Source: Methylomonas montana (GTDB taxonomy: Bacteria > Pseudomonadota > Gammaproteobacteria > Methylococcales > Methylomonadaceae). Taken from it: a DNA stretch of 64,000 nt. Positions 1-64,000 of the stretch are shown one piece after another. Within the stretch, counting starts at the first letter, position 1. Every line of letters starts with the position of its first letter. The notes beneath the pieces are model-generated. The model searched no databases, was not told where the DNA came from, and worked only from the letters and a program-made list of their open reading frames with translations. The position numbers and the translations under genes were made by a program. Where the stretch lies: assembly GCF_030490285.1 (NCBI RefSeq), contig NZ_CP129884.1, forward strand, positions 1,426,001 to 1,490,000, in the 5' to 3' direction.

Positions 1-870
1 AATCTGGTGGCGTGCAGTCTACAGCCGGTGTTTGAATCGCCGCGGGAGCGGCAATTGCGAGATGGCCGTAAAGTCAATATTACCCATAGCTCGCTCGGCA
101 ACGACGCCGAACAAATCATTTTATTGTCCGATGTCAGTGAGTTACGCGCCTTACAAGAGACACTGGTTCAGCAAAAACAACTTAGCGCAATGGGCGAAAT
201 GGTGGCCGGCCTGGCTCATCAGGTCCGCACGCCGCTGGCCACAGCGATATTGTATGCGTCGCAAATGAGCAAACCGGCACTTGCCGATGAAAAGCGCCAA
301 CAATTTTCCGAGAAAATTTTGGAGCGCTTGCATTATTTGGAGCGCCAGGTCAACGACATGCTGATTTTTGCCAAGCAGGGGCGCATGGCGATGCAAAGCT
401 TCTCGCTCAAGCATCTGCTCGCTCATCTCGCCGAGGCGATGGAGGGGTATGCCGGCGAATTTAGCATCGACAATCGAGTCGCTGCCGACCAATTGCTCGG
501 TAACGAGGATGCACTGCGTGGGGCCATATTGAACTTGATTAACAATGCCGCGGAAGCCGGAGCCGGCCGGATTGGGCTACAGGTGCAGGCTGGCGAGACC
601 GGCAGTATTGAGTTCGCTGTCGCCGATAACGGTCCCGGTATCGCCCAAGATCAGCAAGATAAATTATTTGAACCGTTTTACACCACCAAATCCAACGGCA
701 CCGGTTTGGGTTTAGCCGTGGTTGACAGCGTGGCACGCGCTCATGGCGGCCATGTCGTTTGCCGTTCGACGCCAGGCAAGGGTAGCTGCTTTACCCTGAC
801 GCTGGCAGGCCCGTGTGAGTATGCGCTCGGATTATCCGCCGGGATGCCAAATAATGGAGTAAGTCTATGA
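1..870 (+). CDS. flrB: Flagellar two-component sensor histidine kinase FlrB/FleS (5' end outside window)
   Basis: The reading frame is open from base 1 (Asn-Leu-Val...), so the gene starts upstream and only its C-terminal part is seen. A stretch that looks like the end of a PAS domain is followed by the phosphoacceptor H-box (GLAHQVRTPLA, His codon at 217-219). Then come an N-box (LNLINNAAEAG) and G-boxes (DNGPG, GTGLGLAV) of a HATPase domain. This is a complete kinase core. The downstream flrC overlaps by 4 bases, as in the flrBC/fleSR pairs of Vibrio and Pseudomonas, where the kinase phosphorylates a sigma-54 activator of mid-class flagellar genes. No transmembrane segment is visible in the part present, which agrees with the cytoplasmic FlrB family. 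The exact symbol rests on context. Confidence 0.88.
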   Translation, partial: NLVACSLQPVFESPRERQLRDGRKVNITHSSLGNDAEQIILLSDVSELRALQETLVQQKQLSAMGEMVAGLAHQVRTPLATAILYASQMSKPALADEKRQQFSEKILERLHYLERQVNDMLIFAKQGRMAMQSFSLKHLLAHLAEAMEGYAGEFSIDNRVAADQLLGNEDALRGAILNLINNAAEAGAGRIGLQVQAGETGSIEFAVADNGPGIAQDQQDKLFEPFYTTKSNGTGLGLAVVDSVARAHGGHVVCRSTPGKGSCFTLTLAGPCEYALGLSAGMPNNGVSL

Positions 871-2249
871 AACCGTACGACATTCTTATCGTTGAAGACG
901 ACCTCGCATTGTGCGAAGCTCTGTGCGATACCTTGGAAATCGAAGGTTATCGAGTCATTTCGGCAAAAAACGGCACGGAGGCGCTCAGTCAGTTGGCCAA
1001 GCATCCGGTTCGCTTGGTGATTAGCGATGTGCAAATGCCGGTGATGGATGGCTTTGCGCTGTTACGGAACATGCAGCAAAAATCCGAACAGATTCCGGTG
1101 TTGCTGATGACCGCTTACGGTACTATACCCAAGGCCGTCGAAGCCATGCAGTCGGGCGCGGCGGATTATCTGATCAAGCCCTTCGAAGCGGCCATGTTGG
1201 TCGATAAAGTTGTCGCGCTGATTAGCCGGCAAGCGCCGGTTGTTAGCGAGCGGGTCGTGGTCGACGAGCGCATGAAAAAGCTGTATGCCTTGGCTAGCAA
1301 AGTGGCAAAAACCAATGTGACGATGCTGCTGGAAGGCGAGAGCGGCACCGGTAAGGAAGTGCTGGCACGCTATATTCATCGCAATTCGCATTATCATGCC
1401 GGGCCGTTCGAAGCCGTCAATTGCGCGGCCATCCCGGAAAATATGCTGGAAGCGATGCTGTTCGGCTACGAAAAAGGCGCGTTTACCGGGGCGGTTCAAT
1501 CGGCGCCGGGCAAATTCGAACTTGCGCAAGGCGGCACATTACTATTGGACGAGATTTCTGAAATGGATATTTCCCTGCAAGCCAAATTGCTGCGGGTGCT
1601 TCAGGAAAAAGAAGTGGAGCGCTTGGGCAGCCATCGTAAGATCGTGCTAAACGTCAGAATTTTGGCGACTACCAATCGCAAATTAAAACAGTATGTGCAA
1701 GAAGGCAGGTTTCGCGAGGATTTGTATTTTCGCTTGAACGTGTTTCCGATGCGGATTCCGCCGCTTAGAGAGCGCACCGGCGATATTTTGCCTTTGGCGT
1801 TGGAGTTGTTGAATAAACACCAGGCGGCCGGGAAAACAACAGACGGTTTTGATGAGGCGGCGATAGCCAAGCTGCAACACTACAGCTGGCCGGGCAATGT
1901 CAGAGAGTTGGAAAATGTCGTACAGCGCGCGCTGATTCTGCAAAGCGGCGGCCCAATCGGCGCCGACGAGCTAATATTCGAAGAGGATATGCTGGTTTTG
2001 CCGAGTTTGTCCGCCGCCGTGCAAACTATTGCCGTACAATCGCGGCCCGTCGATGCGGGTATTGGGCATGCCGAACTCGGCAGTTTGGGCGATGGCGTAC
2101 GTTCCGCCGAGGAAAAAATTATCTTGCAGATGCTGAACGACGTCAGCGGTAGTCGGAAAACCACGGCTGCCAAGCTCGGTATCAGCCCGCGCACCTTGCG
2201 ATATAAAATCGCGCGTATGAAAGAAGCGGGTGTGGTGGTGCCTGGTTAA
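867..2249 (+). CDS. flrC: Sigma-54 dependent flagellar response regulator FlrC/FleR
   Basis: 460-aa NtrC-family activator. The receiver domain occupies residues 1-120, with Asp54 as phosphoacceptor in VISDVQMP and Lys104 in YLIKPF. The AAA+ domain has Walker A GESGTGKE (157-164), the sigma-54 contact loop GAFTGA (204-209) and Walker B GGTLLLDE. The C-terminal Fis-type helix-turn-helix (TTAAKLGISPRTLRYKI) binds DNA. The start ATG overlaps the flrB stop by 4 bases, so the pair is co-translated. It is predicted to switch on sigma-54 promoters of basal-body and hook genes. Two good matches to such promoters lie at 2254-2269 and 7857-7872 in this same cluster. Confidence 0.93.
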   Translation: MKPYDILIVEDDLALCEALCDTLEIEGYRVISAKNGTEALSQLAKHPVRLVISDVQMPVMDGFALLRNMQQKSEQIPVLLMTAYGTIPKAVEAMQSGAADYLIKPFEAAMLVDKVVALISRQAPVVSERVVVDERMKKLYALASKVAKTNVTMLLEGESGTGKEVLARYIHRNSHYHAGPFEAVNCAAIPENMLEAMLFGYEKGAFTGAVQSAPGKFELAQGGTLLLDEISEMDISLQAKLLRVLQEKEVERLGSHRKIVLNVRILATTNRKLKQYVQEGRFREDLYFRLNVFPMRIPPLRERTGDILPLALELLNKHQAAGKTTDGFDEAAIAKLQHYSWPGNVRELENVVQRALILQSGGPIGADELIFEEDMLVLPSLSAAVQTIAVQSRPVDAGIGHAELGSLGDGVRSAEEKIILQMLNDVSGSRKTTAAKLGISPRTLRYKIARMKEAGVVVPG

Positions 2250-2253
2250 TTGT

Positions 2254-2269
2254 TGGCTTAAAAAATGCT
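2254..2269 (+). promoter_or_regulatory. Sigma-54 promoter of fliE operon
   Basis: TGGCTTAAAAAATGCT matches the -24/-12 pattern TGGCACG-N4-TTGCW with the invariant GG and GC at the correct 10-base separation. It starts 5 bases after the flrC stop and leaves roughly 25-35 bases of leader before the fliE ATG at 2305. Its place directly behind the gene for the sigma-54 activator FlrC supports the call. This is a by-eye match. Confidence 0.7.
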
Positions 2270-2304
2270 TGTTATATGTCAGGCAACCTTATAGAGTCAT
2301 TTCC

Positions 2305-2616
2305 ATGTCAGATATCAGTGTTAACCAAGTGCTCGCGCAGATGCGGGCCATGTCCATAGAAGCCGGGTCCAAATCTCAACCTAGCGACACATCCGGGGAT
2401 TTTGCTGCCATGTTGAAACAGTCGATCGACGCGGTCAATCAAACCCAGCAAACCGCCAGCGGAATGTCCAAATCCTTTGAAATGGGGCAAGGCGATGTCA
2501 GTTTGGCGGAGGTGATGATAGCCTCGCAAAAAGCCAGCGTTTCCTTTCAAGCCATGATCCAGGTGCGTAATAAACTGGTGGATGCTTACAAGGAAGTAAT
2601 GAGCATGCCGATGTAG
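2305..2616 (+). CDS. fliE: Flagellar hook-basal body protein FliE
   Basis: 103-aa FliE, the small MS-ring/rod adaptor exported at the base of the flagellar rod. The conserved C-terminal half is clear: GDVSLAEVMIASQKAS, then FQAMIQVRNKLVDAYKEVM. An in-frame open stretch reaches back to 2230, but that would overlap flrC and run through the sigma-54 site. The ATG at 2305 (MSDISVNQV) gives the usual FliE length of about 100-110 residues. First gene of the fliEFGHIJ transcription unit. Confidence 0.93.
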   Translation: MSDISVNQVLAQMRAMSIEAGSKSQPSDTSGDFAAMLKQSIDAVNQTQQTASGMSKSFEMGQGDVSLAEVMIASQKASVSFQAMIQVRNKLVDAYKEVMSMPM

Positions 2617-2634
2617 GTGATTGGAATTTAAGCC

Positions 2635-4386
2635 ATGAGCGAGTTAGACAGAAATCTACCGATGGAGGCCCGCAGCCAAGCAAATACCGCCGATGCCGAT
2701 AAAATGCATCCGGCCTGGAAAAGCTTGACCAAATTGCCGATGGCACGTCAGGTCGGCTTGATGCTGGGCCTGGCGCTCAGCGTCGCGCTCGGCGTCGCCG
2801 TGGTACTGTGGTCGCAGGCGCCGTCATACGATTTACTGTTTTCCGGGATAGCGGAAAAAGATTCTGCTGAAATTCTGGACGCGCTGAGCAAATTGGGCGT
2901 GGAGTACAAAGTCGAAACCAGCTCAGGCGCGATCATGGTGCCGAGCGCAGATGTCCGCGAACTTAAATTAAAAATGGCCGCCCAAGGCTTGCCGCGCAGT
3001 ACCAGCCTGGGTTACGAATTGCTGGATAAGGACAACGGTTTCGGTGCCAGCAAAAATGTCGAGCAGATGCGCTTTCAGCGCGCCTTGGAAGGCGAAATCG
3101 CGCTGACCATTCAAACTATCCAAAATGTCAAATCCGCCAAGGTGTTGTTGGCGATACCGGTTCAGTCGGTATTTGTTCGCGAACGTAAAAAACCCAGCGC
3201 CTCGGTGGTCGTGGAGCTGTATCAAGGCCGCACCTTGGAAAAGGAACAAATCGAATCCATCATCCATTTAGTCGCGTCCAGCGTGCCGCTGATGGAAGCC
3301 GGCCAAGTGACCGTCGTCGATCATAAAGGCCGTTTGTTGAACAGCAAGGATGCTGGCGAGGATATCTCGTTGTCCAGCAAGCAGTTCGAATACAAGAAAA
3401 ACATTGAAGAACATCTGCGCGGACGGATTGAAAACATCCTGACGCCGTTGGTCGGTGGCGAAGGTGTGCGGGCGCAAATTTCCGCCGACGTCGATTTCAC
3501 CGTCACCGAAAAAACCCAGGAAATGTTTAATCCGGATTTGCCGGCCTTGCGTAGCGAGCAAACCCAGGAAGAACAAAACTCGTTGTCCAAGGTGCAAGGC
3601 GTGCCGGGTGCGTTGTCCAACCAGCCGCCGCCGACCGGTACCGCGCCGGAAGTGGCTAGCGGTCAGGAAAAACAAGAGGCGGTGGAATCCGGTTCCGGCT
3701 CGACCAATAAAACCGCGACCCGCAATTACGAATTGGATAAAACCATCACCCATACCCGGTTGGCGACTGGCGCCTTGCGGCGCTTGTCGGTGGCGGTGGT
3801 GGTGGACGATAAAAAAGTGGTTCAAGCCGACGGCAAGCTGACCCAGCAAGCCTATTCGCAAGAAGACCTCAATCAGCTACGAGACCTGGTCAAGCAAGCG
3901 GTGGGGTATGATAATAGCCGCGGCGATCAAGTTACCGTCACTAACGTCGCCTTCAGATTGCCTGACGCGCTGGAAGCCGTGCCTTCGGAACCTTTCTGGG
4001 AACATCCTTGGTTTGCCGGTGCGATGAAACAGCTGGCGGCGGTGGTTGTGGTGTTGCTGTTGATCTTGGGCGTGCTGAGGCCGGCCTTAAGAACTTTGAT
4101 TTACAAAGAGAAACAGCTCGAAGCGCTGGAAGAAGCCAAAGCGCTAGCCGAGGCCTCTGGTGGGATGGTGCGTTTCGACGAAGACGGCAAGCCGGTCGCT
4201 GTCGCGGTGGCTGTCGACGAAGAAACCGGCGAGGTTCGCTCCATCTCGACCGGTGCGGAAGACTTGCTGTTGCTGGAAGCGCCGCAAAGTTACGAAAAAC
4301 GCTTGGAATATGTGCAAAAACTGATCGACGAAGATCCCAAATTAGTCGCGCAAGTGATTAAAACCTGGTTAAAAGACGATGGCTGA
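2635..4386 (+). CDS. fliF: Flagellar MS-ring protein FliF
   Basis: 583 aa, forming the inner-membrane MS ring that holds the export gate and rotor. The N-terminal transmembrane helix spans about residues 40-60. The periplasmic ring-building motifs follow, including a Gln/Pro-rich stretch near 320-350 (QPPPTG). A second transmembrane helix (about 463-482) precedes the cytoplasmic tail that docks FliG. The stop overlaps the fliG start by 8 bases, so the two partners are translationally coupled. Length is typical of Pseudomonas-type FliF (around 560-600). Confidence 0.96.
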   Translation: MSELDRNLPMEARSQANTADADKMHPAWKSLTKLPMARQVGLMLGLALSVALGVAVVLWSQAPSYDLLFSGIAEKDSAEILDALSKLGVEYKVETSSGAIMVPSADVRELKLKMAAQGLPRSTSLGYELLDKDNGFGASKNVEQMRFQRALEGEIALTIQTIQNVKSAKVLLAIPVQSVFVRERKKPSASVVVELYQGRTLEKEQIESIIHLVASSVPLMEAGQVTVVDHKGRLLNSKDAGEDISLSSKQFEYKKNIEEHLRGRIENILTPLVGGEGVRAQISADVDFTVTEKTQEMFNPDLPALRSEQTQEEQNSLSKVQGVPGALSNQPPPTGTAPEVASGQEKQEAVESGSGSTNKTATRNYELDKTITHTRLATGALRRLSVAVVVDDKKVVQADGKLTQQAYSQEDLNQLRDLVKQAVGYDNSRGDQVTVTNVAFRLPDALEAVPSEPFWEHPWFAGAMKQLAAVVVVLLLILGVLRPALRTLIYKEKQLEALEEAKALAEASGGMVRFDEDGKPVAVAVAVDEETGEVRSISTGAEDLLLLEAPQSYEKRLEYVQKLIDEDPKLVAQVIKTWLKDDG

Positions 4387-5389
4387 TGACGAGAAAATAA
4401 ATCACGCTAAGCGAGCTTCTCTGCTGTTACTGGCGGTGGGTCAGGATCGTGCGGCCTCAGTGTTGCGGCACATGGGGCCGAAGGAAGTGCAGTTGGTCGG
4501 TTCGACCATGGCTCAGTTGGGGCCGATCAGTTCGACGATGATCGACGAAGTACTGGAAGAATTTATCATCGAAATCAAAAACGAAACTGGGCTGGGCCTG
4601 GATTCGGATGAATATATCCGCAGCATGCTGACCAATGCGCTGGGGGCGGAAAAGGCCGGCAGTATCATCGACAGGATTTTGCTGGGCGCCAACAGCAAGG
4701 GTATCGAGCAACTGAAATGGATGGATACGCGCTCGATTGCCGATTTGATTCGTCTGGAACATCCGCAAATCATTTCCATCATTCTGTCCTTGCTGGATGC
4801 CGATCAGGCCGCCGACGTATTGACCTTGCTGCCGCAAAACATGCGTTCCGATATTTTAATGCGCATCGCGACCCTGGAAGGCGTACAGCCGGCGGCCTTG
4901 CGCGAATTGGACGACATCATGGAGAAACAATTGACCGGCAGCGAAGGGGTCAAGTCCTCGCAAATCGGCGGTGTCGATGCGGCTGCCAACATCCTCAACT
5001 TTATCGAAAGCGGCGTCAGCGATCCGATGATGCAGGACATCAGCGAATCAAACGCCGATCTGGCGCAGCGTATCCAGGACAAGATGTTCGTGTTCGGCGA
5101 CTTGATCAACGTCGACGATCGCGGCATTCAAACCCTGCTGCGCGAAGTATCGACCGACCAGTTGTTGCTAGCCTTGCGCGGCGTCGAAGCGGCCTTGCGC
5201 GACAAGGTGTTTGCCAATATGTCCAGACGCGCGGCGGAAATGCTGCGCGACGACTTGGAAGCCGCTCCACCGGCTCGTTTGAGCGAAGTGGAAGCGGCGC
5301 AAAAAGACATACTAGCAATCGCCAAACGTCTGTCCGATGCCGGTGAAATCGCCTTGGGCGGCAGTGGCGGTGGCGATGAGTTCGTCTAA
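4379..5389 (+). CDS. fliG: Flagellar motor switch protein FliG
   Basis: 336 aa, the rotor protein that contacts the stator and sits on FliF. The middle-domain motif EHPQ (in RLEHPQIISIIL) and the C-terminal torque helix region with conserved charges (MSRRAAEMLRDDL) are both present. The start ATG lies inside the fliF 3' end and the 3' end overlaps fliH by 14 bases. This is tight coupling in the fliEFGHIJ unit. Confidence 0.96.
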   Translation: MADDEKINHAKRASLLLLAVGQDRAASVLRHMGPKEVQLVGSTMAQLGPISSTMIDEVLEEFIIEIKNETGLGLDSDEYIRSMLTNALGAEKAGSIIDRILLGANSKGIEQLKWMDTRSIADLIRLEHPQIISIILSLLDADQAADVLTLLPQNMRSDILMRIATLEGVQPAALRELDDIMEKQLTGSEGVKSSQIGGVDAAANILNFIESGVSDPMMQDISESNADLAQRIQDKMFVFGDLINVDDRGIQTLLREVSTDQLLLALRGVEAALRDKVFANMSRRAAEMLRDDLEAAPPARLSEVEAAQKDILAIAKRLSDAGEIALGGSGGGDEFV

Positions 5390-6080
5390 GAGCAACAAGT
5401 TTTCCGAGGCCGAACTCCAGTCCTTGGATCGCTGGACCGGTCTGCAGGATTTCAATGCGCCGCGTTCCGAGCCGGTCGAATTGGAAGAGGTTACCGAAAC
5501 GCTGACGGCCGAACAGATCGAAGAGATTCAAAAGCAGGCCTATGCCGAAGCGTTCGAGCAAGGCAAGCAACAAGGCTATGAAGAAGGTAAAACGGAAGGT
5601 TTAGAGACCGGCCGCAAGCAAGGCTACGAGGAAAGTCTGCATTTACTGCAAAAACAGGCGGCGGAACTCACGAGTTTGTTGGAAGCGCTGAGCGAGCCGT
5701 TCAAAAAACTCGACGAAGCGGTAGAGCAAGAGCTGGTCAAATTGACGATTGCGATTGCCAGTCAATTAATACGCCGTGAACTCAGAATGGAACCCGGTGA
5801 GATTGTCGGGGTGGTTCGGGAGGCTATCAATGCGTTGCCGCTGGCCTCGCAAAAAGTCACCGTCAATTTGCATCCGGACGATGCGGCCCTGGTGCGGACC
5901 GCATTGAAACTCGACGACAACATGCCGCCCTGGCGTTTGCAGGAAAATCCCTTGTTGAGTCGCGGTGGCTGTACCGTTGAAACCGAAGTGTCCAGTATCG
6001 ACGCCAGTGTAGAAAGTCGGTTGGCCGCGGTGATCGCCACGGTATTGGGCGGCGAGCGCCGCGAGGATTTAGGGCGATGA
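5376..6080 (+). CDS. fliH: Flagellar export ATPase regulator FliH
   Basis: 234 aa with the first ATG (MSSSKSNK) at 5376. A longer open frame from 5337 would overlap fliG by 53 bases and is less likely. The middle of the protein carries small-residue heptads of the FliH coiled coil (EAFEQGKQQGYEEGKTEG, about residues 55-80). The C-terminal domain (about 120-230) resembles V-ATPase E/FliH stator proteins. It binds and restrains the ATPase FliI, whose gene starts within its stop region (4-base overlap). Confidence 0.9.
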   Translation: MSSSKSNKFSEAELQSLDRWTGLQDFNAPRSEPVELEEVTETLTAEQIEEIQKQAYAEAFEQGKQQGYEEGKTEGLETGRKQGYEESLHLLQKQAAELTSLLEALSEPFKKLDEAVEQELVKLTIAIASQLIRRELRMEPGEIVGVVREAINALPLASQKVTVNLHPDDAALVRTALKLDDNMPPWRLQENPLLSRGGCTVETEVSSIDASVESRLAAVIATVLGGERREDLGR

Positions 6081-7423
6081 TACCCAGCGCCGACCGTGCC
6101 GAGCAGTGGCTGGCCCGCTTGCAGCCGTATCGGCAAAGATTGGCTGAGCCGCCGGAACTGGTAGTGGAAGGCAAGTTGTCGCGCATGGTGGGCTTGACGC
6201 TGGAAGCGGAAGGCTGCCGGGCGGCGATCGGCTCGCTCTGCCAAGTGATTACCATGTCCGGCAAGATCATTACTGCCGAAGTGGTTGGCTTTGGCGGCGC
6301 TCGTTTGTTTTTAATGCCTACCGGTGATACGCATGGCCTGGAGCCAGGTTGCCGAGTGATTCCGATGGGGAAAAACAGCTTGGCCAATGTCGGCTTTGGC
6401 TTGCTGGGCAGGGTATTGGATGGGGCCGGCAATCCCTTGGATAGCAAAGGCCCCCTGGATACCGATGCCAAGATTTCCTTGGCCGGCACCACGATTAATC
6501 CGCTCCGTCGAAAACCGATACGCGAGGCGTTGGACGTTGGCGTGCGGGCGATCAATGCCATTCTCAGCGTCGGCCGTGGTCAGCGGATGGGCTTGTTCGC
6601 CGGTACCGGTGTCGGCAAGAGCGTGTTGTTGGGGATGATGACCAAATTTACCAACGCCGACATCGTCGTGGTGGGGCTAGTCGGCGAACGGGGGCGCGAG
6701 GTAAACGAATTCGTCTTGAAAATTCTCGGCGAGGAAGGTTTGCGGCGTGCGGTAGTGGTGGCGTCGCCGGCCGACGATTCGCCGCTGATGCGGGTACATG
6801 GGGCTCTTCTGGCCACCAGCATCGCCGAGTATTTTCGTGATCAGGGCTTGGATGTGCTGTTGCTGATGGATTCCTTGACCCGTTATGCTCAGGCTTACCG
6901 GGAAATCGCCTTGGCGATCGATGAGCCGCCGGCTACCAAGGGTTATCCGCCCTCGGTATTTGCCAAATTGCCGCAGCTGGTGGAGCGGGCCGGCAACGGC
7001 GACGAAGGCGGCGGTTCCATTACCGCCTTTTACACGGTGCTAGCGGAAGGCGATGACACCAATGACCCAATTGCCGATGCTGCGCGTGGGGTGTTGGATG
7101 GTCACGTCGTGCTATCGCGCTCCTTGGCGGAATCCGGGCACTATCCGGCAATTGATGTCGAAGCGTCGATCAGTCGGGTGATGCCGGATATCGTTGAGCC
7201 GGAGCATTTGCAAATGGCTCGCGATTTACGGCGCTTGTATTCAACCTATCAACAAAACAAGGATTTGATCAGCGTGGGCGCTTATCGGCCCGGCGCCGAT
7301 CCGCGTATCGATAAAGCGATAGAAAAAAATCCGGCCATTATGGATTTTTTGCAACAAAGCATGGACGAGTCGGTGGATCTTAGCCGCAGTCTCAGCGAAT
7401 TGGCGACATTGTTGGCCGGCTAA
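6077..7423 (+). CDS. fliI: Flagellum-specific ATP synthase FliI
   Basis: 448 aa, the hexameric ATPase of the flagellar type III export apparatus. Walker A is AGTGVGKS (about residues 175-182), Walker B is in DVLLLMDSLTRYAQAYREIA, and the F1-beta-like signature with the ESGHYPAIDVEAS stretch is intact. Length matches the family (about 440-460). It overlaps fliH by 4 bases and fliJ by one base. Confidence 0.96.
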   Translation: MIPSADRAEQWLARLQPYRQRLAEPPELVVEGKLSRMVGLTLEAEGCRAAIGSLCQVITMSGKIITAEVVGFGGARLFLMPTGDTHGLEPGCRVIPMGKNSLANVGFGLLGRVLDGAGNPLDSKGPLDTDAKISLAGTTINPLRRKPIREALDVGVRAINAILSVGRGQRMGLFAGTGVGKSVLLGMMTKFTNADIVVVGLVGERGREVNEFVLKILGEEGLRRAVVVASPADDSPLMRVHGALLATSIAEYFRDQGLDVLLLMDSLTRYAQAYREIALAIDEPPATKGYPPSVFAKLPQLVERAGNGDEGGGSITAFYTVLAEGDDTNDPIADAARGVLDGHVVLSRSLAESGHYPAIDVEASISRVMPDIVEPEHLQMARDLRRLYSTYQQNKDLISVGAYRPGADPRIDKAIEKNPAIMDFLQQSMDESVDLSRSLSELATLLAG

Positions 7424-7875
7424 TGAAAAAATCGCAACGTATGAAAGTCCTCGTCGATCTACAGGCGCGTCAGGAGCACGAGGCGCTGGAGGCCTTGGGG
7501 ATTAGTCAGAAAAAATTGCAAGACCAACAAGCTCAGCTGGAAAATTTACAAAATTATCGTGTGGAATATTTAGGTAAATTCGCTGTTCGTCAACAGGCTG
7601 GCATCAACGTCAGTCAGTTCACGGAATTCAGGGCTTTTGTCGACAAGCTTGATAAAGCCATCGAAGGCCAGCTGCAGACCGTGACGGCTCATGAGCGGGG
7701 CGTACAGCGAGCGCGCAAACATTGGGAAGAATTGCACCAGCGGACCAAAAGTCTGCAAAAAGTCAGCGATTTGGCGTTGGTCGAAGAAATGAAAGTCGAA
7801 CAAAAACGCGAGCAGGCCGAGCAAGACGATAGAGCGGCGCGGTCTGGGCGAAGGGATGGCACGGGAAGTGCTTGA
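7423..7875 (+). CDS. fliJ: Flagellar export chaperone FliJ
   Basis: 150 aa, almost entirely alpha-helical and charged, as expected of the FliJ coiled coil that inserts into the FliI hexamer and escorts substrates. The typical KLxxQQxQLxxLxxYRxEY pattern is visible near residues 25-50. Its ATG overlaps the fliI stop by one base (TAATG). Its last codons contain the sigma-54 promoter assigned to fliK. Confidence 0.88.
   Translation: MKKSQRMKVLVDLQARQEHEALEALGISQKKLQDQQAQLENLQNYRVEYLGKFAVRQQAGINVSQFTEFRAFVDKLDKAIEGQLQTVTAHERGVQRARKHWEELHQRTKSLQKVSDLALVEEMKVEQKREQAEQDDRAARSGRRDGTGSA
7857..7872 (+). promoter_or_regulatory. Sigma-54 promoter of fliK, inside the fliJ 3' end
   Basis: TGGCACGGGAAGTGCT matches TGGCACG-N4-TTGCW at all but one position, with GG and GC correctly spaced. 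It sits in the last codons of fliJ and about 30 bases before the fliK GTG at 7903. A start site about 12 bases after the -12 element would leave a short leader holding the ribosome site AGGAGA (7891-7896). This would uncouple fliK from the fliE operon. Confidence 0.72.
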
Positions 7876-7902
7876 TTAAATGAAAATATCAGGAGAAATG
7901 CC

Positions 7903-9231
7903 GTGAATATCCAAGGTTTAAATCCGCTGTCTTTGTCGTCCGTTACCGAGAGTTCTGGCGTTGGGGAATTGCCGAGTGAAGGTGGTCATGCCGGTATGTT
8001 TTCGGCGACGTTACTGGATCAGTTGGCGCAATTGCAGAGCAGTTTGCAGAATGCCGGCATGGCCGATACGGCGCAGTTTGCCGGATTAAGTGGCGGGATC
8101 AACAGTCAAAACATGCAGGAGTTTGCCGCATTGTTCGGAAAGAGTTTGCCGACGGCAAGCAAGCTCGATCAAGACATCAATCTGGACGATACCTTGCAGA
8201 CCTTGGCGGATGTTCTGCAGTATCTGCAAAGTTTGGAAACGCTGCCCGCTGCCGGGCAAAATCCGGTTTTGCCGGCCATGCCTGCGAATCAGCAAGATTT
8301 TGCCGATGTGGCAGTCGATAATGCCGAATTGGCCAAGCAGCAAGCCGAGAATGCCGCTGCGCTGGGGCTTATCCAAGCGCAAAAGCAATTCGAGGCCGGC
8401 AAGCAGGCGCTTGGCGAGGCAATGAAAACCGCCGCGGTTGCCGGTGAAACGATGCCGGCCATCAACAACGGACCGCAATTGCCGGGCACCGAGCTTAAAC
8501 AAGATGCCTTGTCAGCCTTGAATGGCGGGGAGGATCCGCAAATAGCCGGGAGTCTGAACGGCAGCTTTGCGAAATCATTGTCCGGACAAGGTGGGGCTTT
8601 CGGCCAAACCGGTCAAGACAGTGGCGCGAATGCCTTTCTGAGCGAGCAAGATGTGGCTGCCGCGAAGCCTCAAACAGGAAGCGGCGACGCCGACAGCAGT
8701 CTGTCGAGAATGACGGCCGACATCGCTCAATTGAATAAATCGGTCAACAGCGCTGGCCAAAGTCCGGCACCGGCAATCGCCAAACCTTTTACACATCCGG
8801 GATGGAACGCTGAGTTAGGCGAAAAGTTGCTGTGGATGCATAAGCAAGCGGTACCGTCGGCGGAAATTCGGCTCAATCCTGAGCATCTCGGACCGATTTC
8901 CATCAAGATCGATGTTAATCAGGATCAAGCCAGCGTGGCTTTCACCGCGCAGCATGCGGCGGTCAGGGACGCGATCGAAGCGGCTATCCCCAAATTGCGG
9001 GAAATGTTGGGGGGGCAGAATTTGAATTTGGCGGATGTTAACGTTTCCCAGCAACAATCCGAACAGAAACAGGGGCGAGATTTTTTTCAAATGGCCGGCG
9101 AGCAAAATCGGCGCGGTCAGTCGCAAGACCCGGATGAGACCTTGGTAAACGAGGGCTCAACTCATATTCTCGATGAGATCGAAGCCGGTAGAGCCATTGC
9201 CAGCAACGGTTTGCTAAGCCTATTTGCCTAA
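7903..9231 (+). CDS. fliK: Flagellar hook-length control protein FliK
   Basis: 442 aa with a GTG start preceded by AGGAGA at a 6-base spacing. The long N-terminal part is low in complexity and rich in Gln, Ala and Gly, as usual for this secreted molecular ruler. The conserved Flg_hook domain lies near residues 305-400, with the signature LNPEHLGPISIKI and the following AQHAAVRDAIEAAIPKLREML. It switches export specificity from hook to filament. A hairpin follows the stop. Confidence 0.9.
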   Translation: MNIQGLNPLSLSSVTESSGVGELPSEGGHAGMFSATLLDQLAQLQSSLQNAGMADTAQFAGLSGGINSQNMQEFAALFGKSLPTASKLDQDINLDDTLQTLADVLQYLQSLETLPAAGQNPVLPAMPANQQDFADVAVDNAELAKQQAENAAALGLIQAQKQFEAGKQALGEAMKTAAVAGETMPAINNGPQLPGTELKQDALSALNGGEDPQIAGSLNGSFAKSLSGQGGAFGQTGQDSGANAFLSEQDVAAAKPQTGSGDADSSLSRMTADIAQLNKSVNSAGQSPAPAIAKPFTHPGWNAELGEKLLWMHKQAVPSAEIRLNPEHLGPISIKIDVNQDQASVAFTAQHAAVRDAIEAAIPKLREMLGGQNLNLADVNVSQQQSEQKQGRDFFQMAGEQNRRGQSQDPDETLVNEGSTHILDEIEAGRAIASNGLLSLFA

Positions 9232-9239
9232 TCGCCTCA

Positions 9240-9282
9240 GGCGCTGTTTAAAAATCGCTTTGCAAAAACAGCGCCTATTTCT
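9240..9282 (+). terminator. Hairpin after fliK, likely terminator
   Basis: GGCGCTGTTT (9240-9249) pairs perfectly with AAACAGCGCC (9266-9275), then TATTTC. The T run is short. The distal arm overlaps the spacer of the rpsF promoter, so this could be a modest terminator separating the flagellar and ribosomal operons. Confidence 0.6.
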
Positions 9283-9287
9283 ATAAT
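9260..9287 (+). promoter_or_regulatory. Sigma-70 promoter of rpsF operon
   Basis: A -35-like TTGCAA (9260-9265), a 16-base spacer and a perfect -10 TATAAT (9282-9287). It is followed by a leader of about 75 bases before the rpsF ATG. Confidence 0.65.
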
Positions 9288-9321
9288 GTCCAGCTTTTTG
9301 GGGAATTTATCCCCATTCCTT

Positions 9322-9348
9322 GCTTCATCGCCCTTGCGGGCGGGAAGC
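9322..9348 (+). promoter_or_regulatory. rpsF leader hairpin, possible S6:S18 autoregulatory site
   Basis: GCTTC and GAAGC close an inner stem CGCCC-TTGC-GGGCG in the untranslated leader of rpsF, ending about 24 bases before the ATG. rpsF leaders of many bacteria carry an RNA motif bound by the S6:S18 complex. Position and a GC-rich stem fit, but I could not match the full consensus. Confidence 0.35.
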
Positions 9349-9371
9349 TTTTAAACCCGTAAGGAGAAATC

Positions 9372-9809
9372 ATGCGACATTATGAAATTGTCTTCTTAGT
9401 CCATCCTGATCAAAGTGCTCAGGTACCGGCTATGATAGAACGTTATAAATCCACCGTTGAAGATGCTGCTGGCAAAATTCATCGCTTGGAAGACTGGGGC
9501 CGTAGACATTTGGCCTACCCTATCAAAAAAATTCATAAAGCACATTATGTGTTGATGAATATCGAATGCAACCAAGCCACTCTCGAAGAGTTGGAGGCAG
9601 GGTTTCGTTTCAATGACGCCATTTTGCGCAGTCTGACATTAGTTCAAAAAGAAGCCGTTACCGGACCTTCCGCGATTGCTACCAGCGGTAATGACGGTCA
9701 AAAAGCCGGCAACCGTGTCAAGGAAGAAGTCGAGGAAGAGGCGGAAGCAGACGTCGAAGTCGCGGACGAGACTGAAACCGAAGCTGGCGCAGAAGCGGAT
9801 TCCGAATAA
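9372..9809 (+). CDS. rpsF: 30S ribosomal protein S6
   Basis: 145 aa. The conserved core ([15 protein letters not shown], then [20 protein letters not shown]) is standard S6. The C-terminal 45 residues are strongly acidic (many Glu/Asp), an extended version of the tail seen in enteric S6. A ribosome site AAGGAGA precedes the ATG. S6 pairs with S18 in the platform of the small subunit, and rpsR follows 25 bases later. Confidence 0.96.
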
Positions 9810-9834
9810 TCAACATTGAACCAAGAGAATTGTC

Positions 9835-10065
9835 ATGGCACGTAATAATATAAGACGCAAAAAAGGCTGCCGCTTTAGCGGTGAAGATGCGATCGTGATC
9901 GATTATAAAGATCTCGATTTGTTGAGCGAGTACATCACCGAAACCGGCAAAATCATTCCTAGCCGCATTACCGGTACTAGCGCGAAATATCAAAGACAGC
10001 TGACATCTGCGATTAAACAAGCCCGTTTTCTCGCATTGCTGCCGTTCTGCGACGCACATAAATAA
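9835..10065 (+). CDS. rpsR: 30S ribosomal protein S18
   Basis: 76 aa, complete S18. It has the N-terminal basic stretch, then [19 protein letters not shown] and the conserved [21 protein letters not shown]18 binds the central domain of 16S rRNA together with S6. It lies between rpsF and the DUF2232 membrane gene in the same direction. Confidence 0.97.
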
Positions 10066-10086
10066 ATAGTTAGCCGGGAAAGAGGC

Positions 10087-11001
10087 GTGCGGTTTCTGCC
10101 AGCCTTCATCATGAAAGGTCGAATGCAGGCCATGATGGTGGCATCGATATTGGCATTGCTGTCCTTGCCTTTTTTCCCGGTCAGTATTGTAAGTTCGGCG
10201 ACGGTGGCGTTAGTGACGTTGCGTCTAGGTGCGTTGGAAGGCCTTTATGTGCTGGTCGGCGCCTGTTTGGCGGTTGCATTGCTGAGCCTGTTTCTGGGAA
10301 GTTATCAGTTTGCCCTGTTATATGGCTTTCTGCTGTTGCTGCTGTGGATACCGGTTTGGTTGGTTGCCATTGTGTTGCGCGAAGGCAAACGCCTGACGTT
10401 TGCCCTGGAAGTCGGCGCGCTCTTGGGTGTGGCTGGCGTACTGGCAATCTACCTGTTTCATCCGGAGCCCGCGCAAATCTGGCGGGAGTTATTGCCGGCG
10501 ATGGCGCAGCTTATGCAACAAGCTCAGCCTGATTTTCCGGTGACCTTGGATAAGGAAGCCACGGAAGTCTTGGCTCATCTGATGACTGGAAACATGGCGG
10601 CCGGCGGAGTCATCGCCTTGTTCTTTGAACTGTTTCTGGCGAGATGGTGGCAGGCCTTGTTGTATAACCCCGGCGGTTTTCGCACGGAATTTTTGGCGGT
10701 GAAAGGCCATGCGCAGCTAGCCATCATCACAACCGCGATGGCGGCGACGTATTGGCTGACATCCGGGGCAATGGCCGAGGCATGCCGGAATATGCTGTCG
10801 GTGTTAGTGGTGCTGTATATTTTTATCGGCATCGCAATACTGCACAGCGTGTTAGCGGCGATGAAGGGGCGCGACTATCTGGTGCCGTTATTTTATGTAA
10901 CGTTGCTGATCATTCAGCCTATCATGGGGTTGGTTGGATTATTTGGACTGATCGACACCTGGCTGGACTTACGAAATAAATTCAAACCAAACGGAGCATA
11001 A
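10087..11001 (+). CDS. DUF2232-type integral membrane protein
   Basis: 304 aa, highly hydrophobic with roughly eight predicted membrane segments. It lies between rpsR and rplI, where many gammaproteobacteria carry a DUF2232 (YybS-like) membrane protein; its function is unknown to me. The start is a GTG at 10087 next to a purine-rich GGGAAAGAGG. An ATG at 10111 has no visible ribosome site but would leave the membrane part intact. The family assignment comes mainly from position and topology. Confidence 0.75.
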
Positions 11002-11047
11002 GCTCCCGATTTTTCGACAATATAGTCGATTTAAGAGGTATGTAACG

Positions 11048-11494
11048 ATGGAAGTAATTCTTCTTGAAAAAACCGCGAACCTGGGTAACCTGGGCGACAA
11101 AGTAACCATTAAAGCGGGTTACGGCAGAAATTATCTGATTCCGCAAGGCAAAGCAGTTGCTGCTACGCCCAAGAAAATCAGGGAATTTGAAGAGCGCCGC
11201 GCGGAACTGGAAAAACAAGCCGCGGAAAAACTGGCTGCGGCCACTGCTCGTGGCGAAGCGATCAGCAAACTGAACGTGGTGATTACCCACAAAACTGGCG
11301 ACGAAGGTCGTTTGTTTGGTTCGGTCGGCACTCAAGCGATTGCCGAAGCGATCACTGCGGCTGGCGCCAAGGTTGAAAAAGCCGAAGTGCGTTTGCCTAA
11401 CGGCGTGATTCGTAATATCGGCGAATACGATGTTGCGATCAATTTGCACACTGATGTGGTTATCACGCTGCCGATCAAAGTCGCTGCGGAGTAA
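11048..11494 (+). CDS. rplI: 50S ribosomal protein L9
   Basis: 148 aa, the full two-domain L9. The N-terminal domain carries [19 protein letters not shown] and [14 protein letters not shown] long connecting helix ([15 protein letters not shown]) leads to the C-terminal rRNA-binding domain. Last ribosomal gene of the operon, with only 6 bases before hldD. Confidence 0.97.
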
Positions 11495-11500
11495 GTAAGC

Positions 11501-12442
11501 ATGATCATCGTAACCGGTGGCGCTGGCTTCATCGGCAGTAATCTGGTGTTGGGGCTAAATGCTCGCGGTTATGATGATATTTTGGTGGTTGACCATTTGA
11601 CTAACGGTATCAAATACCGGAATTTGGTCGAATGCAAGATTGCCGATTATCTGGATCGAAGCACCTTTCTCGAACGTTTGCAGCAAGGTGCCTTCCAAGC
11701 CGAAACGATAGAAGCCATTTTCCATCAGGGCGCCTGTTCAAGCACTACCGAGTGGGACGGCCGCTACATGATGGATAACAATTACGAATACAGCAAAACG
11801 CTGTTTCATTATTGCCAAAGCCATAAAATTCCGTTCATCTACGCTTCCAGTGCCGCCACCTACGGTGCCGATCTGACTTTTAAAGAAGAATTGGCTTACG
11901 AAGGCCCGCTGAACGTCTACGGTTATTCCAAATTTCAATTCGACCAATACCTGCGCCGGCAAAACAAGTTGACCGCACCAGTGGTCGGACTGCGTTATTT
12001 TAATGTCTACGGTCCGCGTGAAGCCCATAAGGGCAGCATGGCCAGCGTCGCTTTTCATCTGAATAATCAGATCAAAGCCTCTGACGAACTAAAATTGTTT
12101 GAAGGTTGTGACGGCTACGGCCACGGCGAACAACGCCGCGACTTTATTTATGTCGGCGATGTGGTCGATGTGAACTTATGGTTCCTGGATAACCCGCAAG
12201 TGTCGGGTATTTACAATTGCGGCACCGGCCGCAGCCAGACTTTCAATGATGTCGCCAATGCAGTGATCGCTTATCATCAGCGCGGTCGCATCCAATATAT
12301 TCCTTTCCCAGAGCACCTGAAAGGTTGCTATCAGAGCTTTACCGAAGCCAATCTGGACAAGCTGCGCGCCGCCGGTTGTGAGCATAGCTTTAAAGCCGTC
12401 GAGCAGGGTGTACAGCTGTATATGGAGTGGTTGAACCGATAA
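11501..12442 (+). CDS. hldD: ADP-L-glycero-D-manno-heptose 6-epimerase
   Basis: 313 aa short-chain dehydrogenase/reductase. It has a nucleotide-binding GGAGFIGS (residues 6-13) and a catalytic Tyr140-x3-Lys144 (YGYSK). The family-specific stretch is LVVDHLTNG...KYRNL, which separates HldD from other epimerases. It makes the heptose donor for the lipopolysaccharide inner core in the cytoplasm. It starts 6 bases after rplI, so it is probably transcribed with the ribosomal operon. A weak hairpin (12434-12448) overlaps its stop codon. Confidence 0.93.
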
Positions 12443-12559
12443 TCGGTTTTATCGTGATAAGGTCCGAGGGCATCTAGCAACAACTTCCGAGAACCAGGGC
12501 GCTAGTCTTTATGGGGCGTAGTGGCTTGTAGAGAGGGGGTGCTGAAACTTAACAGGCGG

Positions 12560-12599
12560 AAAGAAAAGACCACGCTAGTCTTAGACATCGCTAGCGTGG
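12560..12599 (-). terminator. Rho-independent terminator of the first PEP-CTERM gene
   Basis: On the minus strand CCACGCTAG (12599-12591) pairs with CTAGCGTGG (12578-12570), followed by the T-rich tail TCTTTTCTTT. It lies about 20 bases past the stop of the gene at 12621-13400. Confidence 0.75.
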
Positions 12600-12620
12600 C
12601 AAGAAGTAAGCTAGACTTTG

Positions 12621-13400
12621 TTAGACGGCAAGGCTAGAGGCTGTGCTTTTGCGGCGGCTGGCAAGGAAAATCATTAGACCTGTACCATATAGCCAAACAG
12701 CTCCGGGCAGTGGGACAGCGGCAATAGATGTCACATCATCAATGGTCTTGGATGAACCGATCAGTGAAGCGAGCGTACCGTTGCTGGCGTTACCATCCAG
12801 GGCTCTAACAAGCTTGTTAAATCCACTACTCAATCCCAGCAGCCATAGGCTTTCACCCGTTGAACCTCCGGTCAAGCCCGGATTGTTCGCAACCCAGCCG
12901 TCAGTGAAATGAGTATTGAAACCTAAAGCAAAACCACCGAAGGTGCCAATTACATCCGGTGTACTGTTGCCAGGGTCTGAATCCCAAAGCTCTGCTCTAA
13001 GCAACAATTGATAGGGTTGGTCGGACCATGATGTCGAGCCATGTGAGCCGGCAGACAAGGAACCGTTGATTTGCAGGAAGTTGCTGAGGGATTTATCACC
13101 TATCTGTGTGATCAATTCTCCATCCGAATTGAAGTTGGCCTGATATATCACACTGCCGTCACTTAGCTCTATAGAATCGGAAAACTTACCATCACCAACC
13201 AAAAATGATGTAGTCAGACCAATTCCTTTCAGTTGCCAATAGGGGTTGTCGTCAGTCCCTTTTTTTTCAATCTTGATTCTTTCGTCCACATCTAAAAATG
13301 CGGGCAAGCTAGAATCGCCGATCCCCGAAGCATTACCGGTATTGGCAAGCAACGGCAACAATAGGACTAATGTCCAACGTGCATATTTAAGTAAATTCAT
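12621..13400 (-). CDS. PEP-CTERM sorted surface/exported protein
   Basis: 259 aa. The chosen ATG (13400, MNLLKYARW) has GGAG 8 bases upstream; longer in-frame starts exist, but they run into the leader RNA. A signal peptide covers about residues 1-25 (LVLLLPLLANTGNASG). The C terminus has VPLPGAVWLYGTGLM, a hydrophobic helix and an Arg-Arg-Lys cluster. This is the tripartite PEP-CTERM signal recognised and removed by exosortase/XrtA. The body has no domain I recognise. The leader (13429-13520) carries a c-di-GMP-I-like riboswitch candidate, and a terminator follows at 12560-12599. The exosortase-associated ligase homologue at 57340-58602 suggests the exported protein is handled by the same system. 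Confidence 0.85.
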   Translation of the reverse strand: MNLLKYARWTLVLLLPLLANTGNASGIGDSSLPAFLDVDERIKIEKKGTDDNPYWQLKGIGLTTSFLVGDGKFSDSIELSDGSVIYQANFNSDGELITQIGDKSLSNFLQINGSLSAGSHGSTSWSDQPYQLLLRAELWDSDPGNSTPDVIGTFGGFALGFNTHFTDGWVANNPGLTGGSTGESLWLLGLSSGFNKLVRALDGNASNGTLASLIGSSKTIDDVTSIAAVPLPGAVWLYGTGLMIFLASRRKSTASSLAV

Positions 13401-13428
13401 TTTTGAATACTCCATACTCAACGAATCG

Positions 13429-13520
13429 AAGTGTGGCAACCCGGCTTCTTGTTGATTGATATCCGCAAGAAACTTAGTTTTCCGTCCCGGCCTCAAGGCT
13501 GGGTCGGTTTTTACACGCTT
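13429..13520 (-). promoter_or_regulatory. Candidate c-di-GMP-I (GEMM) riboswitch, leader of PEP-CTERM gene
   Basis: Read on the minus strand, the 92-nt stretch shows an outer stem AAG-C-GUG / CAC-A-CUU. A junction AAAAACC follows. The first arm is a hairpin (CCC-A-GCC, loop UUGA, GGC-C-GGG) running into GGGACGGAAAAC, close to the family string GGGACGCAAAGC. The second arm is a stem UUCUUG/CAAGAA, then GCCGGGUUGCC, which fits the 3' junction of c-di-GMP-I aptamers. It ends 28 bases before the chosen start. The first loop is not a GNRA tetraloop and GACGC reads GACGG, so it may be a divergent member. Confidence 0.62.
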
Positions 13521-13550
13521 CTGGTTTTGAAAAACACAATTAGGCGGCAA

Positions 13551-14196
13551 TCACCTAATATTTCACTGCTTGCTCACAATAAGAAATTCGCATATTTAAA
13601 AATCTTATTGGTATTGCTCGGTTTGAGGGCGTTCTTGAACTGGTAACATGAGCGCCACTCAATACTTAGTAATATTCCGATTATTACAAATCAGGCCCTT
13701 TTTCAGTCTCTTAAGTAATAAGAAGTGTTCCGCACTCCCATTTTTGAGTTAGGTCTTTTTTAAGTGGTATTGGTTGATTTGCTATCTGACAGAAGATCTT
13801 TATTAATTATGAGTAAGTACTGTGTATCAAGCAGAAAACAATAGTTGTCTTCGTTTAGGCTGAGTGGCTAGTACCAGTTGCCGTTCAGCTGTGTTTGCTA
13901 GAAACATACTGCTTGACTTTGAGTTGGGGCAAACCACAGCAACTCTGCGAATTTATGTTACCTCTACGAATATATAGTTACGGCTTTGGTTGGACTCTAC
14001 AATATATGATCATGGGCGTCAAGTGCGGTAACAAGAATAACGTAACTTAGGCGATAGGGAGGCTTCGTACGAAGATTCTATTAACCTAGTGGGGAAGGCT
14101 TATCCAGTGGTACGCATTAGACGGCAGTTGAGTGATGTTTGTGATTAGTGTTTTGTCAGATTTTCCTTTCTAAATACACGTTTTCTGGTCCGTTGA
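13551..14196. other. Long intergenic stretch without recognisable gene
   Basis: About 650 A+T-rich bases between the divergent PEP-CTERM gene and ppsA. I see no open frame with coding character. It holds a small palindrome ATTAGG/CCTAAT just before it (13539-13559) and a perfect 12-base palindrome CTTCGTACGAAG (14063-14074). The region must contain the promoter of the minus-strand PEP-CTERM leader, but no convincing -35/-10 or -24/-12 pair stood out. Confidence 0.6.
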
Positions 14197-14231
14197 CCTA
14201 TGCTTGTTAGTAGCATAATAACAAGCATAGG
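14197..14231 (+). promoter_or_regulatory. 13-bp perfect inverted repeat at the ppsA start
   Basis: CCTATGCTTGTTA (14197-14209) and TAACAAGCATAGG (14219-14231) are exact inverse complements separated by 9 bases. The right arm covers the ribosome site (AGGAG at 14229-14233), just before the ATG at 14240. TTGACC (14193-14198) and TAATAA (14216-14221) with a 17-base spacer could be a promoter overlapping the repeat. It can act as an operator or as an RNA hairpin masking the ribosome site. Confidence 0.55.
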
Positions 14232-14239
14232 AGTGCATC

Positions 14240-16633
<2,394 letters not shown>

Positions 16634-16789
16634 GGCTGGTCGAAGGCTGAATTGCAAACGATCGCTCGGGAGCACTTACTTTTGTATGGAAATGAGCGAC
16701 TTCACGCAGTGCCTGCGTTATTTCACATAGTTATTAAACGTGGTAAAGCAATTTAGACCCAAGCCATTGAAATTCATCATATTATAAAT

Positions 16790-16805
16790 TGGCATCTTCT
16801 TTGTA
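16790..16805 (+). promoter_or_regulatory. Weak sigma-54-like promoter before second PEP-CTERM gene
   Basis: TGGCATCTTCTTTGTA has a good -24 half and correct spacing, but the -12 element reads GT instead of GC. PEP-CTERM genes in some species are under the sigma-54 regulator PrsR, so the site is worth listing; the mismatch keeps it tentative. The rest of the 262-base gap (16634-16895) holds a hairpin-forming AACAGC/GCTGTT pair (about 16817-16862) and nothing else I recognise. Confidence 0.3.
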
Positions 16806-16895
16806 TCGTGTTGTTTAACAGCCCTTTGGCACGGTTCTCACGGGGAATTGCCCGGAGCTGTTGACCTCATTACTGTTAACAACATGGTAGACATT

Positions 16896-17870
16896 ATGAT
16901 GAAGACAAATTTAGCTAAGGCCGTTTCGATGGCGGTTGCGGGTATGGCGCTTTCCGCCGGGGCTTCAAACTCATGGGCTTCGACGACGATGTACAACACC
17001 TATAAGGCATTTGCTACGGCGACGCCAACGGATGGTGGCGCTACCGCTAACGGTTCTCAAGCGAATGGCACCGATGGCTGGGTGTGGGGATTCAAGTGGA
17101 GTTCAAACGCAACGCCGTGGGCCGGGCCGGGCACACCCGCTGGCGATCAGCCGCTGCCGCCGTCATTCGTAGGCATCAACGGGTCTGCTACGCCCAGCAG
17201 CGCTACGCCGTTCGGCTACCTAGGTAGCGCGCCGGTCAACTGGGCGATGGAACTGACCGGTGCTGCGGATTCCGGCGTGATCTCCCAGGCCGACTCGTTC
17301 AGTCGTTATGGGGTTTACGCGGACATCGACACTGCCAAAGGTGCGTGGAGCGATAATATCAGCCCCAGTACAGCGGCGACAGCGAGCGGCTGGCGACATA
17401 ATGTCGACTTTGGCTTGTTCCGTTCCGCCGTCGAAACCGATATTCATCTGCATTTAGTAGGCTTGACTCAAGCTGGCACCAACTTTGGATTTACGATTTT
17501 TAAAGGTATGGATACGAATCAAACGGATGCTTACAACCATCACGGCCCATGGAACAGCGGCAACAATGTCGCCGGTGTCACTGTCAACACCTTGGTTGGT
17601 GGCGACACGACGTTTACGGTCGACGACGTCGTAGCCTATAGTGTTGGTGGTGCCGCACCCAGCAATTTGAATGACATTACCTTCCATGCCAAAGCAGATC
17701 AGGTCTACACCATCTTGTTGGGAGGCTATAGAAACGGTACATGGGTCAATACGGCCGATGGTTACGTCCTGGCCGCTTCCGCCGTTCCCATTCCAAGCGC
17801 CGTGTGGCTGTTCGGCAGTGCGGTGGCGGGAATGATCGGTTTCGGGCGTCGCAAAGTCCTTACTGCTTAG
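16896..17870 (+). CDS. PEP-CTERM sorted surface/exported protein
   Basis: 324 aa from the ATG at 16896 (MMKTNLAKAVS); the next ATG at 16899 is equally possible, and upstream in-frame codons lack signal-peptide character. A signal peptide with VAGMALSAGASNSWA covers about residues 1-30. The C terminus has VPIPSAVWLFGSAVAG, a hydrophobic helix and GRRK, the exosortase recognition signal. The body is rich in Thr, Ser, Ala, Gly and Asn with no cysteine cluster, as expected of an exported, possibly glycosylated protein. No known domain is recognised. It is not related in sequence to the other PEP-CTERM protein beyond the sorting tail. Confidence 0.85.
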   Translation: MMKTNLAKAVSMAVAGMALSAGASNSWASTTMYNTYKAFATATPTDGGATANGSQANGTDGWVWGFKWSSNATPWAGPGTPAGDQPLPPSFVGINGSATPSSATPFGYLGSAPVNWAMELTGAADSGVISQADSFSRYGVYADIDTAKGAWSDNISPSTAATASGWRHNVDFGLFRSAVETDIHLHLVGLTQAGTNFGFTIFKGMDTNQTDAYNHHGPWNSGNNVAGVTVNTLVGGDTTFTVDDVVAYSVGGAAPSNLNDITFHAKADQVYTILLGGYRNGTWVNTADGYVLAASAVPIPSAVWLFGSAVAGMIGFGRRKVLTA

Positions 17871-17910
17871 TCAAAGCTTATCGATGTATCGACGGATAGA
17901 TTAGGACGAC

Positions 17911-17958
17911 GATCAGGCATCTTCCGATTATCCGGAAATGGCCGAGCATCTGGTTGTG
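17911..17958 (+). pseudogene. ppsA 3' relic
   Basis: By hand alignment 39 of 48 bases match 16496-16543 of ppsA, and the translation QASSDYPEMAEHLV parallels QAPSDYPEMAEYLV around the catalytic-loop region. Several differences are synonymous, so this is a remnant of a once-coding duplicate or of a related gene, not random similarity. No other part of the gene is recognisable on either side. Confidence 0.7.
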
Positions 17959-18134
17959 TTTTTTGGGGTCTGGGTTCCTCATCAGAAATATTGTTGCGGC
18001 CCGTGTTGTTCATGGCAGCATCACGAAAATCAGGTATACCGAAAGCATAAAGTGGCCAGGGACGTCGAATATGCAGGGATTTTTAGACTCGTCGTAAATC
18101 GCGCGTATCCAGACTTTTGGTCCGGAATTCAAGC

Positions 18135-18155
18135 CCACCGGCTTTCAGCCGGTGG
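18135..18155. repeat. Perfect hairpin resembling an IS200/IS605 element end
   Basis: CCACCGGCT (18135-18143), loop TTC, AGCCGGTGG (18147-18155), in the context AAGCCC...TTGTTTAG. IS200/IS605 family elements carry such short subterminal palindromes near their ends. No tnpA or tnpB is present, so at most this is an end or scar. It sits at the border between the ppsA relic and the receiver relic. Confidence 0.4.
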
Positions 18156-18162
18156 TTGTTTA

Positions 18163-18406
18163 GTGCCGACCGGCATGCCGATCTTCAGCTTTGTCTGCTC
18201 GATCTGAATCTGCGCGAGGAAGACGGTTTGGAGATGTTGGAACGCATCAAAGTCAGCGCGCCCGGTGTTGCCGTGCCGGTGGTGACAGGCGAGACCTTGT
18301 CGGATGCCGTGCGCCTGGCCAACGCCGAAGGCTATCGTTTGCTACAAAAGCCCCATCATTGATGACGTGCTCTACGCGGCGCTGTGTTCGGTGTTGGCGG
18401 TCTGAA
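18163..18406 (+). pseudogene. Truncated, frameshifted response-regulator receiver domain
   Basis: The translation shows the phosphoacceptor region LLDLNLREEDGLEMLERIK, the switch threonine area VPVVTGETLSDAV and the conserved LLQKP. The frame then hits a stop, while the next frame continues DDVLYAALCSVLAV to a stop at 18404-18406. The N-terminal part with the acidic pocket is missing. This is the C-terminal end of a response regulator or hybrid kinase, broken by a frameshift near 18349-18362. The ATG at 18117 read through the preceding hairpin is not a credible start. Confidence 0.65.
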
Positions 18407-18412
18407 TCGGCG

Positions 18413-19255
18413 TTAGCGGCGTAAATAGATGTACCAATAAATCATCCCGACAAAAAAGCTGCCGCCGATGATATTGCCCACCGTCACCGGCAGCAGATTA
18501 TCCAGCAAAAAGCCGGATAAAGTTAGTTGCGAAAGGTCGGTGCCGGCCGGCAGCAAGGGTTGAAGCGAAGCCATTAATTGTGGGTCGGATTTAATCAATA
18601 AACCGGCCGGGATGAAGTACATATTGGCGACCGAGTGTTCGAATCCCAGCGTCACAAAAGCGGTAATCGGGAACAGGATGGACAGTAGTTTATCGGTGGA
18701 ACTGTGGCCGGCGAAACACAACCAAACCGCCATGCAGACCAATGCATTGCAGAGAATGCCGCGCGTCAGCGCTTGTACGAAGGGCAGATTGACTTTGGCG
18801 TTGGCTATCATCAAGGCCTTTGCGCCGACGCGAGCCGACTCGCTGCCCCAATGGCCACTGAGATAGATCAACACGGCGATGGCCAGACAGCCGATGAAAT
18901 TGCCGGCGAAGACGATAGCCCAGTTGCTCATTAACTGCTTGAGCGTGATTTTTTTGTCGACGCAGGCCATGACCAGCAGATTGTTGCCGGTAAACAATTC
19001 GGCACCGGCCACTACGACCAGAATCAGCCCCAGGCAAAATACCAGCCCACCCAATAATTTGGTGATGCCCTGGCCCAGCGTCGAATCGTGGATCACAAAC
19101 GTAAAAAATGCCGCGCCGAACGCAATAAACGCTCCGGCTAATAATGCCAATACGAATATTCGGCTGGGATCTTGGGTGCTCTTACTGACGCTGGCTTTTT
19201 CGATTCGCTCGGCGATTTGCTTGGGGGTATAGCTGTCAATATTAAAATGTTCCAT
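18413..19255 (-). CDS. Formate/nitrite transporter family channel
   Basis: 280 aa from the ATG at 19255 (MEHFNIDSYTPKQI); the open frame extends upstream without family similarity. Six hydrophobic segments and family features are present (LLAGAFIAFGAAFF near 45-60, and NIIGGSFFVGMIYW at the C terminus). The FNT family forms pentameric channels for formate, nitrite or hydrosulfide. The substrate cannot be told from sequence alone; focA and nirC homologues look alike here and no formate or nitrite enzyme gene is adjacent. Confidence 0.88.
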   Translation of the reverse strand: MEHFNIDSYTPKQIAERIEKASVSKSTQDPSRIFVLALLAGAFIAFGAAFFTFVIHDSTLGQGITKLLGGLVFCLGLILVVVAGAELFTGNNLLVMACVDKKITLKQLMSNWAIVFAGNFIGCLAIAVLIYLSGHWGSESARVGAKALMIANAKVNLPFVQALTRGILCNALVCMAVWLCFAGHSSTDKLLSILFPITAFVTLGFEHSVANMYFIPAGLLIKSDPQLMASLQPLLPAGTDLSQLTLSGFLLDNLLPVTVGNIIGGSFFVGMIYWYIYLRR

Positions 19256-19479
19256 GGATGCTGACGTTGAGTCGGTTGCGAATTGGGATGTATTTATCAC
19301 AGCATGGGGGACGGCACAAAACTTGTTTTGAGATACCGCGGTTCTGCAATCGTCCTGTATTCGATTTTGCTTTGTTATAATTTCCGACATTTCAACGGGA
19401 GCCATTCAAATGTCCAAGCCACGGCTAAAGATTATAAAAAGCAGCGCTGTTTCATCGATTGGTAGGTTTTGAAAACCGC

Positions 19480-20739
19480 ATGCGTCGGATCTATACCTGG
19501 CTGTTTTATGTCGCCGTGCCCATGGTTTTACTACGGCTCTATTGGCGGGGTATCAAGGCGCCTGAGTATCGCTTGCGCTGGCGGGAACGCTTAGGGTTTT
19601 ATATCGTTAAATCCAGGCAGGATGTTATCTGGTTTCATGCCGTTTCGGTGGGAGAAGCCGAGGCAGCGTTTCCGTTGATTCGTCTGTTGCGGACGCGCTA
19701 TCCGGAAATGCCGGTATTGGTCACTACGACTACACCGACCGGTTCTGCCAGGGTGCGGGCGGTGTTAGCGGATCAGGTGGAGCATGTCTATCTGCCTTAC
19801 GATTTGCCGGTGGTGGTCGAGCGCTTTCTGGAGCAGTTTCGGCCGCGGTTGGCGGTGATCATGGAAAAGGAAATCTGGCCTAATCTGTTTGCCGCGTGCG
19901 CGGCGCGCGCCATTCCGTTATTTGTCATCAATGCCCGCTTATCGGCGCGTTCGGCGCGCTCCTATCGAAAGATCCCAGCCTTAGTGAAACCGGCTTTGGC
20001 TTGTGTGAAGTCCATTGCCGTGCAAACCGAGGAAGACCGTCTGCGGTTTATCGAGATCGGCGCCGCGCCGGCGCAAGTTCAGGTGTTGGGCAATGTCAAG
20101 TTCGATGTGACGATAGACGAGGCTACGATTGTCGAGGGACGTAAACTAAAACAGCAATGGTTTAAGGGGCGTTGGGTTTGGATCGTTGCCAGTACCCATC
20201 AAGGCGAAGAGGAGGTGTTTCTGGCGCTCTATCCGCTTTTAAAGGCCGGTATACCCGATTTGCTGTTGTTGATCGTGCCCAGGCACCCAGAGCGTTTTCA
20301 AACGGTTAAAAAACTTTGCGAGCAACGTGGATTGGCGGTGGTGATGCGTAGCGAACAACGCGCTTGCACCGAGCAAACCGATGTCTATATCGGCGACAGC
20401 ATGGGCGAGTTGAAAATGCTATACGCCGCCGCCGATATTGCGTTCGTTGGCGGCAGTTTGGTAGCCGTAGGCGGTCATAATGTCTTGGAACCGGCTGCTA
20501 TTGGTGTCCCTGTGCTGTTTGGTCCACAGATGTTTAATTTTCAGGAAATCGCCGAGCATATTTTAGCCGCCGACGCGGCGGTGCAGTGTGCCGATCCTCA
20601 AGCGTTGCAGGAGGTCGTGTTGCGCTTGTATCGCGATGAAGTGTTCAGAACCCGGCTAATCGGCAACGGCAAGTTCTTTGTGAATAGCAATCAAGGGGCG
20701 ACAGCCCGGTTGGTGGCGCTGTTGAGTGAGAGTCTATAG
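19480..20739 (+). CDS. waaA: 3-deoxy-D-manno-octulosonic acid (Kdo) transferase
   Basis: 419 aa, glycosyltransferase family 30, which adds Kdo to lipid A precursor at the inner membrane. It has an N-terminal membrane anchor (YTWLFYVAVPMVLL). The conserved WFHAVSVGEAEA includes the catalytic Glu. EKEIWPN, NARLSARS and the donor-binding GGSLVAVGGHNVLEPAA also occur. The ATG at 19480 is preferred; a TTG at 19459 in frame would add 7 residues. A -10-like TATAAT lies about 100 bases upstream. Confidence 0.95.
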   Translation: MRRIYTWLFYVAVPMVLLRLYWRGIKAPEYRLRWRERLGFYIVKSRQDVIWFHAVSVGEAEAAFPLIRLLRTRYPEMPVLVTTTTPTGSARVRAVLADQVEHVYLPYDLPVVVERFLEQFRPRLAVIMEKEIWPNLFAACAARAIPLFVINARLSARSARSYRKIPALVKPALACVKSIAVQTEEDRLRFIEIGAAPAQVQVLGNVKFDVTIDEATIVEGRKLKQQWFKGRWVWIVASTHQGEEEVFLALYPLLKAGIPDLLLLIVPRHPERFQTVKKLCEQRGLAVVMRSEQRACTEQTDVYIGDSMGELKMLYAAADIAFVGGSLVAVGGHNVLEPAAIGVPVLFGPQMFNFQEIAEHILAADAAVQCADPQALQEVVLRLYRDEVFRTRLIGNGKFFVNSNQGATARLVALLSESL

Positions 20740-20835
20740 GTTTTATAAAAAGGTGAGGGCGGTTTGCGGGGAACTGTATGGGTTTTTCCGCTATAATTCG
20801 GCCGTTTTTTAATTTGTAAAGGTGTGAAGCGCATT

Positions 20836-22047
20836 ATGTCTGATATTAAAAAAGTGGTGTTGGCCTATTCGGGTGGTCTGGATACCTCAGTGATTTTGAA
20901 ATGGCTGCAAGATGTCTATCAGTGCGAAGTCGTCACATTCACTGCGGATGTCGGCCAGGGCGAAGAACTGGAGCCGGCCAGAGCCAAAGCCAAAGCGGCG
21001 GGCATCAAAGAAATTTATATCGACGATTTGCGCGAAGAATTTGCCCGCGATTTCATTTTTCCAATGTTCCGCGCCAACACCATTTACGAAGGCGAGTATT
21101 TGCTCGGCACATCGATCGCTCGGCCTTTGATTGCCAAGCGTCTGATCGAAATTGCCAACGAGACCGGCGCCGATGCCATTTCTCACGGGGCAACCGGCAA
21201 GGGCAACGACCAGGTGCGTTTCGAGTTGGGCGCTTATGCCTTACGTCCGGACATCAAAGTGATTGCGCCATGGCGTGAGTGGGATCTGAATTCCCGGCAG
21301 AAACTGCTGGATTATGCGGAAAAGCACGGTATTTCCGTAGAAATGAAAAAAGGCAAAACCTCGCCTTATTCAATGGATGCCAACTCGCTGCACATTTCCT
21401 ACGAAGGCCGCATCCTGGAGAATCCATGGACCGAGCCGGAAGAAGACATGTGGCGCTGGACCGTTTCCCCGGAAAACGCGCCCGATCAAGCCAGCTACAT
21501 TGAACTGACGTACAAAAATGGCGACATCGTTGCGATAGACGATGTGTCACATACGCCGCACCAAGTGATGGAGAAATTGAACAAGATTGCTGGCGCCAAT
21601 GGCGTCGGGCGCTTGGATATCGTCGAGAACCGTTATGTCGGCATGAAGTCGCGTGGTTGCTACGAAACCCCCGCCGGTACGGTACTGCTGAAGGCGCATC
21701 GTGCCATAGAATCGCTGACCTTGGACCGGGAAGTGGCGCATTTGAAGGACGAGTTGATGCCGCGCTATGCCTCGTTGATCTACAACGGTTACTGGTGGAG
21801 TCCGGAACGCAAGATGTTGCAAACCATGATCGATGCTTCACAGGCCAACGTGAACGGCAAAGTCCGGGTGAAATTGTACAAAGGCAATGTCGTCGTCGTC
21901 GGCCGTGCTTCGGATAGCGATAGTCTGTTCGACGAGAATATTGCCACTTTCGAAGAAGATGGCGGCGCTTATAATCAAAAAGACGCTGAGGGCTTTATCA
22001 AATTGAACGCATTGAGAATGCGGATTGCCTCGAAAAAAGGCCGTTGA
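20836..22047 (+). CDS. argG: Argininosuccinate synthase
   Basis: 403 aa. It joins citrulline and aspartate with ATP to make argininosuccinate. The N-terminal PP-loop AYSGGLDTS (residues 9-17) is intact, as are [15 protein letters not shown] and the synthetase-domain [16 protein letters not shown]. The ATG at 20836 (MSDIKKVV) is the family start; a GTG 12 bases earlier is in frame. A perfect TATAAT at 20792-20797 lies upstream without a clear -35. Other arginine genes (argA, argF, argD) lie 6-12 kb away on the other strand. Confidence 0.97.
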
Positions 22048-22115
22048 GCGAGGTTTGCATAATACAGGACATTTTTGATTTAGCTTGTATAATGCGCCGA
22101 TGAATTGCCGTATGG

Positions 22116-22143
22116 CATATGGTGTCTTTTGAGACACCATATG
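22116..22143. repeat. Perfect 12-bp inverted repeat between argG and next gene
   Basis: CATATGGTGTCT (22116-22127), loop TTTG, AGACACCATATG (22132-22143). It has no run of T after it, so it is not a classic terminator. A TATAAT (22088-22093) lies upstream, which would put the hairpin in the leader of the gene at 22193. Confidence 0.7.
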
Positions 22144-22192
22144 CTTTAGGCAGTATCAATCAAGCTTCCCGATTAGCAACACTAAAAGAATA

Positions 22193-22807
22193 ATGAGCGA
22201 TATGCCTGAGATTAATCTGGATGATGTCAATACCGATAAGCACGAGCTTATCTATCTGCGGCCCCACCAGCATCAGGCGATGATAAAAGCCAACCGCTAT
22301 TTATTAATGCTGGTCTTGGCGTTGATGGCAGCGGTTTTTCTGTTGGGCTTTGTATTGCTGCCCAGGCAAAATTTATTGACGGAAATCCAGAAGCATCAGG
22401 CTATTTCGATGGCGTATGCCACGCAAAATCCGGCGTTGACGGCGGAAATTAGCGCGTTGAAAGGTCAGTTATTCGGTTTGTTGAGCGGATCGATCGAAAG
22501 CAAGTTGCGATCGCTGGAAGAGAATATCAAAAAAGGTAGTGTCGCCGAGTCCTTGGATGCGATTCAGGATTTGAAAGGCGATGTGAAAATACTGACGACA
22601 TATTCGGTAGATTCACCCGCTAAAATCGAAGGTGCCGCTGCTAATCAGGCTTTGATCAAGGAATTGAACGATATCAAGGATTTGGTTTATCTAACCTTTG
22701 TTTCCTGTGGGCTAATGATTGCGGCGATTGCCGGCGTTTGGCTGCGCAATCGTTATCGTTTGACTCACCAACGCAGTCATCAGGCCTATCTCGGCCGGCA
22801 AGATTAA
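22193..22807 (+). CDS. Unknown membrane protein with two transmembrane segments
   Basis: 204 aa; I recognise no family. A short acidic N terminus is followed by a hydrophobic helix at about residues 36-60 (LLMLVLALMAAVFLLGFVLL). A helical, charged middle part follows (about 65-160, with IESKLRSLEENIKKGS and AIQDLKGDVKIL, coiled-coil-like). A second hydrophobic helix lies at about 163-186. Both ends are probably cytoplasmic with the helical part in the periplasm. It is preceded by a perfect hairpin and followed by a strong bidirectional terminator, so it is likely a single-gene unit. Confidence 0.75.
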   Translation: MSDMPEINLDDVNTDKHELIYLRPHQHQAMIKANRYLLMLVLALMAAVFLLGFVLLPRQNLLTEIQKHQAISMAYATQNPALTAEISALKGQLFGLLSGSIESKLRSLEENIKKGSVAESLDAIQDLKGDVKILTTYSVDSPAKIEGAAANQALIKELNDIKDLVYLTFVSCGLMIAAIAGVWLRNRYRLTHQRSHQAYLGRQD

Positions 22808-22827
22808 GACGGTTTTTAAAAGGCCGT

Positions 22828-22863
22828 AAAAAAGCCGCTATCCTTTCGGATAGCGGCTTTTTA
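22828..22863. terminator. Bidirectional rho-independent terminator
   Basis: AGCCGCTATCC (22833-22843), loop TTTC, GGATAGCGGCT (22848-22858), flanked by six A on the left and five T on the right. It lies between two convergent genes and can stop transcription from either side. Confidence 0.9.
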
Positions 22864-22882
22864 TTTGCCTGGAAGGCTACGA

Positions 22883-23218
22883 TTATTTTTTCAAATATTC
22901 GTAAACAGCGTCGATAGCTTGGTCTTCGGTGTAGCCTGCTTTTTTCACAGGACCGACTTCCATGATGGCTGCGGTTGCTTTAGGCATACCGTTTTTGCCT
23001 TCTTTCAGAACTTTGGCAAATTGGTCTTTAGGCAATTTGCCGGCAGCGATCAAAGCTGACAATTGTGGGTTAGAAGCGATGTCATGGCAGGCGCCGCAAC
23101 CACGGCCGAAAGCGCGCTCATAAATTTTTGCGCCGATTTCTTCTTGTTCGTTAGCAGCGACTTGACCGCTGATCGCGATTAATGCCGCGCCTACTAATAA
23201 ACCGAATGATTTTTTCAT
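22883..23218 (-). CDS. Small periplasmic c-type cytochrome
   Basis: 111 aa. It has an N-terminal signal peptide (about residues 1-22, ending VAANE). A single haem-binding CGACH lies near residue 41, and a later Met in NGMPK is the likely sixth ligand. This gives a mature class I monohaem cytochrome of about 88 residues, a soluble electron carrier in the periplasm. The redox partner is not evident from neighbours (cysG upstream). It is too short and unlike the methanol dehydrogenase cytochrome cL to be given that name. Confidence 0.85.
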   Translation of the reverse strand: MKKSFGLLVGAALIAISGQVAANEQEEIGAKIYERAFGRGCGACHDIASNPQLSALIAAGKLPKDQFAKVLKEGKNGMPKATAAIMEVGPVKKAGYTEDQAIDAVYEYLKK

Positions 23219-23291
23219 ATGATTCTCTCGTTGTGTTTAAAAAAAGAACTGCATATTGTTATTCGAATAGACAGTTCGTTGGTAAATTAAG

Positions 23292-23359
23292 CCGGTAAAG
23301 GATAGGGAACTTTAGCGAAAAATTCAATCGATTTTCTTGCTAGCCATAGCCTTTACCGG
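23292..23359. repeat. Long-armed inverted repeat between cysG and the cytochrome gene
   Basis: CCGGTAAAGG (23292-23301) and CCTTTACCGG (23350-23359) are exact inverse complements. With two mismatches the arms extend to 16 bases each (ATAGGG against CCATAG), around a core of about 36 bases. It looks like a small palindromic element or an imperfect cysG terminator lacking a T run. Confidence 0.55.
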
Positions 23360-23426
23360 ACTTGCGGGTCGATTTTTTCAAGTAAAACTTAACATTCACT
23401 GAATTAGGGAAAATTTCATATTTAAC

Positions 23427-24818
23427 TTAATTGGGGTCAGGTTGAAACCATTCCAATTGTTCGCGTAAGCGCACTACCGTACCAACGATAATCAAAGTGG
23501 GTGGTTTGATGTCGGCATTTTCAACCGATTTAGGCATATCGCGTAGCGTGCCGGTAATCACGCGCTGATGTTTGGTGGTGCCTTGCTGGATCAGCGCGAT
23601 AGGCTGATCGGGCGGGCAGCCGTGCTCGATCAGCGATTGGCATATCGTTTCCAATCCGACCAGGCCCATGTAGATGACGATGGTCTGATTCGGCGCGGCC
23701 AGCTGCTGCCAGTTCAGATTGATGTTGCCGTCTTTCAAATGGCCGGTGACAAAGGTGCAGGACTGGGCATGATCGCGATGAGTCAAGGGAATGCCGGCAT
23801 AACTGGCGCAGCCGGCTGCGGCGGTGATGCCGGGCACGACTTGAAACTGGATGCCTTGTTGCATCAGGGTTTCGATTTCCTCGCCGCCACGGCCGAAAAT
23901 GAAGGGGTCTCCGCCTTTCAGTCGGGCCACTCGTTTCCCCGATAAGGCTAGATTGGCCAGCAGTTCATTGATCGATTCCTGAGGCAGGCTGTGATTGCTG
24001 CGCTGTTTGCCGACATAGATTTTTTCGGCGTCGCGGCGGGCCATTTCCAATATCTCCTGGGAAACCAGGCGGTCGTAGACTACCACATCGGCTTGCTGCA
24101 TCAGTCTTAGCGCCCGGAAGGTCAGCAAATCCGGATCGCCGGGGCCGGCGCCAATCAAATACACTTCGCCTTGGTTTTGGGACTGGGCGGCATCATTCAA
24201 CTTGGCTTGCAATTGCCGGATAGCTTCGTCTTGGCGTCCGGCAAACACCAATTCGGCAATGTGGCCTTGCAGCACGTTTTCCCAAAAGATGCGGCGCTGT
24301 TTGGGGTCATTGAGTTTTTGCTTAACCAGGGGTCTGAAATCTTCGGCAAACTGCGCCAACTGGCCGAATGAAGCCGGGACTGCGCTTTCCACCTTGGCCC
24401 GTAATAAGCGCGCCAGCACCGGCGACACGCCGCCGGATGACACTGCAACCATCAGCGGTGAACGGTCGACAATTGCCGGAAAGATGAAGCTGCACAGATC
24501 GGGGTTGTCGACCACATTGACGGGAATGTTGAGTTGGTTGGCTGCAGCCGCAACTGTCTCGTTGGTGAGTCGGTCGTCGGTGGCGGAAACCACCAGGCGC
24601 ATGCCAGCCAAGTCGGTGTCGGCAAAGGCCTTTTGCTTGATATTGAGTGCGTGATCGTGCTGCATTGCCGAGACAGGCTTGCCGATCTCTTTCGCCACGA
24701 CAGTAATCCGTGCGCCGGTTTTAGCCAATAACTCGATTTTACGCGCGGCGATTTCGCCGGCGCCTACCACTAGGCAAGGCTGGTCTTTTAGTTTTAAGAA
24801 AAGCGGAAAGTAATCCAT
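23427..24818 (-). CDS. cysG: Siroheme synthase CysG
   Basis: 463-aa trifunctional enzyme. The N-terminal half (about 1-150) is the precorrin-2 dehydrogenase/sirohydrochlorin ferrochelatase, with the NAD-binding loop [11 protein letters not shown]. The C-terminal half (about 215-455) is uroporphyrinogen-III methyltransferase, with [17 protein letters not shown] and [22 protein letters not shown]. Together they make siroheme for sulfite and nitrite reductases. Length and order match enteric CysG. It is transcribed toward the cytochrome c gene, separated by about 200 bases with an inverted repeat. Confidence 0.95.
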
Positions 24819-24891
24819 GGTGCTTGATTTTCGCGGTCTGGGGTTGGTGTTATTATAGGTGTTGTCTTACAAACAGTTGAGTAAACGCTTT

Positions 24892-25122
24892 ATGATTGAG
24901 TTCGATCTGGAAGTCGATGCCAGCGGATTGCATTGTCCGTTGCCATTGTTGCGCTTGAAAAAGGCGATTATGGAAGTTGAAAGCGGCAGGGTGGTCAAAG
25001 TGATCGCCACTGATCCGGCCGCTCATCTGGATTTCGGTGTCTATATCGATCAGGCCGGACATATTCCGCTGAAGATACTCAAGGACGCCGACAAACAAGT
25101 CTTCTTTATACAGAAAAAATAG
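24892..25122 (+). CDS. TusA-family sulfurtransferase-like protein
   Basis: 76 aa from the ATG at 24892 (MIEFDLEVDASG). The core LHCPLPLLRLKKAI contains the family CPxP motif, whose cysteine carries persulfide sulfur. The rest (VIATDPAAHLDFGVYI) is the usual two-layer fold. Family members relay sulfur to tRNA 2-thiouridylation or other acceptors. Which role applies here is open, since no tusBCD or rhodanese gene is adjacent. It is divergent from cysG. Confidence 0.85.
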   Translation: MIEFDLEVDASGLHCPLPLLRLKKAIMEVESGRVVKVIATDPAAHLDFGVYIDQAGHIPLKILKDADKQVFFIQKK

Positions 25123-25191
25123 AAGCGATTCAATATTATTGATATTCAGGGCACAAAACAGCAAGACTCTCCTCGAATTTTGCCGCTGACC

Positions 25192-25848
25192 CTATTTTCT
25201 CAAACTGATAATCGGCCAATTGGCTTGTTGCGCGGCTTTCAGTAATTTCTCGTCGGGATCGACGGCAATAGGCTGATCGACCAGATTCAGTAGCGGTAAA
25301 TCGTTATGCGAATCGCTGTAGAAATAACTACCTACCAACGTTTCCGTCGAATTGGCCAGCCACTCTTCCAGCAACTCGACCTTACCATGCTGGAAGCAGG
25401 GAGTGCCGTTGAATTTGCCGGTATAACGGCCGTCCACGAATTCCGGCGTGGTCGCCAGCAGGTTGTCGATGCCGTAAAGCTTCACAATCGGCTCGGTGAC
25501 GAAGCGATTGGTGGCGGTGATCACCAGCAAGGTATCGCCGGCGGCGCGGTGCTTTTCCACTAAGGCTTGGGCGGCATCCAGCATGATGGGCTTGATCAGA
25601 GTTTCGACGAATTCATCGCGCCAACGGTAGAGTTGCTCGGCGTCGTGTTGAGCTAATGGTGCCAGCGAAAAATGCAAAAATTCGACGATGTTCAGCGTGC
25701 CTTGCTTGTAATCCTCATAGAATTTTTTATTGGCCTGCTCGTAATGATCCCGTTCGACGATGCCTCGATCGACCAGAAATTGCCCCCATAAAAAATCGCT
25801 GTCATCGGCGATCAGCGTGTTATCCAGATCAAAAATCGCTAAGCTCAC
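25192..25848 (-). CDS. HAD-superfamily (IB) phosphatase
   Basis: 218 aa. Motif I is FDLDNTLIADDSD (nucleophile Asp7 and acid/base Asp9). Motif II is LLVITATN. Motif III/IV includes SYFYSDSHNDLPLL. An alpha-helical cap lies between residues 20 and 85. This is the SerB-like IB subclass often annotated as a histidinol-phosphatase-like or unspecified HAD-IB hydrolase; the substrate is not assigned. The gene is divergent from rppH. Confidence 0.85.
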   Translation of the reverse strand: MSLAIFDLDNTLIADDSDFLWGQFLVDRGIVERDHYEQANKKFYEDYKQGTLNIVEFLHFSLAPLAQHDAEQLYRWRDEFVETLIKPIMLDAAQALVEKHRAAGDTLLVITATNRFVTEPIVKLYGIDNLLATTPEFVDGRYTGKFNGTPCFQHGKVELLEEWLANSTETLVGSYFYSDSHNDLPLLNLVDQPIAVDPDEKLLKAAQQANWPIISLRK

Positions 25849-26002
25849 GGCAAACCCGTCGTCGTAAAGAAAAAAGTAGCGGCCTGTGGCGTCCGCCGGT
25901 TATTTATGGAACAATTGCGCCATTCATTTTAATGGCCGTGCCGTTGTTAATTTTAACATCCAGGCATTAGCAACAGGGCGGCAAATAATACAGGTTTTTT
26001 AC

Positions 26003-26530
26003 ATGATAGACTCGAAAGGATACCGGCCTAACGTCGGCATTATCCTTTGCAATGACGAGGGTCGTGTGTTCTGGGCAAAGCGCAAGGGCGCTAATTCGTG
26101 GCAGTTTCCGCAAGGCGGAATCGACGGCGACGAGGATCCGGAAACCGCGATGTATCGGGAGTTGTGGGAGGAAACCGGCTTGCGCGCGGAACACGTGCAA
26201 TTGCTGGGACGTACCCGCTATTGGCTGCGTTACAAATTGCCGGATCGGTATATACGCAAAAATTCATCGCCCTTGTGCATCGGCCAGAAGCAGATTTGGT
26301 TCATTCTGCGCCTGACGACCGACGAATCGATGGTGCGCTTCGATTGCGGTCACAAGCAGGAATTCGATAACTGGAAGTGGGTGGAATATTGGTATCCGCT
26401 GAAAGACGTGGTCTATTTCAAGCGTCGGGTGTACCGCAAGGCCATGGACGAGTTGGGTGCCTTGTTGATTGCCAATGAGTTAGGTATCAATACCGAAAGT
26501 TATCTGTCCGGCAGGTTGGCAGTCGGTTAG
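26003..26530 (+). CDS. rppH: RNA pyrophosphohydrolase
   Basis: 175 aa from the ATG at 26003 (MIDSKGYRPNVGIIL, the standard RppH start). The Nudix box is complete: GGIDGDEDPETAMYRELWEE, then TGL. RppH removes pyrophosphate from 5' triphosphate mRNA ends to start decay. The open frame extends 39 codons upstream but without similarity. The 3' end overlaps the convergent cpdA by 4 bases. Confidence 0.93.
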   Translation: MIDSKGYRPNVGIILCNDEGRVFWAKRKGANSWQFPQGGIDGDEDPETAMYRELWEETGLRAEHVQLLGRTRYWLRYKLPDRYIRKNSSPLCIGQKQIWFILRLTTDESMVRFDCGHKQEFDNWKWVEYWYPLKDVVYFKRRVYRKAMDELGALLIANELGINTESYLSGRLAVG

Positions 26531-27315
26531 TAACTGTGCGACTCGGTTTGCAAATTGCTCATGTTGATCGGTAGCCGATAACAGCTGGATTGCAAACGGC
26601 CGCTGTCGAACAGTTCGAAAACCCGATAACCGGGCGGCAGCGTATCCAACTCGAATTCGGTCGCATAAGGTTTGAACTGAAAACAGCTGGCCGGCGTGGC
26701 AAATACAGGGATACCTTTATGGCTGGTTTGCAGTTCCTGATGCAAATGGCCGAAGGTAATGGCTTTCACCTGCGGAAAGCGCTCAGCGATGGCCAACAGC
26801 TCATTGCCATTCTCGATTTGCATGGTGTCCATCCAACTACTTTGACTGGCAACGCAATGATGATGTACCGCCAGCAAGGCCGGTAAATCGTGTTCGATCA
26901 GTGACCTTTTCAGAAACGCCAATTCCTCCTGCGATAAAATACCGGCCGGACTGCCGATCTTTTGGCTGTTTAACGCGATAATTTGCCAGGTCGACAGCTT
27001 CAGATGTTTTCGACAGCTGACCAGGTCGTCGTTTAACTCGGCTTCCATCAACTCCCTGTCGTCATGATTGCCCGGTAGGCATATGCAAGGCGTGTGATAG
27101 GTGTGCAGATGCTGGCAAATTCGCCGGTAGCTATCCGCGCAAGGGTTTTGACCTAAATCCCCGGTTAACAAAATTAGATCGAAGTGGTCGTGAGTGGCAT
27201 GAGCGTGCTTAAGCGTTTGTTGGAAATGGCGCTCAGTATCGATGCCCAGCATGGTATCGCCTGCATGCGGCAGTATATGCAGGTCAGTGAGTTGCAGGAT
27301 TTTTAGCTTGGACAT
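26527..27315 (-). CDS. cpdA: 3',5'-cyclic-AMP phosphodiesterase CpdA
   Basis: 262-aa metallophosphoesterase. The two-metal site motifs appear in order: DLHI near residue 11, TGDLGQ, PGNHDD, VHHHC and FGHLHQ. This pattern and length match CpdA/Icc, which hydrolyses cAMP in the cytoplasm. It lies 13 bases after gmm and in the same direction, possibly co-transcribed from argA. A general class III phosphodiesterase of other specificity cannot be excluded. Confidence 0.85.
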   Translation of the reverse strand: MSKLKILQLTDLHILPHAGDTMLGIDTERHFQQTLKHAHATHDHFDLILLTGDLGQNPCADSYRRICQHLHTYHTPCICLPGNHDDRELMEAELNDDLVSCRKHLKLSTWQIIALNSQKIGSPAGILSQEELAFLKRSLIEHDLPALLAVHHHCVASQSSWMDTMQIENGNELLAIAERFPQVKAITFGHLHQELQTSHKGIPVFATPASCFQFKPYATEFELDTLPPGYRVFELFDSGRLQSSCYRLPINMSNLQTESHSY

Positions 27316-27328
27316 CGGTTATAGCCGC

Positions 27329-27781
27329 TCAACGCAGATAGGGGAAATAAGCTTGGCTATTCGGATGTACGTCGCTAAAGTCGTCGTTTTTCCCAAACCA
27401 GCGGTAATTGCAGTGTTGTTGAGCCGGTAGCCGATTAAGATCGATGTTCAATTCCAATTGATAGCCCAGCACCACGTAATGGGTGCTGAGGCCCGATATT
27501 TTTGCAAAATTCGTCTCGTACAGGTGAGTAAACGCACCGAGTAGCTGGGCGCTTTCGATACCATAGGCTAGGCCTAACTCCGTTTCGGTGATGCGCTGGA
27601 AAGCGTCCTCCAGGGTTTCTGATTTATAAATTCTGCCACCGGGTACGAACCAGCAGCCTGCCGCCGGTTCATTGACGCGCATCCCCATCAGTATTTCGCT
27701 GTTGCTGGAGCGCACAATCAAATCGATGGCGACTAAAGGTGTTTTATTAACGACTGAAATAAAATCCTGTTTATCGAGCAT
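27329..27781 (-). CDS. gmm: GDP-mannose mannosyl hydrolase (Nudix)
   Basis: 150 aa. It carries the altered Nudix box typical of Gmm/NudD (PGGRIYKSETLEDAFQRITE, then TELGL), and the family start LVAIDLIVRSSNSEILMGMR. Gmm splits GDP-mannose to GDP and mannose by attack on carbon rather than phosphorus. Elsewhere it lies in surface-polysaccharide clusters; here it sits alone between argA and cpdA, so its role may be nucleotide-sugar homeostasis. Confidence 0.82.
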   Translation of the reverse strand: MLDKQDFISVVNKTPLVAIDLIVRSSNSEILMGMRVNEPAAGCWFVPGGRIYKSETLEDAFQRITETELGLAYGIESAQLLGAFTHLYETNFAKISGLSTHYVVLGYQLELNIDLNRLPAQQHCNYRWFGKNDDFSDVHPNSQAYFPYLR

Positions 27782-27852
27782 TACAGATCATTAAAGGCTG
27801 AGTGGATAGGGATGTTTGATTGTCGAGCGCGAACCTAACTGGTGCATGGAGA

Positions 27853-29169
27853 TTACTGCACGTCTTTATACAATACCTTGGAATTTCGCTGGTAGTTGTA
27901 AGCGCTTTTCATTGGTTCCGGTAAATCGTCGATTTCGCAAGGTGTAAAGCCGCGTTCGACGAACCAGTGCACGGTTTGCGTGGAACGCACGAACAGGCGC
28001 CGGATATTCTCGGTTTTGGCCTTATGGCTGAGATAGTCCAATAAGCTGTTGCCGCGCGCGCCTTTTTGATAATCGGCGTGCACCGCCAGGCAGGCGATTT
28101 CCGCGCTATTGCCGTCGACCATCACATGAAACGCCGTGCAGCCGATGATTAGGCCGTCCCGCTCGATGACGATATAGTCGCCGATTTCCATTTCCAGCTT
28201 TTCCCGAGAACGCTTAACCAGGATGCCTTGTGCCTCAAGCGGTTTGATCAAGTCCATGATGCCGCCGATGTCGTCCAATGTCGCCGGGCGTATGGTTTCG
28301 AACGCGGTGGAACTGATCAGCGTGCCAATGCCGTCGCGAGTAAACAGTTCCAGTAGCAAGGCGCCATCGACATGCCGATTGATCAAATGTGCGCGTTTAA
28401 CGCCTTTTTCGCAGCTTTGCATCGCGGCGTGTAAAGAGCGCGCGACCTCGTCCGGCAGTGTTGGCGTATCTTGCAATAGCGCCGAAGCTTGAGCTGTGGT
28501 GAGTTGTTGGATGGGTTGGTTATCGCCAGGCGATACGCAGTTTTGTTCGGTCAACAAAATCAATTTTTCGGCGTGCAAGGCGATGGCTACTTCGGTGGCG
28601 ACTTCCTCGGCAGACAGATTGAATACTTCACCGCTGGGCGAATAACCGATAGGCGAAATCAGCACCACATTGTGCTGATCCAGTTGCTGATGAATGGCTT
28701 GCGCGTCGATGCGCCGCACTTTACCGGTATGGCAATAGTCGATGCCGTCCAATACGCCCAAGGGTTTGGCGGTAACGAAATTGCCGGACGCGACGCGTAT
28801 CTTCGCGCCAGCCATTGGCGAGCCTGACACGCCCATCGACAACAAGGCTTCGATTTCCACTCGCACCAAACCGGCTGCTTGCTTGACGTATTGCAGTGTG
28901 GTGGCGTCTGTGATGCGTAAATGGTGGTGAAATTTCGGCGTGTTGCCGTGCTCGGTCACCTGTTCGTCGATCTGCGGCCGAATGCCGTGTACCAGTACCA
29001 GTCTGACGCCCAGGCTTCGCAACAATGCAAAATCGTGGATTAAATTATCGAAATCCGGTTCCGTCACCGCATTGCCGCCGAAGGAAATTACAAAGGTGCG
29101 ATTGCGATGGGCGTGGATGTAGGGTGAGGAGTTTCTGAACCAGGAGACGAAGGTGGGTGGTTGGTGCAT
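27853..29169 (-). CDS. argA: Amino-acid N-acetyltransferase (N-acetylglutamate synthase)
   Basis: 438 aa. An N-terminal amino-acid-kinase-like arginine-binding domain (about 1-285; VISFGGNAV, LVHGIRPQIDEQ) is fused to a C-terminal GNAT domain (about 290-435; CLAVHADYQKGARGNSLL). This is the classic feedback-inhibited ArgA architecture, first step of arginine synthesis. Downstream genes gmm and cpdA run the same way. Upstream lies a patch of small hypothetical and broken genes. Confidence 0.94.
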   Translation of the reverse strand: MHQPPTFVSWFRNSSPYIHAHRNRTFVISFGGNAVTEPDFDNLIHDFALLRSLGVRLVLVHGIRPQIDEQVTEHGNTPKFHHHLRITDATTLQYVKQAAGLVRVEIEALLSMGVSGSPMAGAKIRVASGNFVTAKPLGVLDGIDYCHTGKVRRIDAQAIHQQLDQHNVVLISPIGYSPSGEVFNLSAEEVATEVAIALHAEKLILLTEQNCVSPGDNQPIQQLTTAQASALLQDTPTLPDEVARSLHAAMQSCEKGVKRAHLINRHVDGALLLELFTRDGIGTLISSTAFETIRPATLDDIGGIMDLIKPLEAQGILVKRSREKLEMEIGDYIVIERDGLIIGCTAFHVMVDGNSAEIACLAVHADYQKGARGNSLLDYLSHKAKTENIRRLFVRSTQTVHWFVERGFTPCEIDDLPEPMKSAYNYQRNSKVLYKDVQ

Positions 29170-29253
29170 CAGAGCGTAACCCGTTTTTGTAGCTGATAGG
29201 AAGTGATTACGGCTAACGCCTTTTGGTCAGATGAATAAGCTTGGTCTACAGTG

Positions 29254-29697
29254 CTAATGTTTGTTAACACCTAGGTGCTTGAAGTCTGTCGCTGATAAAG
29301 CTGTTGTTCGTATTAGTTCTCGAGATAGAAGGTCGGTTCTGATGGCCGCCACGAATGCGCCTAAAGCAAATTCCTTCTCAGTATCACTCGATATTTTTTG
29401 AGTATGCACTGTGTCAAGAAAAGCGTACCCTTTTTTTATCACATCGTCTGGACAATATAACCACGCAATATTTAACTGATTCAGGAATTCAGACTTTAAA
29501 TCTTCAGCGTTGTTAGCACCTATGTAAAAGCCTTGCAAAGAATGTAATAACTCTTTATAGCTGGATTCCTTTCGTTGATATTGGTCAACGATTCGTTTTC
29601 TCCACTCATTAGTGAACCAGGCAACAATTGCGCCCAAAAGTGGAAGTGCAAATTTCCAGAATTCAATAGAGGAAAAAATACCAACAAAGAAACTCAT
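29254..29697 (-). CDS. Hypothetical protein with N-terminal membrane segment
   Basis: 147 aa from the ATG at 29697 (MSFFVGIFSS); an upstream in-frame start at 29745 would overlap the neighbouring fragment. One hydrophobic segment (about residues 8-28, FALPLLGAIVAWF) is followed by a soluble, mostly helical part with no motif I recognise. Base composition is more A+T-rich than the arginine genes around it, and it sits beside two broken genes, so acquisition by transfer is plausible. Confidence 0.6.
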   Translation of the reverse strand: MSFFVGIFSSIEFWKFALPLLGAIVAWFTNEWRKRIVDQYQRKESSYKELLHSLQGFYIGANNAEDLKSEFLNQLNIAWLYCPDDVIKKGYAFLDTVHTQKISSDTEKEFALGAFVAAIRTDLLSRELIRTTALSATDFKHLGVNKH

Positions 29698-29741
29698 TTT
29701 AAGATGTACTGAAGTTCGGAATGTATCGTTTAGTCTTGAGG

Positions 29742-29984
29742 TCACAACGTAGCGACTACCGTAATCGAAGCGGCCATCAATGTACCCAATTTGATGATTA
29801 CCCGGTATTCCAATTCGCGTATATCTCGGCGCAAGTTGTTTTCCAGTTCCATCAGGTCGTTTTTAGTCGCCAATTTATCTTCGATGAGACGAGCTTGCTC
29901 GTTGGCGAATACCTCGGCCTGTTCTTCGGTAAAGCCTACTGCCTTAAGTTTCTTCACGAAACTATGCGTGTCGAAAGTGATTGG
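29742..29984 (-). pseudogene. DUF1640-like coiled-coil fragment lacking a start codon
   Basis: The frame reads ITFDTHSFVKKLKAVGF, then TEEQAEVFANEQARLIEDKL, a coiled-coil stretch and a hydrophobic end. This matches the DUF1640 pattern (TFDT...FVKxLKAAGFTEEQA). The family normally starts with Met just before ITFDT. Here the codons between the stop at 29985-29987 and that point contain no usual start, so only a GTG at 29957 (71 aa) could initiate. Either a short GTG-started protein or a decayed gene. Confidence 0.5.
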
Positions 29985-30102
29985 TCACGACTTCACTCCA
30001 GTTTCAAACAATGCGACAGGGTTTACGCTACCGCTAACCCAATTTACAGTCAAGGCCGGAAATGACTTTCGGATTGTTTCCGGCCTGCCCATTGTTTGGG
30101 CA

Positions 30103-30336
30103 TCAATCCACATTATCCGTCACCGCACCCTTAGACGCCGAACTGACCAATTGTGCATATTTCGCTGGTACGCCACGACTATAACGCGGTGCCGGTTGCT
30201 GCCTTTTTTTCGAAGCGGCGGGCGATTTCGTGTTCAGTGACGTGCAGGGTCAACTGCTTGGTTTCGGCATCGATGGTGATTTCGTCACCATTTTGGACGA
30301 TCGCCAGCGCGCCGCTCTGTTTTGCCTTGGGGCTGA
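30103..30336 (-). pseudogene. ilvD: ilvD 3' relic (dihydroxy-acid dehydratase C terminus)
   Basis: On the minus strand, SPKAKQSGALAIVQNGDEI and TIDAETKQLTLHV match the C-terminal beta-domain of IlvD. After EIARRFEKK the frame shifts at a run of seven A (T run at 30204-30210). It resumes as QQPAPRYSRG, then PAKYAQLVSSASKGAVTDN, the near-universal IlvD end, with its stop at 30103-30105. The first 500 or so residues are absent. It is therefore a broken remnant directly behind the ygiM-like gene. Confidence 0.8.
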
Positions 30337-30337
30337 A

Positions 30338-30991
30338 TTAAAAACTGTCCCAGCCACTGGAACGGCGGCGCCAGCTGAGTTTAGGCAGAATAAAGCCCAG
30401 CAATACGCCGAATAATGCCAAGCCGCCGCCGTATAAAAACCAGTCTTGGTTGCTGCTGTCGGTCAGTGCTTGATTTTCGCGTTTCAGTTGCTGCAGTTCG
30501 CGCTCGACGGCGATGATGCGCTCCTGGAGTTGATCGCGTTGTTGTTTAAGCTGGATGGCATTGGCGGCGGTTTGTTGCAGTTCGCTAAGGTCGGCGCTGA
30601 GTTTGTCGCGTTCCTTGCCAATTTCCTGGCTGTTGGCTTGCCCGGCTTTTAATTGCTTGTTTTCTTCCTGGAGCACTTCCAGTTTTTTGTTAGCCGCTTC
30701 CAGTTGATTGCGAGCGCTGGGTTCGCCGGTCAGGTAACGGCTGAGAATGAAACCTTCCGCGCCGTTGCCGGTTTGAATATAGGTATAGCCGTTTTCGGTG
30801 CTTTCTTGCAAAACACTGACAGGAATGCCGTTTTCCAGCATTTTGACGATCTTGGTGCGTTCGCTTTCGCCGCTGCGTAATGGTACCTCGACCTTATCGG
30901 TGACATAAGCAGTTCTTGCCGAGGCAAACGGGCTAATCAGCAGGCAGGCAAAAATGTAGGCAAAAGATTTTTTCACAGTATCACTCTTCAT
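30338..30991 (-). CDS. SH3-domain membrane protein, YgiM/TIGR04211 type
   Basis: 217 aa. It has a signal peptide (about 1-25), then a bacterial SH3b domain (about 27-90; YVTDKVEVPLRSGESERTKI). A long coiled coil follows (about 95-170; LEAANKKLEVLQEENKQL), then a C-terminal transmembrane helix and a basic tail (KLSWRRRSSG). This is the YgiM architecture: anchored in the inner membrane with the SH3 domain in the periplasm, probably binding cell-wall material. It starts 32 bases after argF, so it may be the tail of the argD-argF unit. Confidence 0.85.
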   Translation of the reverse strand: MKSDTVKKSFAYIFACLLISPFASARTAYVTDKVEVPLRSGESERTKIVKMLENGIPVSVLQESTENGYTYIQTGNGAEGFILSRYLTGEPSARNQLEAANKKLEVLQEENKQLKAGQANSQEIGKERDKLSADLSELQQTAANAIQLKQQRDQLQERIIAVERELQQLKRENQALTDSSNQDWFLYGGGLALFGVLLGFILPKLSWRRRSSGWDSF

Positions 30992-31023
30992 TCGGCTTAA
31001 GGAAAGCGGCGATTCTAGCGAAA

Positions 31024-31923
31024 TTATCGGCAGATGAGAAATTCCAGTAGTGCTTTCTGGGCATGTAGCCGATTCTCCGCTTCCTGAAATATCACGCTTT
31101 GCGGGCCGTCGATGACCTCCGCCGTGACTTCTTCGCCGCGATGCGCCGGCAGGCAGTGCATGAACAGCGCATCCGGTTTGGCGGCCGCCATGGTCTTGGC
31201 ATCGACTTGAAAGTCTTTGAACACGAATTCGCGTTTCTTCTGTTCCTCTTCTTGGCCCATGCTGGCCCAGACGTCGGTCACCACTAAATCGGCTTGTTGA
31301 GCGGCTTGTTCCGGCGTGTTGAAAAACGCCACCCTGTGCCCCGCGGCATCGGCGATGCTTTGTTGTGGCCGGTAATCGACAGGGCAGGCGATGTTCAATT
31401 TAAAATCGAACTGGCGGGCAGCATTGATGTAGGAATGGCACATATTGTTGCCGTCGCCGATCCAGGCTACGGTTTTGCCGGCGATGTCGCCGCGCGTTTC
31501 GAAATAAGTTTGCATGTCGGCCAGCAATTGGCAGGGATGCAGCAGATCGGTCAGGCCATTGATCACCGGCACTCGCGAGTACTTGGCAAAGGTGGTGACG
31601 GTCTCATGCTTGTCTGTGCGCAGCATAATGCAATCCACCATGCTGGAGATGACCTTGGCGCTGTCTTCCAAGGGTTCGCCGCGGCCGAGCTGAGTGTCGC
31701 GCGGCGACAAGAACAGCGCGCTACCGCCGAATTGCGCCATGCCGGCTTCGAAAGAGATGCGGGTACGGGTCGAGGATTTTTCGAAAACCATCGCCAGCAC
31801 TTTGCCTTTGAACGGTTGGTAATTCGGGTCGCGATGAGTTTTGAGCTGGATCGCCCGTTGGATCAAGGTGTGTAATTCGGCGCTGGACAGATCCAGCAGG
31901 CTGATGAAATGTCTGGGTTGCAT
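31024..31923 (-). CDS. argF: Ornithine carbamoyltransferase
   Basis: 299 aa. It condenses carbamoyl phosphate with ornithine to citrulline. The carbamoyl-phosphate loop STRTR (in [12 protein letters not shown]), the ornithine-site HPCQ and the catalytic HCLPA ([12 protein letters not shown]) are all present. It starts 6 bases after the argD stop, so the two are co-translated. Confidence 0.96.
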
Positions 31924-31929
31924 GGTGGA

Positions 31930-33102
31930 CTACCGGCTAAATTCCTGAATGAGCGCTGACAAAGTCTCGGTCAGCGTGACGATTTGGGCGTCGTCGATAA
32001 TCAACGGCGGCAATAAACGAATGATGCTATCGGCGGTGACATTGATCAGCAAGCCCTTTGCCAGTGCTTTGCCGACTAGTTCGCCGCATGGCCGGTCTAA
32101 TTCGATGCCGATCATCAAGCCTTTATAGCGAATATCGACAATATGCGGGTTGCCGGCCAGCGAATCTTTAAACAGTTGGCAAATCCGCTCGCCCTTGGCT
32201 TGCGCATCGGTAATTAGTGTGCCGGCCGTTAAGGTTTCCAGCACCGCTAGTGCGGCGCTGCAAGCCAGCGGGTTACCGCCGAAAGTCGAGCCGTGATTGC
32301 CGGCCTGCAACACTGCCGCTGCCTTGCCACGAGCCAGGCAAGCGCCTATCGGTACGCCGTTGCCCAAGGCTTTGGCCAGCGTGCAAACGTCCGGGAGGAT
32401 GCCGTTATGCTGATGGGCCAGGAAACGGCCGGTACGGCCGACGCCGGTCTGAATTTCGTCTAGCATCATCAATAAATTATGCCGATCGCACAGCTCGCGA
32501 ATTTGATTCAAATAGTCCTCGGCCGGAATATTGACGCCGCCTTCGCCTTGTACCGGCTCGACCAGGATCGCGACGATGCTTTTATCGGCAGCGATAGCGG
32601 TTTCGAGGGCGGCGACATCGTTGTAAGGCACATGGGTAAATCCGGCCAGCAAAGGCTCGAAACCTTGCTTGATCTTGGTATTGCCGGTCGCGCTCAGCGT
32701 GCCCATGGTACGGCCGTGGAAGCTTTTTTCCATGGTCAATACCACCGGATTGTCGATGCCTAGGTGGTGGCCATATTTGCGGGCGATTTTGATCGCCGCT
32801 TCGTTGGCTTCCGCGCCGGAATTGCTGAAAAACACATTATCCATGCCACTCAGCTCGATCAATCGATCCGCCAATTGAGACTGTAATGCGACGCCGTAGA
32901 GATTGGAGGTATGCAGCAGGGTCTTGCTCTGCCGGCACAGCGCTTCGTGTACGGCCGGATGAGCATGGCCCAGGCCGCACACCGCGATGCCGGCAACCGA
33001 ATCCAGATAGCGGCGTCCCTCGGTATCCCATAGCCACGCGCCTTCGCCGCGTTCAAAAGTGACCGACTGGCGGGCATAGGTAGGCATGATGTGATTGGTC
33101 AT
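31930..33102 (-). CDS. argD: Acetylornithine aminotransferase
   Basis: 390-aa class III aminotransferase. The PLP-phosphate loop (NSGAEANEAAIK), the Asp that contacts the pyridine nitrogen (LMLDEIQTGVGRTG) and the Schiff-base lysine (TLAKALGNG) are visible. It converts N-acetylglutamate semialdehyde to N-acetylornithine and may also serve lysine synthesis as DapC. First gene of argD-argF. A good sigma-70 promoter lies at 33160-33188. Confidence 0.93.
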   Translation of the reverse strand: MTNHIMPTYARQSVTFERGEGAWLWDTEGRRYLDSVAGIAVCGLGHAHPAVHEALCRQSKTLLHTSNLYGVALQSQLADRLIELSGMDNVFFSNSGAEANEAAIKIARKYGHHLGIDNPVVLTMEKSFHGRTMGTLSATGNTKIKQGFEPLLAGFTHVPYNDVAALETAIAADKSIVAILVEPVQGEGGVNIPAEDYLNQIRELCDRHNLLMMLDEIQTGVGRTGRFLAHQHNGILPDVCTLAKALGNGVPIGACLARGKAAAVLQAGNHGSTFGGNPLACSAALAVLETLTAGTLITDAQAKGERICQLFKDSLAGNPHIVDIRYKGLMIGIELDRPCGELVGKALAKGLLINVTADSIIRLLPPLIIDDAQIVTLTETLSALIQEFSR

Positions 33103-33159
33103 TTTGCTAAGACTCTGAAAGTGTTTTGGAAAATGCTTTTCGGTCGAAAAAAGCGCGCG

Positions 33160-33188
33160 ATTATATTTTTTTAACCTGGCGGAAGCAA
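33160..33188 (-). promoter_or_regulatory. Sigma-70 promoter of argD-argF
   Basis: Minus strand: TTGCTT (33188-33183), a 17-base spacer, then a perfect TATAAT (33165-33160). The predicted start site lies about 50 bases before the argD ATG. No clear ARG-box palindrome was found next to it. Confidence 0.7.
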
Positions 33189-33375
33189 TAAATAGTTATA
33201 GCGAAAACCTTTGGATAGTAGCGGGTGGCCGGATACTGCAGACTTTACTAACGGAAAATTTCCGGCGACGCCGATTTTGTTATAAATCTGTAACATTAAT
33301 GCTTTAGATTTGTTCAACTTTAAGTTGTTTCGACCGGCGCGAGTTTGCCGGCGATTTACCCACAAAGGACTTGCG

Positions 33376-33888
33376 TTGAACGATAACGAACATCTTTTAG
33401 ACGATAAAAAGCACATCGTGTCGATTCGGTTGAACAATTCCGACCGGATTGCGGTGCGATCCACCGCCGCGCGGCTTTTTGTGCGCGAATCCGAATTGTA
33501 CCGGTTTGCGGTATACCACCTTTTAAACCGTTTGCATAAATTGCACGACGATGCCTGTGTCGGCAGCGATTTGTTGCCGCTGTTCATCGAGTTTAAAGAC
33601 GAGCTGAACACCCATTTGGGCTTAAAAAAGCATCAGCTGTTCAAAATATTCAACGGCAAAAGTCCCCATCCGGAAAAATTTGTGTCGATGGCCGATATCG
33701 AGTTGCTGCTATTGCCGCAACATGCGGTACGACAGCGTTTGTTGCAAATGAACGAAGCCAGCGGGCAACGGCAGGCCGATACTCATGCCTGGCTAGTGGC
33801 TTATTTGCGCGAAAAATATCATTTCACCGATCAGGACTTGGAGTTTGATATTGAATCGATTGATCTGGGTTTAGCCGAAAGCGATTAG
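33376..33888 (+). CDS. Unknown cytoplasmic protein with possible ribbon-helix-helix start
   Basis: 170 aa when started at TTG 33376 (LNDNEHLL), which has AAAGGA about 6 bases upstream. The in-frame TTG at 33310 would add 22 Arg/Phe-rich residues. The first 50 residues (KHIVSIRLNNSDRIAVRSTA, then ARLFVRESELYRFAV) have the strand-helix-helix look of a ribbon-helix-helix DNA-binding domain. The rest is helical and leucine-rich. There is no membrane segment. I do not recognise the family. Confidence 0.7.
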   Translation: MNDNEHLLDDKKHIVSIRLNNSDRIAVRSTAARLFVRESELYRFAVYHLLNRLHKLHDDACVGSDLLPLFIEFKDELNTHLGLKKHQLFKIFNGKSPHPEKFVSMADIELLLLPQHAVRQRLLQMNEASGQRQADTHAWLVAYLREKYHFTDQDLEFDIESIDLGLAESD

Positions 33889-33909
33889 CGCCGGGTTTGT
33901 TAGATTGTT

Positions 33910-35712
33910 TTAGCCTATATTGTCGACAAATTGTCGATGCCAAATGCTAAAGTCCACTGGGCTTAGCGGTTTGGCAAAGCGATAGCCTTGCACTTCGTGA
34001 CATTGATGGTTTTCGATACACTCCAGTTCGTCGTCGCTTTCCACGCCTTCGGCGATCGTCACCAAGCCCAGGCTGTTGCCCAAGGCGATGATGGCTCTGA
34101 CAATGGCGTCGTTGGCGGGCGTAGTTTGGATGTGTCTGATAAACGATTGATCGATCTTGATTTTGTCGATTGGAAACTTGCGTAAATAGCTTAAGCTGGA
34201 ATAGCCGGTGCCGAAATCGTCGATAGCCAATTTGACGCCGAGCTCGCGCAGATTGGTCAAGGTTCGTACCGCATTTTCCGCGTGGGTCATCACCACGCCC
34301 TCGGTCAATTCCAATTCCAGATTTTGCGGGTCGATGCCGGTTTCCTCGATGATCTGTTTGACCCTCGCCGCAAAGCCTTGCTGTTCGAATTGCTTGGCGG
34401 AAATATTGACCGACATGCGAAACGCCGGCAAGCCTTGCCGAATCCAGGTTAAATGTTGTCGGCAAGCTTCCCTGAGTACCCAGTCGCCAATCGCCAGAAT
34501 TAACCCGGTTTCTTCGGCGATGGGAATGAATATTGCCGGGGATACCATGCCCATGCTGGGATGTCGCCAACGCAGCAAGGCTTCCACGCCGACCACCTGC
34601 CGGTCGCTGAGCTGAATTTGCGGTTGATACGCCAGCGAGAAATCCATGGTTTCCATCGCTATTCGTAGCTGCGTTTCCAGGTGCATGCGTTCCTGCATGC
34701 CGTGATCCATCGATTTCGCATAGACGACGAATTGGTTGCGGCCTTGTTGTTTGGCTTGGTACATGGCGGCATCGGCCTTGCGAATCAAGCCTTCCGGGGT
34801 TCGGTCGTGCTGGGGATACAGGGCGATGCCCATGCTGGCAGTGGCCTGGAATTGATGGTCGTAAATCGACATGGGCTGGCGCAGGGCGGCGATGATGTTG
34901 GTGACTACCGCGGTGGCGCAAGACTCGCCGTCGATGTTTTGTAAAATGATCACGAATTCGTCGCCGCCCAGCCTGGAGACCGTGTCGCTTTGTCGGACGC
35001 TGGCGGTCAAACGTTCGGCGACGGTCAGTAGCAGCCGGTCGCCGAAACTATGACCCATGCTGTCGTTAATGAATTTGAAGCGGTCCAGGTCGACAAAAAC
35101 CAGCGCGATCATGCGCTGGTTACGCACCGCGTTTTGGCAGGCCTGTTGCAGTCTGTCCTTGAACATCAGACGATTCGGCAAGCCGGTTAGTTGATCGTAA
35201 TGGGCGAGCAGATATAAATCGCGTTGCTTGCGGTAGGTGATTTCCTCCAGCAAGGCGTGTCCGGTAGCCATGCCGGCGTATATGCCATCTCGCAGAATCA
35301 CGAAACCGTTCACCATATGCCGCATGCCGGAGTCGATGATGATTTGCGCGACATCGTCAATGCCGGCATTGACGTCGACAATAATCGGCTGGTCGTCCAT
35401 GATCTCGGTGATTAGCTTGTTGAAGAGCAAATCGCGGGCGAACGGCCGCAGAAAGATTTCGCTGATTCTGCCACGGTCCATGATGCCGACAGGCGTGTGG
35501 TTACGATCGACGACGGTCACCGCGGGCAAGTTTTCGTTGCGGATGAAATGATCCAGTACTGCCACGCAACGGGTGTTGTCGTTAATCGGTTCGACGTAAT
35601 TCAACAAGCGTCCAACGGTGGCGGGTTGCGGGCTTGGAATATCTTCTATCTCCTGTCGATGTCTTCTGGCGTCTTTTAAGGCGATTTCGATGGAATTGAC
35701 GGGAAATAGCAT
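33910..35712 (-). CDS. CBS-pair, GGDEF and EAL domain c-di-GMP signalling protein
   Basis: 600 aa with no membrane segment. A tandem CBS-like sensor covers about residues 25-165 (VGRLLNYVEPI, then AVTVVDRNHTPVGIMDR). A GGDEF domain (about 175-340) has an intact GGDEF signature in RLGGDEFVII. An EAL domain (about 350-595) has EAL in GVEALLRWRHP and DDFGTGYSSL. Both catalytic signatures are kept, so it could make and degrade c-di-GMP; in many such proteins one activity dominates. CBS domains usually bind adenine nucleotides, giving a possible energy input. c-di-GMP may be read by the riboswitch candidate at 13429-13520. Confidence 0.93.
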   Translation of the reverse strand: MLFPVNSIEIALKDARRHRQEIEDIPSPQPATVGRLLNYVEPINDNTRCVAVLDHFIRNENLPAVTVVDRNHTPVGIMDRGRISEIFLRPFARDLLFNKLITEIMDDQPIIVDVNAGIDDVAQIIIDSGMRHMVNGFVILRDGIYAGMATGHALLEEITYRKQRDLYLLAHYDQLTGLPNRLMFKDRLQQACQNAVRNQRMIALVFVDLDRFKFINDSMGHSFGDRLLLTVAERLTASVRQSDTVSRLGGDEFVIILQNIDGESCATAVVTNIIAALRQPMSIYDHQFQATASMGIALYPQHDRTPEGLIRKADAAMYQAKQQGRNQFVVYAKSMDHGMQERMHLETQLRIAMETMDFSLAYQPQIQLSDRQVVGVEALLRWRHPSMGMVSPAIFIPIAEETGLILAIGDWVLREACRQHLTWIRQGLPAFRMSVNISAKQFEQQGFAARVKQIIEETGIDPQNLELELTEGVVMTHAENAVRTLTNLRELGVKLAIDDFGTGYSSLSYLRKFPIDKIKIDQSFIRHIQTTPANDAIVRAIIALGNSLGLVTIAEGVESDDELECIENHQCHEVQGYRFAKPLSPVDFSIWHRQFVDNIG

Positions 35713-35851
35713 CGTGAGCGGGGAGTTGCCGAGTTAAAAGCCGCCAGTCTAGCGAGCGATGATGACAGTTTTGTTACAGAGGGCGACTGGACAATGCTTG
35801 CCTGGATTGGCTATGCTCAGGGTTTAACCGCATTGTTGCGTAGGAGGCAGC

Positions 35852-36487
35852 ATGTCATTGACCCCCGTATTGTTTCCGGATTTGATTCAAGCGCTGATCG
35901 ACACCATCGAAGTCCATGCCGATGAGGTGACGGAGCTGGATCAGGCGATAGGCGACGGCGATCATGTATTTAATTTACAGCGCGGCTTGCAAGCTTTGCG
36001 CGAGCATGCCGCCGAGATTGCTCAGCTCGATTGGCCTGCCGCCTGGCAGAAGATCGGCATGACGGTGATGGCGGCGGTGGGCGGCGCCTCCGGGTCCTTG
36101 TACGCGACGCTGTTCATCAGTCTCGGTAAAAATAGTCACGACAAAACTCAAGACTTGGCGGGATTTGCCGAGGCGTTTCAGTTGGCGGTGGAAGCGGTCA
36201 AACAGCGCGGTAAGGCTGATGTCGGCGAGAAGACCATGCTGGATGTGTTGGTCCCGGTGGCGCAAGCCCTGCGCCAAGACGCCGAGGCGAGTAAGCCCTT
36301 GGCGGAACTATTGGATCATCTGTGCGGCGTCGCGGAAATCGGCGTGGAAGCGACGCGCGACATGCTGGCTACCAAGGGCCGCGCTTCGTTTCTGGGCGAG
36401 CGTAGTAAAGGTCACATCGATGCTGGCGCCAAAACCGCGCAATTGATGGTGGCAGCGATAGCTGGGGTGTTGACAAAATGGCAGTAA
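35852..36487 (+). CDS. dhaL: Dihydroxyacetone kinase subunit L (ADP/ATP-binding)
   Basis: 211 aa, all-helical DhaL. The Mg-binding aspartates are in LDQAIGDGDHVFNLQRG and the nucleotide loop in GGASGSLYATLF. In phosphotransferase-type systems DhaL keeps ADP tightly bound and is rephosphorylated by DhaM; in ATP-type enzymes it is fused to DhaK. Here dhaL and dhaK are separate and convergent, and no dhaM is in the window. A GGAGG ribosome site precedes the ATG. Confidence 0.92.
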   Translation: MSLTPVLFPDLIQALIDTIEVHADEVTELDQAIGDGDHVFNLQRGLQALREHAAEIAQLDWPAAWQKIGMTVMAAVGGASGSLYATLFISLGKNSHDKTQDLAGFAEAFQLAVEAVKQRGKADVGEKTMLDVLVPVAQALRQDAEASKPLAELLDHLCGVAEIGVEATRDMLATKGRASFLGERSKGHIDAGAKTAQLMVAAIAGVLTKWQ

Positions 36488-36530
36488 GACGATTTGCTGG
36501 GAAGTGGGCGAAACCACTCCCCAGGTTTTG

Positions 36531-36645
36531 GAGGTTGTCGTAAAAGTCAAATGCAGGTTGGGTAGAGCATAGCGAAGCCCAACAAAATCAAAATGTTGGG
36601 CTCCATTGTATTCAGCCAAACCCACCTTTACGACAACCTCTTTTT
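36531..36645. repeat. Inverted-repeat element between convergent dhaL and dhaK
   Basis: Terminal arms GAGGTTGTCGTAAA (36531-36544) and TTTACGACAACCTC (36627-36640) are exact 14-base inverse complements, with five T after the right arm. Inside are GTTGGG/CCCAAC repeats of the common GGTTGGG...GCCCAAC intergenic type (36556-36602). It may be a small non-autonomous repeat that now serves as terminator for dhaL. No open frame. Confidence 0.75.
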
Positions 36646-36683
36646 GGGAGGTAGTATTGGCCTAAGCTCAGCTGGCCGCTAAT

Positions 36684-37670
36684 TTAGCAGCCCCAGCGTA
36701 ACGCCGCGGTATTCACCGGGGCATCCCACAGGCGCAGCATTTCCTCGTCCATTAGGGTTAGCGTCAACGAGCAGCCGGCCATGTCCAGCGAAGTGGTGAA
36801 ATTGCCGACTAGCGAGCGCTGGATATTCAAGCCGCGTTGATTGAAAAACTGCCAAGCTAGTTCATAAATCAAATGCAATTCGATCAATGGCGTGGCGCCG
36901 AAGCCGTTGACATGCAACAAGACGGCTTGCCCGGCGGCCGGTTTCAATTCTTCGACAATATGCCCGGCCAGTTGTTCGACTATTTCGCTGGCGCTCACCA
37001 GCTTCACCGTTTCCCGGCCGCGTTCGCCGTGGATGCCGACGCCCATTTCGATTTCGTCTTCGGCGATGGCGAAGGTTGGATGACCCAGCGCCGGCACCGT
37101 GCAACTGCTCAAGGCTACGCCCATCGAGGCAGTGGCTTGATTGACCCGTTCGCCCAGTGCTTTACACGCCGCTAAATCGGCGCCGGCTTCGGCGGCGGCG
37201 CCAACGATTTTCTCGACGATGGCGGTGCCGGCCACGCCTCGACGGCCAATGCTGTGGGATTTTGGTAAGGAAATGTCGTCGTTGATCAACACGCTGGCAT
37301 TGGCTAGCTCCAGCATCTCGGCGGCCATCTCGAAATTCATCACGTCGCCGGCATAATTTTTAACGATGAACAATACGCCGGCGCCGCCGTCGACTGCTTG
37401 TGCGGCGGCCAGCATCTGATCTGGCGTCGGCGAAGTAAATACCTGGCCGGGGCAGGCGGCATCCAGCATGCCGACGCCGACAAAGCCGCTGTGTAAAGGC
37501 TCGTGGCCCGAGCCGCCGCCGGAAATCAGTGCGACCTTGCCGGTTTTACGAGTGTTTCGATACACAAAGCGCGGTTCCTGGTTGAATTGCACGATGTCGG
37601 CATGAGCCTTGGCAAAGCCTTGTAAGCTGGTTTGCAATAAGGTTTCCGGGCTGTCGATAAATTTTTTCAT
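36684..37670 (-). CDS. dhaK: Dihydroxyacetone kinase subunit K (substrate-binding)
   Basis: 328 aa. The family-defining active-site histidine that binds dihydroxyacetone covalently is in VGIHGERG, and the N-terminal GGGSGHEPLHSGFVG is intact. DhaK and DhaL together phosphorylate dihydroxyacetone to dihydroxyacetone phosphate. It is 35 bases behind a HAD phosphatase gene in the same direction. Confidence 0.93.
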   Translation of the reverse strand: MKKFIDSPETLLQTSLQGFAKAHADIVQFNQEPRFVYRNTRKTGKVALISGGGSGHEPLHSGFVGVGMLDAACPGQVFTSPTPDQMLAAAQAVDGGAGVLFIVKNYAGDVMNFEMAAEMLELANASVLINDDISLPKSHSIGRRGVAGTAIVEKIVGAAAEAGADLAACKALGERVNQATASMGVALSSCTVPALGHPTFAIAEDEIEMGVGIHGERGRETVKLVSASEIVEQLAGHIVEELKPAAGQAVLLHVNGFGATPLIELHLIYELAWQFFNQRGLNIQRSLVGNFTTSLDMAGCSLTLTLMDEEMLRLWDAPVNTAALRWGC

Positions 37671-37705
37671 GGTTAGCCTCCGCGGTATTTTGCTTGAGAA
37701 GAGGG

Positions 37706-38527
37706 TTAAAGCGCGCTATTGCGCAGCATCAAGGTGATGTCGCGAATGTCGGGAACGATCCAGGTGGGGCCGTAGTCGGCCGCCTCGACATCTTTTTCAT
37801 TGGAAATACCACTGAGCACCATCATACTGCGGATGCCGGTACGCACCGCGCCTAGAATGTCGGTCTCCAGTCTGTCGCCAATGGCAATGGTCTGGGCCAG
37901 TTCAGTCCCCAACAAGTTTAATGCTTGTCGGTAAATGATCGGTTCGGGTTTGCCTATGATCATCGGCTCCACGCCAGTTGTGGCGGTCAGCGCCGCCAAA
38001 ATCGCGCCGTTGCCGTGAATTTCGCCACGCTCGGTCGGTAATGACAGGTCGCCGTTGGTGCCTATGAAGTGAGCGCCGGCTCGCAGGTTCAAAGTGGCTG
38101 TGGCCAGTTTATCCCAGCTGATTTCCCGGTCCATGCCGCAAACAACCAAGTGCGCGCGATTGTCGGCGTCGGTTTCGTAAAGTCCGGTCAGCTGAAAGCC
38201 GAGGTCGAGCAACGGTTGCCTGGCGCCGATACCGCCTATCACGAAGACGCGGGTGGTGCGCGGATCGTAACGCTCCGATAAATATAGTGCAGTCGCCATG
38301 CCTGACGTCAGTATTTCGTTTAATGTCACCGAGACGCCCATATTCGCCAGCTTGCCGACATACTGTTCGGCTGTCAGGCTGGCATTATTGGTGGCCAGAA
38401 TAAACGGCAGACTTAAATCGCGCAGCGTCTGAAAAAATTTGACGATGCCGGTCTGGGCCTGGTCGCCGTGCCAGAGAACGCCGTCCATATCGATGATCAG
38501 GGCGCGGATGTTGGTGAAAGCTTGCAT
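37706..38527 (-). CDS. HAD-IIA (NagD-like) phosphatase
   Basis: 273 aa. Motif I is IIDMDGVLWHGD, motif II ATNNAS, Lys in IGKPEPIIY, and motif IV AIGDRLETDILGA. A large C2 cap lies between residues 85 and 195. This places it with NagD and phosphoglycolate/glycerol-3-phosphate phosphatases. As first gene before dhaK it may act on a triose or glycerol phosphate, which is an inference from context only. Confidence 0.87.
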   Translation of the reverse strand: MQAFTNIRALIIDMDGVLWHGDQAQTGIVKFFQTLRDLSLPFILATNNASLTAEQYVGKLANMGVSVTLNEILTSGMATALYLSERYDPRTTRVFVIGGIGARQPLLDLGFQLTGLYETDADNRAHLVVCGMDREISWDKLATATLNLRAGAHFIGTNGDLSLPTERGEIHGNGAILAALTATTGVEPMIIGKPEPIIYRQALNLLGTELAQTIAIGDRLETDILGAVRTGIRSMMVLSGISNEKDVEAADYGPTWIVPDIRDITLMLRNSAL

Positions 38528-38723
38528 AAACGGTCTCAGGTGATAGGGAATTCGAAAATAGGCGTCGCGCGGCTAAAACCAGGTATTTCATGGTAGAATC
38601 GCCGGGATTTTAAGGCTGCGAAGAATTGCATAAAACCTCGCGCGCTGTCTAGCTGAGTGCTATTTGAGGTATTTTCCTTGACTAATCGCTCATAACCTAG
38701 TTTAATGCGCGGCTCTTAGCGCC

Positions 38724-38799
<76 letters not shown>

Positions 38800-38819
38800 C
38801 AGTTTTAGATCAAATACTT

Positions 38820-38895
<76 letters not shown>

Positions 38896-38920
38896 TGATT
38901 TAGCGTGGTTTTAGATATGA

Positions 38921-38946
38921 AAGCCCCTTTATGGGGTTTTTTGTTT
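38921..38946 (+). terminator. Terminator of the tRNA-Phe pair
   Basis: AAGCCCC, loop TTTAT, GGGG, then six T. It begins 25 bases after the second tRNA. Confidence 0.85.
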
Positions 38947-38994
38947 TGTGGGCTTCCGAAAAGACGAAGTCCAAGGGTTGTTGGTCGTTTATGG

Positions 38995-39019
38995 AAGAGC
39001 CTGAGGCTCTTTTTTTTTG
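38995..39019 (+). terminator. Second rho-independent hairpin before rimP
   Basis: AAGAGCC (38995-39001), loop TGA, GGCTCTT (39005-39011), then a run of T. It stands 23 bases upstream of the rimP start, so it is either a back-up terminator for the tRNA unit or an attenuator-like hairpin in the rimP leader. Confidence 0.7.
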
Positions 39020-39041
39020 TGTTTGAAAAGGCGAGGCAGTA

Positions 39042-39527
39042 ATGAAACAGGCTCCTGAACATTTGGTGGATTTGATCGAGCCAATTGTGGAAGGTCTTGG
39101 CTACGAGTGCGTGGGGATCGAGTACAACCCGCATCCGACACACGGCATGCTGCGCATTTATATCGATAGCGAAAACGGTATTCTGCTGGAAGATTGCAGC
39201 AAGGTCAGTCATCAGCTCAGTGGCGCGCTGGATGTCGAAGACCCGATTCAAGGCGAATATCAGTTGGAAGTGTCCTCGCCCGGCGCGGATCGGCCGTTTT
39301 TTAAACTGAGCCAGTTTCAGCGTTTTATTGGCAGTACCGTGCTGGTGAGTTTGTTCAAACCCATCGACAAGCGCCGCAAAATTACCGGACAGATCAAGGC
39401 CGTCGAAGGCGAGACTGTCGTGCTTCAGGACGGCGAACAGCTGTTAAGAGTGCCATTTCAGGCAATGAGCAAGGCACGTTTGGTGCCGGAATACTTACTC
39501 AACAAAGGAGGTCGCAGTGGCAAATAA
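39042..39527 (+). CDS. rimP: Ribosome maturation factor RimP
   Basis: 161 aa. It helps assemble the 30S head. The N-terminal domain has GYECVGIEYNPHP and LRIYIDSENGI; the family signature YQLEVSSPGADRPFF is exact. First gene of the rimP-nusA-infB-rbfA-truB-rpsO-pnp block. Its 3' end overlaps nusA by 11 bases. Confidence 0.95.
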   Translation: MKQAPEHLVDLIEPIVEGLGYECVGIEYNPHPTHGMLRIYIDSENGILLEDCSKVSHQLSGALDVEDPIQGEYQLEVSSPGADRPFFKLSQFQRFIGSTVLVSLFKPIDKRRKITGQIKAVEGETVVLQDGEQLLRVPFQAMSKARLVPEYLLNKGGRSGK

Positions 39528-41028
39528 AGAAATTTTATTAGTAGCAGACGTTTTTGCTAATGAAAAAGAGATCGACAAGGAAATTATCTTTCAGGCCATT
39601 GAGTCCGCGTTGGAAGCGGCGACCGTCAAACGTTACGAAAATCCTATCAAGGCCCGTGTCGCCATTAATCGCCAGACCGGCGATTATCTGACTTATCGCC
39701 GCTGGCAAGTGGTCGATGCCAATCCGGAAATCAACGGCGATGTCGAGCATCCCGGTTGGCAAATCTTATTGGAAGCCGCGCAGATCGATAATCCTGACAT
39801 TCAAGTCGGCGATTTTGTCGAGGAAGAGATCGAGTCGGTCGATTTTTGCCGGATTGCCGCGCAAACCGCGAAACAGGTGATCATCCAGAAGGTACGCGAA
39901 GCCGAGCGCAAGAAAATCGTCGAAGCCTATCAAGACCGGGTGGGCGAATTGGTCACCGGTGTGGTCAAGCGCCTGGAAAAAGGCAGCATTTACCTGGATT
40001 TAGGCGGTCATGTCGAGGCTTATATCGCTCGGGAAGACATGATTCCCAAGGAGCCGGTGCGGATGGGCGACCGGGTGCGCGGTTATCTGAAAGCCGTACG
40101 TTCCGAACCACGCGGTCCGCAATTGTTTGTTAGCCGCACCGCGCCGGAATTGTTGATTGCTTTATTTCGGCTGGAAGTGCCGGAAGTTGGCGAAGGCTTG
40201 ATCGATATTTTAGCGGCGGCCCGCGATCCGGGTTCCCGCGCTAAAATCGCCGTCAGAGCCAACGATCCGCGCTTGGACCCGGTCGGTGCCTGCGTCGGTA
40301 TGCGCGGCTCCAGGGTGCAAGCGATTTCCAACGAGCTGGCCGGCGAGCGGGTTGACATCATTCTGTGGAATGGCAACGATGCCCAATTCGTCATCAACGC
40401 GATGTCGCCGGCGGAAATTCAATCGATTGTAGTCGATGAAGACAAGCACAGTATGGACGTGGCGGTCGCTACCGACAGCTTATCGCAAGCGATAGGCCGT
40501 GGCGGTCAAAACGTGCGTCTGGCGACCGAGTTAACCGGTTGGGAATTGAATATTCAAGATGCCGCGCAAGTCGGGAAAAACCATGACGAAGCCGCCGCCA
40601 AATCCAAGCAGCAATTCATGGAGTTGTTGGATGTGGATGAGGAAATCGCCGGTATTCTGGTTGATGTCGGTCTGAATAACATCGAGGAAATCGCCTATAT
40701 TCCGGTGGATGAAATGCTGGAGATCGAAGGCTTCGATGAGGAGTTGGTGGAGGCGCTGCGTAGCCGAGCGAAAGACGCTTTATTGATTAGCGCGATTGCT
40801 TCCGAGGAAAAAATAGAAACCGCCGAGCCGAGCGAGGAATTGCTGGCGCTGGACGGTATGGACGATGAATTGGCGCAAGAAATGGCGACCAAGGGCATCA
40901 TTACATTGGACGATCTAGCGGAGCAAGCCATCGACGACATCATCGAATTTACCGGCATGACCGAGGAGCGTGCTGGTAAACTAATCATGAAAGCCCGCGA
41001 ATCTTGGTTCGCAGAGGACAAGGGCTGA
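39517..41028 (+). CDS. nusA: Transcription termination/antitermination protein NusA
   Basis: 503 aa with a GTG start preceded by AAAGGAGG. The N-terminal RNA-polymerase-binding domain (1-130) is followed by S1 (about 135-200; [15 protein letters not shown]), then KH1/KH2 (about 230-345; [11 protein letters not shown] and [12 protein letters not shown]). Two acidic repeats (about 365-495) are the gammaproteobacterial extra domains that contact the polymerase alpha subunit or N protein. Length matches E. coli NusA (495). Confidence 0.96.
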
Positions 41029-41042
41029 GGCAGGAGGATACT

Positions 41043-43733
41043 ATGAGCGATAAAACAGTACAGGAATTGGCAGAGGTAGTTGGCATCCCTCTCGATCGTT
41101 TTTTGGAGCAGTTGAAGGAGGCCGGGCTAACGGCTAGCGCGCCTGACGATGTGATCGACGATGAGGAGAAAGTCAAACTGCTCGCACATCTGCGCAAGCG
41201 CCATGGTAAAACCGATGCCGATCAGGAAGCGGCCGCGCCCAAGCGTATTACGCTTAAACGCAGTACCAAAACCGAATTAAAACAATCAACGCCGCCCGGT
41301 ACTGCGGTGAAAACCGTCAGTGTCGAAGTGCGTAAACAAAAAACCTATATCAAACGTAGCGACGTTCACGGCAACGACGAACAAAAGCAAGCGGAATTGG
41401 CCAAGCACGCTTTGGAAGAGCAGCAAAAGCAGCAAGCGATCGAAGAGGAAAAGCGTCGCCAGTTGCATGAGCAGCATAAGGCTCAGCAAGCCTCTAAAGA
41501 AGAGCAGGCTTTAGCGCAAGGCGCCGCTCAAACGACCGATGTTGTCGAGCAAGCCGTCAGCGAGCCGGTTGAAGAGCCGCGTATCGAGGCTAGCGAACCG
41601 CAAGCCGTTGTCGAAGTAGCTGCTGCACCTGAAACACCAGCCGTTGCCAAGCCCGCTGTGATGACCGAAGAACAGCGTTTGGAGCAAGAAAAGAAAGAAA
41701 GGCTGGAAGCGGCGGTGCAAAGAACCGCCGAAAAAGTCAAAAAGAAAGCCGAAGAGAAACAGCAACAAACCACCTTGCACAAGAAAAAAGCCGAGTTCAA
41801 GCCAGCGCGTGGACCTGCCACCGATGGTGATATCGACAGAAGTGGTGGCGATGCCGCGCGTCGCGGCGGGAAAGGCAAAAAAGGCAAAGCGCCGTCACGG
41901 CGGGAAAAACCGGAATTCGAACCGGATCTTAATCAAGGTCGGCATAAATTCGAAAAACCGGTCGCGCCAACCGTTTACGACGTGACCATTCCGGAAACCA
42001 TCGTCGTATCGGATTTGGCCGCTAAAATGAACATCAAGGCCGCTGAAGTCATCAAGCATTTGATGAGACTGGGCATTATGTCCACGATCAACCAGACCAT
42101 CGACCAAGAAACGGCGGTGATTTTGGTCGAGGAAATGGGCCATAAAGCCATCATGCAGAGCGAGGACGACTTCGAGCAGGAAATGCTGGCCGAAGTACAA
42201 GGCGAAAGCGACGAGCGTAAAGTTCAGCCGAGAGCGCCTATCGTTACCATCATGGGTCACGTCGACCACGGTAAAACCTCTTTGTTGGATTACATCCGTA
42301 AAACCCGGGTCGCCGCCGGCGAAGCGGGCGGGATTACCCAGCACATCGGTGCTTATCAGGTTAAAACCGATCACGGCGCGGTCACTTTTCTCGATACGCC
42401 GGGCCACGCTGCGTTTACCGCGATGCGTGCTCGCGGTGCCGAAGTCACCGACATCGTTATCGTCGTGGTCGCGGCCGACGACGGCGTGATGCCGCAAACC
42501 AGGGAAGCTATCGACCACGCTCGAGCGGCGAATGTGCCTATCATCGTCGCGCTGAACAAAATCGATAAACCCGAAGCCAATCCGGACAGGGTCATGCAGG
42601 AATTGGCAACATTGAACGTCGTACCGGAAGAGTGGGGCGGCGACGTGCAGTTCCTGAAAGTATCGGCTAAAGTCGGTACCGGTATCGACGAATTGATCGA
42701 AGCGCTGATCGTACAGGCCGAGGTCTTGGAATTAAAAGCGCCCGCCGACGGTATTGCATCCGGTATTTGTATCGAATCGCGTCTGGATAAAGGCCGTGGC
42801 GCGGTAGCGACGATACTGATTCAGAAAGGTACTTTGAGCAAGGGCGAGTTCGTATTGTGCGGTCACGAATATGGCCGGATTCGGGCGATGTTCGACGAAA
42901 ATTCGCATGCCATCAAATCGGCCGGACCTAGTGCGCCGGTGGAAATTTTGGGTTTGTCGGGCACGCCCGATGCCGGCGACGAATTCTTGGTAGTACAGAA
43001 CGAGCGTATCGCTCGGGAATTGGCTGCCCACCGCGAAGACCGCAAGCGCTCTAATCGTCACGCCGCGCAACATGCCTCGAAACTGGATGATGTGTTCTCG
43101 CGGATGTCCGCTGGCGAGACCGCCACGCTGAATGTCGTTATCAAAACCGACGTTCAGGGTAGTTTGGAAGCCTTGCGTGAATCTTTGGTTGGCTTGTCTA
43201 CCGAAGAAGTGCAAGTCAAATGCATCTATGGCGGCGTCGGCGGCATCAACGAAGGCGATGCTAACCTGGCATTGGCTTCCAGTGCGATTTTGATCGGTTT
43301 CAACGTCCGCGCCGATGCGGTTGCTCGTAAATTGATCGAAGAAAAAGACATCGATCTGCATTATTACAGCATCATCTACGAAGCGATCGACGAAGTGAAA
43401 CGCGCGATCAGCGGGATGTTGGCGCCGGAAATTCAGGAAAAAATCGTTGGTTTGGCCGAGGTCCGCGATGTATTCCGTTCGCCGAAATTCGGCGCGGTTG
43501 CCGGCTGTATGGTCATCGACGGTTTCGTCAAACGCAATCTGCCGATCCGCGTGCTGCGTAACAACGTGGTGATTTACGAAGGTCAGTTGGAATCGCTGCG
43601 CCGCTTCAAAGACGATGTCAATGAAGTGAAAATGGGCATGGAGTGCGGTATTGGCGTGAAGAACTACAACGATGTTCAAAACGGCGATCAGATCGAAGTC
43701 TTTGAACGTATCGAAGTCAGACGGGAAATCTAA
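41043..43733 (+). CDS. infB: Translation initiation factor IF-2
   Basis: 896 aa from the ATG at 41043, which has AGGAGG 8 bases upstream (an in-frame codon at 41004 lies inside nusA). The N-terminal IF2_N domain and a long Lys/Glu/Gln-rich linker (to about residue 300) precede the G domain. The G domain has G1 [12 protein letters not shown]3 DTPGHAAF and G4 NKIDKPEAN. Domains II-IV then bind initiator tRNA. Internal starts making shorter IF2 forms, as in E. coli, may exist but are not obvious. Confidence 0.96.
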
Positions 43734-44149
43734 TGGCAAGAGAGTTCGGCCGCAGTCAGCGGGTGGCGTCGGAAATGCAGAAAGAGTTGGCGTCGATATT
43801 GCAGCGCGATGTCGACGACAGCCGCTTGGGTTTTGTGACGATCAACGACGTCGAGTTGTCCAAGGATCTGGCGGTTGCCAAGATCTATGTCACGGTGTTG
43901 GATGCCGAGGATGAGGCCGGCAAGCGCGCGAATGTGAAGGTGTTGAACGAGATTTCGCCTTTTATTCGTCATGAACTGGCCAAGCGCATGCGTTTGCGGC
44001 ATATCTCCGAGCTGCATTTTTACTACGATCATTCCTTCGATACCGGGATGCGTGTCGCCGAGTTGCTGGGCGATCTGGATCACGGCAAGGATACGGAAGC
44101 TAGTGAAAAGCCGGACGCAATCGCCGATAAACCGCAACAGGACGATTGA
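43733..44149 (+). CDS. rbfA: Ribosome-binding factor A
   Basis: 138 aa. A KH-fold protein needed for 16S rRNA 5' maturation and cold growth. The conserved QRVASEMQKELASILQRDV and the helix LRHISELHFYYDHSFDTG are present, with an acidic C-terminal tail. It overlaps infB by one base and its stop overlaps the truB ATG (TGATG). Confidence 0.95.
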   Translation: MAREFGRSQRVASEMQKELASILQRDVDDSRLGFVTINDVELSKDLAVAKIYVTVLDAEDEAGKRANVKVLNEISPFIRHELAKRMRLRHISELHFYYDHSFDTGMRVAELLGDLDHGKDTEASEKPDAIADKPQQDD

Positions 44150-45066
44150 TGGCAAAACGTAAGTCCGGGCGCGATGTGCATGGCATCGTGCTGCTCGACA
44201 AACGTTTAGGCGTATCGTCCAATCAGGCTTTGCAGGAAGTCCGGCGACTGTTCAATGCCAACAAGGCGGGGCATACCGGGGCGCTGGATCCCTTAGCCAC
44301 CGGTTTGTTGCCGCTGTGTTTCGGTGAGGCGACTAAAGTATCGGCGTTGATGCTGGATGATGACAAGCGTTATCAGGTGACGATACAACTGGGCGTGATG
44401 ACCGATACCGGCGATAGCGAAGGTAAGGTCGTCGCTGAAATGCCGTTGCCAACCCTGACGGCCGAGCGCTTACAAGCTTGTTTGCAGCATTTCACCGGGC
44501 TGATCGATCAGGTGCCGCCAATGTATTCGGCGCTCAAGCATCAGGGCAAGAAGTTGTACGAGTTGGCGAGGGAAGGTAAAACCGTCGACAGGCAGCCCAG
44601 AGCGATTACCATTTATGAATTGCAACTGTTAAATGTCGATGCCGAAGCCGGGCAATTGACGTTGGATGTGTTTTGCTCCAAGGGCACTTATATTCGCTCG
44701 CTGGCCGAAGACATCGGTCATTGGCTGGGCAGTTGCGGTACGGTGACGGCGTTGCGCAGGACCAAGGCCGGCATGTTCGAGCTGGACAAGGCTTATACCT
44801 TGCAGGAGTTGCAGGCCATGGACTTCAAGCAATTGCAGGATATTTTGATCGCGCTGGATGTGCCGCTACGGGATATGCCTGAAGTGTCGCTGTCAGTCGA
44901 ACAGGCCGAGCGAATCAAGCAAGGCCAGCGCATTGCCTTTAGCGCGGACAAGACCGGTCCAGTCAGAATATACTCGCCGCAGACCTTTTTGGGGTTGGGG
45001 GAAATCCTATTGGATGGTAAACTGGCGCCGAAAAAACTATTTCATTTGGATGGTCAAACAGCTTGA
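44149..45066 (+). CDS. truB: tRNA pseudouridine(55) synthase TruB
   Basis: 305 aa. The catalytic Asp lies in GHTGALDPLATGLLP (about residues 43-57). KRYQVTIQLGVMTDTGD, YSALKHQGKKLYELAR and CSKGTYIRSLAEDI are the other TruB motifs, and a C-terminal PUA-like domain completes it. It makes the universal pseudouridine in the tRNA T-loop. The ATG at 44149 is used, since the codon at 44146 is a TTG inside the rbfA end. Confidence 0.96.
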   Translation: MAKRKSGRDVHGIVLLDKRLGVSSNQALQEVRRLFNANKAGHTGALDPLATGLLPLCFGEATKVSALMLDDDKRYQVTIQLGVMTDTGDSEGKVVAEMPLPTLTAERLQACLQHFTGLIDQVPPMYSALKHQGKKLYELAREGKTVDRQPRAITIYELQLLNVDAEAGQLTLDVFCSKGTYIRSLAEDIGHWLGSCGTVTALRRTKAGMFELDKAYTLQELQAMDFKQLQDILIALDVPLRDMPEVSLSVEQAERIKQGQRIAFSADKTGPVRIYSPQTFLGLGEILLDGKLAPKKLFHLDGQTA

Positions 45067-45081
45067 TTATCCAGGAAAAAA

Positions 45082-45116
45082 CCGCATGGTTTCTACACCC
45101 TATTGTGGAAACGCGG
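45082..45116 (+). promoter_or_regulatory. Structured rpsO leader, possible S15 autoregulatory hairpin
   Basis: CCGC (45082-45085) and GTTTC (45089-45093) pair with GAAAC (45108-45112) and GCGG (45113-45116), leaving a three-base bulge and a loop of 14. It lies about 60 bases before the rpsO ATG. S15 represses its own mRNA in many bacteria through leader structures that vary between groups, so the role is inferred. Confidence 0.4.
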
Positions 45117-45176
45117 CTATCGGGTCATCGAAAGATGGCTTTCATTCACTTAAAATTAATCGATAGGGATTAAGAA

Positions 45177-45446
45177 ATGTCATTATCAGCAGAACAGAAA
45201 AAAGCAGTCGTTGAAGAATACCGTTTGTCGGATACCGATACCGGTTCAACAGAAGTACAAGTGGCCTTGTTGACCGCCAACATCAATCAATTGACTCCGC
45301 ATTTTGCTACTCATAAAAAAGACAACCACTCGCGCCGCGGCTTGCTGCGCATGGTAAACCAACGCCGTAAATTGCTGGATTACCTGAAAAACACAGATGT
45401 GACTCGTTATCGTTCGTTGATCGAACGTTTGGGCATTCGTAAGTAG
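45177..45446 (+). CDS. rpsO: 30S ribosomal protein S15
   Basis: 89 aa, complete S15. It has [20 protein letters not shown], then [15 protein letters not shown], where the His and Arg residues contact 16S helix 22. It is separated from truB by about 110 bases with a hairpin leader and followed by a GC-rich hairpin before pnp. Confidence 0.97.
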
Positions 45447-45456
45447 CACAAAACTG

Positions 45457-45481
45457 GAAACGGCGCATCGGGCGCCGTTTC
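45457..45481 (+). terminator. rpsO-pnp intergenic hairpin
   Basis: GAAACGGCGC (45457-45466), loop ATCGG, GCGCCGTTTC (45472-45481), followed by TGCTTTAAGG. The tail is poor in T, so it is a leaky terminator or a processing site. In E. coli this spot carries both a terminator and the RNase III site that controls pnp. Confidence 0.65.
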
Positions 45482-45530
45482 TGCTTTAAGGCAAATTTTT
45501 AGCATAACCTTTAAACAAAGGAACCTTATA

Positions 45531-47609
45531 GTGAATCCTATCAGGAAAGAATTTCAGTACGGCGATCGTCTCGTCACGTTATCCACCGGTGAAATTGCCC
45601 GTCAAGCCAATGGCGCGGTAATGATTGATGTCGAAGGCACTTCGCTGCTGGTGACCGTGGTTGGTAAAAAAGAAGCTAGCGGCGGCGATTTTTTCCCGCT
45701 CACCGTTAACTACCAGGAAAAAGCATTTGCGGCCGGTAAAATTCCCGGCGGATTTTTTAAACGCGAAGGCCGTCCTAGCGAAACAGAAACCCTGATTTCC
45801 CGCCTGATCGACAGACCTATTCGTCCGATGTTTCCGGAAGGATTCACCAACGAAGTGCAAATTATTGCCACGGTGGTGTCGCTGAATCCTGAAGTGGATA
45901 CCGAAATTCCGGCCCTGTTGGGTGCTTCTGCGGCACTGGCTGTTTCTGGCTTGCCTTTCAACGGTCCTTTGGGCGCGGCTTGCGTTGGTTATAAAGATGG
46001 CCAATATCTGCTGAATCCAGCTAAGCCGGCGCTGAAAGAATCGCAACTGCAATTGGTGGTTGCCGGTACTCAGCATGCGGTATTGATGGTTGAATCCGAA
46101 GCGGCTTTACTGTCAGAAGAAGTGATGTTGGGCGCGGTATTGTTCGGTCACGAACAAATGCAAGTGGCCATCAATGCCATCAACGAATTCGCTGCTGCGG
46201 TCGGCACTCCAGCTGTTGTCTGGACACCGGCAGAAACTAACACTGCGCTTAAAGCAGCAGTGGCCGCCGAAGCCGAGCAAAGCATCAAAGCGGCTTACCA
46301 AGTGGCCGAAAAATTGGTTAGACAAGACCAATTGAGTGCGATCAGAAGCGCGGTAGTTGAGAAACTGACTGCTGATGGTCAATATAGCGAGGCCGATATT
46401 CGCAATGTCATCGAACATTTGGAATACGATGTAGTGCGTGGCGCGATTCTGAATGATCGCAAACGTATCGACGGTCGCGATCTGACCACCGTCAGACCGA
46501 TTACCGTTAGAACCGGTGTGCTACCTAGAACCCACGGTTCTGCATTGTTTACCCGCGGCGAAACCCAAGCCTTGGTTGTAGCGACCCTGGGTACCGAGCG
46601 CGATGCGCAAATCATCGATGCACTGTCCGGCGAGTATAAAGACCCGTTCATGCTGCATTACAACTTCCCGCCGTATAGTGTTGGCGAAACCGGTTTTGTC
46701 GGTTCGCCGAAGCGTCGCGAAATCGGCCATGGCCGGTTGGCAAAACGTGGTGTGGCGGCCGTACTGCCTAACATGGCGGAATTTCCTTACGTGATCCGCG
46801 TGGTTTCGGAAATCACCGAATCCAACGGTTCCAGCTCCATGGCGTCAGTCTGCGGCAGCAGCTTGGCGCTGATGGATGCCGGCGTGCCTATCAAAGCACC
46901 GGTTGCCGGTATCGCGATGGGTCTGATCAAGGAAGGCGATAAATTTGCAGTATTGTCCGACATCCTGGGCGATGAAGATCACCTTGGCGACATGGACTTT
47001 AAAGTGGCCGGTTCCGAAAATGGCGTCACCGCGTTGCAAATGGACATCAAGATCGATGGTATCACCGCGGAAATCATGAAAGTTGCGTTGGAACAAGCCA
47101 AGCAAGGTCGTCTGCACATTTTGGGCGAGATGAACAAGGCCTTGTCCAGCACCCGTTCCGAAATGTCCGACTTCGCGCCGCGCATCATCACCTTTAAAAT
47201 CGATCCGGCTAAAATCCGCGAAGTTATCGGCAAAGGCGGTGTCACTATTCGTGCCATCACCGAACAAACCGGTGCCAGCATTGATTTGACCGATGACGGC
47301 GTGGTTAACGTCGCCTCCGTCGACAGAGCTGCCGGCGAAGAAGCCAGACGCATGATCGAAGAAATCACCGCCGAAGTGGAAGTGGGTAAAACCTACGAAG
47401 GTAAAGTGGTCAGATTGATGGACTTCGGTGCGTTCGTGACCATCTTGCCAGGCAAAGACGGTTTGGTGCACATTTCGCAAATTTCCGATGAGCGCGTTGA
47501 AAAAGTCAGCGACAAACTGTCGGAAGGCGATGTCGTAAAAGTAAAAGTGCTGGAAATCGACCGTCAAGGTCGGGTGCGCTTGAGTATGAAAGAAGTCGAT
47601 AGCGAGTAA
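45531..47609 (+). CDS. pnp: Polyribonucleotide nucleotidyltransferase
   Basis: 692 aa with a GTG start and AAGGAA 7 bases upstream. Two RNase PH-like domains (about 1-215 and 300-540) include [21 protein letters not shown] and the phosphate-site [20 protein letters not shown]-terminal KH (about 552-610; [12 protein letters not shown]) and S1 domains (about 620-690) follow. It degrades mRNA 3' to 5' using phosphate and is part of the degradosome. A strong terminator follows. Confidence 0.97.
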
Positions 47610-47632
47610 TCGATTCCGACTTTGCCATGCAG

Positions 47633-47656
47633 AAAGGGCCGTAAGGCCCTTTTTTG
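47633..47656 (+). terminator. Rho-independent terminator after pnp
   Basis: AAAGGGCC (47633-47640), loop GTAA, GGCCCTTT (47645-47652), then more T. It closes the rimP-pnp block. Confidence 0.92.
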
Positions 47657-47699
47657 TGGATAAATTTCAGCCGAACAGCCTTACTGACGATAAAATTAT

Positions 47700-47750
47700 T
47701 TTAGCCTTTAGCCTTTAGCCTTTAGCCTTTAGCCTTTAGCCTTTAGCCTT
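47700..47750. repeat. Seven-copy heptanucleotide tandem repeat (TTTAGCC)
   Basis: Seven perfect copies of TTTAGCC (47700-47748) plus TT. The tract ends 11 bases before the ATG of the uracil-DNA glycosylase gene. The unit length is not a multiple of three and the tract lies where that gene's promoter or ribosome site should be. Slippage would change spacing by 7 bases per step. Confidence 0.97.
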
Positions 47751-47761
47751 ATGACCGCATA

Positions 47762-48409
47762 ATGTCGATCGAAACCTATTTCAATCAAGACTGTAAACAA
47801 TGCTCGCGACTCGCGGAATTTCTCTGCGATGTAAAGCACAAGTATCCAGATTATCATGCCGGACCGGTTGCGCCTTTCGGAGATCCGGACGCACGACTGT
47901 TGATCGTCGGATTAGCGCCTGGCATGCATGGCGCCAACGCAACGGGCAGACCCTTTACCGGCGATTATGCGGGTTTGCTGTTGTATCAGGCCTTGTACGA
48001 TTTCGGTTACAGCAATCAATTGCAATCCACCGATCTGGCCGATGGTTTAAGGCTCAGCAACTGTCGGATAACCAATGCCGTCAAATGTTTGCCGCCGCAA
48101 AACAAGCCGACCGGCGATGAAATCAAGCAATGCAATCCTTATCTGGCCGAGGAAATTAAAACCCTGCCAAAAAAATCGGTGATATTGGCCTTGGGTAATA
48201 TCGCCCATCAGGCGGTGCTGCGCGCCTACGGTTTGAAAATCAATGCGGCTAAATTTGCTCACCATGTCCGTTTCGAACTACCGGACGGCAACGTCTTGGT
48301 CAGTTCTTATCATTGCAGTCGGTATAACGTGCAGACCAAGCGCCTGAGTCAGGAGATGCTGGCTGCGGTGTTCGTGACTATTCAAGCCTTGCTGTCCGCG
48401 CGTGACTGA
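47762..48409 (+). CDS. Uracil-DNA glycosylase, family 5 (UdgB-like)
   Basis: 215 aa. Motif A GLAPGMHGANATGRPFTGD and motif C SYHCSRYNVQTKRL are those of the iron-sulfur family 5 enzymes. Cysteines that could bind the 4Fe-4S cluster are in CKQCSRL near the N terminus, NAVKCLPP and KQCNPYL. It removes uracil and related bases from DNA. The 3' end overlaps uvrC by 8 bases, pairing two DNA-repair genes. No clear Shine-Dalgarno is seen, because the heptamer tract occupies the region just upstream of the ATG. Confidence 0.85.
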   Translation: MSIETYFNQDCKQCSRLAEFLCDVKHKYPDYHAGPVAPFGDPDARLLIVGLAPGMHGANATGRPFTGDYAGLLLYQALYDFGYSNQLQSTDLADGLRLSNCRITNAVKCLPPQNKPTGDEIKQCNPYLAEEIKTLPKKSVILALGNIAHQAVLRAYGLKINAAKFAHHVRFELPDGNVLVSSYHCSRYNVQTKRLSQEMLAAVFVTIQALLSARD

Positions 48410-50240
48410 AAACCAGTTGCCTGGCTTCGATGCCAAAGCCTTTCTGAAGACGCTGACCCAACGGCCCGGCATTTACAAGATGCTGGACGAAAAAGGCGAG
48501 ATTATCTACATCGGTAAAGCCAAAAATCTGAAAAACCGGGTTTCGAGTTATTTCAGAAGTAATGCCGCGTCGCCTAAGCAGCAGGCCATGGTCGCCAAAG
48601 TCGCCGGGATAGAGGTAACGGTGACGCATACCGAAGGCGAGGCCTTGCTGCTGGAAAGTCAGCAGATCAAACGTCACAAGCCGCGCTACAACATTAGTTT
48701 GCGCGACGACAAATCCTATCCCTATGTCTTCATCTCCAGTTTTCACGATTTCCCGCAACTGACCTTCCATCGCGGCGCCAAGAAACGGCGCGGTAAGTAT
48801 TTTGGGCCGTATCCCAGTGCCAGTGCGGTGAAGGAAACCTTGAAGTTGCTGCAAAAAATCTTTCCGGTGCGCCAGTGTGAGGACTCCTATTACAACGCCC
48901 GTTCCCGGCCTTGCTTGCAGCATCAGATCGAACGCTGCACCGCGCCTTGTGTGGGCTTGGTTAGCAAAGAGCAGTACGCTAACGATGTCGAAAATACCAT
49001 TTTGTTTTTGGAAGGGCAGGGCGGTTTGTTGATCGATCGCTTGGTCGGCAAGATGGAGGCCGCCGCCGTGCAGCTGGAGTTCGAGCAAGCTGCCGCGTAT
49101 CGCGATCAGATCGTCCGCTTGCGAGCCGTATTGGAAAAGCATTGTGTGGAAGGCGAAAAAGGCGATGTCGATATTGTTGCTTGCGCGGCCAAAAACGGCA
49201 CAGCCTGTGTGCAGGTGTTTTTTATCCGCAATGGCCAACATTTGGGCAATCGGCAGTTTTTTCCGAAAATTGGCGATGAAAATCAGCCTGCTGAAATATT
49301 GCAGGCCTTTATCGCCCAATATTATTTAGACAAAACTGTCCCGCACGAACTGATCGTCAGTCATGTTTTGCCAGAGTCGGCACTCGTCTCGGAAGTATTG
49401 GCGGAGCAGGCCAAGCATGCGGTGGCAATAGCCAGCAATGTGCGCGGCGAGCGGATGAAGTGGCTGCAGATGGCGATGACCAATGCCGAGAATGCTTTGA
49501 ACGCCAGGTTAGCCGATAAACAGGGTTTGCAAGGACGCTTTATTAGTTTGCAGCAAGAATTGGGTTGCGACGCAACGCCCAGCCGTTTGGAATGTTTCGA
49601 TATTAGTCATACCCAAGGCGAGCAGACGGTGGCTTCCTGTGTGGTGTTTGATAGAGAAGGGCCTGTGAAATCCGACTATCGCCGCTTTAATATCGAAGGC
49701 ATTACTGCGGGGGACGATTATGCGGCGATATATCAAGCGGTATTCAGACGATTTAAACGTCTGAAGCAAGGCGAGCATCAGGCGCCGGATATTCTTTTCA
49801 TAGACGGCGGGAAAGGCCAAGTTGCACAGGCGGAAAAGGCTTTGGCCGAATTGGAGATAAACGATGTTATGATAGTCGGCGTCGCCAAGGGGCCAGATCG
49901 CAAAGCCGGAATGGAAAAAATCATTTTGGTGGGTAAGCAGCAGCCCTTGGACGTGACGCCTGGCGCGTCTGCTTTGTTATTGATTCAACAGATACGCGAT
50001 GAAGCGCATCGTTTTGCGATAACCGGGCACAGACAGCGGCGCGGCAAAGTTAATAAACAATCGGCACTGGAAGATATTGCCGGGCTGGGGCCGAAAAGAA
50101 GACAGGTTTTGCTGAAACAGTTTGGCGGGTTACAGGGTGTGTCCAGTGCGGGTGTGGATGCTTTAGCCAGTATAGAAGGTATCAGCCGACAATTAGCACA
50201 GCGAATTTACGATACATTTCACCATCAAGATGGCCATTAG
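48402..50240 (+). CDS. uvrC: UvrABC excinuclease subunit C
   Basis: 612 aa, GTG start. The N-terminal GIY-YIG nuclease (PGIYKMLDEKG, YIGKAKNLKNRVSSYF) makes the 3' cut. The UVR motif that binds UvrB lies near residue 205-240, followed by the UvrC RNase H-like domain (FDISHTQGEQTVASCVVF, FIDGGKGQV) for the 5' cut. Helix-hairpin-helix motifs end the protein (IAGLGPKRRQVLLKQFGGL). It overlaps pgsA by 11 bases, the usual gammaproteobacterial order. Confidence 0.96.
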   Translation: MTENQLPGFDAKAFLKTLTQRPGIYKMLDEKGEIIYIGKAKNLKNRVSSYFRSNAASPKQQAMVAKVAGIEVTVTHTEGEALLLESQQIKRHKPRYNISLRDDKSYPYVFISSFHDFPQLTFHRGAKKRRGKYFGPYPSASAVKETLKLLQKIFPVRQCEDSYYNARSRPCLQHQIERCTAPCVGLVSKEQYANDVENTILFLEGQGGLLIDRLVGKMEAAAVQLEFEQAAAYRDQIVRLRAVLEKHCVEGEKGDVDIVACAAKNGTACVQVFFIRNGQHLGNRQFFPKIGDENQPAEILQAFIAQYYLDKTVPHELIVSHVLPESALVSEVLAEQAKHAVAIASNVRGERMKWLQMAMTNAENALNARLADKQGLQGRFISLQQELGCDATPSRLECFDISHTQGEQTVASCVVFDREGPVKSDYRRFNIEGITAGDDYAAIYQAVFRRFKRLKQGEHQAPDILFIDGGKGQVAQAEKALAELEINDVMIVGVAKGPDRKAGMEKIILVGKQQPLDVTPGASALLLIQQIRDEAHRFAITGHRQRRGKVNKQSALEDIAGLGPKRRQVLLKQFGGLQGVSSAGVDALASIEGISRQLAQRIYDTFHHQDGH

Positions 50241-50790
50241 ATTCACCATTCCGACCTATTTGACCTTATTGCGGATCGCCTTGATACCGTTGTTGGCTGT
50301 GGTGTTTTATTTGCCGTGGCAATATTCCAATTTGGCTTGCACGGCTATTTTTCTAGTGGCTGGTCTGACGGATTGGCTAGATGGTTATCTGGCTAGAAAA
50401 ATGAATATGCAGACCGCGTTTGGCGCGTTTCTGGATCCGGTGGCGGACAAATTGATGGTGGCTTTTGTTCTGGTGCTGATCGTGCAAGCCCAGGGTAATC
50501 CGTATTTAGCCGTGCCCGCCGCCATCATTATCGGTCGGGAAATTGCAATTGCATCATTAAGGGAGTGGATGGCTGAGATTGGTCAGCGTGCTAAAGTCAA
50601 AGTATCCCAATTAGGTAAATGGAAAACGACGGCGCAAATGACTGCGGTCAGTTTGTTGCTGTATAAGGACGATTTACTCGGTTTGCCAATTAATATGATG
50701 GGTTACTGGTTGCTATACTTGTCGGCTATTTTAACTTTGTGGTCGATGATTAATTATCTTATGGCGGCATTTTCCACCATCAGCGAATAA
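50230..50790 (+). CDS. pgsA: CDP-diacylglycerol-glycerol-3-phosphate 3-phosphatidyltransferase
   Basis: 186-aa membrane enzyme with about five helices. The CDP-alcohol phosphotransferase motif is complete: DWLDGYLARKMNMQTAFGAF, then LDPVADK. It makes phosphatidylglycerol phosphate, the first committed step to phosphatidylglycerol and cardiolipin. The start is inside the uvrC 3' end. Confidence 0.94.
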   Translation: MAIRFTIPTYLTLLRIALIPLLAVVFYLPWQYSNLACTAIFLVAGLTDWLDGYLARKMNMQTAFGAFLDPVADKLMVAFVLVLIVQAQGNPYLAVPAAIIIGREIAIASLREWMAEIGQRAKVKVSQLGKWKTTAQMTAVSLLLYKDDLLGLPINMMGYWLLYLSAILTLWSMINYLMAAFSTISE

Positions 50791-50854
50791 CAATAAGCAG
50801 TATCGACACTGCAATAACAGAGAGTAAACAGCAGGTAAAGCTGTATATAAGAGC

Positions 50855-51460
50855 ATGGAACAAGAATTAGAATTAGAAAATAAACAGAATAACGCCGTCA
50901 CGCAAGATGAAGTGTTGCAAGCCGCCTTAAAGTTGTTTGCCAAGAAAGGCTATTTCAATACCTCGCTAACCGATATCAAGGATGCGCTGGGTTTTAAAAC
51001 CAATAGCGGCATTCATCAGTTTTTTAAAACCAAACAAGCCATCGCGCAGGCGTTGCACGAAAATATCCTCGATAGCCTTAGTATATCGATTGACGATATT
51101 CGCCGACGGAATCGCAAAGCGGCCGAGCAACTGCGAGAAGTCGTCGATTTGCTGTTTAAATTGACCGACGATGCGCCGGAAATCGTGCAATTTTTGCTGT
51201 TTGTCAAAAGCGAGGAATTTTTGGCGGAACCGAAACCCTTACTGGAAACTGCGGCATTCAACAAGATCAAACGCATTTTCCAGAACGGCGTGAAAGACGG
51301 CGAAATGAAGGCCATAGACCCGTTATTGGCCTACACTTATTTCTTCGGCATTATCAATAATGTGTTGGCGATGGTGCTGAATGGTAGCTTGCCGAAAACG
51401 GCCGAGAGCTATCAATCTCAGACTTGGTTGATGGCGTGGGCTTGTATCGTTAAGAAATGA
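50855..51460 (+). CDS. TetR/AcrR family transcriptional regulator
   Basis: 201 aa. The N-terminal helix-turn-helix (about residues 18-64; VLQAALKLFAKKGYFNTSL, TDIKDALG, IHQFFKTKQAIAQAL) is typical TetR. The C-terminal ligand-binding part has no signature that names the inducer. It stands alone just before the UDP-sugar dehydrogenase gene (46 bases), so it may regulate the glycan genes; it is not a divergent pair, which weakens that guess. Confidence 0.88.
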   Translation: MEQELELENKQNNAVTQDEVLQAALKLFAKKGYFNTSLTDIKDALGFKTNSGIHQFFKTKQAIAQALHENILDSLSISIDDIRRRNRKAAEQLREVVDLLFKLTDDAPEIVQFLLFVKSEEFLAEPKPLLETAAFNKIKRIFQNGVKDGEMKAIDPLLAYTYFFGIINNVLAMVLNGSLPKTAESYQSQTWLMAWACIVKK

Positions 51461-51506
51461 TTTAGCGTCATTAATACTCAAAGAGGGACAGAGGAGGCAT
51501 TGCTAG

Positions 51507-52778
51507 ATGTTAGGCAACATTAAAATTGGCATGATTGGGCTGGGTTATGTGGGTTTGCCGTTGGCCGTGGAGTTTGGCCGCAAATATCCGACCGTGGGTT
51601 TCGATATCAATCAACATCGTATCCAAGAGCTGCGGGCCGGACGCGATCACACATTGGAGGTTAGCGAGGAAGAACTCGCGGCGGCTACTCTGCTGACCTA
51701 TAGCGCCGATCTACAGGACATTGCCGATTGTTCGGTTTACATTGTCACCGTTCCGACGCCAATCAACGAACACAAACAGCCCGATCTAACACCGCTACAA
51801 AAAGCCAGCGATTTGCTTGGCAAAGCCATCAAATCCGGAGACATCGTCGTTTACGAGTCGACCGTTTATCCCGGCGCGACCGAAGAAGTGTGTGTGCCGA
51901 TTCTGGAAAAAGTATCAGGTCTGACGTTTAATCGGGATTTTTACGTCGGCTATAGTCCGGAACGCATCAATCCGGGCGATAAGCAGCATAGGGTCACTAA
52001 TATTCTGAAGGTGACTTCCGGTTCAACCCCCGAAATTGCCGAAAAAGTCGATGCTTTGTATAAAAGTATCATTACCGCAGGTACGCACAAAGCCAGTAGT
52101 ATCAAGGTTGCCGAAGCCGCCAAGGTGATCGAGAACACTCAGCGCGACGTCAATATCGCGCTGATTAATGAGCTGGCGCTGATTTTCAACAAACTGGGCA
52201 TCGATACCGAAGAAGTATTGCTGGCGGCAGGCACTAAATGGAATTTTTTGCCATTTCGTCCCGGCTTGGTGGGTGGCCACTGTATAGGTGTCGATCCTTA
52301 TTACCTGACGCATAAAGCCCAAGCCATTGGTTATAACCCGGAAGTGATCTTGTCCGGCCGCCGCATCAACGACGGCATGGGTGCCTATGTGGTTTCGCAA
52401 TTGATTAAATTGATGCTGAAAAAACGCATCCAGGTGCAGGATGCCAAGGTATTGATCATGGGTCTGACTTTTAAGGAAAACTGCCCTGATATTCGCAATA
52501 CCCGCGTAGTCGATATTGTCGCGGAATTGAAAACTTACGGTGTCAATGTCGATGTTTATGATCCTTGGGTCAATGCCGATGAAGCTTTTGAAGAATATGG
52601 CATCCGTCCGGTCGAAAATGCGACTCAAGCTAAATATGACGCCATTATCCTGGCAGTTGCTCATCAAGAGTTTAAACAAATGTCGATAGCCGAGATCAGG
52701 GCCCTGGGCAAGGAACAGGCGATTATTTACGACCTTAAATATCTGTTTCCCTCTGATCAAACCGACGCCAGGCTGTAA
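51507..52778 (+). CDS. Nucleotide-sugar dehydrogenase (TviB/WbpO-type)
   Basis: 423 aa. The N-terminal NAD-binding site is [15 protein letters not shown]. The catalytic cysteine is in [16 protein letters not shown], preceded by FRPGLVGG. The family oxidises the C6 of UDP-sugars to uronates. Sequence style ([22 protein letters not shown]) is that of UDP-N-acetyl-glucosamine/galactosamine dehydrogenases such as TviB and WbpO rather than UDP-glucose dehydrogenase. Two bases separate it from the epimerase gene, so both act on the same sugar pathway. AGGAGG lies upstream of the ATG. Confidence 0.88.
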
Positions 52779-52780
52779 CG

Positions 52781-53785
52781 ATGAAAATCATGGTGACCGG
52801 TACCGCCGGTTTTATAGGTAGTCATTTGGCGCTAAGGCTGCTGGAGCGCGGCGACGAAGTCATAGGCGTCGATAACCTTAACGACTATTACGATGTTAAT
52901 CTGAAGATCAGTCGTTTGGCGCGGATTAAAGACTATGCCGGTTTTACCGATGTTCGTCTGGATATTGCCGATCGGGCCGGCATGGAAGAACTTTTCAAAA
53001 AACATCAGCCGCAAAAAGTCGTTAATCTGGCCGCGCAGGCGGGCGTGCGTTACTCCATAGAAAATCCGCATGCCTATATTGACAGCAACATTGTCGGTTT
53101 CATCAATATCCTGGAAGGCTGCCGTCATCATCAGGTCGAGCATCTGGTCTATGCATCCAGCAGTTCGGTTTACGGCGCTAACGAATCGATGCCGTTTTCA
53201 GTACATGACAATGTCGACCATCCGCTGAGCCTGTATGCCGCGTCAAAAAAAGCTAATGAGCTGATGGCGCATACCTACAGTAACCTCTATCAGCTACCGA
53301 CTACCGGTTTACGGTTTTTCACCGTTTACGGTCCTTGGGGTCGTCCAGACATGGCTTTGTTTTTGTTCACCAAAGCTATTTTAGCCGGCGAAAAAATCAA
53401 CGTTTTCAATTATGGTAAACATCGCCGCGACTTCACTTATATCGACGACATCGTCGAAGGCGTGATTCGGACTATGGACCACAATGCTCAGTCCAATTCC
53501 GATTGGAGCGGTCTCAAGCCCGATCCAGGAACCAGCAGAGCGCCGTGGCGGGTTTACAATATCGGGAACCAAAGCCCGGTGGAATTAATGGCCTATATCG
53601 AAACCCTGGAGCGCTATTTGGGGAAAACCGCCGAGAAAAACCTGTTGCCACTGCAACCGGGCGATGTGCCAGACACCTATGCCGATGTCGAGGCCTTGGT
53701 TGCGGATGTGGGTTATAAACCTAATACGACGATAGAGCAGGGGATAGAGCGGTTTGTCGGTTGGTATCTCGATTATTATCGTTGA
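52781..53785 (+). CDS. NAD-dependent UDP-glucuronate 4-epimerase-like protein
   Basis: 334-aa extended [11 protein letters not shown] is the nucleotide loop, with catalytic Ser in SSSSVYG and Tyr-x3-Lys in [20 protein letters not shown] and [14 protein letters not shown] are typical of the CapI/LpsL/UDP-glucuronate epimerase group. It probably epimerises the uronate made by the preceding dehydrogenase. The amount of N-acetyl-sugar specificity cannot be told by eye. Confidence 0.87.
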
Positions 53786-54099
53786 CCGTGCATGATTGCA
53801 ATGTGATATCGAAGAGGGCGCTCACTAAAGCTGAACTTATATTCAAATATATCGATGTCAAAAAACTGAATTGATATTCGTTCAGTGAAAAGCGACTTAG
53901 CGTTCTTGTCTGGTTCTGTCTATATTTTCCAACTAAATGAACAAAAATTCGAATTGACGGGTGACATTGATTCGCAATTATTGCGGGTGTTATGGGCGAT
54001 CTAGTCGGTACTCTAATTTGGATATGATTGCGCTATATTTTGGGAATGAAAGTTAGTCTAAATGGAGTTTGTGCTTATTTGATTATTTATGGGGCGTAG
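53786..54099. other. A+T-rich intergenic stretch without a gene
   Basis: 314 bases with no credible frame. It marks the change from the epimerase gene to markedly lower G+C content. I see no strong promoter; weak TTGACG/CAATTA-like boxes occur near 53954. Confidence 0.5.
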
Positions 54100-55080
54100 A
54101 TGAATATAAAACATTTGTGGTGGAAAATCGAGAAAATGAGGCATCCCGAATATGCTCTGGCCGCTATCGATTCCTTCACTAAGCCGCATTATTACCAGTT
54201 TTTCCAGAGTTTCAATAAAGGGGTCTTTGCCATAGAGATGCATAATCCCAAGCTCGGTTTTTTTGCGAAACTTAATTGGTGCTTGCTAGTTTTGTATTAT
54301 TGCCAAAGAAATAATTTAATCCCGTATATCGAGCTGACATCACTAAATTATATCGATGCTAACCGAGGAAACGACTGGTTTAAATATTATTTTACCAATT
54401 TAGCTTTACGTGAGCATGGTTACGATGCTGACTATCACCCAAAATATGTTACGAGGATTCGAAAAATCAAGGATCTTCATTTGCCGGGTTGGTGCTACCA
54501 TGAATTAACTCTGGAGCATGCCGCTGCCCTTTTTAAGCAATCGATTGCTATACAGCCGGAGATTGCTTCTGAAGTGGATGCGTTCACTACGGATCATTTC
54601 GCCAATCGCAAAGTCCTAGGCGTCCATTACCGCGGTACGGACAAAGTTATCGAAGCCCCGAGAGTAAATTGGGATTTCTGCGAAAAAACCATACGCAATT
54701 ATCTAGCTGATCACTCCGATACGGATGTCATATTTGTTGCCACGGACGAAGGGCCTTTTTTACGGCATATTGCGCTCAAATTTCCTGACGTAGAAGTTAT
54801 CTCTCATGATGATCACTTTAGAAGCGAAGGTGGAGAGGCTATTCACACGTTGGGAACTGGCGGTGATAATTATTTGAAAGGAAGAGACGCTTTAGTAAAT
54901 TCGTTATTGTTATCGAAGTGTAATACGGTTATCCGTTCCTCGTCCTTTCTTTCCGCTTGGTCATCTATTTTCAATCCCATGCTCCACGTTATTTTATTAA
55001 ATAGACCTAATGAAAATGCTTTATGGTTTCCAGAGGTTGAAATTATGAAACATTCTCTCGATCAATATCTGCCAGAATAG
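54100..55080 (+). CDS. Putative fucosyltransferase-like glycosyltransferase
   Basis: 326 aa, cytoplasmic in appearance. The motif GVHYRGTDKV near residue 174 is the HxRGTD-type loop seen in GDP-fucose-dependent alpha-1,6/O-fucosyltransferases (NodZ/FUT8 group), where the Arg contacts the donor phosphate. Later VIFVATDEGPF and IRSSSFLSAW fit the second half of such enzymes. Overall similarity is too weak by eye for a firm name. It is A+T-richer than the housekeeping genes and has no close partner on its strand, so it may have arrived by transfer. Confidence 0.6.
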   Translation: MNIKHLWWKIEKMRHPEYALAAIDSFTKPHYYQFFQSFNKGVFAIEMHNPKLGFFAKLNWCLLVLYYCQRNNLIPYIELTSLNYIDANRGNDWFKYYFTNLALREHGYDADYHPKYVTRIRKIKDLHLPGWCYHELTLEHAAALFKQSIAIQPEIASEVDAFTTDHFANRKVLGVHYRGTDKVIEAPRVNWDFCEKTIRNYLADHSDTDVIFVATDEGPFLRHIALKFPDVEVISHDDHFRSEGGEAIHTLGTGGDNYLKGRDALVNSLLLSKCNTVIRSSSFLSAWSSIFNPMLHVILLNRPNENALWFPEVEIMKHSLDQYLPE

Positions 55081-55232
55081 TTGGCTGTTCAAAAAATTAC
55101 TATTGAACTATCGGATAACAATTCAGCGCTATGAATTAATGGCTAGTTGTTTTGGATTTCAGTAGGCAAGTTATCATCAATAACTGATTTCGATGTCATC
55201 GTTGATTCTGTCTCGATAACATCTATTACAAA

Positions 55233-57308
55233 TCAATTTTGTTGGAAACCGGTGTCATTGTTCATGTGATTTTCTAGCGCCGCTTTCAATAAGCTAACTA
55301 TATCGGGATATTGATCCAATACATCGCGATATGGGTCGCATTCCAAGTCGTAGAGTTGATAAACCGGCCCAGAATAGGTGGATAGATAAATGAGCTTCCA
55401 TTTTTCATTTTGTATGGATCGGCTTTTGGCTCGTATCACAGTGGGGTAATATTTTTCATTCACTACTAATGTGCCTGTTTTCCTGTTAGGAATGTCAAGC
55501 AACTCGGCAATATTGGGATAGAGAATTTGTTCGGGATGTAAGCCTGGGATTTTTCCTAACCAGATACCAGTTTCTTGAAATGCAAAGAGTTCCGGTGATG
55601 TCTTTGCATTAATGAATGGCATTAAATTGACACCATCCAGCGTTGTGGGAATAGGGATATCGAGTAGGTTTAAAAGAGTCGGCATTATATCGATCGTGCG
55701 ACTGATGTAGGGGAAATCCATGCCTTTTGGGATGCCTGGGCCTTTTATGACTAATGGAATCCGCCCGCTTGGGTCATTGCCGACGAGTGTGTTACCTTGT
55801 CCCCAGCTGCCGGTCTCAAAAAAATCGGCACCGTGATCGCTATATATGATGATAATGGTATTATCGGTTAAACCGGATTTTTCAATATAGTCCACTATTT
55901 TTCCAACTTCATCGTCGAATTGCTTTACGCAGCTATCGTACAAATTAATGATCTGTTGGACGTCAAATGATTCCGCACCTCGTTCTTGTTTATTAATGAT
56001 TTCCTCGGCTGACGCTAGGCGCGTCATGATGAAGCGGGACTCGCCTTTATAATCCTTGGGGGTGAATAGATTATAGTACGGGTATTCTGAATTAAACGGA
56101 ACGTGAGTGGCAGAGGTGAATAAGTTTATGAAGAAAGGGCGCCCCTTTTCCCCAGAACGAGCCATTAATTGTCTGCACTCTAGGCCCAGTTGGCGAACTA
56201 AGGGTACGCCGGCTAGATAATAAAGCTCTGGCAAAAAACGCTTGCCTAGCTCATTGTTTGTAAATAGGGAAATAAAGCTTCTGATGAGGGATGGTCCCTG
56301 CCTTAATAAAAGCTTTATGTTCCACTGATCCTCCGGAAGTGATGTTTCTTTAAAGTTGAAACTTAGCTTGGCAAAATCCCCGCCAGACCAGTCGGAAATT
56401 ACGGCTGTGCGATAGCCTTGATCATTTAATATGTCCACTAAAGAAGGCTGCTGTAATTTGCAATCTGCTTCGTATGGGTAATTGTCTCGAATTTTATGAT
56501 GATGGGGCCACAGTCCTGTGAATAAAGAGGCAATGGCGGGGGCCGTCCTGGCGAGCGGGGTGATGCAATTGTTTAATAACAATCCATTGGCACGTAATTT
56601 ATTAATATTGGGCGTAAGTGTTCTATGATAACTGCGGTTGTCTACTCGGTCGTAACGCAAAGTATCGGAGCCTATCATGATAATATTGGGTTTGTCTTGT
56701 TTTGTTGTTTGTACCGGAGGTGGTTCCTTGCTTTTTAATGAATGGTAAATGTAAAAGTATAAGGCAGCAGTTAATGACAAGTAATATATCAGTGCATAAT
56801 TGTTTTCTTTTGTGGCGAAAAAATATGCAGCGGCTAACGCGGATAGTAGCCAGAAATTTAATAAATATTTAAGTGCGAGAATTCTGTTTGGTGAAAGAAT
56901 TTTCCATAAAGTAAATAGTCTGGAAAATCGATATTGAAAAGATAGTTGAATGCTGCCAGGTGTATATAAAAGTTGGTATAAAAAAGAATAGGCACAAATG
57001 GTCGTGGCTGATAAAAAGCAACTAAATAAACATGTTCTAAAATCGAAGTGTATTAAAGGGGTCAGCTTTGATATTGAAAATACAGTGATAGGCCCGGGAA
57101 GTGAAAACAAAAATAAAACAATAAACAGCCAGAGTATTAATCTGGACAAGGAAAAAATGGCATAGTACCCAAATTCTTTTTCTATTTCTTTTTGTATGCC
57201 TGGGCCTGTTCTTGAGTAGTTATGTAATGTTAGTATTGTTAATGCAACAGTGAGAATCAATGCGGCGATGGTTGGGCAGTAGAAAAATAACAATATTATT
57301 TCCATCAC
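55233..57308 (-). CDS. Membrane-anchored sulfatase/phosphotransferase-fold enzyme with Thr nucleophile
   Basis: 691 aa. The N-terminal region (about residues 1-190) holds about five transmembrane helices. The C-terminal alkaline-phosphatase-superfamily domain begins at PNIIMIGSDTLRYDR and has later metal ligands in IIYSDHGADF. The nucleophile position, normally Cys or Ser in CxPxR of sulfatases, reads TAPA (RTAPAIASLFTG). Thr at this place is found in phosphoglycerol/phosphoethanolamine transferases and related membrane enzymes. It is therefore unlikely to be a formylglycine sulfatase and more likely decorates a surface glycan or lipid. It starts 31 bases after the ligase gene. Confidence 0.72.
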   Translation of the reverse strand: MMEIILLFFYCPTIAALILTVALTILTLHNYSRTGPGIQKEIEKEFGYYAIFSLSRLILWLFIVLFLFSLPGPITVFSISKLTPLIHFDFRTCLFSCFLSATTICAYSFLYQLLYTPGSIQLSFQYRFSRLFTLWKILSPNRILALKYLLNFWLLSALAAAYFFATKENNYALIYYLSLTAALYFYIYHSLKSKEPPPVQTTKQDKPNIIMIGSDTLRYDRVDNRSYHRTLTPNINKLRANGLLLNNCITPLARTAPAIASLFTGLWPHHHKIRDNYPYEADCKLQQPSLVDILNDQGYRTAVISDWSGGDFAKLSFNFKETSLPEDQWNIKLLLRQGPSLIRSFISLFTNNELGKRFLPELYYLAGVPLVRQLGLECRQLMARSGEKGRPFFINLFTSATHVPFNSEYPYYNLFTPKDYKGESRFIMTRLASAEEIINKQERGAESFDVQQIINLYDSCVKQFDDEVGKIVDYIEKSGLTDNTIIIIYSDHGADFFETGSWGQGNTLVGNDPSGRIPLVIKGPGIPKGMDFPYISRTIDIMPTLLNLLDIPIPTTLDGVNLMPFINAKTSPELFAFQETGIWLGKIPGLHPEQILYPNIAELLDIPNRKTGTLVVNEKYYPTVIRAKSRSIQNEKWKLIYLSTYSGPVYQLYDLECDPYRDVLDQYPDIVSLLKAALENHMNNDTGFQQN

Positions 57309-57339
57309 TGTATGTGGGTTAATTTTAAATAACGTTTAA

Positions 57340-58602
57340 TCAGGCGATGACTTTTTGGTCTTTCTTGGTTTTATTATTGTTCATTCCATTTTTTTTCACA
57401 AGCTCTTCCAATGCGAATTTTTTAATTAATGCGGCGATGAATACCAAATGGTAAATAAGATCCCAATAAGATAACCCAAGGAAAGCCGTTCCAACCATAT
57501 AGCAGACTATTGATGTTCTTGTCATCAAACTATAATGTCCCACCCATTCCAATCCTTCAACTCCTTTTGTTTGTCTTATTAGACTAGTCAAGCTGATAAG
57601 ACTGCCCAGCAATAAAGATATCCATAATCCGAATGCTATAAAACCGTGTTCAGCTAGCATTTCTACGTAAGAACTATGCCAGTCTCGCATCGTGACGTGC
57701 ATCCAGCCGTCGAAACCCGCGCCGGTAAATGGATGACTCAAGGCATGATTCCAGCCATCAGTCCAGGCTTCGATTCGCTGCATTGCTGAAGCATCTTCTT
57801 CATAGGTTTCCATGGTGTGCATCCGTCCAAACCACTCTTCGGGCAAATAGGGTGTGACGAAAAATACTCCGCCTATGACTAACGGAATCATAAGATATTT
57901 ACGTTTACTATTTGATATTAGTGTGAAAGTCAGCGCTATCATCGTCAATAATGCGCCTCGCGACCATGAGGATAAGGAAGCGGCGTAAATAATAGGAATA
58001 GAAAGTAAGACTCCTTTTTTTAACAATGCGTTTTTTATCCCCTTTTCCCAAACTAATATTAATGGGATAGCAATTAGCATCGCTACCGCGAACAAATTAT
58101 TGTCTTCAAATTGAGTGTTGGGTGGGCCATATACTCGATGGCTGAATCCCGTCAAAATTGCGAAAATACCTCCTTTGACAGCAACTATGCCGATGGAGGC
58201 GCCAATAGTGGAGATGAGGTAATAAAGTTTTTCTCTGGTATTGATTAGAACCCATGTGAAATAAAAAGGTATAAATATTTTGGTGACAAACCAAAATTTG
58301 CTCCAAGCAATATCGGGTAAAGGCGATTGTGTTGTAGTAAATATGAAATATATCCAGAGGAGTAAAAAAGTCGGGATGCGCCAGTCTTTGGGGATTGGTT
58401 GTTTGTCTTTTGTGATAGCGGTGCTGGCCGCTACCACTAAAAATAAGACATAATAAACAGGTAATGTGCGTACTGCTCCCCAAGCATAGGCATGGGGATT
58501 TAAGTAGCTGAATACTGCTAGCGATAATACTCCCCACCAAGGTTTTTTTATCGCAGCAGCGATGCAGCAGAATAAAAATATAAGAACAACTATGTCGCGC
58601 AC
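57340..58602 (-). CDS. Putative O-glycosylation ligase, exosortase A-associated
   Basis: 420 aa, about ten transmembrane helices, a Wzy/WaaL-like fold. The N terminus (KKPWWGVLSLAVFSYLNPHA, YAWG) and the loop RIEAWTDGWNHALSHPFTGA with DWHSSYVEMLAEHG are those of the PEP-CTERM/exosortase-A-associated ligase family (TIGR03097 type). It is thought to transfer lipid-linked glycans to surface polymers or proteins in the periplasm. Its presence fits the two PEP-CTERM proteins at 12621-13400 and 16896-17870. No exosortase is in the window. Confidence 0.82.
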   Translation of the reverse strand: MRDIVVLIFLFCCIAAAIKKPWWGVLSLAVFSYLNPHAYAWGAVRTLPVYYVLFLVVAASTAITKDKQPIPKDWRIPTFLLLWIYFIFTTTQSPLPDIAWSKFWFVTKIFIPFYFTWVLINTREKLYYLISTIGASIGIVAVKGGIFAILTGFSHRVYGPPNTQFEDNNLFAVAMLIAIPLILVWEKGIKNALLKKGVLLSIPIIYAASLSSWSRGALLTMIALTFTLISNSKRKYLMIPLVIGGVFFVTPYLPEEWFGRMHTMETYEEDASAMQRIEAWTDGWNHALSHPFTGAGFDGWMHVTMRDWHSSYVEMLAEHGFIAFGLWISLLLGSLISLTSLIRQTKGVEGLEWVGHYSLMTRTSIVCYMVGTAFLGLSYWDLIYHLVFIAALIKKFALEELVKKNGMNNNKTKKDQKVIA

Positions 58603-58663
58603 TTTTTATGGATTTTATTTAGTTATTGGCGTCGTATAAATATATTAGCTACTTTATGGTTTT

Positions 58664-59629
58664 TTATAGTTCATTTAGTTCTGTTTTTTCTTTCCAGCGT
58701 AAGAGGCATCCATAGATTTGGCCAAGCAAGTACGTGACATTCATCAGCTGGCGAATATTACTGCGCTTTGATGAGGCTATGAGCTTAAGCCATTTGAAAA
58801 ATTGCTTAAAGCTTTGCGAAATCAAAAACGGCGGAACACCTAGATAATTCCTTTCATACGTTGGCAGCTGATGGAGCGCAGATTTTTTTCCTGCCAGAAA
58901 GTGTAATTTTAAGAAATAACACCGATTCAATCGCCAAGGTTCTACGGCATGTATGACCGCCATATCGGGTCTGTAGCGTATGCGGGCTTTTTGCGATAAT
59001 AAGCTTTTAAACATTGCTACGTCTTCTCCGCCGCCAATGGCTTTCCCTTTCCGGTCGTATCGTTTGTCGAAGCGCAATGTTGGGTTGTCGCGGAACAGCC
59101 GCATATCATAAGCGATATTGGCGGTCCAAATAGGGGTGGATGGGTCTTCTATCCAAAATGCGGTATTGCCGTAATCAACGGCAGCCAAAAAGCCTAGCAG
59201 CTCATCTTCAAGCCAGGTTGGGCGGCAATATTGGGAGAAATCGACATACACCTTGCCCCCCGCGCATTGAGCGCCTTCGTCGAATATTGCTTGAGCAGCG
59301 GCTTCTAAAATATTTGATTGTGGGGTTTCGTCGTCGTCGATAAACACTAGGATATCAGAATTCAGCGCTTCCGCTATCGCACGGTTACGTGCTGCCACAA
59401 TGCCTTGAATCGGTTCGGTGACCCAGCGTAAAGGTGTTCCGGGCAGTTGGCTTAGTTTTGTTAATGTTTTACTTGTATCGTCGCTGCTATTGTTATTAAT
59501 CGCGAGAATCTCGTATGGAACCGGACAAGTTTGAGAGCGCATGGCCGTTACCAAATTTTCCAGGCGTTCGGCGCGATTATAAGTGCAAAAGGCAAAAGTG
59601 AGCTTTTTGTTGGTTTTTTCAGGGCTCAT
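58664..59629 (-). CDS. Family 2 glycosyltransferase
   Basis: 321 aa. The GT-A fold start FAFCTYNRAERLENLVTAM is followed by IAEALNSDILVFIDDDETPQ, with the metal-binding DxD-like DDDE. Then come GGKVYVDF and an acidic catalytic region near GGGEDVAMF. It is cytoplasmic with no strong membrane helix. It sits between the ligase and the deacetylase in the same direction. The acceptor is unknown. Confidence 0.88.
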   Translation of the reverse strand: MSPEKTNKKLTFAFCTYNRAERLENLVTAMRSQTCPVPYEILAINNNSSDDTSKTLTKLSQLPGTPLRWVTEPIQGIVAARNRAIAEALNSDILVFIDDDETPQSNILEAAAQAIFDEGAQCAGGKVYVDFSQYCRPTWLEDELLGFLAAVDYGNTAFWIEDPSTPIWTANIAYDMRLFRDNPTLRFDKRYDRKGKAIGGGEDVAMFKSLLSQKARIRYRPDMAVIHAVEPWRLNRCYFLKLHFLAGKKSALHQLPTYERNYLGVPPFLISQSFKQFFKWLKLIASSKRSNIRQLMNVTYLLGQIYGCLLRWKEKTELNEL

Positions 59630-59817
59630 TTGTGTTGTTTATAAATCAAGGATGCGATAAAAACAGAGTAGCGACGGCGATAGTAAATAACATTTCAATC
59701 TTTCCATTTAGAAATGGCTTTTGAAACAAAATAAGCGGCTTTACAGGATTCAAATTTTTCGCCTCAGTGATTTTGTGCGCAGAATTTTTCTAAATAGTTG
59801 ATCGATGGATTCCATAC

Positions 59818-60585
59818 TTAAAAATTATATGTCAGTTTGGCCCTGGCCCGATTCATATAGTAACGCGCGATTTTTTGCCAAGACACTTCGTTATCCGTAA
59901 ACGTCAATTTGCGAGATAGGCTGCTAACGCTATCGCCGGAAAAAATGGCAATTCGCCTAACCAGAAACGGGTTAGGGTCGCTGCCTAACCAGCCAGGCTG
60001 GGTAATGCAAGCCAATCGATAGCCGGCTTGTTCCGCGGCAATCAGCGAATCGTCATTGAATCGGCCGTAAGGGTAAGCGAGGCTGGTCACTTGAGTGGAA
60101 AGCAGTTTCTCCAATACGGATTTGGCAGTCGAAAGTTCGTTTTGTTGTTGCGCCAAGCTCAGTGTTGAAAGATCTGGGTGCGAACAGGTGTGAGATGCGA
60201 TTTCCATTCCGGCCGAATGCATTTCAGTTAGTTGTTCCTTTGTTAGCATCTGGGTTTGTTTGGATGCGGTCCCTAGCCAATGTGCGTGGCCACCGATGCA
60301 ATCGGTTGCGATAAACCAAGTGGCTTTCATGCCGCTCTCCAACAAAGGCAAAAATGCGCCCTGATAATTATCCGCGTAGCCATCGTCGAAAGTCAGTACA
60401 ACGGTTTTTTCCGGTAAAGCTTGAGCGTTTTGCAGGTCTTTAAATAACGCGGTTGTCCAGCCTTGGCGCTTTAAAAAACGCATATGTTTGGCGAATAAGT
60501 TGGCGTGGATAGAGTAATGGGTGTCCGGTCGACTGCCGGGGGTGCCGTGATACATCAGAATAACAGGGCTACGATGTTGGCTCAT
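59818..60585 (-). CDS. Polysaccharide deacetylase (NodB domain)
   Basis: 255 aa, carbohydrate esterase family 4. Motif 1 is LTFDDGYADN (catalytic base Asp and metal Asp), motif 2 HTCSHPDL (two metal His), and motif 3 SLAYPYGRF. No clear signal peptide is present, so it may act in the cytoplasm or be exported by another route. Its place beside the GT2 and the ligase suggests N-deacetylation of an N-acetylated surface polysaccharide, in line with the acetamido-sugar type dehydrogenase at 51507. Confidence 0.88.
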   Translation of the reverse strand: MSQHRSPVILMYHGTPGSRPDTHYSIHANLFAKHMRFLKRQGWTTALFKDLQNAQALPEKTVVLTFDDGYADNYQGAFLPLLESGMKATWFIATDCIGGHAHWLGTASKQTQMLTKEQLTEMHSAGMEIASHTCSHPDLSTLSLAQQQNELSTAKSVLEKLLSTQVTSLAYPYGRFNDDSLIAAEQAGYRLACITQPGWLGSDPNPFLVRRIAIFSGDSVSSLSRKLTFTDNEVSWQKIARYYMNRARAKLTYNF

Positions 60586-60785
60586 TGCTCTTTTTTCGAA
60601 AAGTTAGATATTTAAAGCTTAACGGAGTGTGTTGCAAAAAGCCAAAAATTTCAGGGAAAAATTTAGTTGCGTGGTTTTGTCTTTAGCGAATGGCCGATAG
60701 TATCTGGCGGGATGTGCCAGCGTACTCGCTAGCAGTGTTTGGTGTGAAAGGGTGTGGACGAACTAATGTGAAAATAACCAAGTGC

Positions 60786-60818
60786 TTTACTGGGGATTTA
60801 AATAAGACTAAAATGGTC
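60786..60818 (+). promoter_or_regulatory. Promoter and dyad before the Rrf2 regulator gene
   Basis: TTTACT (60786-60791), a 17-base spacer and TAAAAT (60809-60814). The -10 lies inside a short dyad GAC-N7-GTC (60806-60818), a fair place for autorepression by an Rrf2/IscR-type protein. Ribosome site AGAGGG lies 4-5 bases before the ATG. Confidence 0.55.
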
Positions 60819-60840
60819 CTAGATTAAGCAAGAGGGTGTA

Positions 60841-61290
60841 ATGTTACGGTTGAGCAAATTAGCAGACTATGCGACGGTGATTTTGAGCTACATAGCGAAG
60901 GATAATTCTCGTGTGCATGGGGCTGTGGAAATTGCCGAAGCAACCGGCATTGCTCAGCCTACCGTCAGCAAAATATTGAAGATTTTGCTGAAGGCCGGCG
61001 TGTTGGTCTCCACGCGTGGCGCCAAGGGCGGTTATGCATTGGCAAGAGAGCCCGGTAGGATTACCGTCGCCATGGTGATTGGCGCCCTGGAAGGACCGAT
61101 TGCCTTGACCGAGTGCACCGCATCGCACAAAGGTTGCGATCAAGCCAGCGGTTGCAAAATTCAAGGTAATTGGCACTTGATCAACCAAAAAATCGCCAAT
61201 GCTCTCGAATCGGTCACTTTGGCCGATCTGATTTTGCCGTTTAAGCAGCCGGAAGAAGTCTCCATTCCGGTTAACCAGTTGTTTCGCTAA
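60841..61290 (+). CDS. Rrf2-family SUF system regulator
   Basis: 149 aa. The winged helix-turn-helix has [20 protein letters not shown] and [12 protein letters not shown]. Three cysteines in [19 protein letters not shown] can bind an iron-sulfur cluster, as in IscR and the SUF-specific regulators of Xanthomonas type. It sits 14 bases before sufB, so it probably senses Fe-S status and controls its own operon. Confidence 0.9.
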
Positions 61291-61304
61291 TTATCAAAAA
61301 GATT

Positions 61305-62753
61305 ATGTCTACAAGCGCACAAGAAATTGAACATCTGATCAGCCAGGAATACAAACAAGGCTTTGTGACCGAGCTGGAAGTCGATACTTTTCCGCCGGGC
61401 TTGGATGAAGATGTGATTCGCCGGCTGTCCAAAGTCAAAAACGAGCCGGAATTTATGCTGGAATATCGGCTTAAAGCGTTTCGGCATTGGCAGACCATGC
61501 CATCCCCGAACTGGGCGCAACTCAAGATCGATCCCATCGATTATCAATCGATTAGTTACTACTCGGCACCCAAATCGAAAAAAGCCGGCCCGAAAAGCTT
61601 GGACGAAGTCGATCCGGAATTGCTGGATACCTATAAAAAACTAGGTATTCCGCTCGACGAACAAGAACGCTTGGCCGGCATCGCCGTCGATGCGGTGTTC
61701 GATAGCGTGTCGGTAGCCACCACTTTTAAAGGCAAACTGAAAGATGCCGGCGTGATTTTCTGCCCGATTTCCGAAGCCTTGCAGGAACACCCTGAATTAG
61801 TGAAGCAATATCTCGGCACCGTGGTGCCGCCTGGCGATAATTTCTTTGCCGCACTGAATTCGGCGGTATTTACCGACGGTTCCTTCGTTTATATCCCCAA
61901 AGGCGTACGCTGCCCGATGGAGTTGTCGACCTATTTCCGGATCAATGCCGCCAACACCGGCCAGTTTGAACGCACGCTGATTATCGCCGACGAAGGCTCG
62001 CATGTGTCGTATCTGGAAGGCTGCACTGCGCCGATGCGCGACGAAAACCAATTACATGCGGCAGTGGTGGAGTTGGTTGCATTGGAAAACGCTCAGATCA
62101 AATATTCGACCGTGCAAAACTGGTATCCCGGCGACAAGGATGGCAAAGGCGGTATCTACAATTTCGTCACCAAGCGCGCCGAATGCCGTGGCCGCAACTC
62201 GAAAGTGTCCTGGACCCAGGTGGAAACCGGCTCGGCCATCACCTGGAAGTATCCAAGCTGCGTGTTGCTGGGCGACGATTCGGTTGGCGAGTTTTATTCG
62301 GTGGCCCTGACCAACAATCTGCAACAGGCCGACACCGGCACCAAGATGATCCATATCGGTAAAAACACCCGTAGCACCATCGTGTCGAAAGGTATTTCCG
62401 CCGGCCGGGCGCAGAATACCTATCGCGGTTTGGTCAAGGTCGCCAAATCCGCCGAACACGCCCGCAATCATACCCAGTGCGATTCGCTGTTGGTCGGCGA
62501 TAAATGTGGCGCACATACCTTTCCATATGTCGAGGTAAAACAGCCAACCGCTCAGGTCGAACATGAAGCGACCACGTCCAAGATCAGTGAAGACCAGTTG
62601 TTCTTTTGCCAGCAACGCGGTTTGTCTGCGGAAGATGCGGTGTCGATGATTGTGAATGGTTTTTGTAAGGAAGTGTTCAAGGAGTTGCCAATGGAGTTTG
62701 CGGTTGAGGCGCAGGCGTTGTTGGGGATTAGTTTGGAAGGGGCGGTTGGTTAA
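61305..62753 (+). CDS. sufB: Fe-S cluster assembly protein SufB
   Basis: 482 aa, scaffold subunit of the SufBCD complex. Conserved parts include [40 protein letters not shown] and the C-terminal [20 protein letters not shown], then TTSKI, which contains residues for cluster assembly. Length fits the family (about 480-495). Unusually, sufC does not follow; a bestrophin-like gene starts 12 bases later. Confidence 0.95.
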
Positions 62754-62765
62754 GGTCAAAAAATC

Positions 62766-63689
62766 ATGCCATTGCGAGATTCGGCCGCCAAGTTGAGTGA
62801 TGATTTTAGCAACCAGCTAGAGTATCCGGGGTTTCTGCGCGGCGCGTTGGCTTGGCGCGGGTCGGTTACGCCTAGAATCTTGCCTGGTGTGTTTGCCGTC
62901 GCCTGTTACACGCTGGTTTTGGCATTGATAGATGCCCATTTTTATAAGCTTCCCGAGCTGGCCGTCACGCCATTTGAATACACTGGCGCGGTATTGGGTC
63001 TGGTGTTGGTGTTTCGAACCAATGCGGGGCATGAGCGCTGGTGGGAAGCGCGAAAATTATGGGGCGGCGTCGTCAATCAAAGTCGGAACCTTTTGTTGAT
63101 GATCTGGCATTACGGACCGGACGACAGGCAATGGCGTGACGATATGAACAAATGGATCGTAGCGTTTGCGTTTGTGCTGAAGGAAAGCTTGCGCCATCAA
63201 AAGAAATTAGACGACCTGAAGCAAATTCTGTCGGAGACTGAACTGACTGAATTGCGTCACGCCCGGCACATGCCAATGTTGGTTGCAAGCAAAATCGCAG
63301 CGCTGCTGGAGCAGGCTCGCAGCCGTCATTGTCTGGATGTGATCGTGTTCAGCCAATTTGAAGAACAGCGTGGGCTGTTGATCGATCATCTTGGTGGTTG
63401 CGAGCGTATTTTGAAAACGCCGATGCCTCTAGTGTATGCAATCAAGACCCGGCGCTTTATCTTGATTTATTTATTGCTGTTGCCGTTCTCGTTGATCGGC
63501 GAAGCCGGAATGGTATCTGCGTTTGTTGCAGGGCTGGTGGCTTATCCTTTGTTGTCTTTGGATAGAATTGGGTTGGAATTGCAAAACCCGTTTTCCGAAC
63601 AGAATTTGAGTCATCTGCCGTTGGGGATGATTTGCGAGGGGATTAAGAGTAATGCGGCGATACTGGCCGATTGCCAGTCTAGTGATTGA
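62766..63689 (+). CDS. Bestrophin/UPF0187-family channel protein
   Basis: 307 aa with four main hydrophobic segments. The family core VFRTNAGHERWWEARKLWGG (near residues 79-98) is clear, as is the preceding SVTPRILPGVF. Bacterial homologues form pentameric anion or cation channels in the inner membrane. It follows sufB by 12 bases, so it is likely co-transcribed from the Rrf2 promoter, but no functional link to Fe-S assembly is known to me. Confidence 0.85.
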   Translation: MPLRDSAAKLSDDFSNQLEYPGFLRGALAWRGSVTPRILPGVFAVACYTLVLALIDAHFYKLPELAVTPFEYTGAVLGLVLVFRTNAGHERWWEARKLWGGVVNQSRNLLLMIWHYGPDDRQWRDDMNKWIVAFAFVLKESLRHQKKLDDLKQILSETELTELRHARHMPMLVASKIAALLEQARSRHCLDVIVFSQFEEQRGLLIDHLGGCERILKTPMPLVYAIKTRRFILIYLLLLPFSLIGEAGMVSAFVAGLVAYPLLSLDRIGLELQNPFSEQNLSHLPLGMICEGIKSNAAILADCQSSD

Positions 63690-63711
63690 GTTTCGCAGGT
63701 TGGTTTTTGGG

Positions 63712-63984
63712 TGTCGCTGGCGCGACGCTATGTTTAGAAGTCGGGTCTCGGCCCGACAGCCGAGATACTTTCTGCTACGAAAGCCATCCATGGCTTTCGC
63801 CCTTCGGGCCAGCCTTTGGCTGTTCAAATTCGCTTCCGGCGAATTTGTGCGTCGCCAAAAGAAAGTATCCAAAGAAAAGGCCACCCGAAATTCCGCCAAT
63901 TTCCTGCGCTTTACGAAAACCATCCATGGTTTTCGCCCTGCGGGCCAGCCTATCGGCTGTTCAAATTTGCTCCAGGCAAATTTG
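63712..63984. repeat. Dense hairpin array with two diverged copies of a 71-72-nt unit
   Basis: Copy 1 (63777-63847) and copy 2 (63913-63984) each fold into four hairpins. In stem 1, CGAAAGCC/GGCTTTCG becomes CGAAAACC/GGTTTTCG. In the last stem, CAAATTCG/CGAATTTG becomes CAAATTTG/CAAATTTG. Both are compensatory. Copy 1 is framed by GATACTTTCT (63764-63773) and AGAAAGTATC (63860-63869). Two more small hairpins precede it: GTCGC/GCGAC (63712-63725) and GTCGGG/CCCGAC (63740-63757). The spacer AAAGAAAGTATCCAAAGAAA resembles a common proteobacterial intergenic repeat. No gene follows the bestrophin gene up to the window end. Confidence 0.85.
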
Positions 63985-64000
63985 TCGCTTTTGGCGAGGG

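Follow-up and report, generated by a model that had tools for sequence, protein, structure and literature searches.

A degenerate leader element, derived from a c-di-GMP-I riboswitch, upstream of a PEP-CTERM gene of Methylomonas montana

The window, i.e. the whole 64-kb stretch of M. montana DNA that was analysed, contains on its minus strand an intact open reading frame with a signal-like start and a VPLPGAVWLYGTGLMIFLASRRK tail (12621-13400), preceded by a structured leader. The features of the locus, and an intact leader found elsewhere in the same genome, are listed below with the evidence used to place them.

12621-13400, minus strand: gene for a PEP-CTERM surface protein of 259 aa, with VPLPGAVWLYGTGLMIFLASRRK tail (open reading frame; homologues 52-77%)
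13394-13427, minus strand: predicted hairpin with the Shine-Dalgarno bases in its loop (fold; relatives' sequences compared)
13410-13413, minus strand: Shine-Dalgarno-like GGAG, 9 nt before the ATG (sequence)
13428-13435, minus strand: P1 3' strand, CACACUUC (minimum-energy fold)
13432-13518, minus strand: GEMM-I-derived leader element, a degenerate aptamer (RF01051, genus model and RF03167 scores, blastn)
13436, minus strand: retained ligand-contacting C, equivalent to Vc2 C92 (RF01051 alignment)
13444-13473, minus strand: P3 helix with a predicted register shift, docking G74 being paired with U47 (minimum-energy fold; consensus pairs 45-77 and 47-75 broken)
13482-13507, minus strand: P2 hairpin with a UUGA loop (13493-13496), an A.C mismatch and an internal loop zipped by G14-C35 and C16-G33 (alignment and minimum-energy fold)
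13508, minus strand: A at the equivalent of Vc2 G20 (RF01051 alignment)
13514-13521, minus strand: P1 5' strand, GAAGCGUG, partner of CACACUUC at 13428-13435 (minimum-energy fold)
G000:C1:3818523-3818610: intact paralogue leader of the same genome

The best named model for the protein is the exosortase-dependent surface protein NF041927, matched weakly (16 bits, versus a cut-off of 125). Its homologues include three paralogues in the same genome and four copies in genome G017; in a sample of 301 genomes of the order, seven more copies were found, spread over four other genera of the family. For the two nearest homologues, dN is 0.16-0.17 and dS about 1.4 (near saturation); the dN/dS of about 0.12 indicates that the protein has been maintained, and the gene is apparently under purifying selection.

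A divergent c-di-GMP-I (GEMM-I) riboswitch had been proposed by the first-pass annotation on the minus strand at 13429-13520, and the sequence was indeed read at that place and on that strand. By using the Rfam model RF01051 on a 371-nt minus-strand stretch, as that annotation had advised, a full-length alignment (1-87) was obtained at 13432-13518, with a score of 29.0 bits (E 6.7e-4), but this lies under the gathering score of 35 bits. For this reason, c-di-GMP-I is absent from the all-Rfam scan of the 64-kb window at gathering thresholds, which returned only two tRNAs. The minus-strand fold has a minimum energy of -34.3 kcal/mol (z -3.36, compared with 200 shuffles) and shows the three predicted stems. 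The proposed three-stem layout is real, and the official family test failed.

The genome of M. montana, a single contig of 4.63 Mb, contains ten other RF01051 matches at E <= 0.001, eight of them over the cut-off. The candidate leader shares 76, 73 and 70% identity with three RF01051 leaders of this genome; the closest, the intact paralogue L001 (76%, blastn E 1.1e-17), scores 65.8 bits with RF01051 and 71.2 bits with RF03167 (c-di-GMP-I-GGC, cut-off 59 bits), while the candidate reaches 24.8 bits with the latter model.

A search of the genus counted 182 RF01051 matches in 37 genomes. From the matches listed by E-value, 120 aptamers were picked by hand, hence not at random, and weak aptamers are under-represented because the list, ordered by E-value, covered the best of the 182. 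Together with 11 aptamers of the M. montana genome (candidate included) and 6 more of G017, they form a set of 137. A genus covariance model (R1) was built from 60 of them, candidate excluded, after removal from 71 dereplicated aptamers of 11, mostly irregular (L128, L161, L163, L173, L175, L181, L182, L183, L190, L194, L197), so that the model favours regular aptamers. The genus alignment shows 125 cells with two-sided changes, versus 28.7 in shuffles, and none of 500 shuffles reached 125. With this model the candidate scored 34.0 bits, with an E of 1.9e-5 in the 64-kb window, where the next match had an E of 1.5. Judged by sequence, the candidate is homologous to accepted RF01051 members, as seen from the match to L001 and from the genus model, and is a c-di-GMP-I riboswitch leader by descent; the class originally assigned to it is thus upheld by the sub-threshold RF01051 match, the genus model match and the covarying aptamers of the genus.

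Near the candidate, a second open reading frame with a PEP-CTERM-like tail (16848-17870, plus strand) gives a weak EppA match (23.3 bits, versus a cut-off of 90); before it, no significant match to the genus model was found. Two nearly identical tandem tRNA genes are located at 38724-38796 and 38820-38892 (plus strand), with the anticodon GAA read from the alignment.

The leaders of the homologous genes were scored with the genus model. Values of 76.2, 61.8, 55.5 and 34.0 bits (the last being the candidate) were obtained in M. montana, 76.7, 62.6, 58.9 and 58.6 bits in G017, and 72.4, 61.3, 67.0, 68.5, 68.3 and 18.2 bits in the other genera. Twelve of the 15 leaders score between 55.5 and 76.7 bits, compared with 34.0 for the candidate. 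The PEP-CTERM gene noticed at first pass belongs to a homologous family in which most leaders are of this type. Over the 15 loci from M. montana and G017, the candidate is the lowest of 17 hits (34.0 versus 43.1-84.1 bits). The Rfam cut-offs were passed by five of the seven leaders from other genera, plus one further stretch in L305; no stretch over them was found in L300 (genome G168) and L302 (genome G114). The G114 leader (L302 1277-1358, plus strand) shows a weak GEMM-I match (18.2 bits, E 0.0043), and the G168 leader (L300 2367-2443, minus strand) no significant match to the genus model (9.0 bits, E 0.35). In the G168 locus an 8.8-bit match, about equal to the one before the gene, occurs elsewhere, so that the remnant depends on reading by eye, by which parts of the motif are recognised about 100 nt upstream of the gene. 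These two leaders could be losses or could never have been GEMM-I, the latter above all for G168, whose lack of a significant match makes the recurrence of leader loss less well supported. Both nearest homologues, from G017, also have unusual leaders: in one, about 330 nt separate the aptamer from the start codon, versus the usual 22-31, and in the other pairs 13-36 and 21-28 are broken. On these small numbers, the data would fit a GEMM-I leader that has weakened more than once within this PEP-CTERM gene family.

Within the aptamer, position 11 is equivalent to position 20 of Vc2, which we take to be the ligand-contacting G. It is a G in 133 of the 137 genus aptamers examined and an A in four, among them the candidate; none of the 13 alignable homologous leaders has A20, and the fourteenth, from G168, is unalignable. 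Natural A20 variants of the c-di-GMP-I riboswitch exist, and G at this position is therefore a soft criterion of membership. In the RF01051 alignment both the stacking A and the Watson-Crick C, which we presume to correspond to A47 and C92, are kept, as are the equivalents of A48, C44 and G83. P1 is also retained (GAAG/CUUC).

Among the elements described as kept at first pass, GGGACGGAAA and GCCGGGUUGCC are present; the supposed AAACC is in fact composed of the P1/P2 junction, position 20 and the CC pair partner (AAA-A-CC), and where the family has AAACC, the candidate has GACCC. The GACGG regarded as an alteration is what the genus normally has. The partner of its last G is position 12, a C in 136 of 137 examined aptamers; this amounts to a flip of the G21-C46 pair, which is CG in 59 and GC in one of the 60 aligned sequences. 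A specificity change caused by GACGG is thus ruled out. The P2 loop is non-GNRA, as had been observed, being UUGA in the candidate and GNRA in 135 of 137; the other exception, L183, is an artefact of a register shifted by an insertion.

The A at position 20 had escaped the first-pass annotation, as had a zipped P2 loop, a P2 A.C mismatch (at 19-30) and two broken P3 pairs. With A14 changed to G and A16 to C, new Watson-Crick pairs 14-35 and 16-33 close the conserved P2 internal loop, and the closure is also seen in the minimum-energy fold. Aptamers carrying an insertion are misread by the fixed register, clearly for L183 and L190 and probably for the broken-pair counts of L039 and L191 of M. 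montana; L183 and L190 were dropped from the counts of P2 pairs and docking, reducing 123 distinct aptamers to 121. Pair 14-35 is Watson-Crick in one of the 121, as is its combination with 16-33. In P3, pairs 45-77 and 47-75 are broken and one base is missing beside the docking AG; in the minimum-energy fold the partner of the docking C is G14 and that of the docking G is U47, and U48-A73 is able to restore a P3 pair. The docking bases, presumably numbered C44 and G83, are both present and predicted to be paired, and ten other aptamers behave likewise in the fold model; since both bases are less than 0.2 unpaired in 11 of 121 aptamers, candidate included, this prediction alone is not specific. 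The docking contact between P2 and P3 is described in part by PMC9262584.

Taken together, the candidate shows four violations (positions 11, 14, 23 and 47) at positions 97-99% conserved in the other distinct aptamers, and three broken pairs (19-30, 45-77 and 47-75); seven close relatives show 0-1 violations and 0-2 broken pairs. Three others have lost at least as many conserved positions without a register artefact (five in L163, four in L194 and in L040 of M. montana), so that the candidate is extreme, not alone, in this respect. Its aptamer differs from the relatives at 20-36% of positions, the other seven differing among themselves at 2-31%, while 63-72% of the synonymous sites of the gene differ. 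The leader, being less diverged than synonymous sites, would have been under constraint up to recent times and may be functional still; on this measure a recent or partial loss and a retuned switch look alike.

The region between aptamer and start codon was compared in 11 relatives. A CCUUA..UAAGG hairpin was read in seven of them (L001, L003, C275_22406, two of G204, one of G114, and G256), and this anti-Shine-Dalgarno hairpin is absent from the candidate, whose own hairpin at 13394-13427 is compatible with P1 in the fold. In intact relatives, two alternative partners are open to the P1 3' strand CACCUU, namely the 5' AAG.GUG and the UAAGG at the Shine-Dalgarno site. Folding with P1 forced opens the Shine-Dalgarno in L001, L003 and C275_22406, partly in L005, hardly in C49 and with mixed outcome in C68; that of the candidate stays mostly accessible whether P1 is forced or not. 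When three P1 pairs were forced and the Shine-Dalgarno was picked by a simple rule, all 12 leaders, candidate included, were more open with P1, by 0.02 to 0.35 (candidate 0.79 with P1 versus 0.65 without), and this folding therefore does not set the candidate apart. The fold models suggest that the intact relatives may act as translational ON switches. No promoter was found near the leader by a promoter scan; a terminator-like hairpin with a T-rich tail lies directly upstream of it (13539-13559, minus strand).

We consider it somewhat probable that the element is a decaying riboswitch, the c-di-GMP response of which has been lost or strongly weakened while the gene was kept. In the intact relatives, c-di-GMP would stabilise P1, the 3' strand of which (CACCUU) would otherwise help to hide the Shine-Dalgarno in the CCUUA/UAAGG hairpin. 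In the candidate, A stands in place of the pocket's G20, no GNRA tetraloop is left, the P2 internal loop, which should expose the docking C, is closed by zipping, a predicted register shift of P3 pairs the docking G, and another hairpin has taken the place of the anti-Shine-Dalgarno one; the leader may now be mainly a static, structured 5' UTR. A zipped P2 and a shifted P3 would make P2 and P3 self-contained hairpins, and the loss of docking elements, together with a small effect of P1, points to lost or weak control. Descent, the substitutions, the predicted pairing and the intactness of the gene are what the data show; the loss of ligand response and the direction of the switch are what we infer. 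For this copy, the direct control by c-di-GMP first envisaged is unsupported, since changes affect both the pocket and the docking positions and the candidate lacks the anti-Shine-Dalgarno hairpin that 7 of 11 relatives have.

A more tentative explanation, possible though rather doubtful, is a working but weaker c-di-GMP-I riboswitch, in which G20A and the tetraloop loss would cut affinity and make this gene the member of a graded PEP-CTERM regulon responding to high c-di-GMP only. Differences in the leader two to three times fewer than at synonymous sites, the retained equivalents of C92, A47 and P1, and the presence of intact paralogues in the genome agree with it, and PMC9262584 describes the G20-equivalent position as a factor in selectivity, not as a strict filter. 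However, the zipped P2 loop is unique among 121 aptamers, two P3 pairs are broken, the expression platform has changed, and two homologous leaders from other genera are weak or unrecognisable.

A variant aptamer with changed ligand preference, for cGAMP or another dinucleotide through A20, is judged improbable. A20 followed by C21-G46 corresponds to the arrangement of the cGAMP riboswitch, given in PMC6274999 as A9-A14 in J1/2 and C15-G40 in P2. This GEMM-Ib signature is found in the candidate, but C21-G46 is the genus background and also occurs with G20. A narrow A20/C21-G46 core pattern retrieved 44 stretches from 84,980 species genomes, a set in which records near the M. montana genome may be left out; 42 were titled Geobacter, Geomonas, Desulfuromonas or other deltaproteobacteria, one Bacterium UASB270 and one Methylomonas. 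The preponderance of Geobacter and relatives speaks for a changed ligand preference. The candidate lacks the remainder of the pattern, and the Geobacter-type junction is unmatched in it, with differences at -5 and -1, where 42 of the 44 stretches have A and 42 have T or G, respectively; its junction is that of its G20 paralogues. A20 is moreover missing from the 13 alignable homologous leaders, and the docking elements are damaged.

No Hypr-type GGDEF was seen in the M. montana genome: all 49 domains over the cut-off keep the Asp, as read by eye, the degenerate ones also being placed by eye, at a site that we take to lie within their GHxxGD motif. In Hypr enzymes Ser replaces this Asp, according to PMC6456294. 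A cGAMP switch was regarded as unlikely on the basis of these 49 domains and of the junction. The broader claim of altered ligand preference has little in its favour, part of its basis, GACGG, being the genus norm and G20A coming with an apparent docking loss. The same genome contains a CBASS-like pair of an oligonucleotide cyclase and a two-transmembrane effector (L250 1480-2836, G000:C1:4266881-4268237), and the window a GGDEF domain (34732-35205, minus strand) in an open frame of 607 codons.

Three other A20 aptamers, all with a GNRA loop, were found in the genus: L093 (G015:C77), L101 and L144 (G024:C70). Methylomonas sp. WSC-6 (L101/L281) is the only methanotroph among the 44 core-pattern stretches; the genes after L093 and L101 encode related secreted proteins, in which no CxxCH motif was seen over the part read. 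These three could possibly be cGAMP-type riboswitches outside the deltaproteobacteria.

It is very improbable, and speculative, that A20 and the zipped P2 and P3, which no longer dock, represent an adaptation, the leader having turned into a GEMM-derived element that senses another ligand or, without any ligand, acts like a thermosensor; one PEP-CTERM protein would then have left the c-di-GMP regulon and come under a different signal. A chance resemblance to GEMM-I, with which the score under the Rfam gathering threshold would agree, is barely credible and is already refuted by the intact GEMM-I leaders at the same place before homologous genes, along with the blastn match (E 1.1e-17) to a 65.8-bit leader and the genus model match (E 1.9e-5).

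If the riboswitch is decaying, as preferred here, the case suggests how such an element may wear out while its gene survives: across related bacteria, the GEMM-I leaders of one PEP-CTERM gene family range from intact through damaged to hardly recognisable. Of more use than this one element is the general pattern, which would put PEP-CTERM surface proteins of the genus directly under c-di-GMP. By regular expression, the downstream open reading frame has a PEP-CTERM tail for at least 94 of the 137 examined aptamers. The remainder comprises 26 frames that run off the stretch, 16 others and one aptamer without a frame. Six of the 16 end in a PEP-CTERM tail when read by eye (L116, L128, L130, L146, L147, L159), and 22 of the 26 open frames are alike, resembling one large secreted protein, which we take to be filamentous-haemagglutinin-like. 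Of the 11 aptamers of M. montana, counting the candidate, ten are followed by a gene that by eye is of PEP-CTERM type. No report of this pairing in Methylomonas was found in a literature search, and papers on PEP-CTERM and Methylomonas exist, so that absence is not asserted.

Compared with the GEMM-Ib (3',3'-cGAMP) riboswitch of Geobacter, the candidate shares the A at position 20 and C21-G46, but it differs in junction sequence, loop, P2 and P3, and no Hypr synthase was seen in its genome. With c-di-GMP-I-GGC (RF03167, same clan) the link is through L001, its closest paralogue in the genome, which passes the cut-off (71.2 versus 59 bits), whereas the candidate stays at 24.8 bits. To c-di-GMP-I itself (GEMM-I, RF01051) it is similar in the three-stem layout, GGGAC-GG-AAA, GCCGGGUUGCC and the equivalents of the ligand-contacting C and A; it differs in its score (29.0 versus 35 bits), in A for G20, in UUGA for GNRA, in the zipped P2 and in the shifted P3. 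In Methylophaga nitratireducenticrescens GP59, four of seven c-di-GMP riboswitches precede PEP-CTERM genes, one of them annotated VPLPA-CTERM, according to PMC12530212; the riboswitches are ordinary there, whereas the candidate is degenerate, and the same riboswitch class is paired with the same gene class in both.
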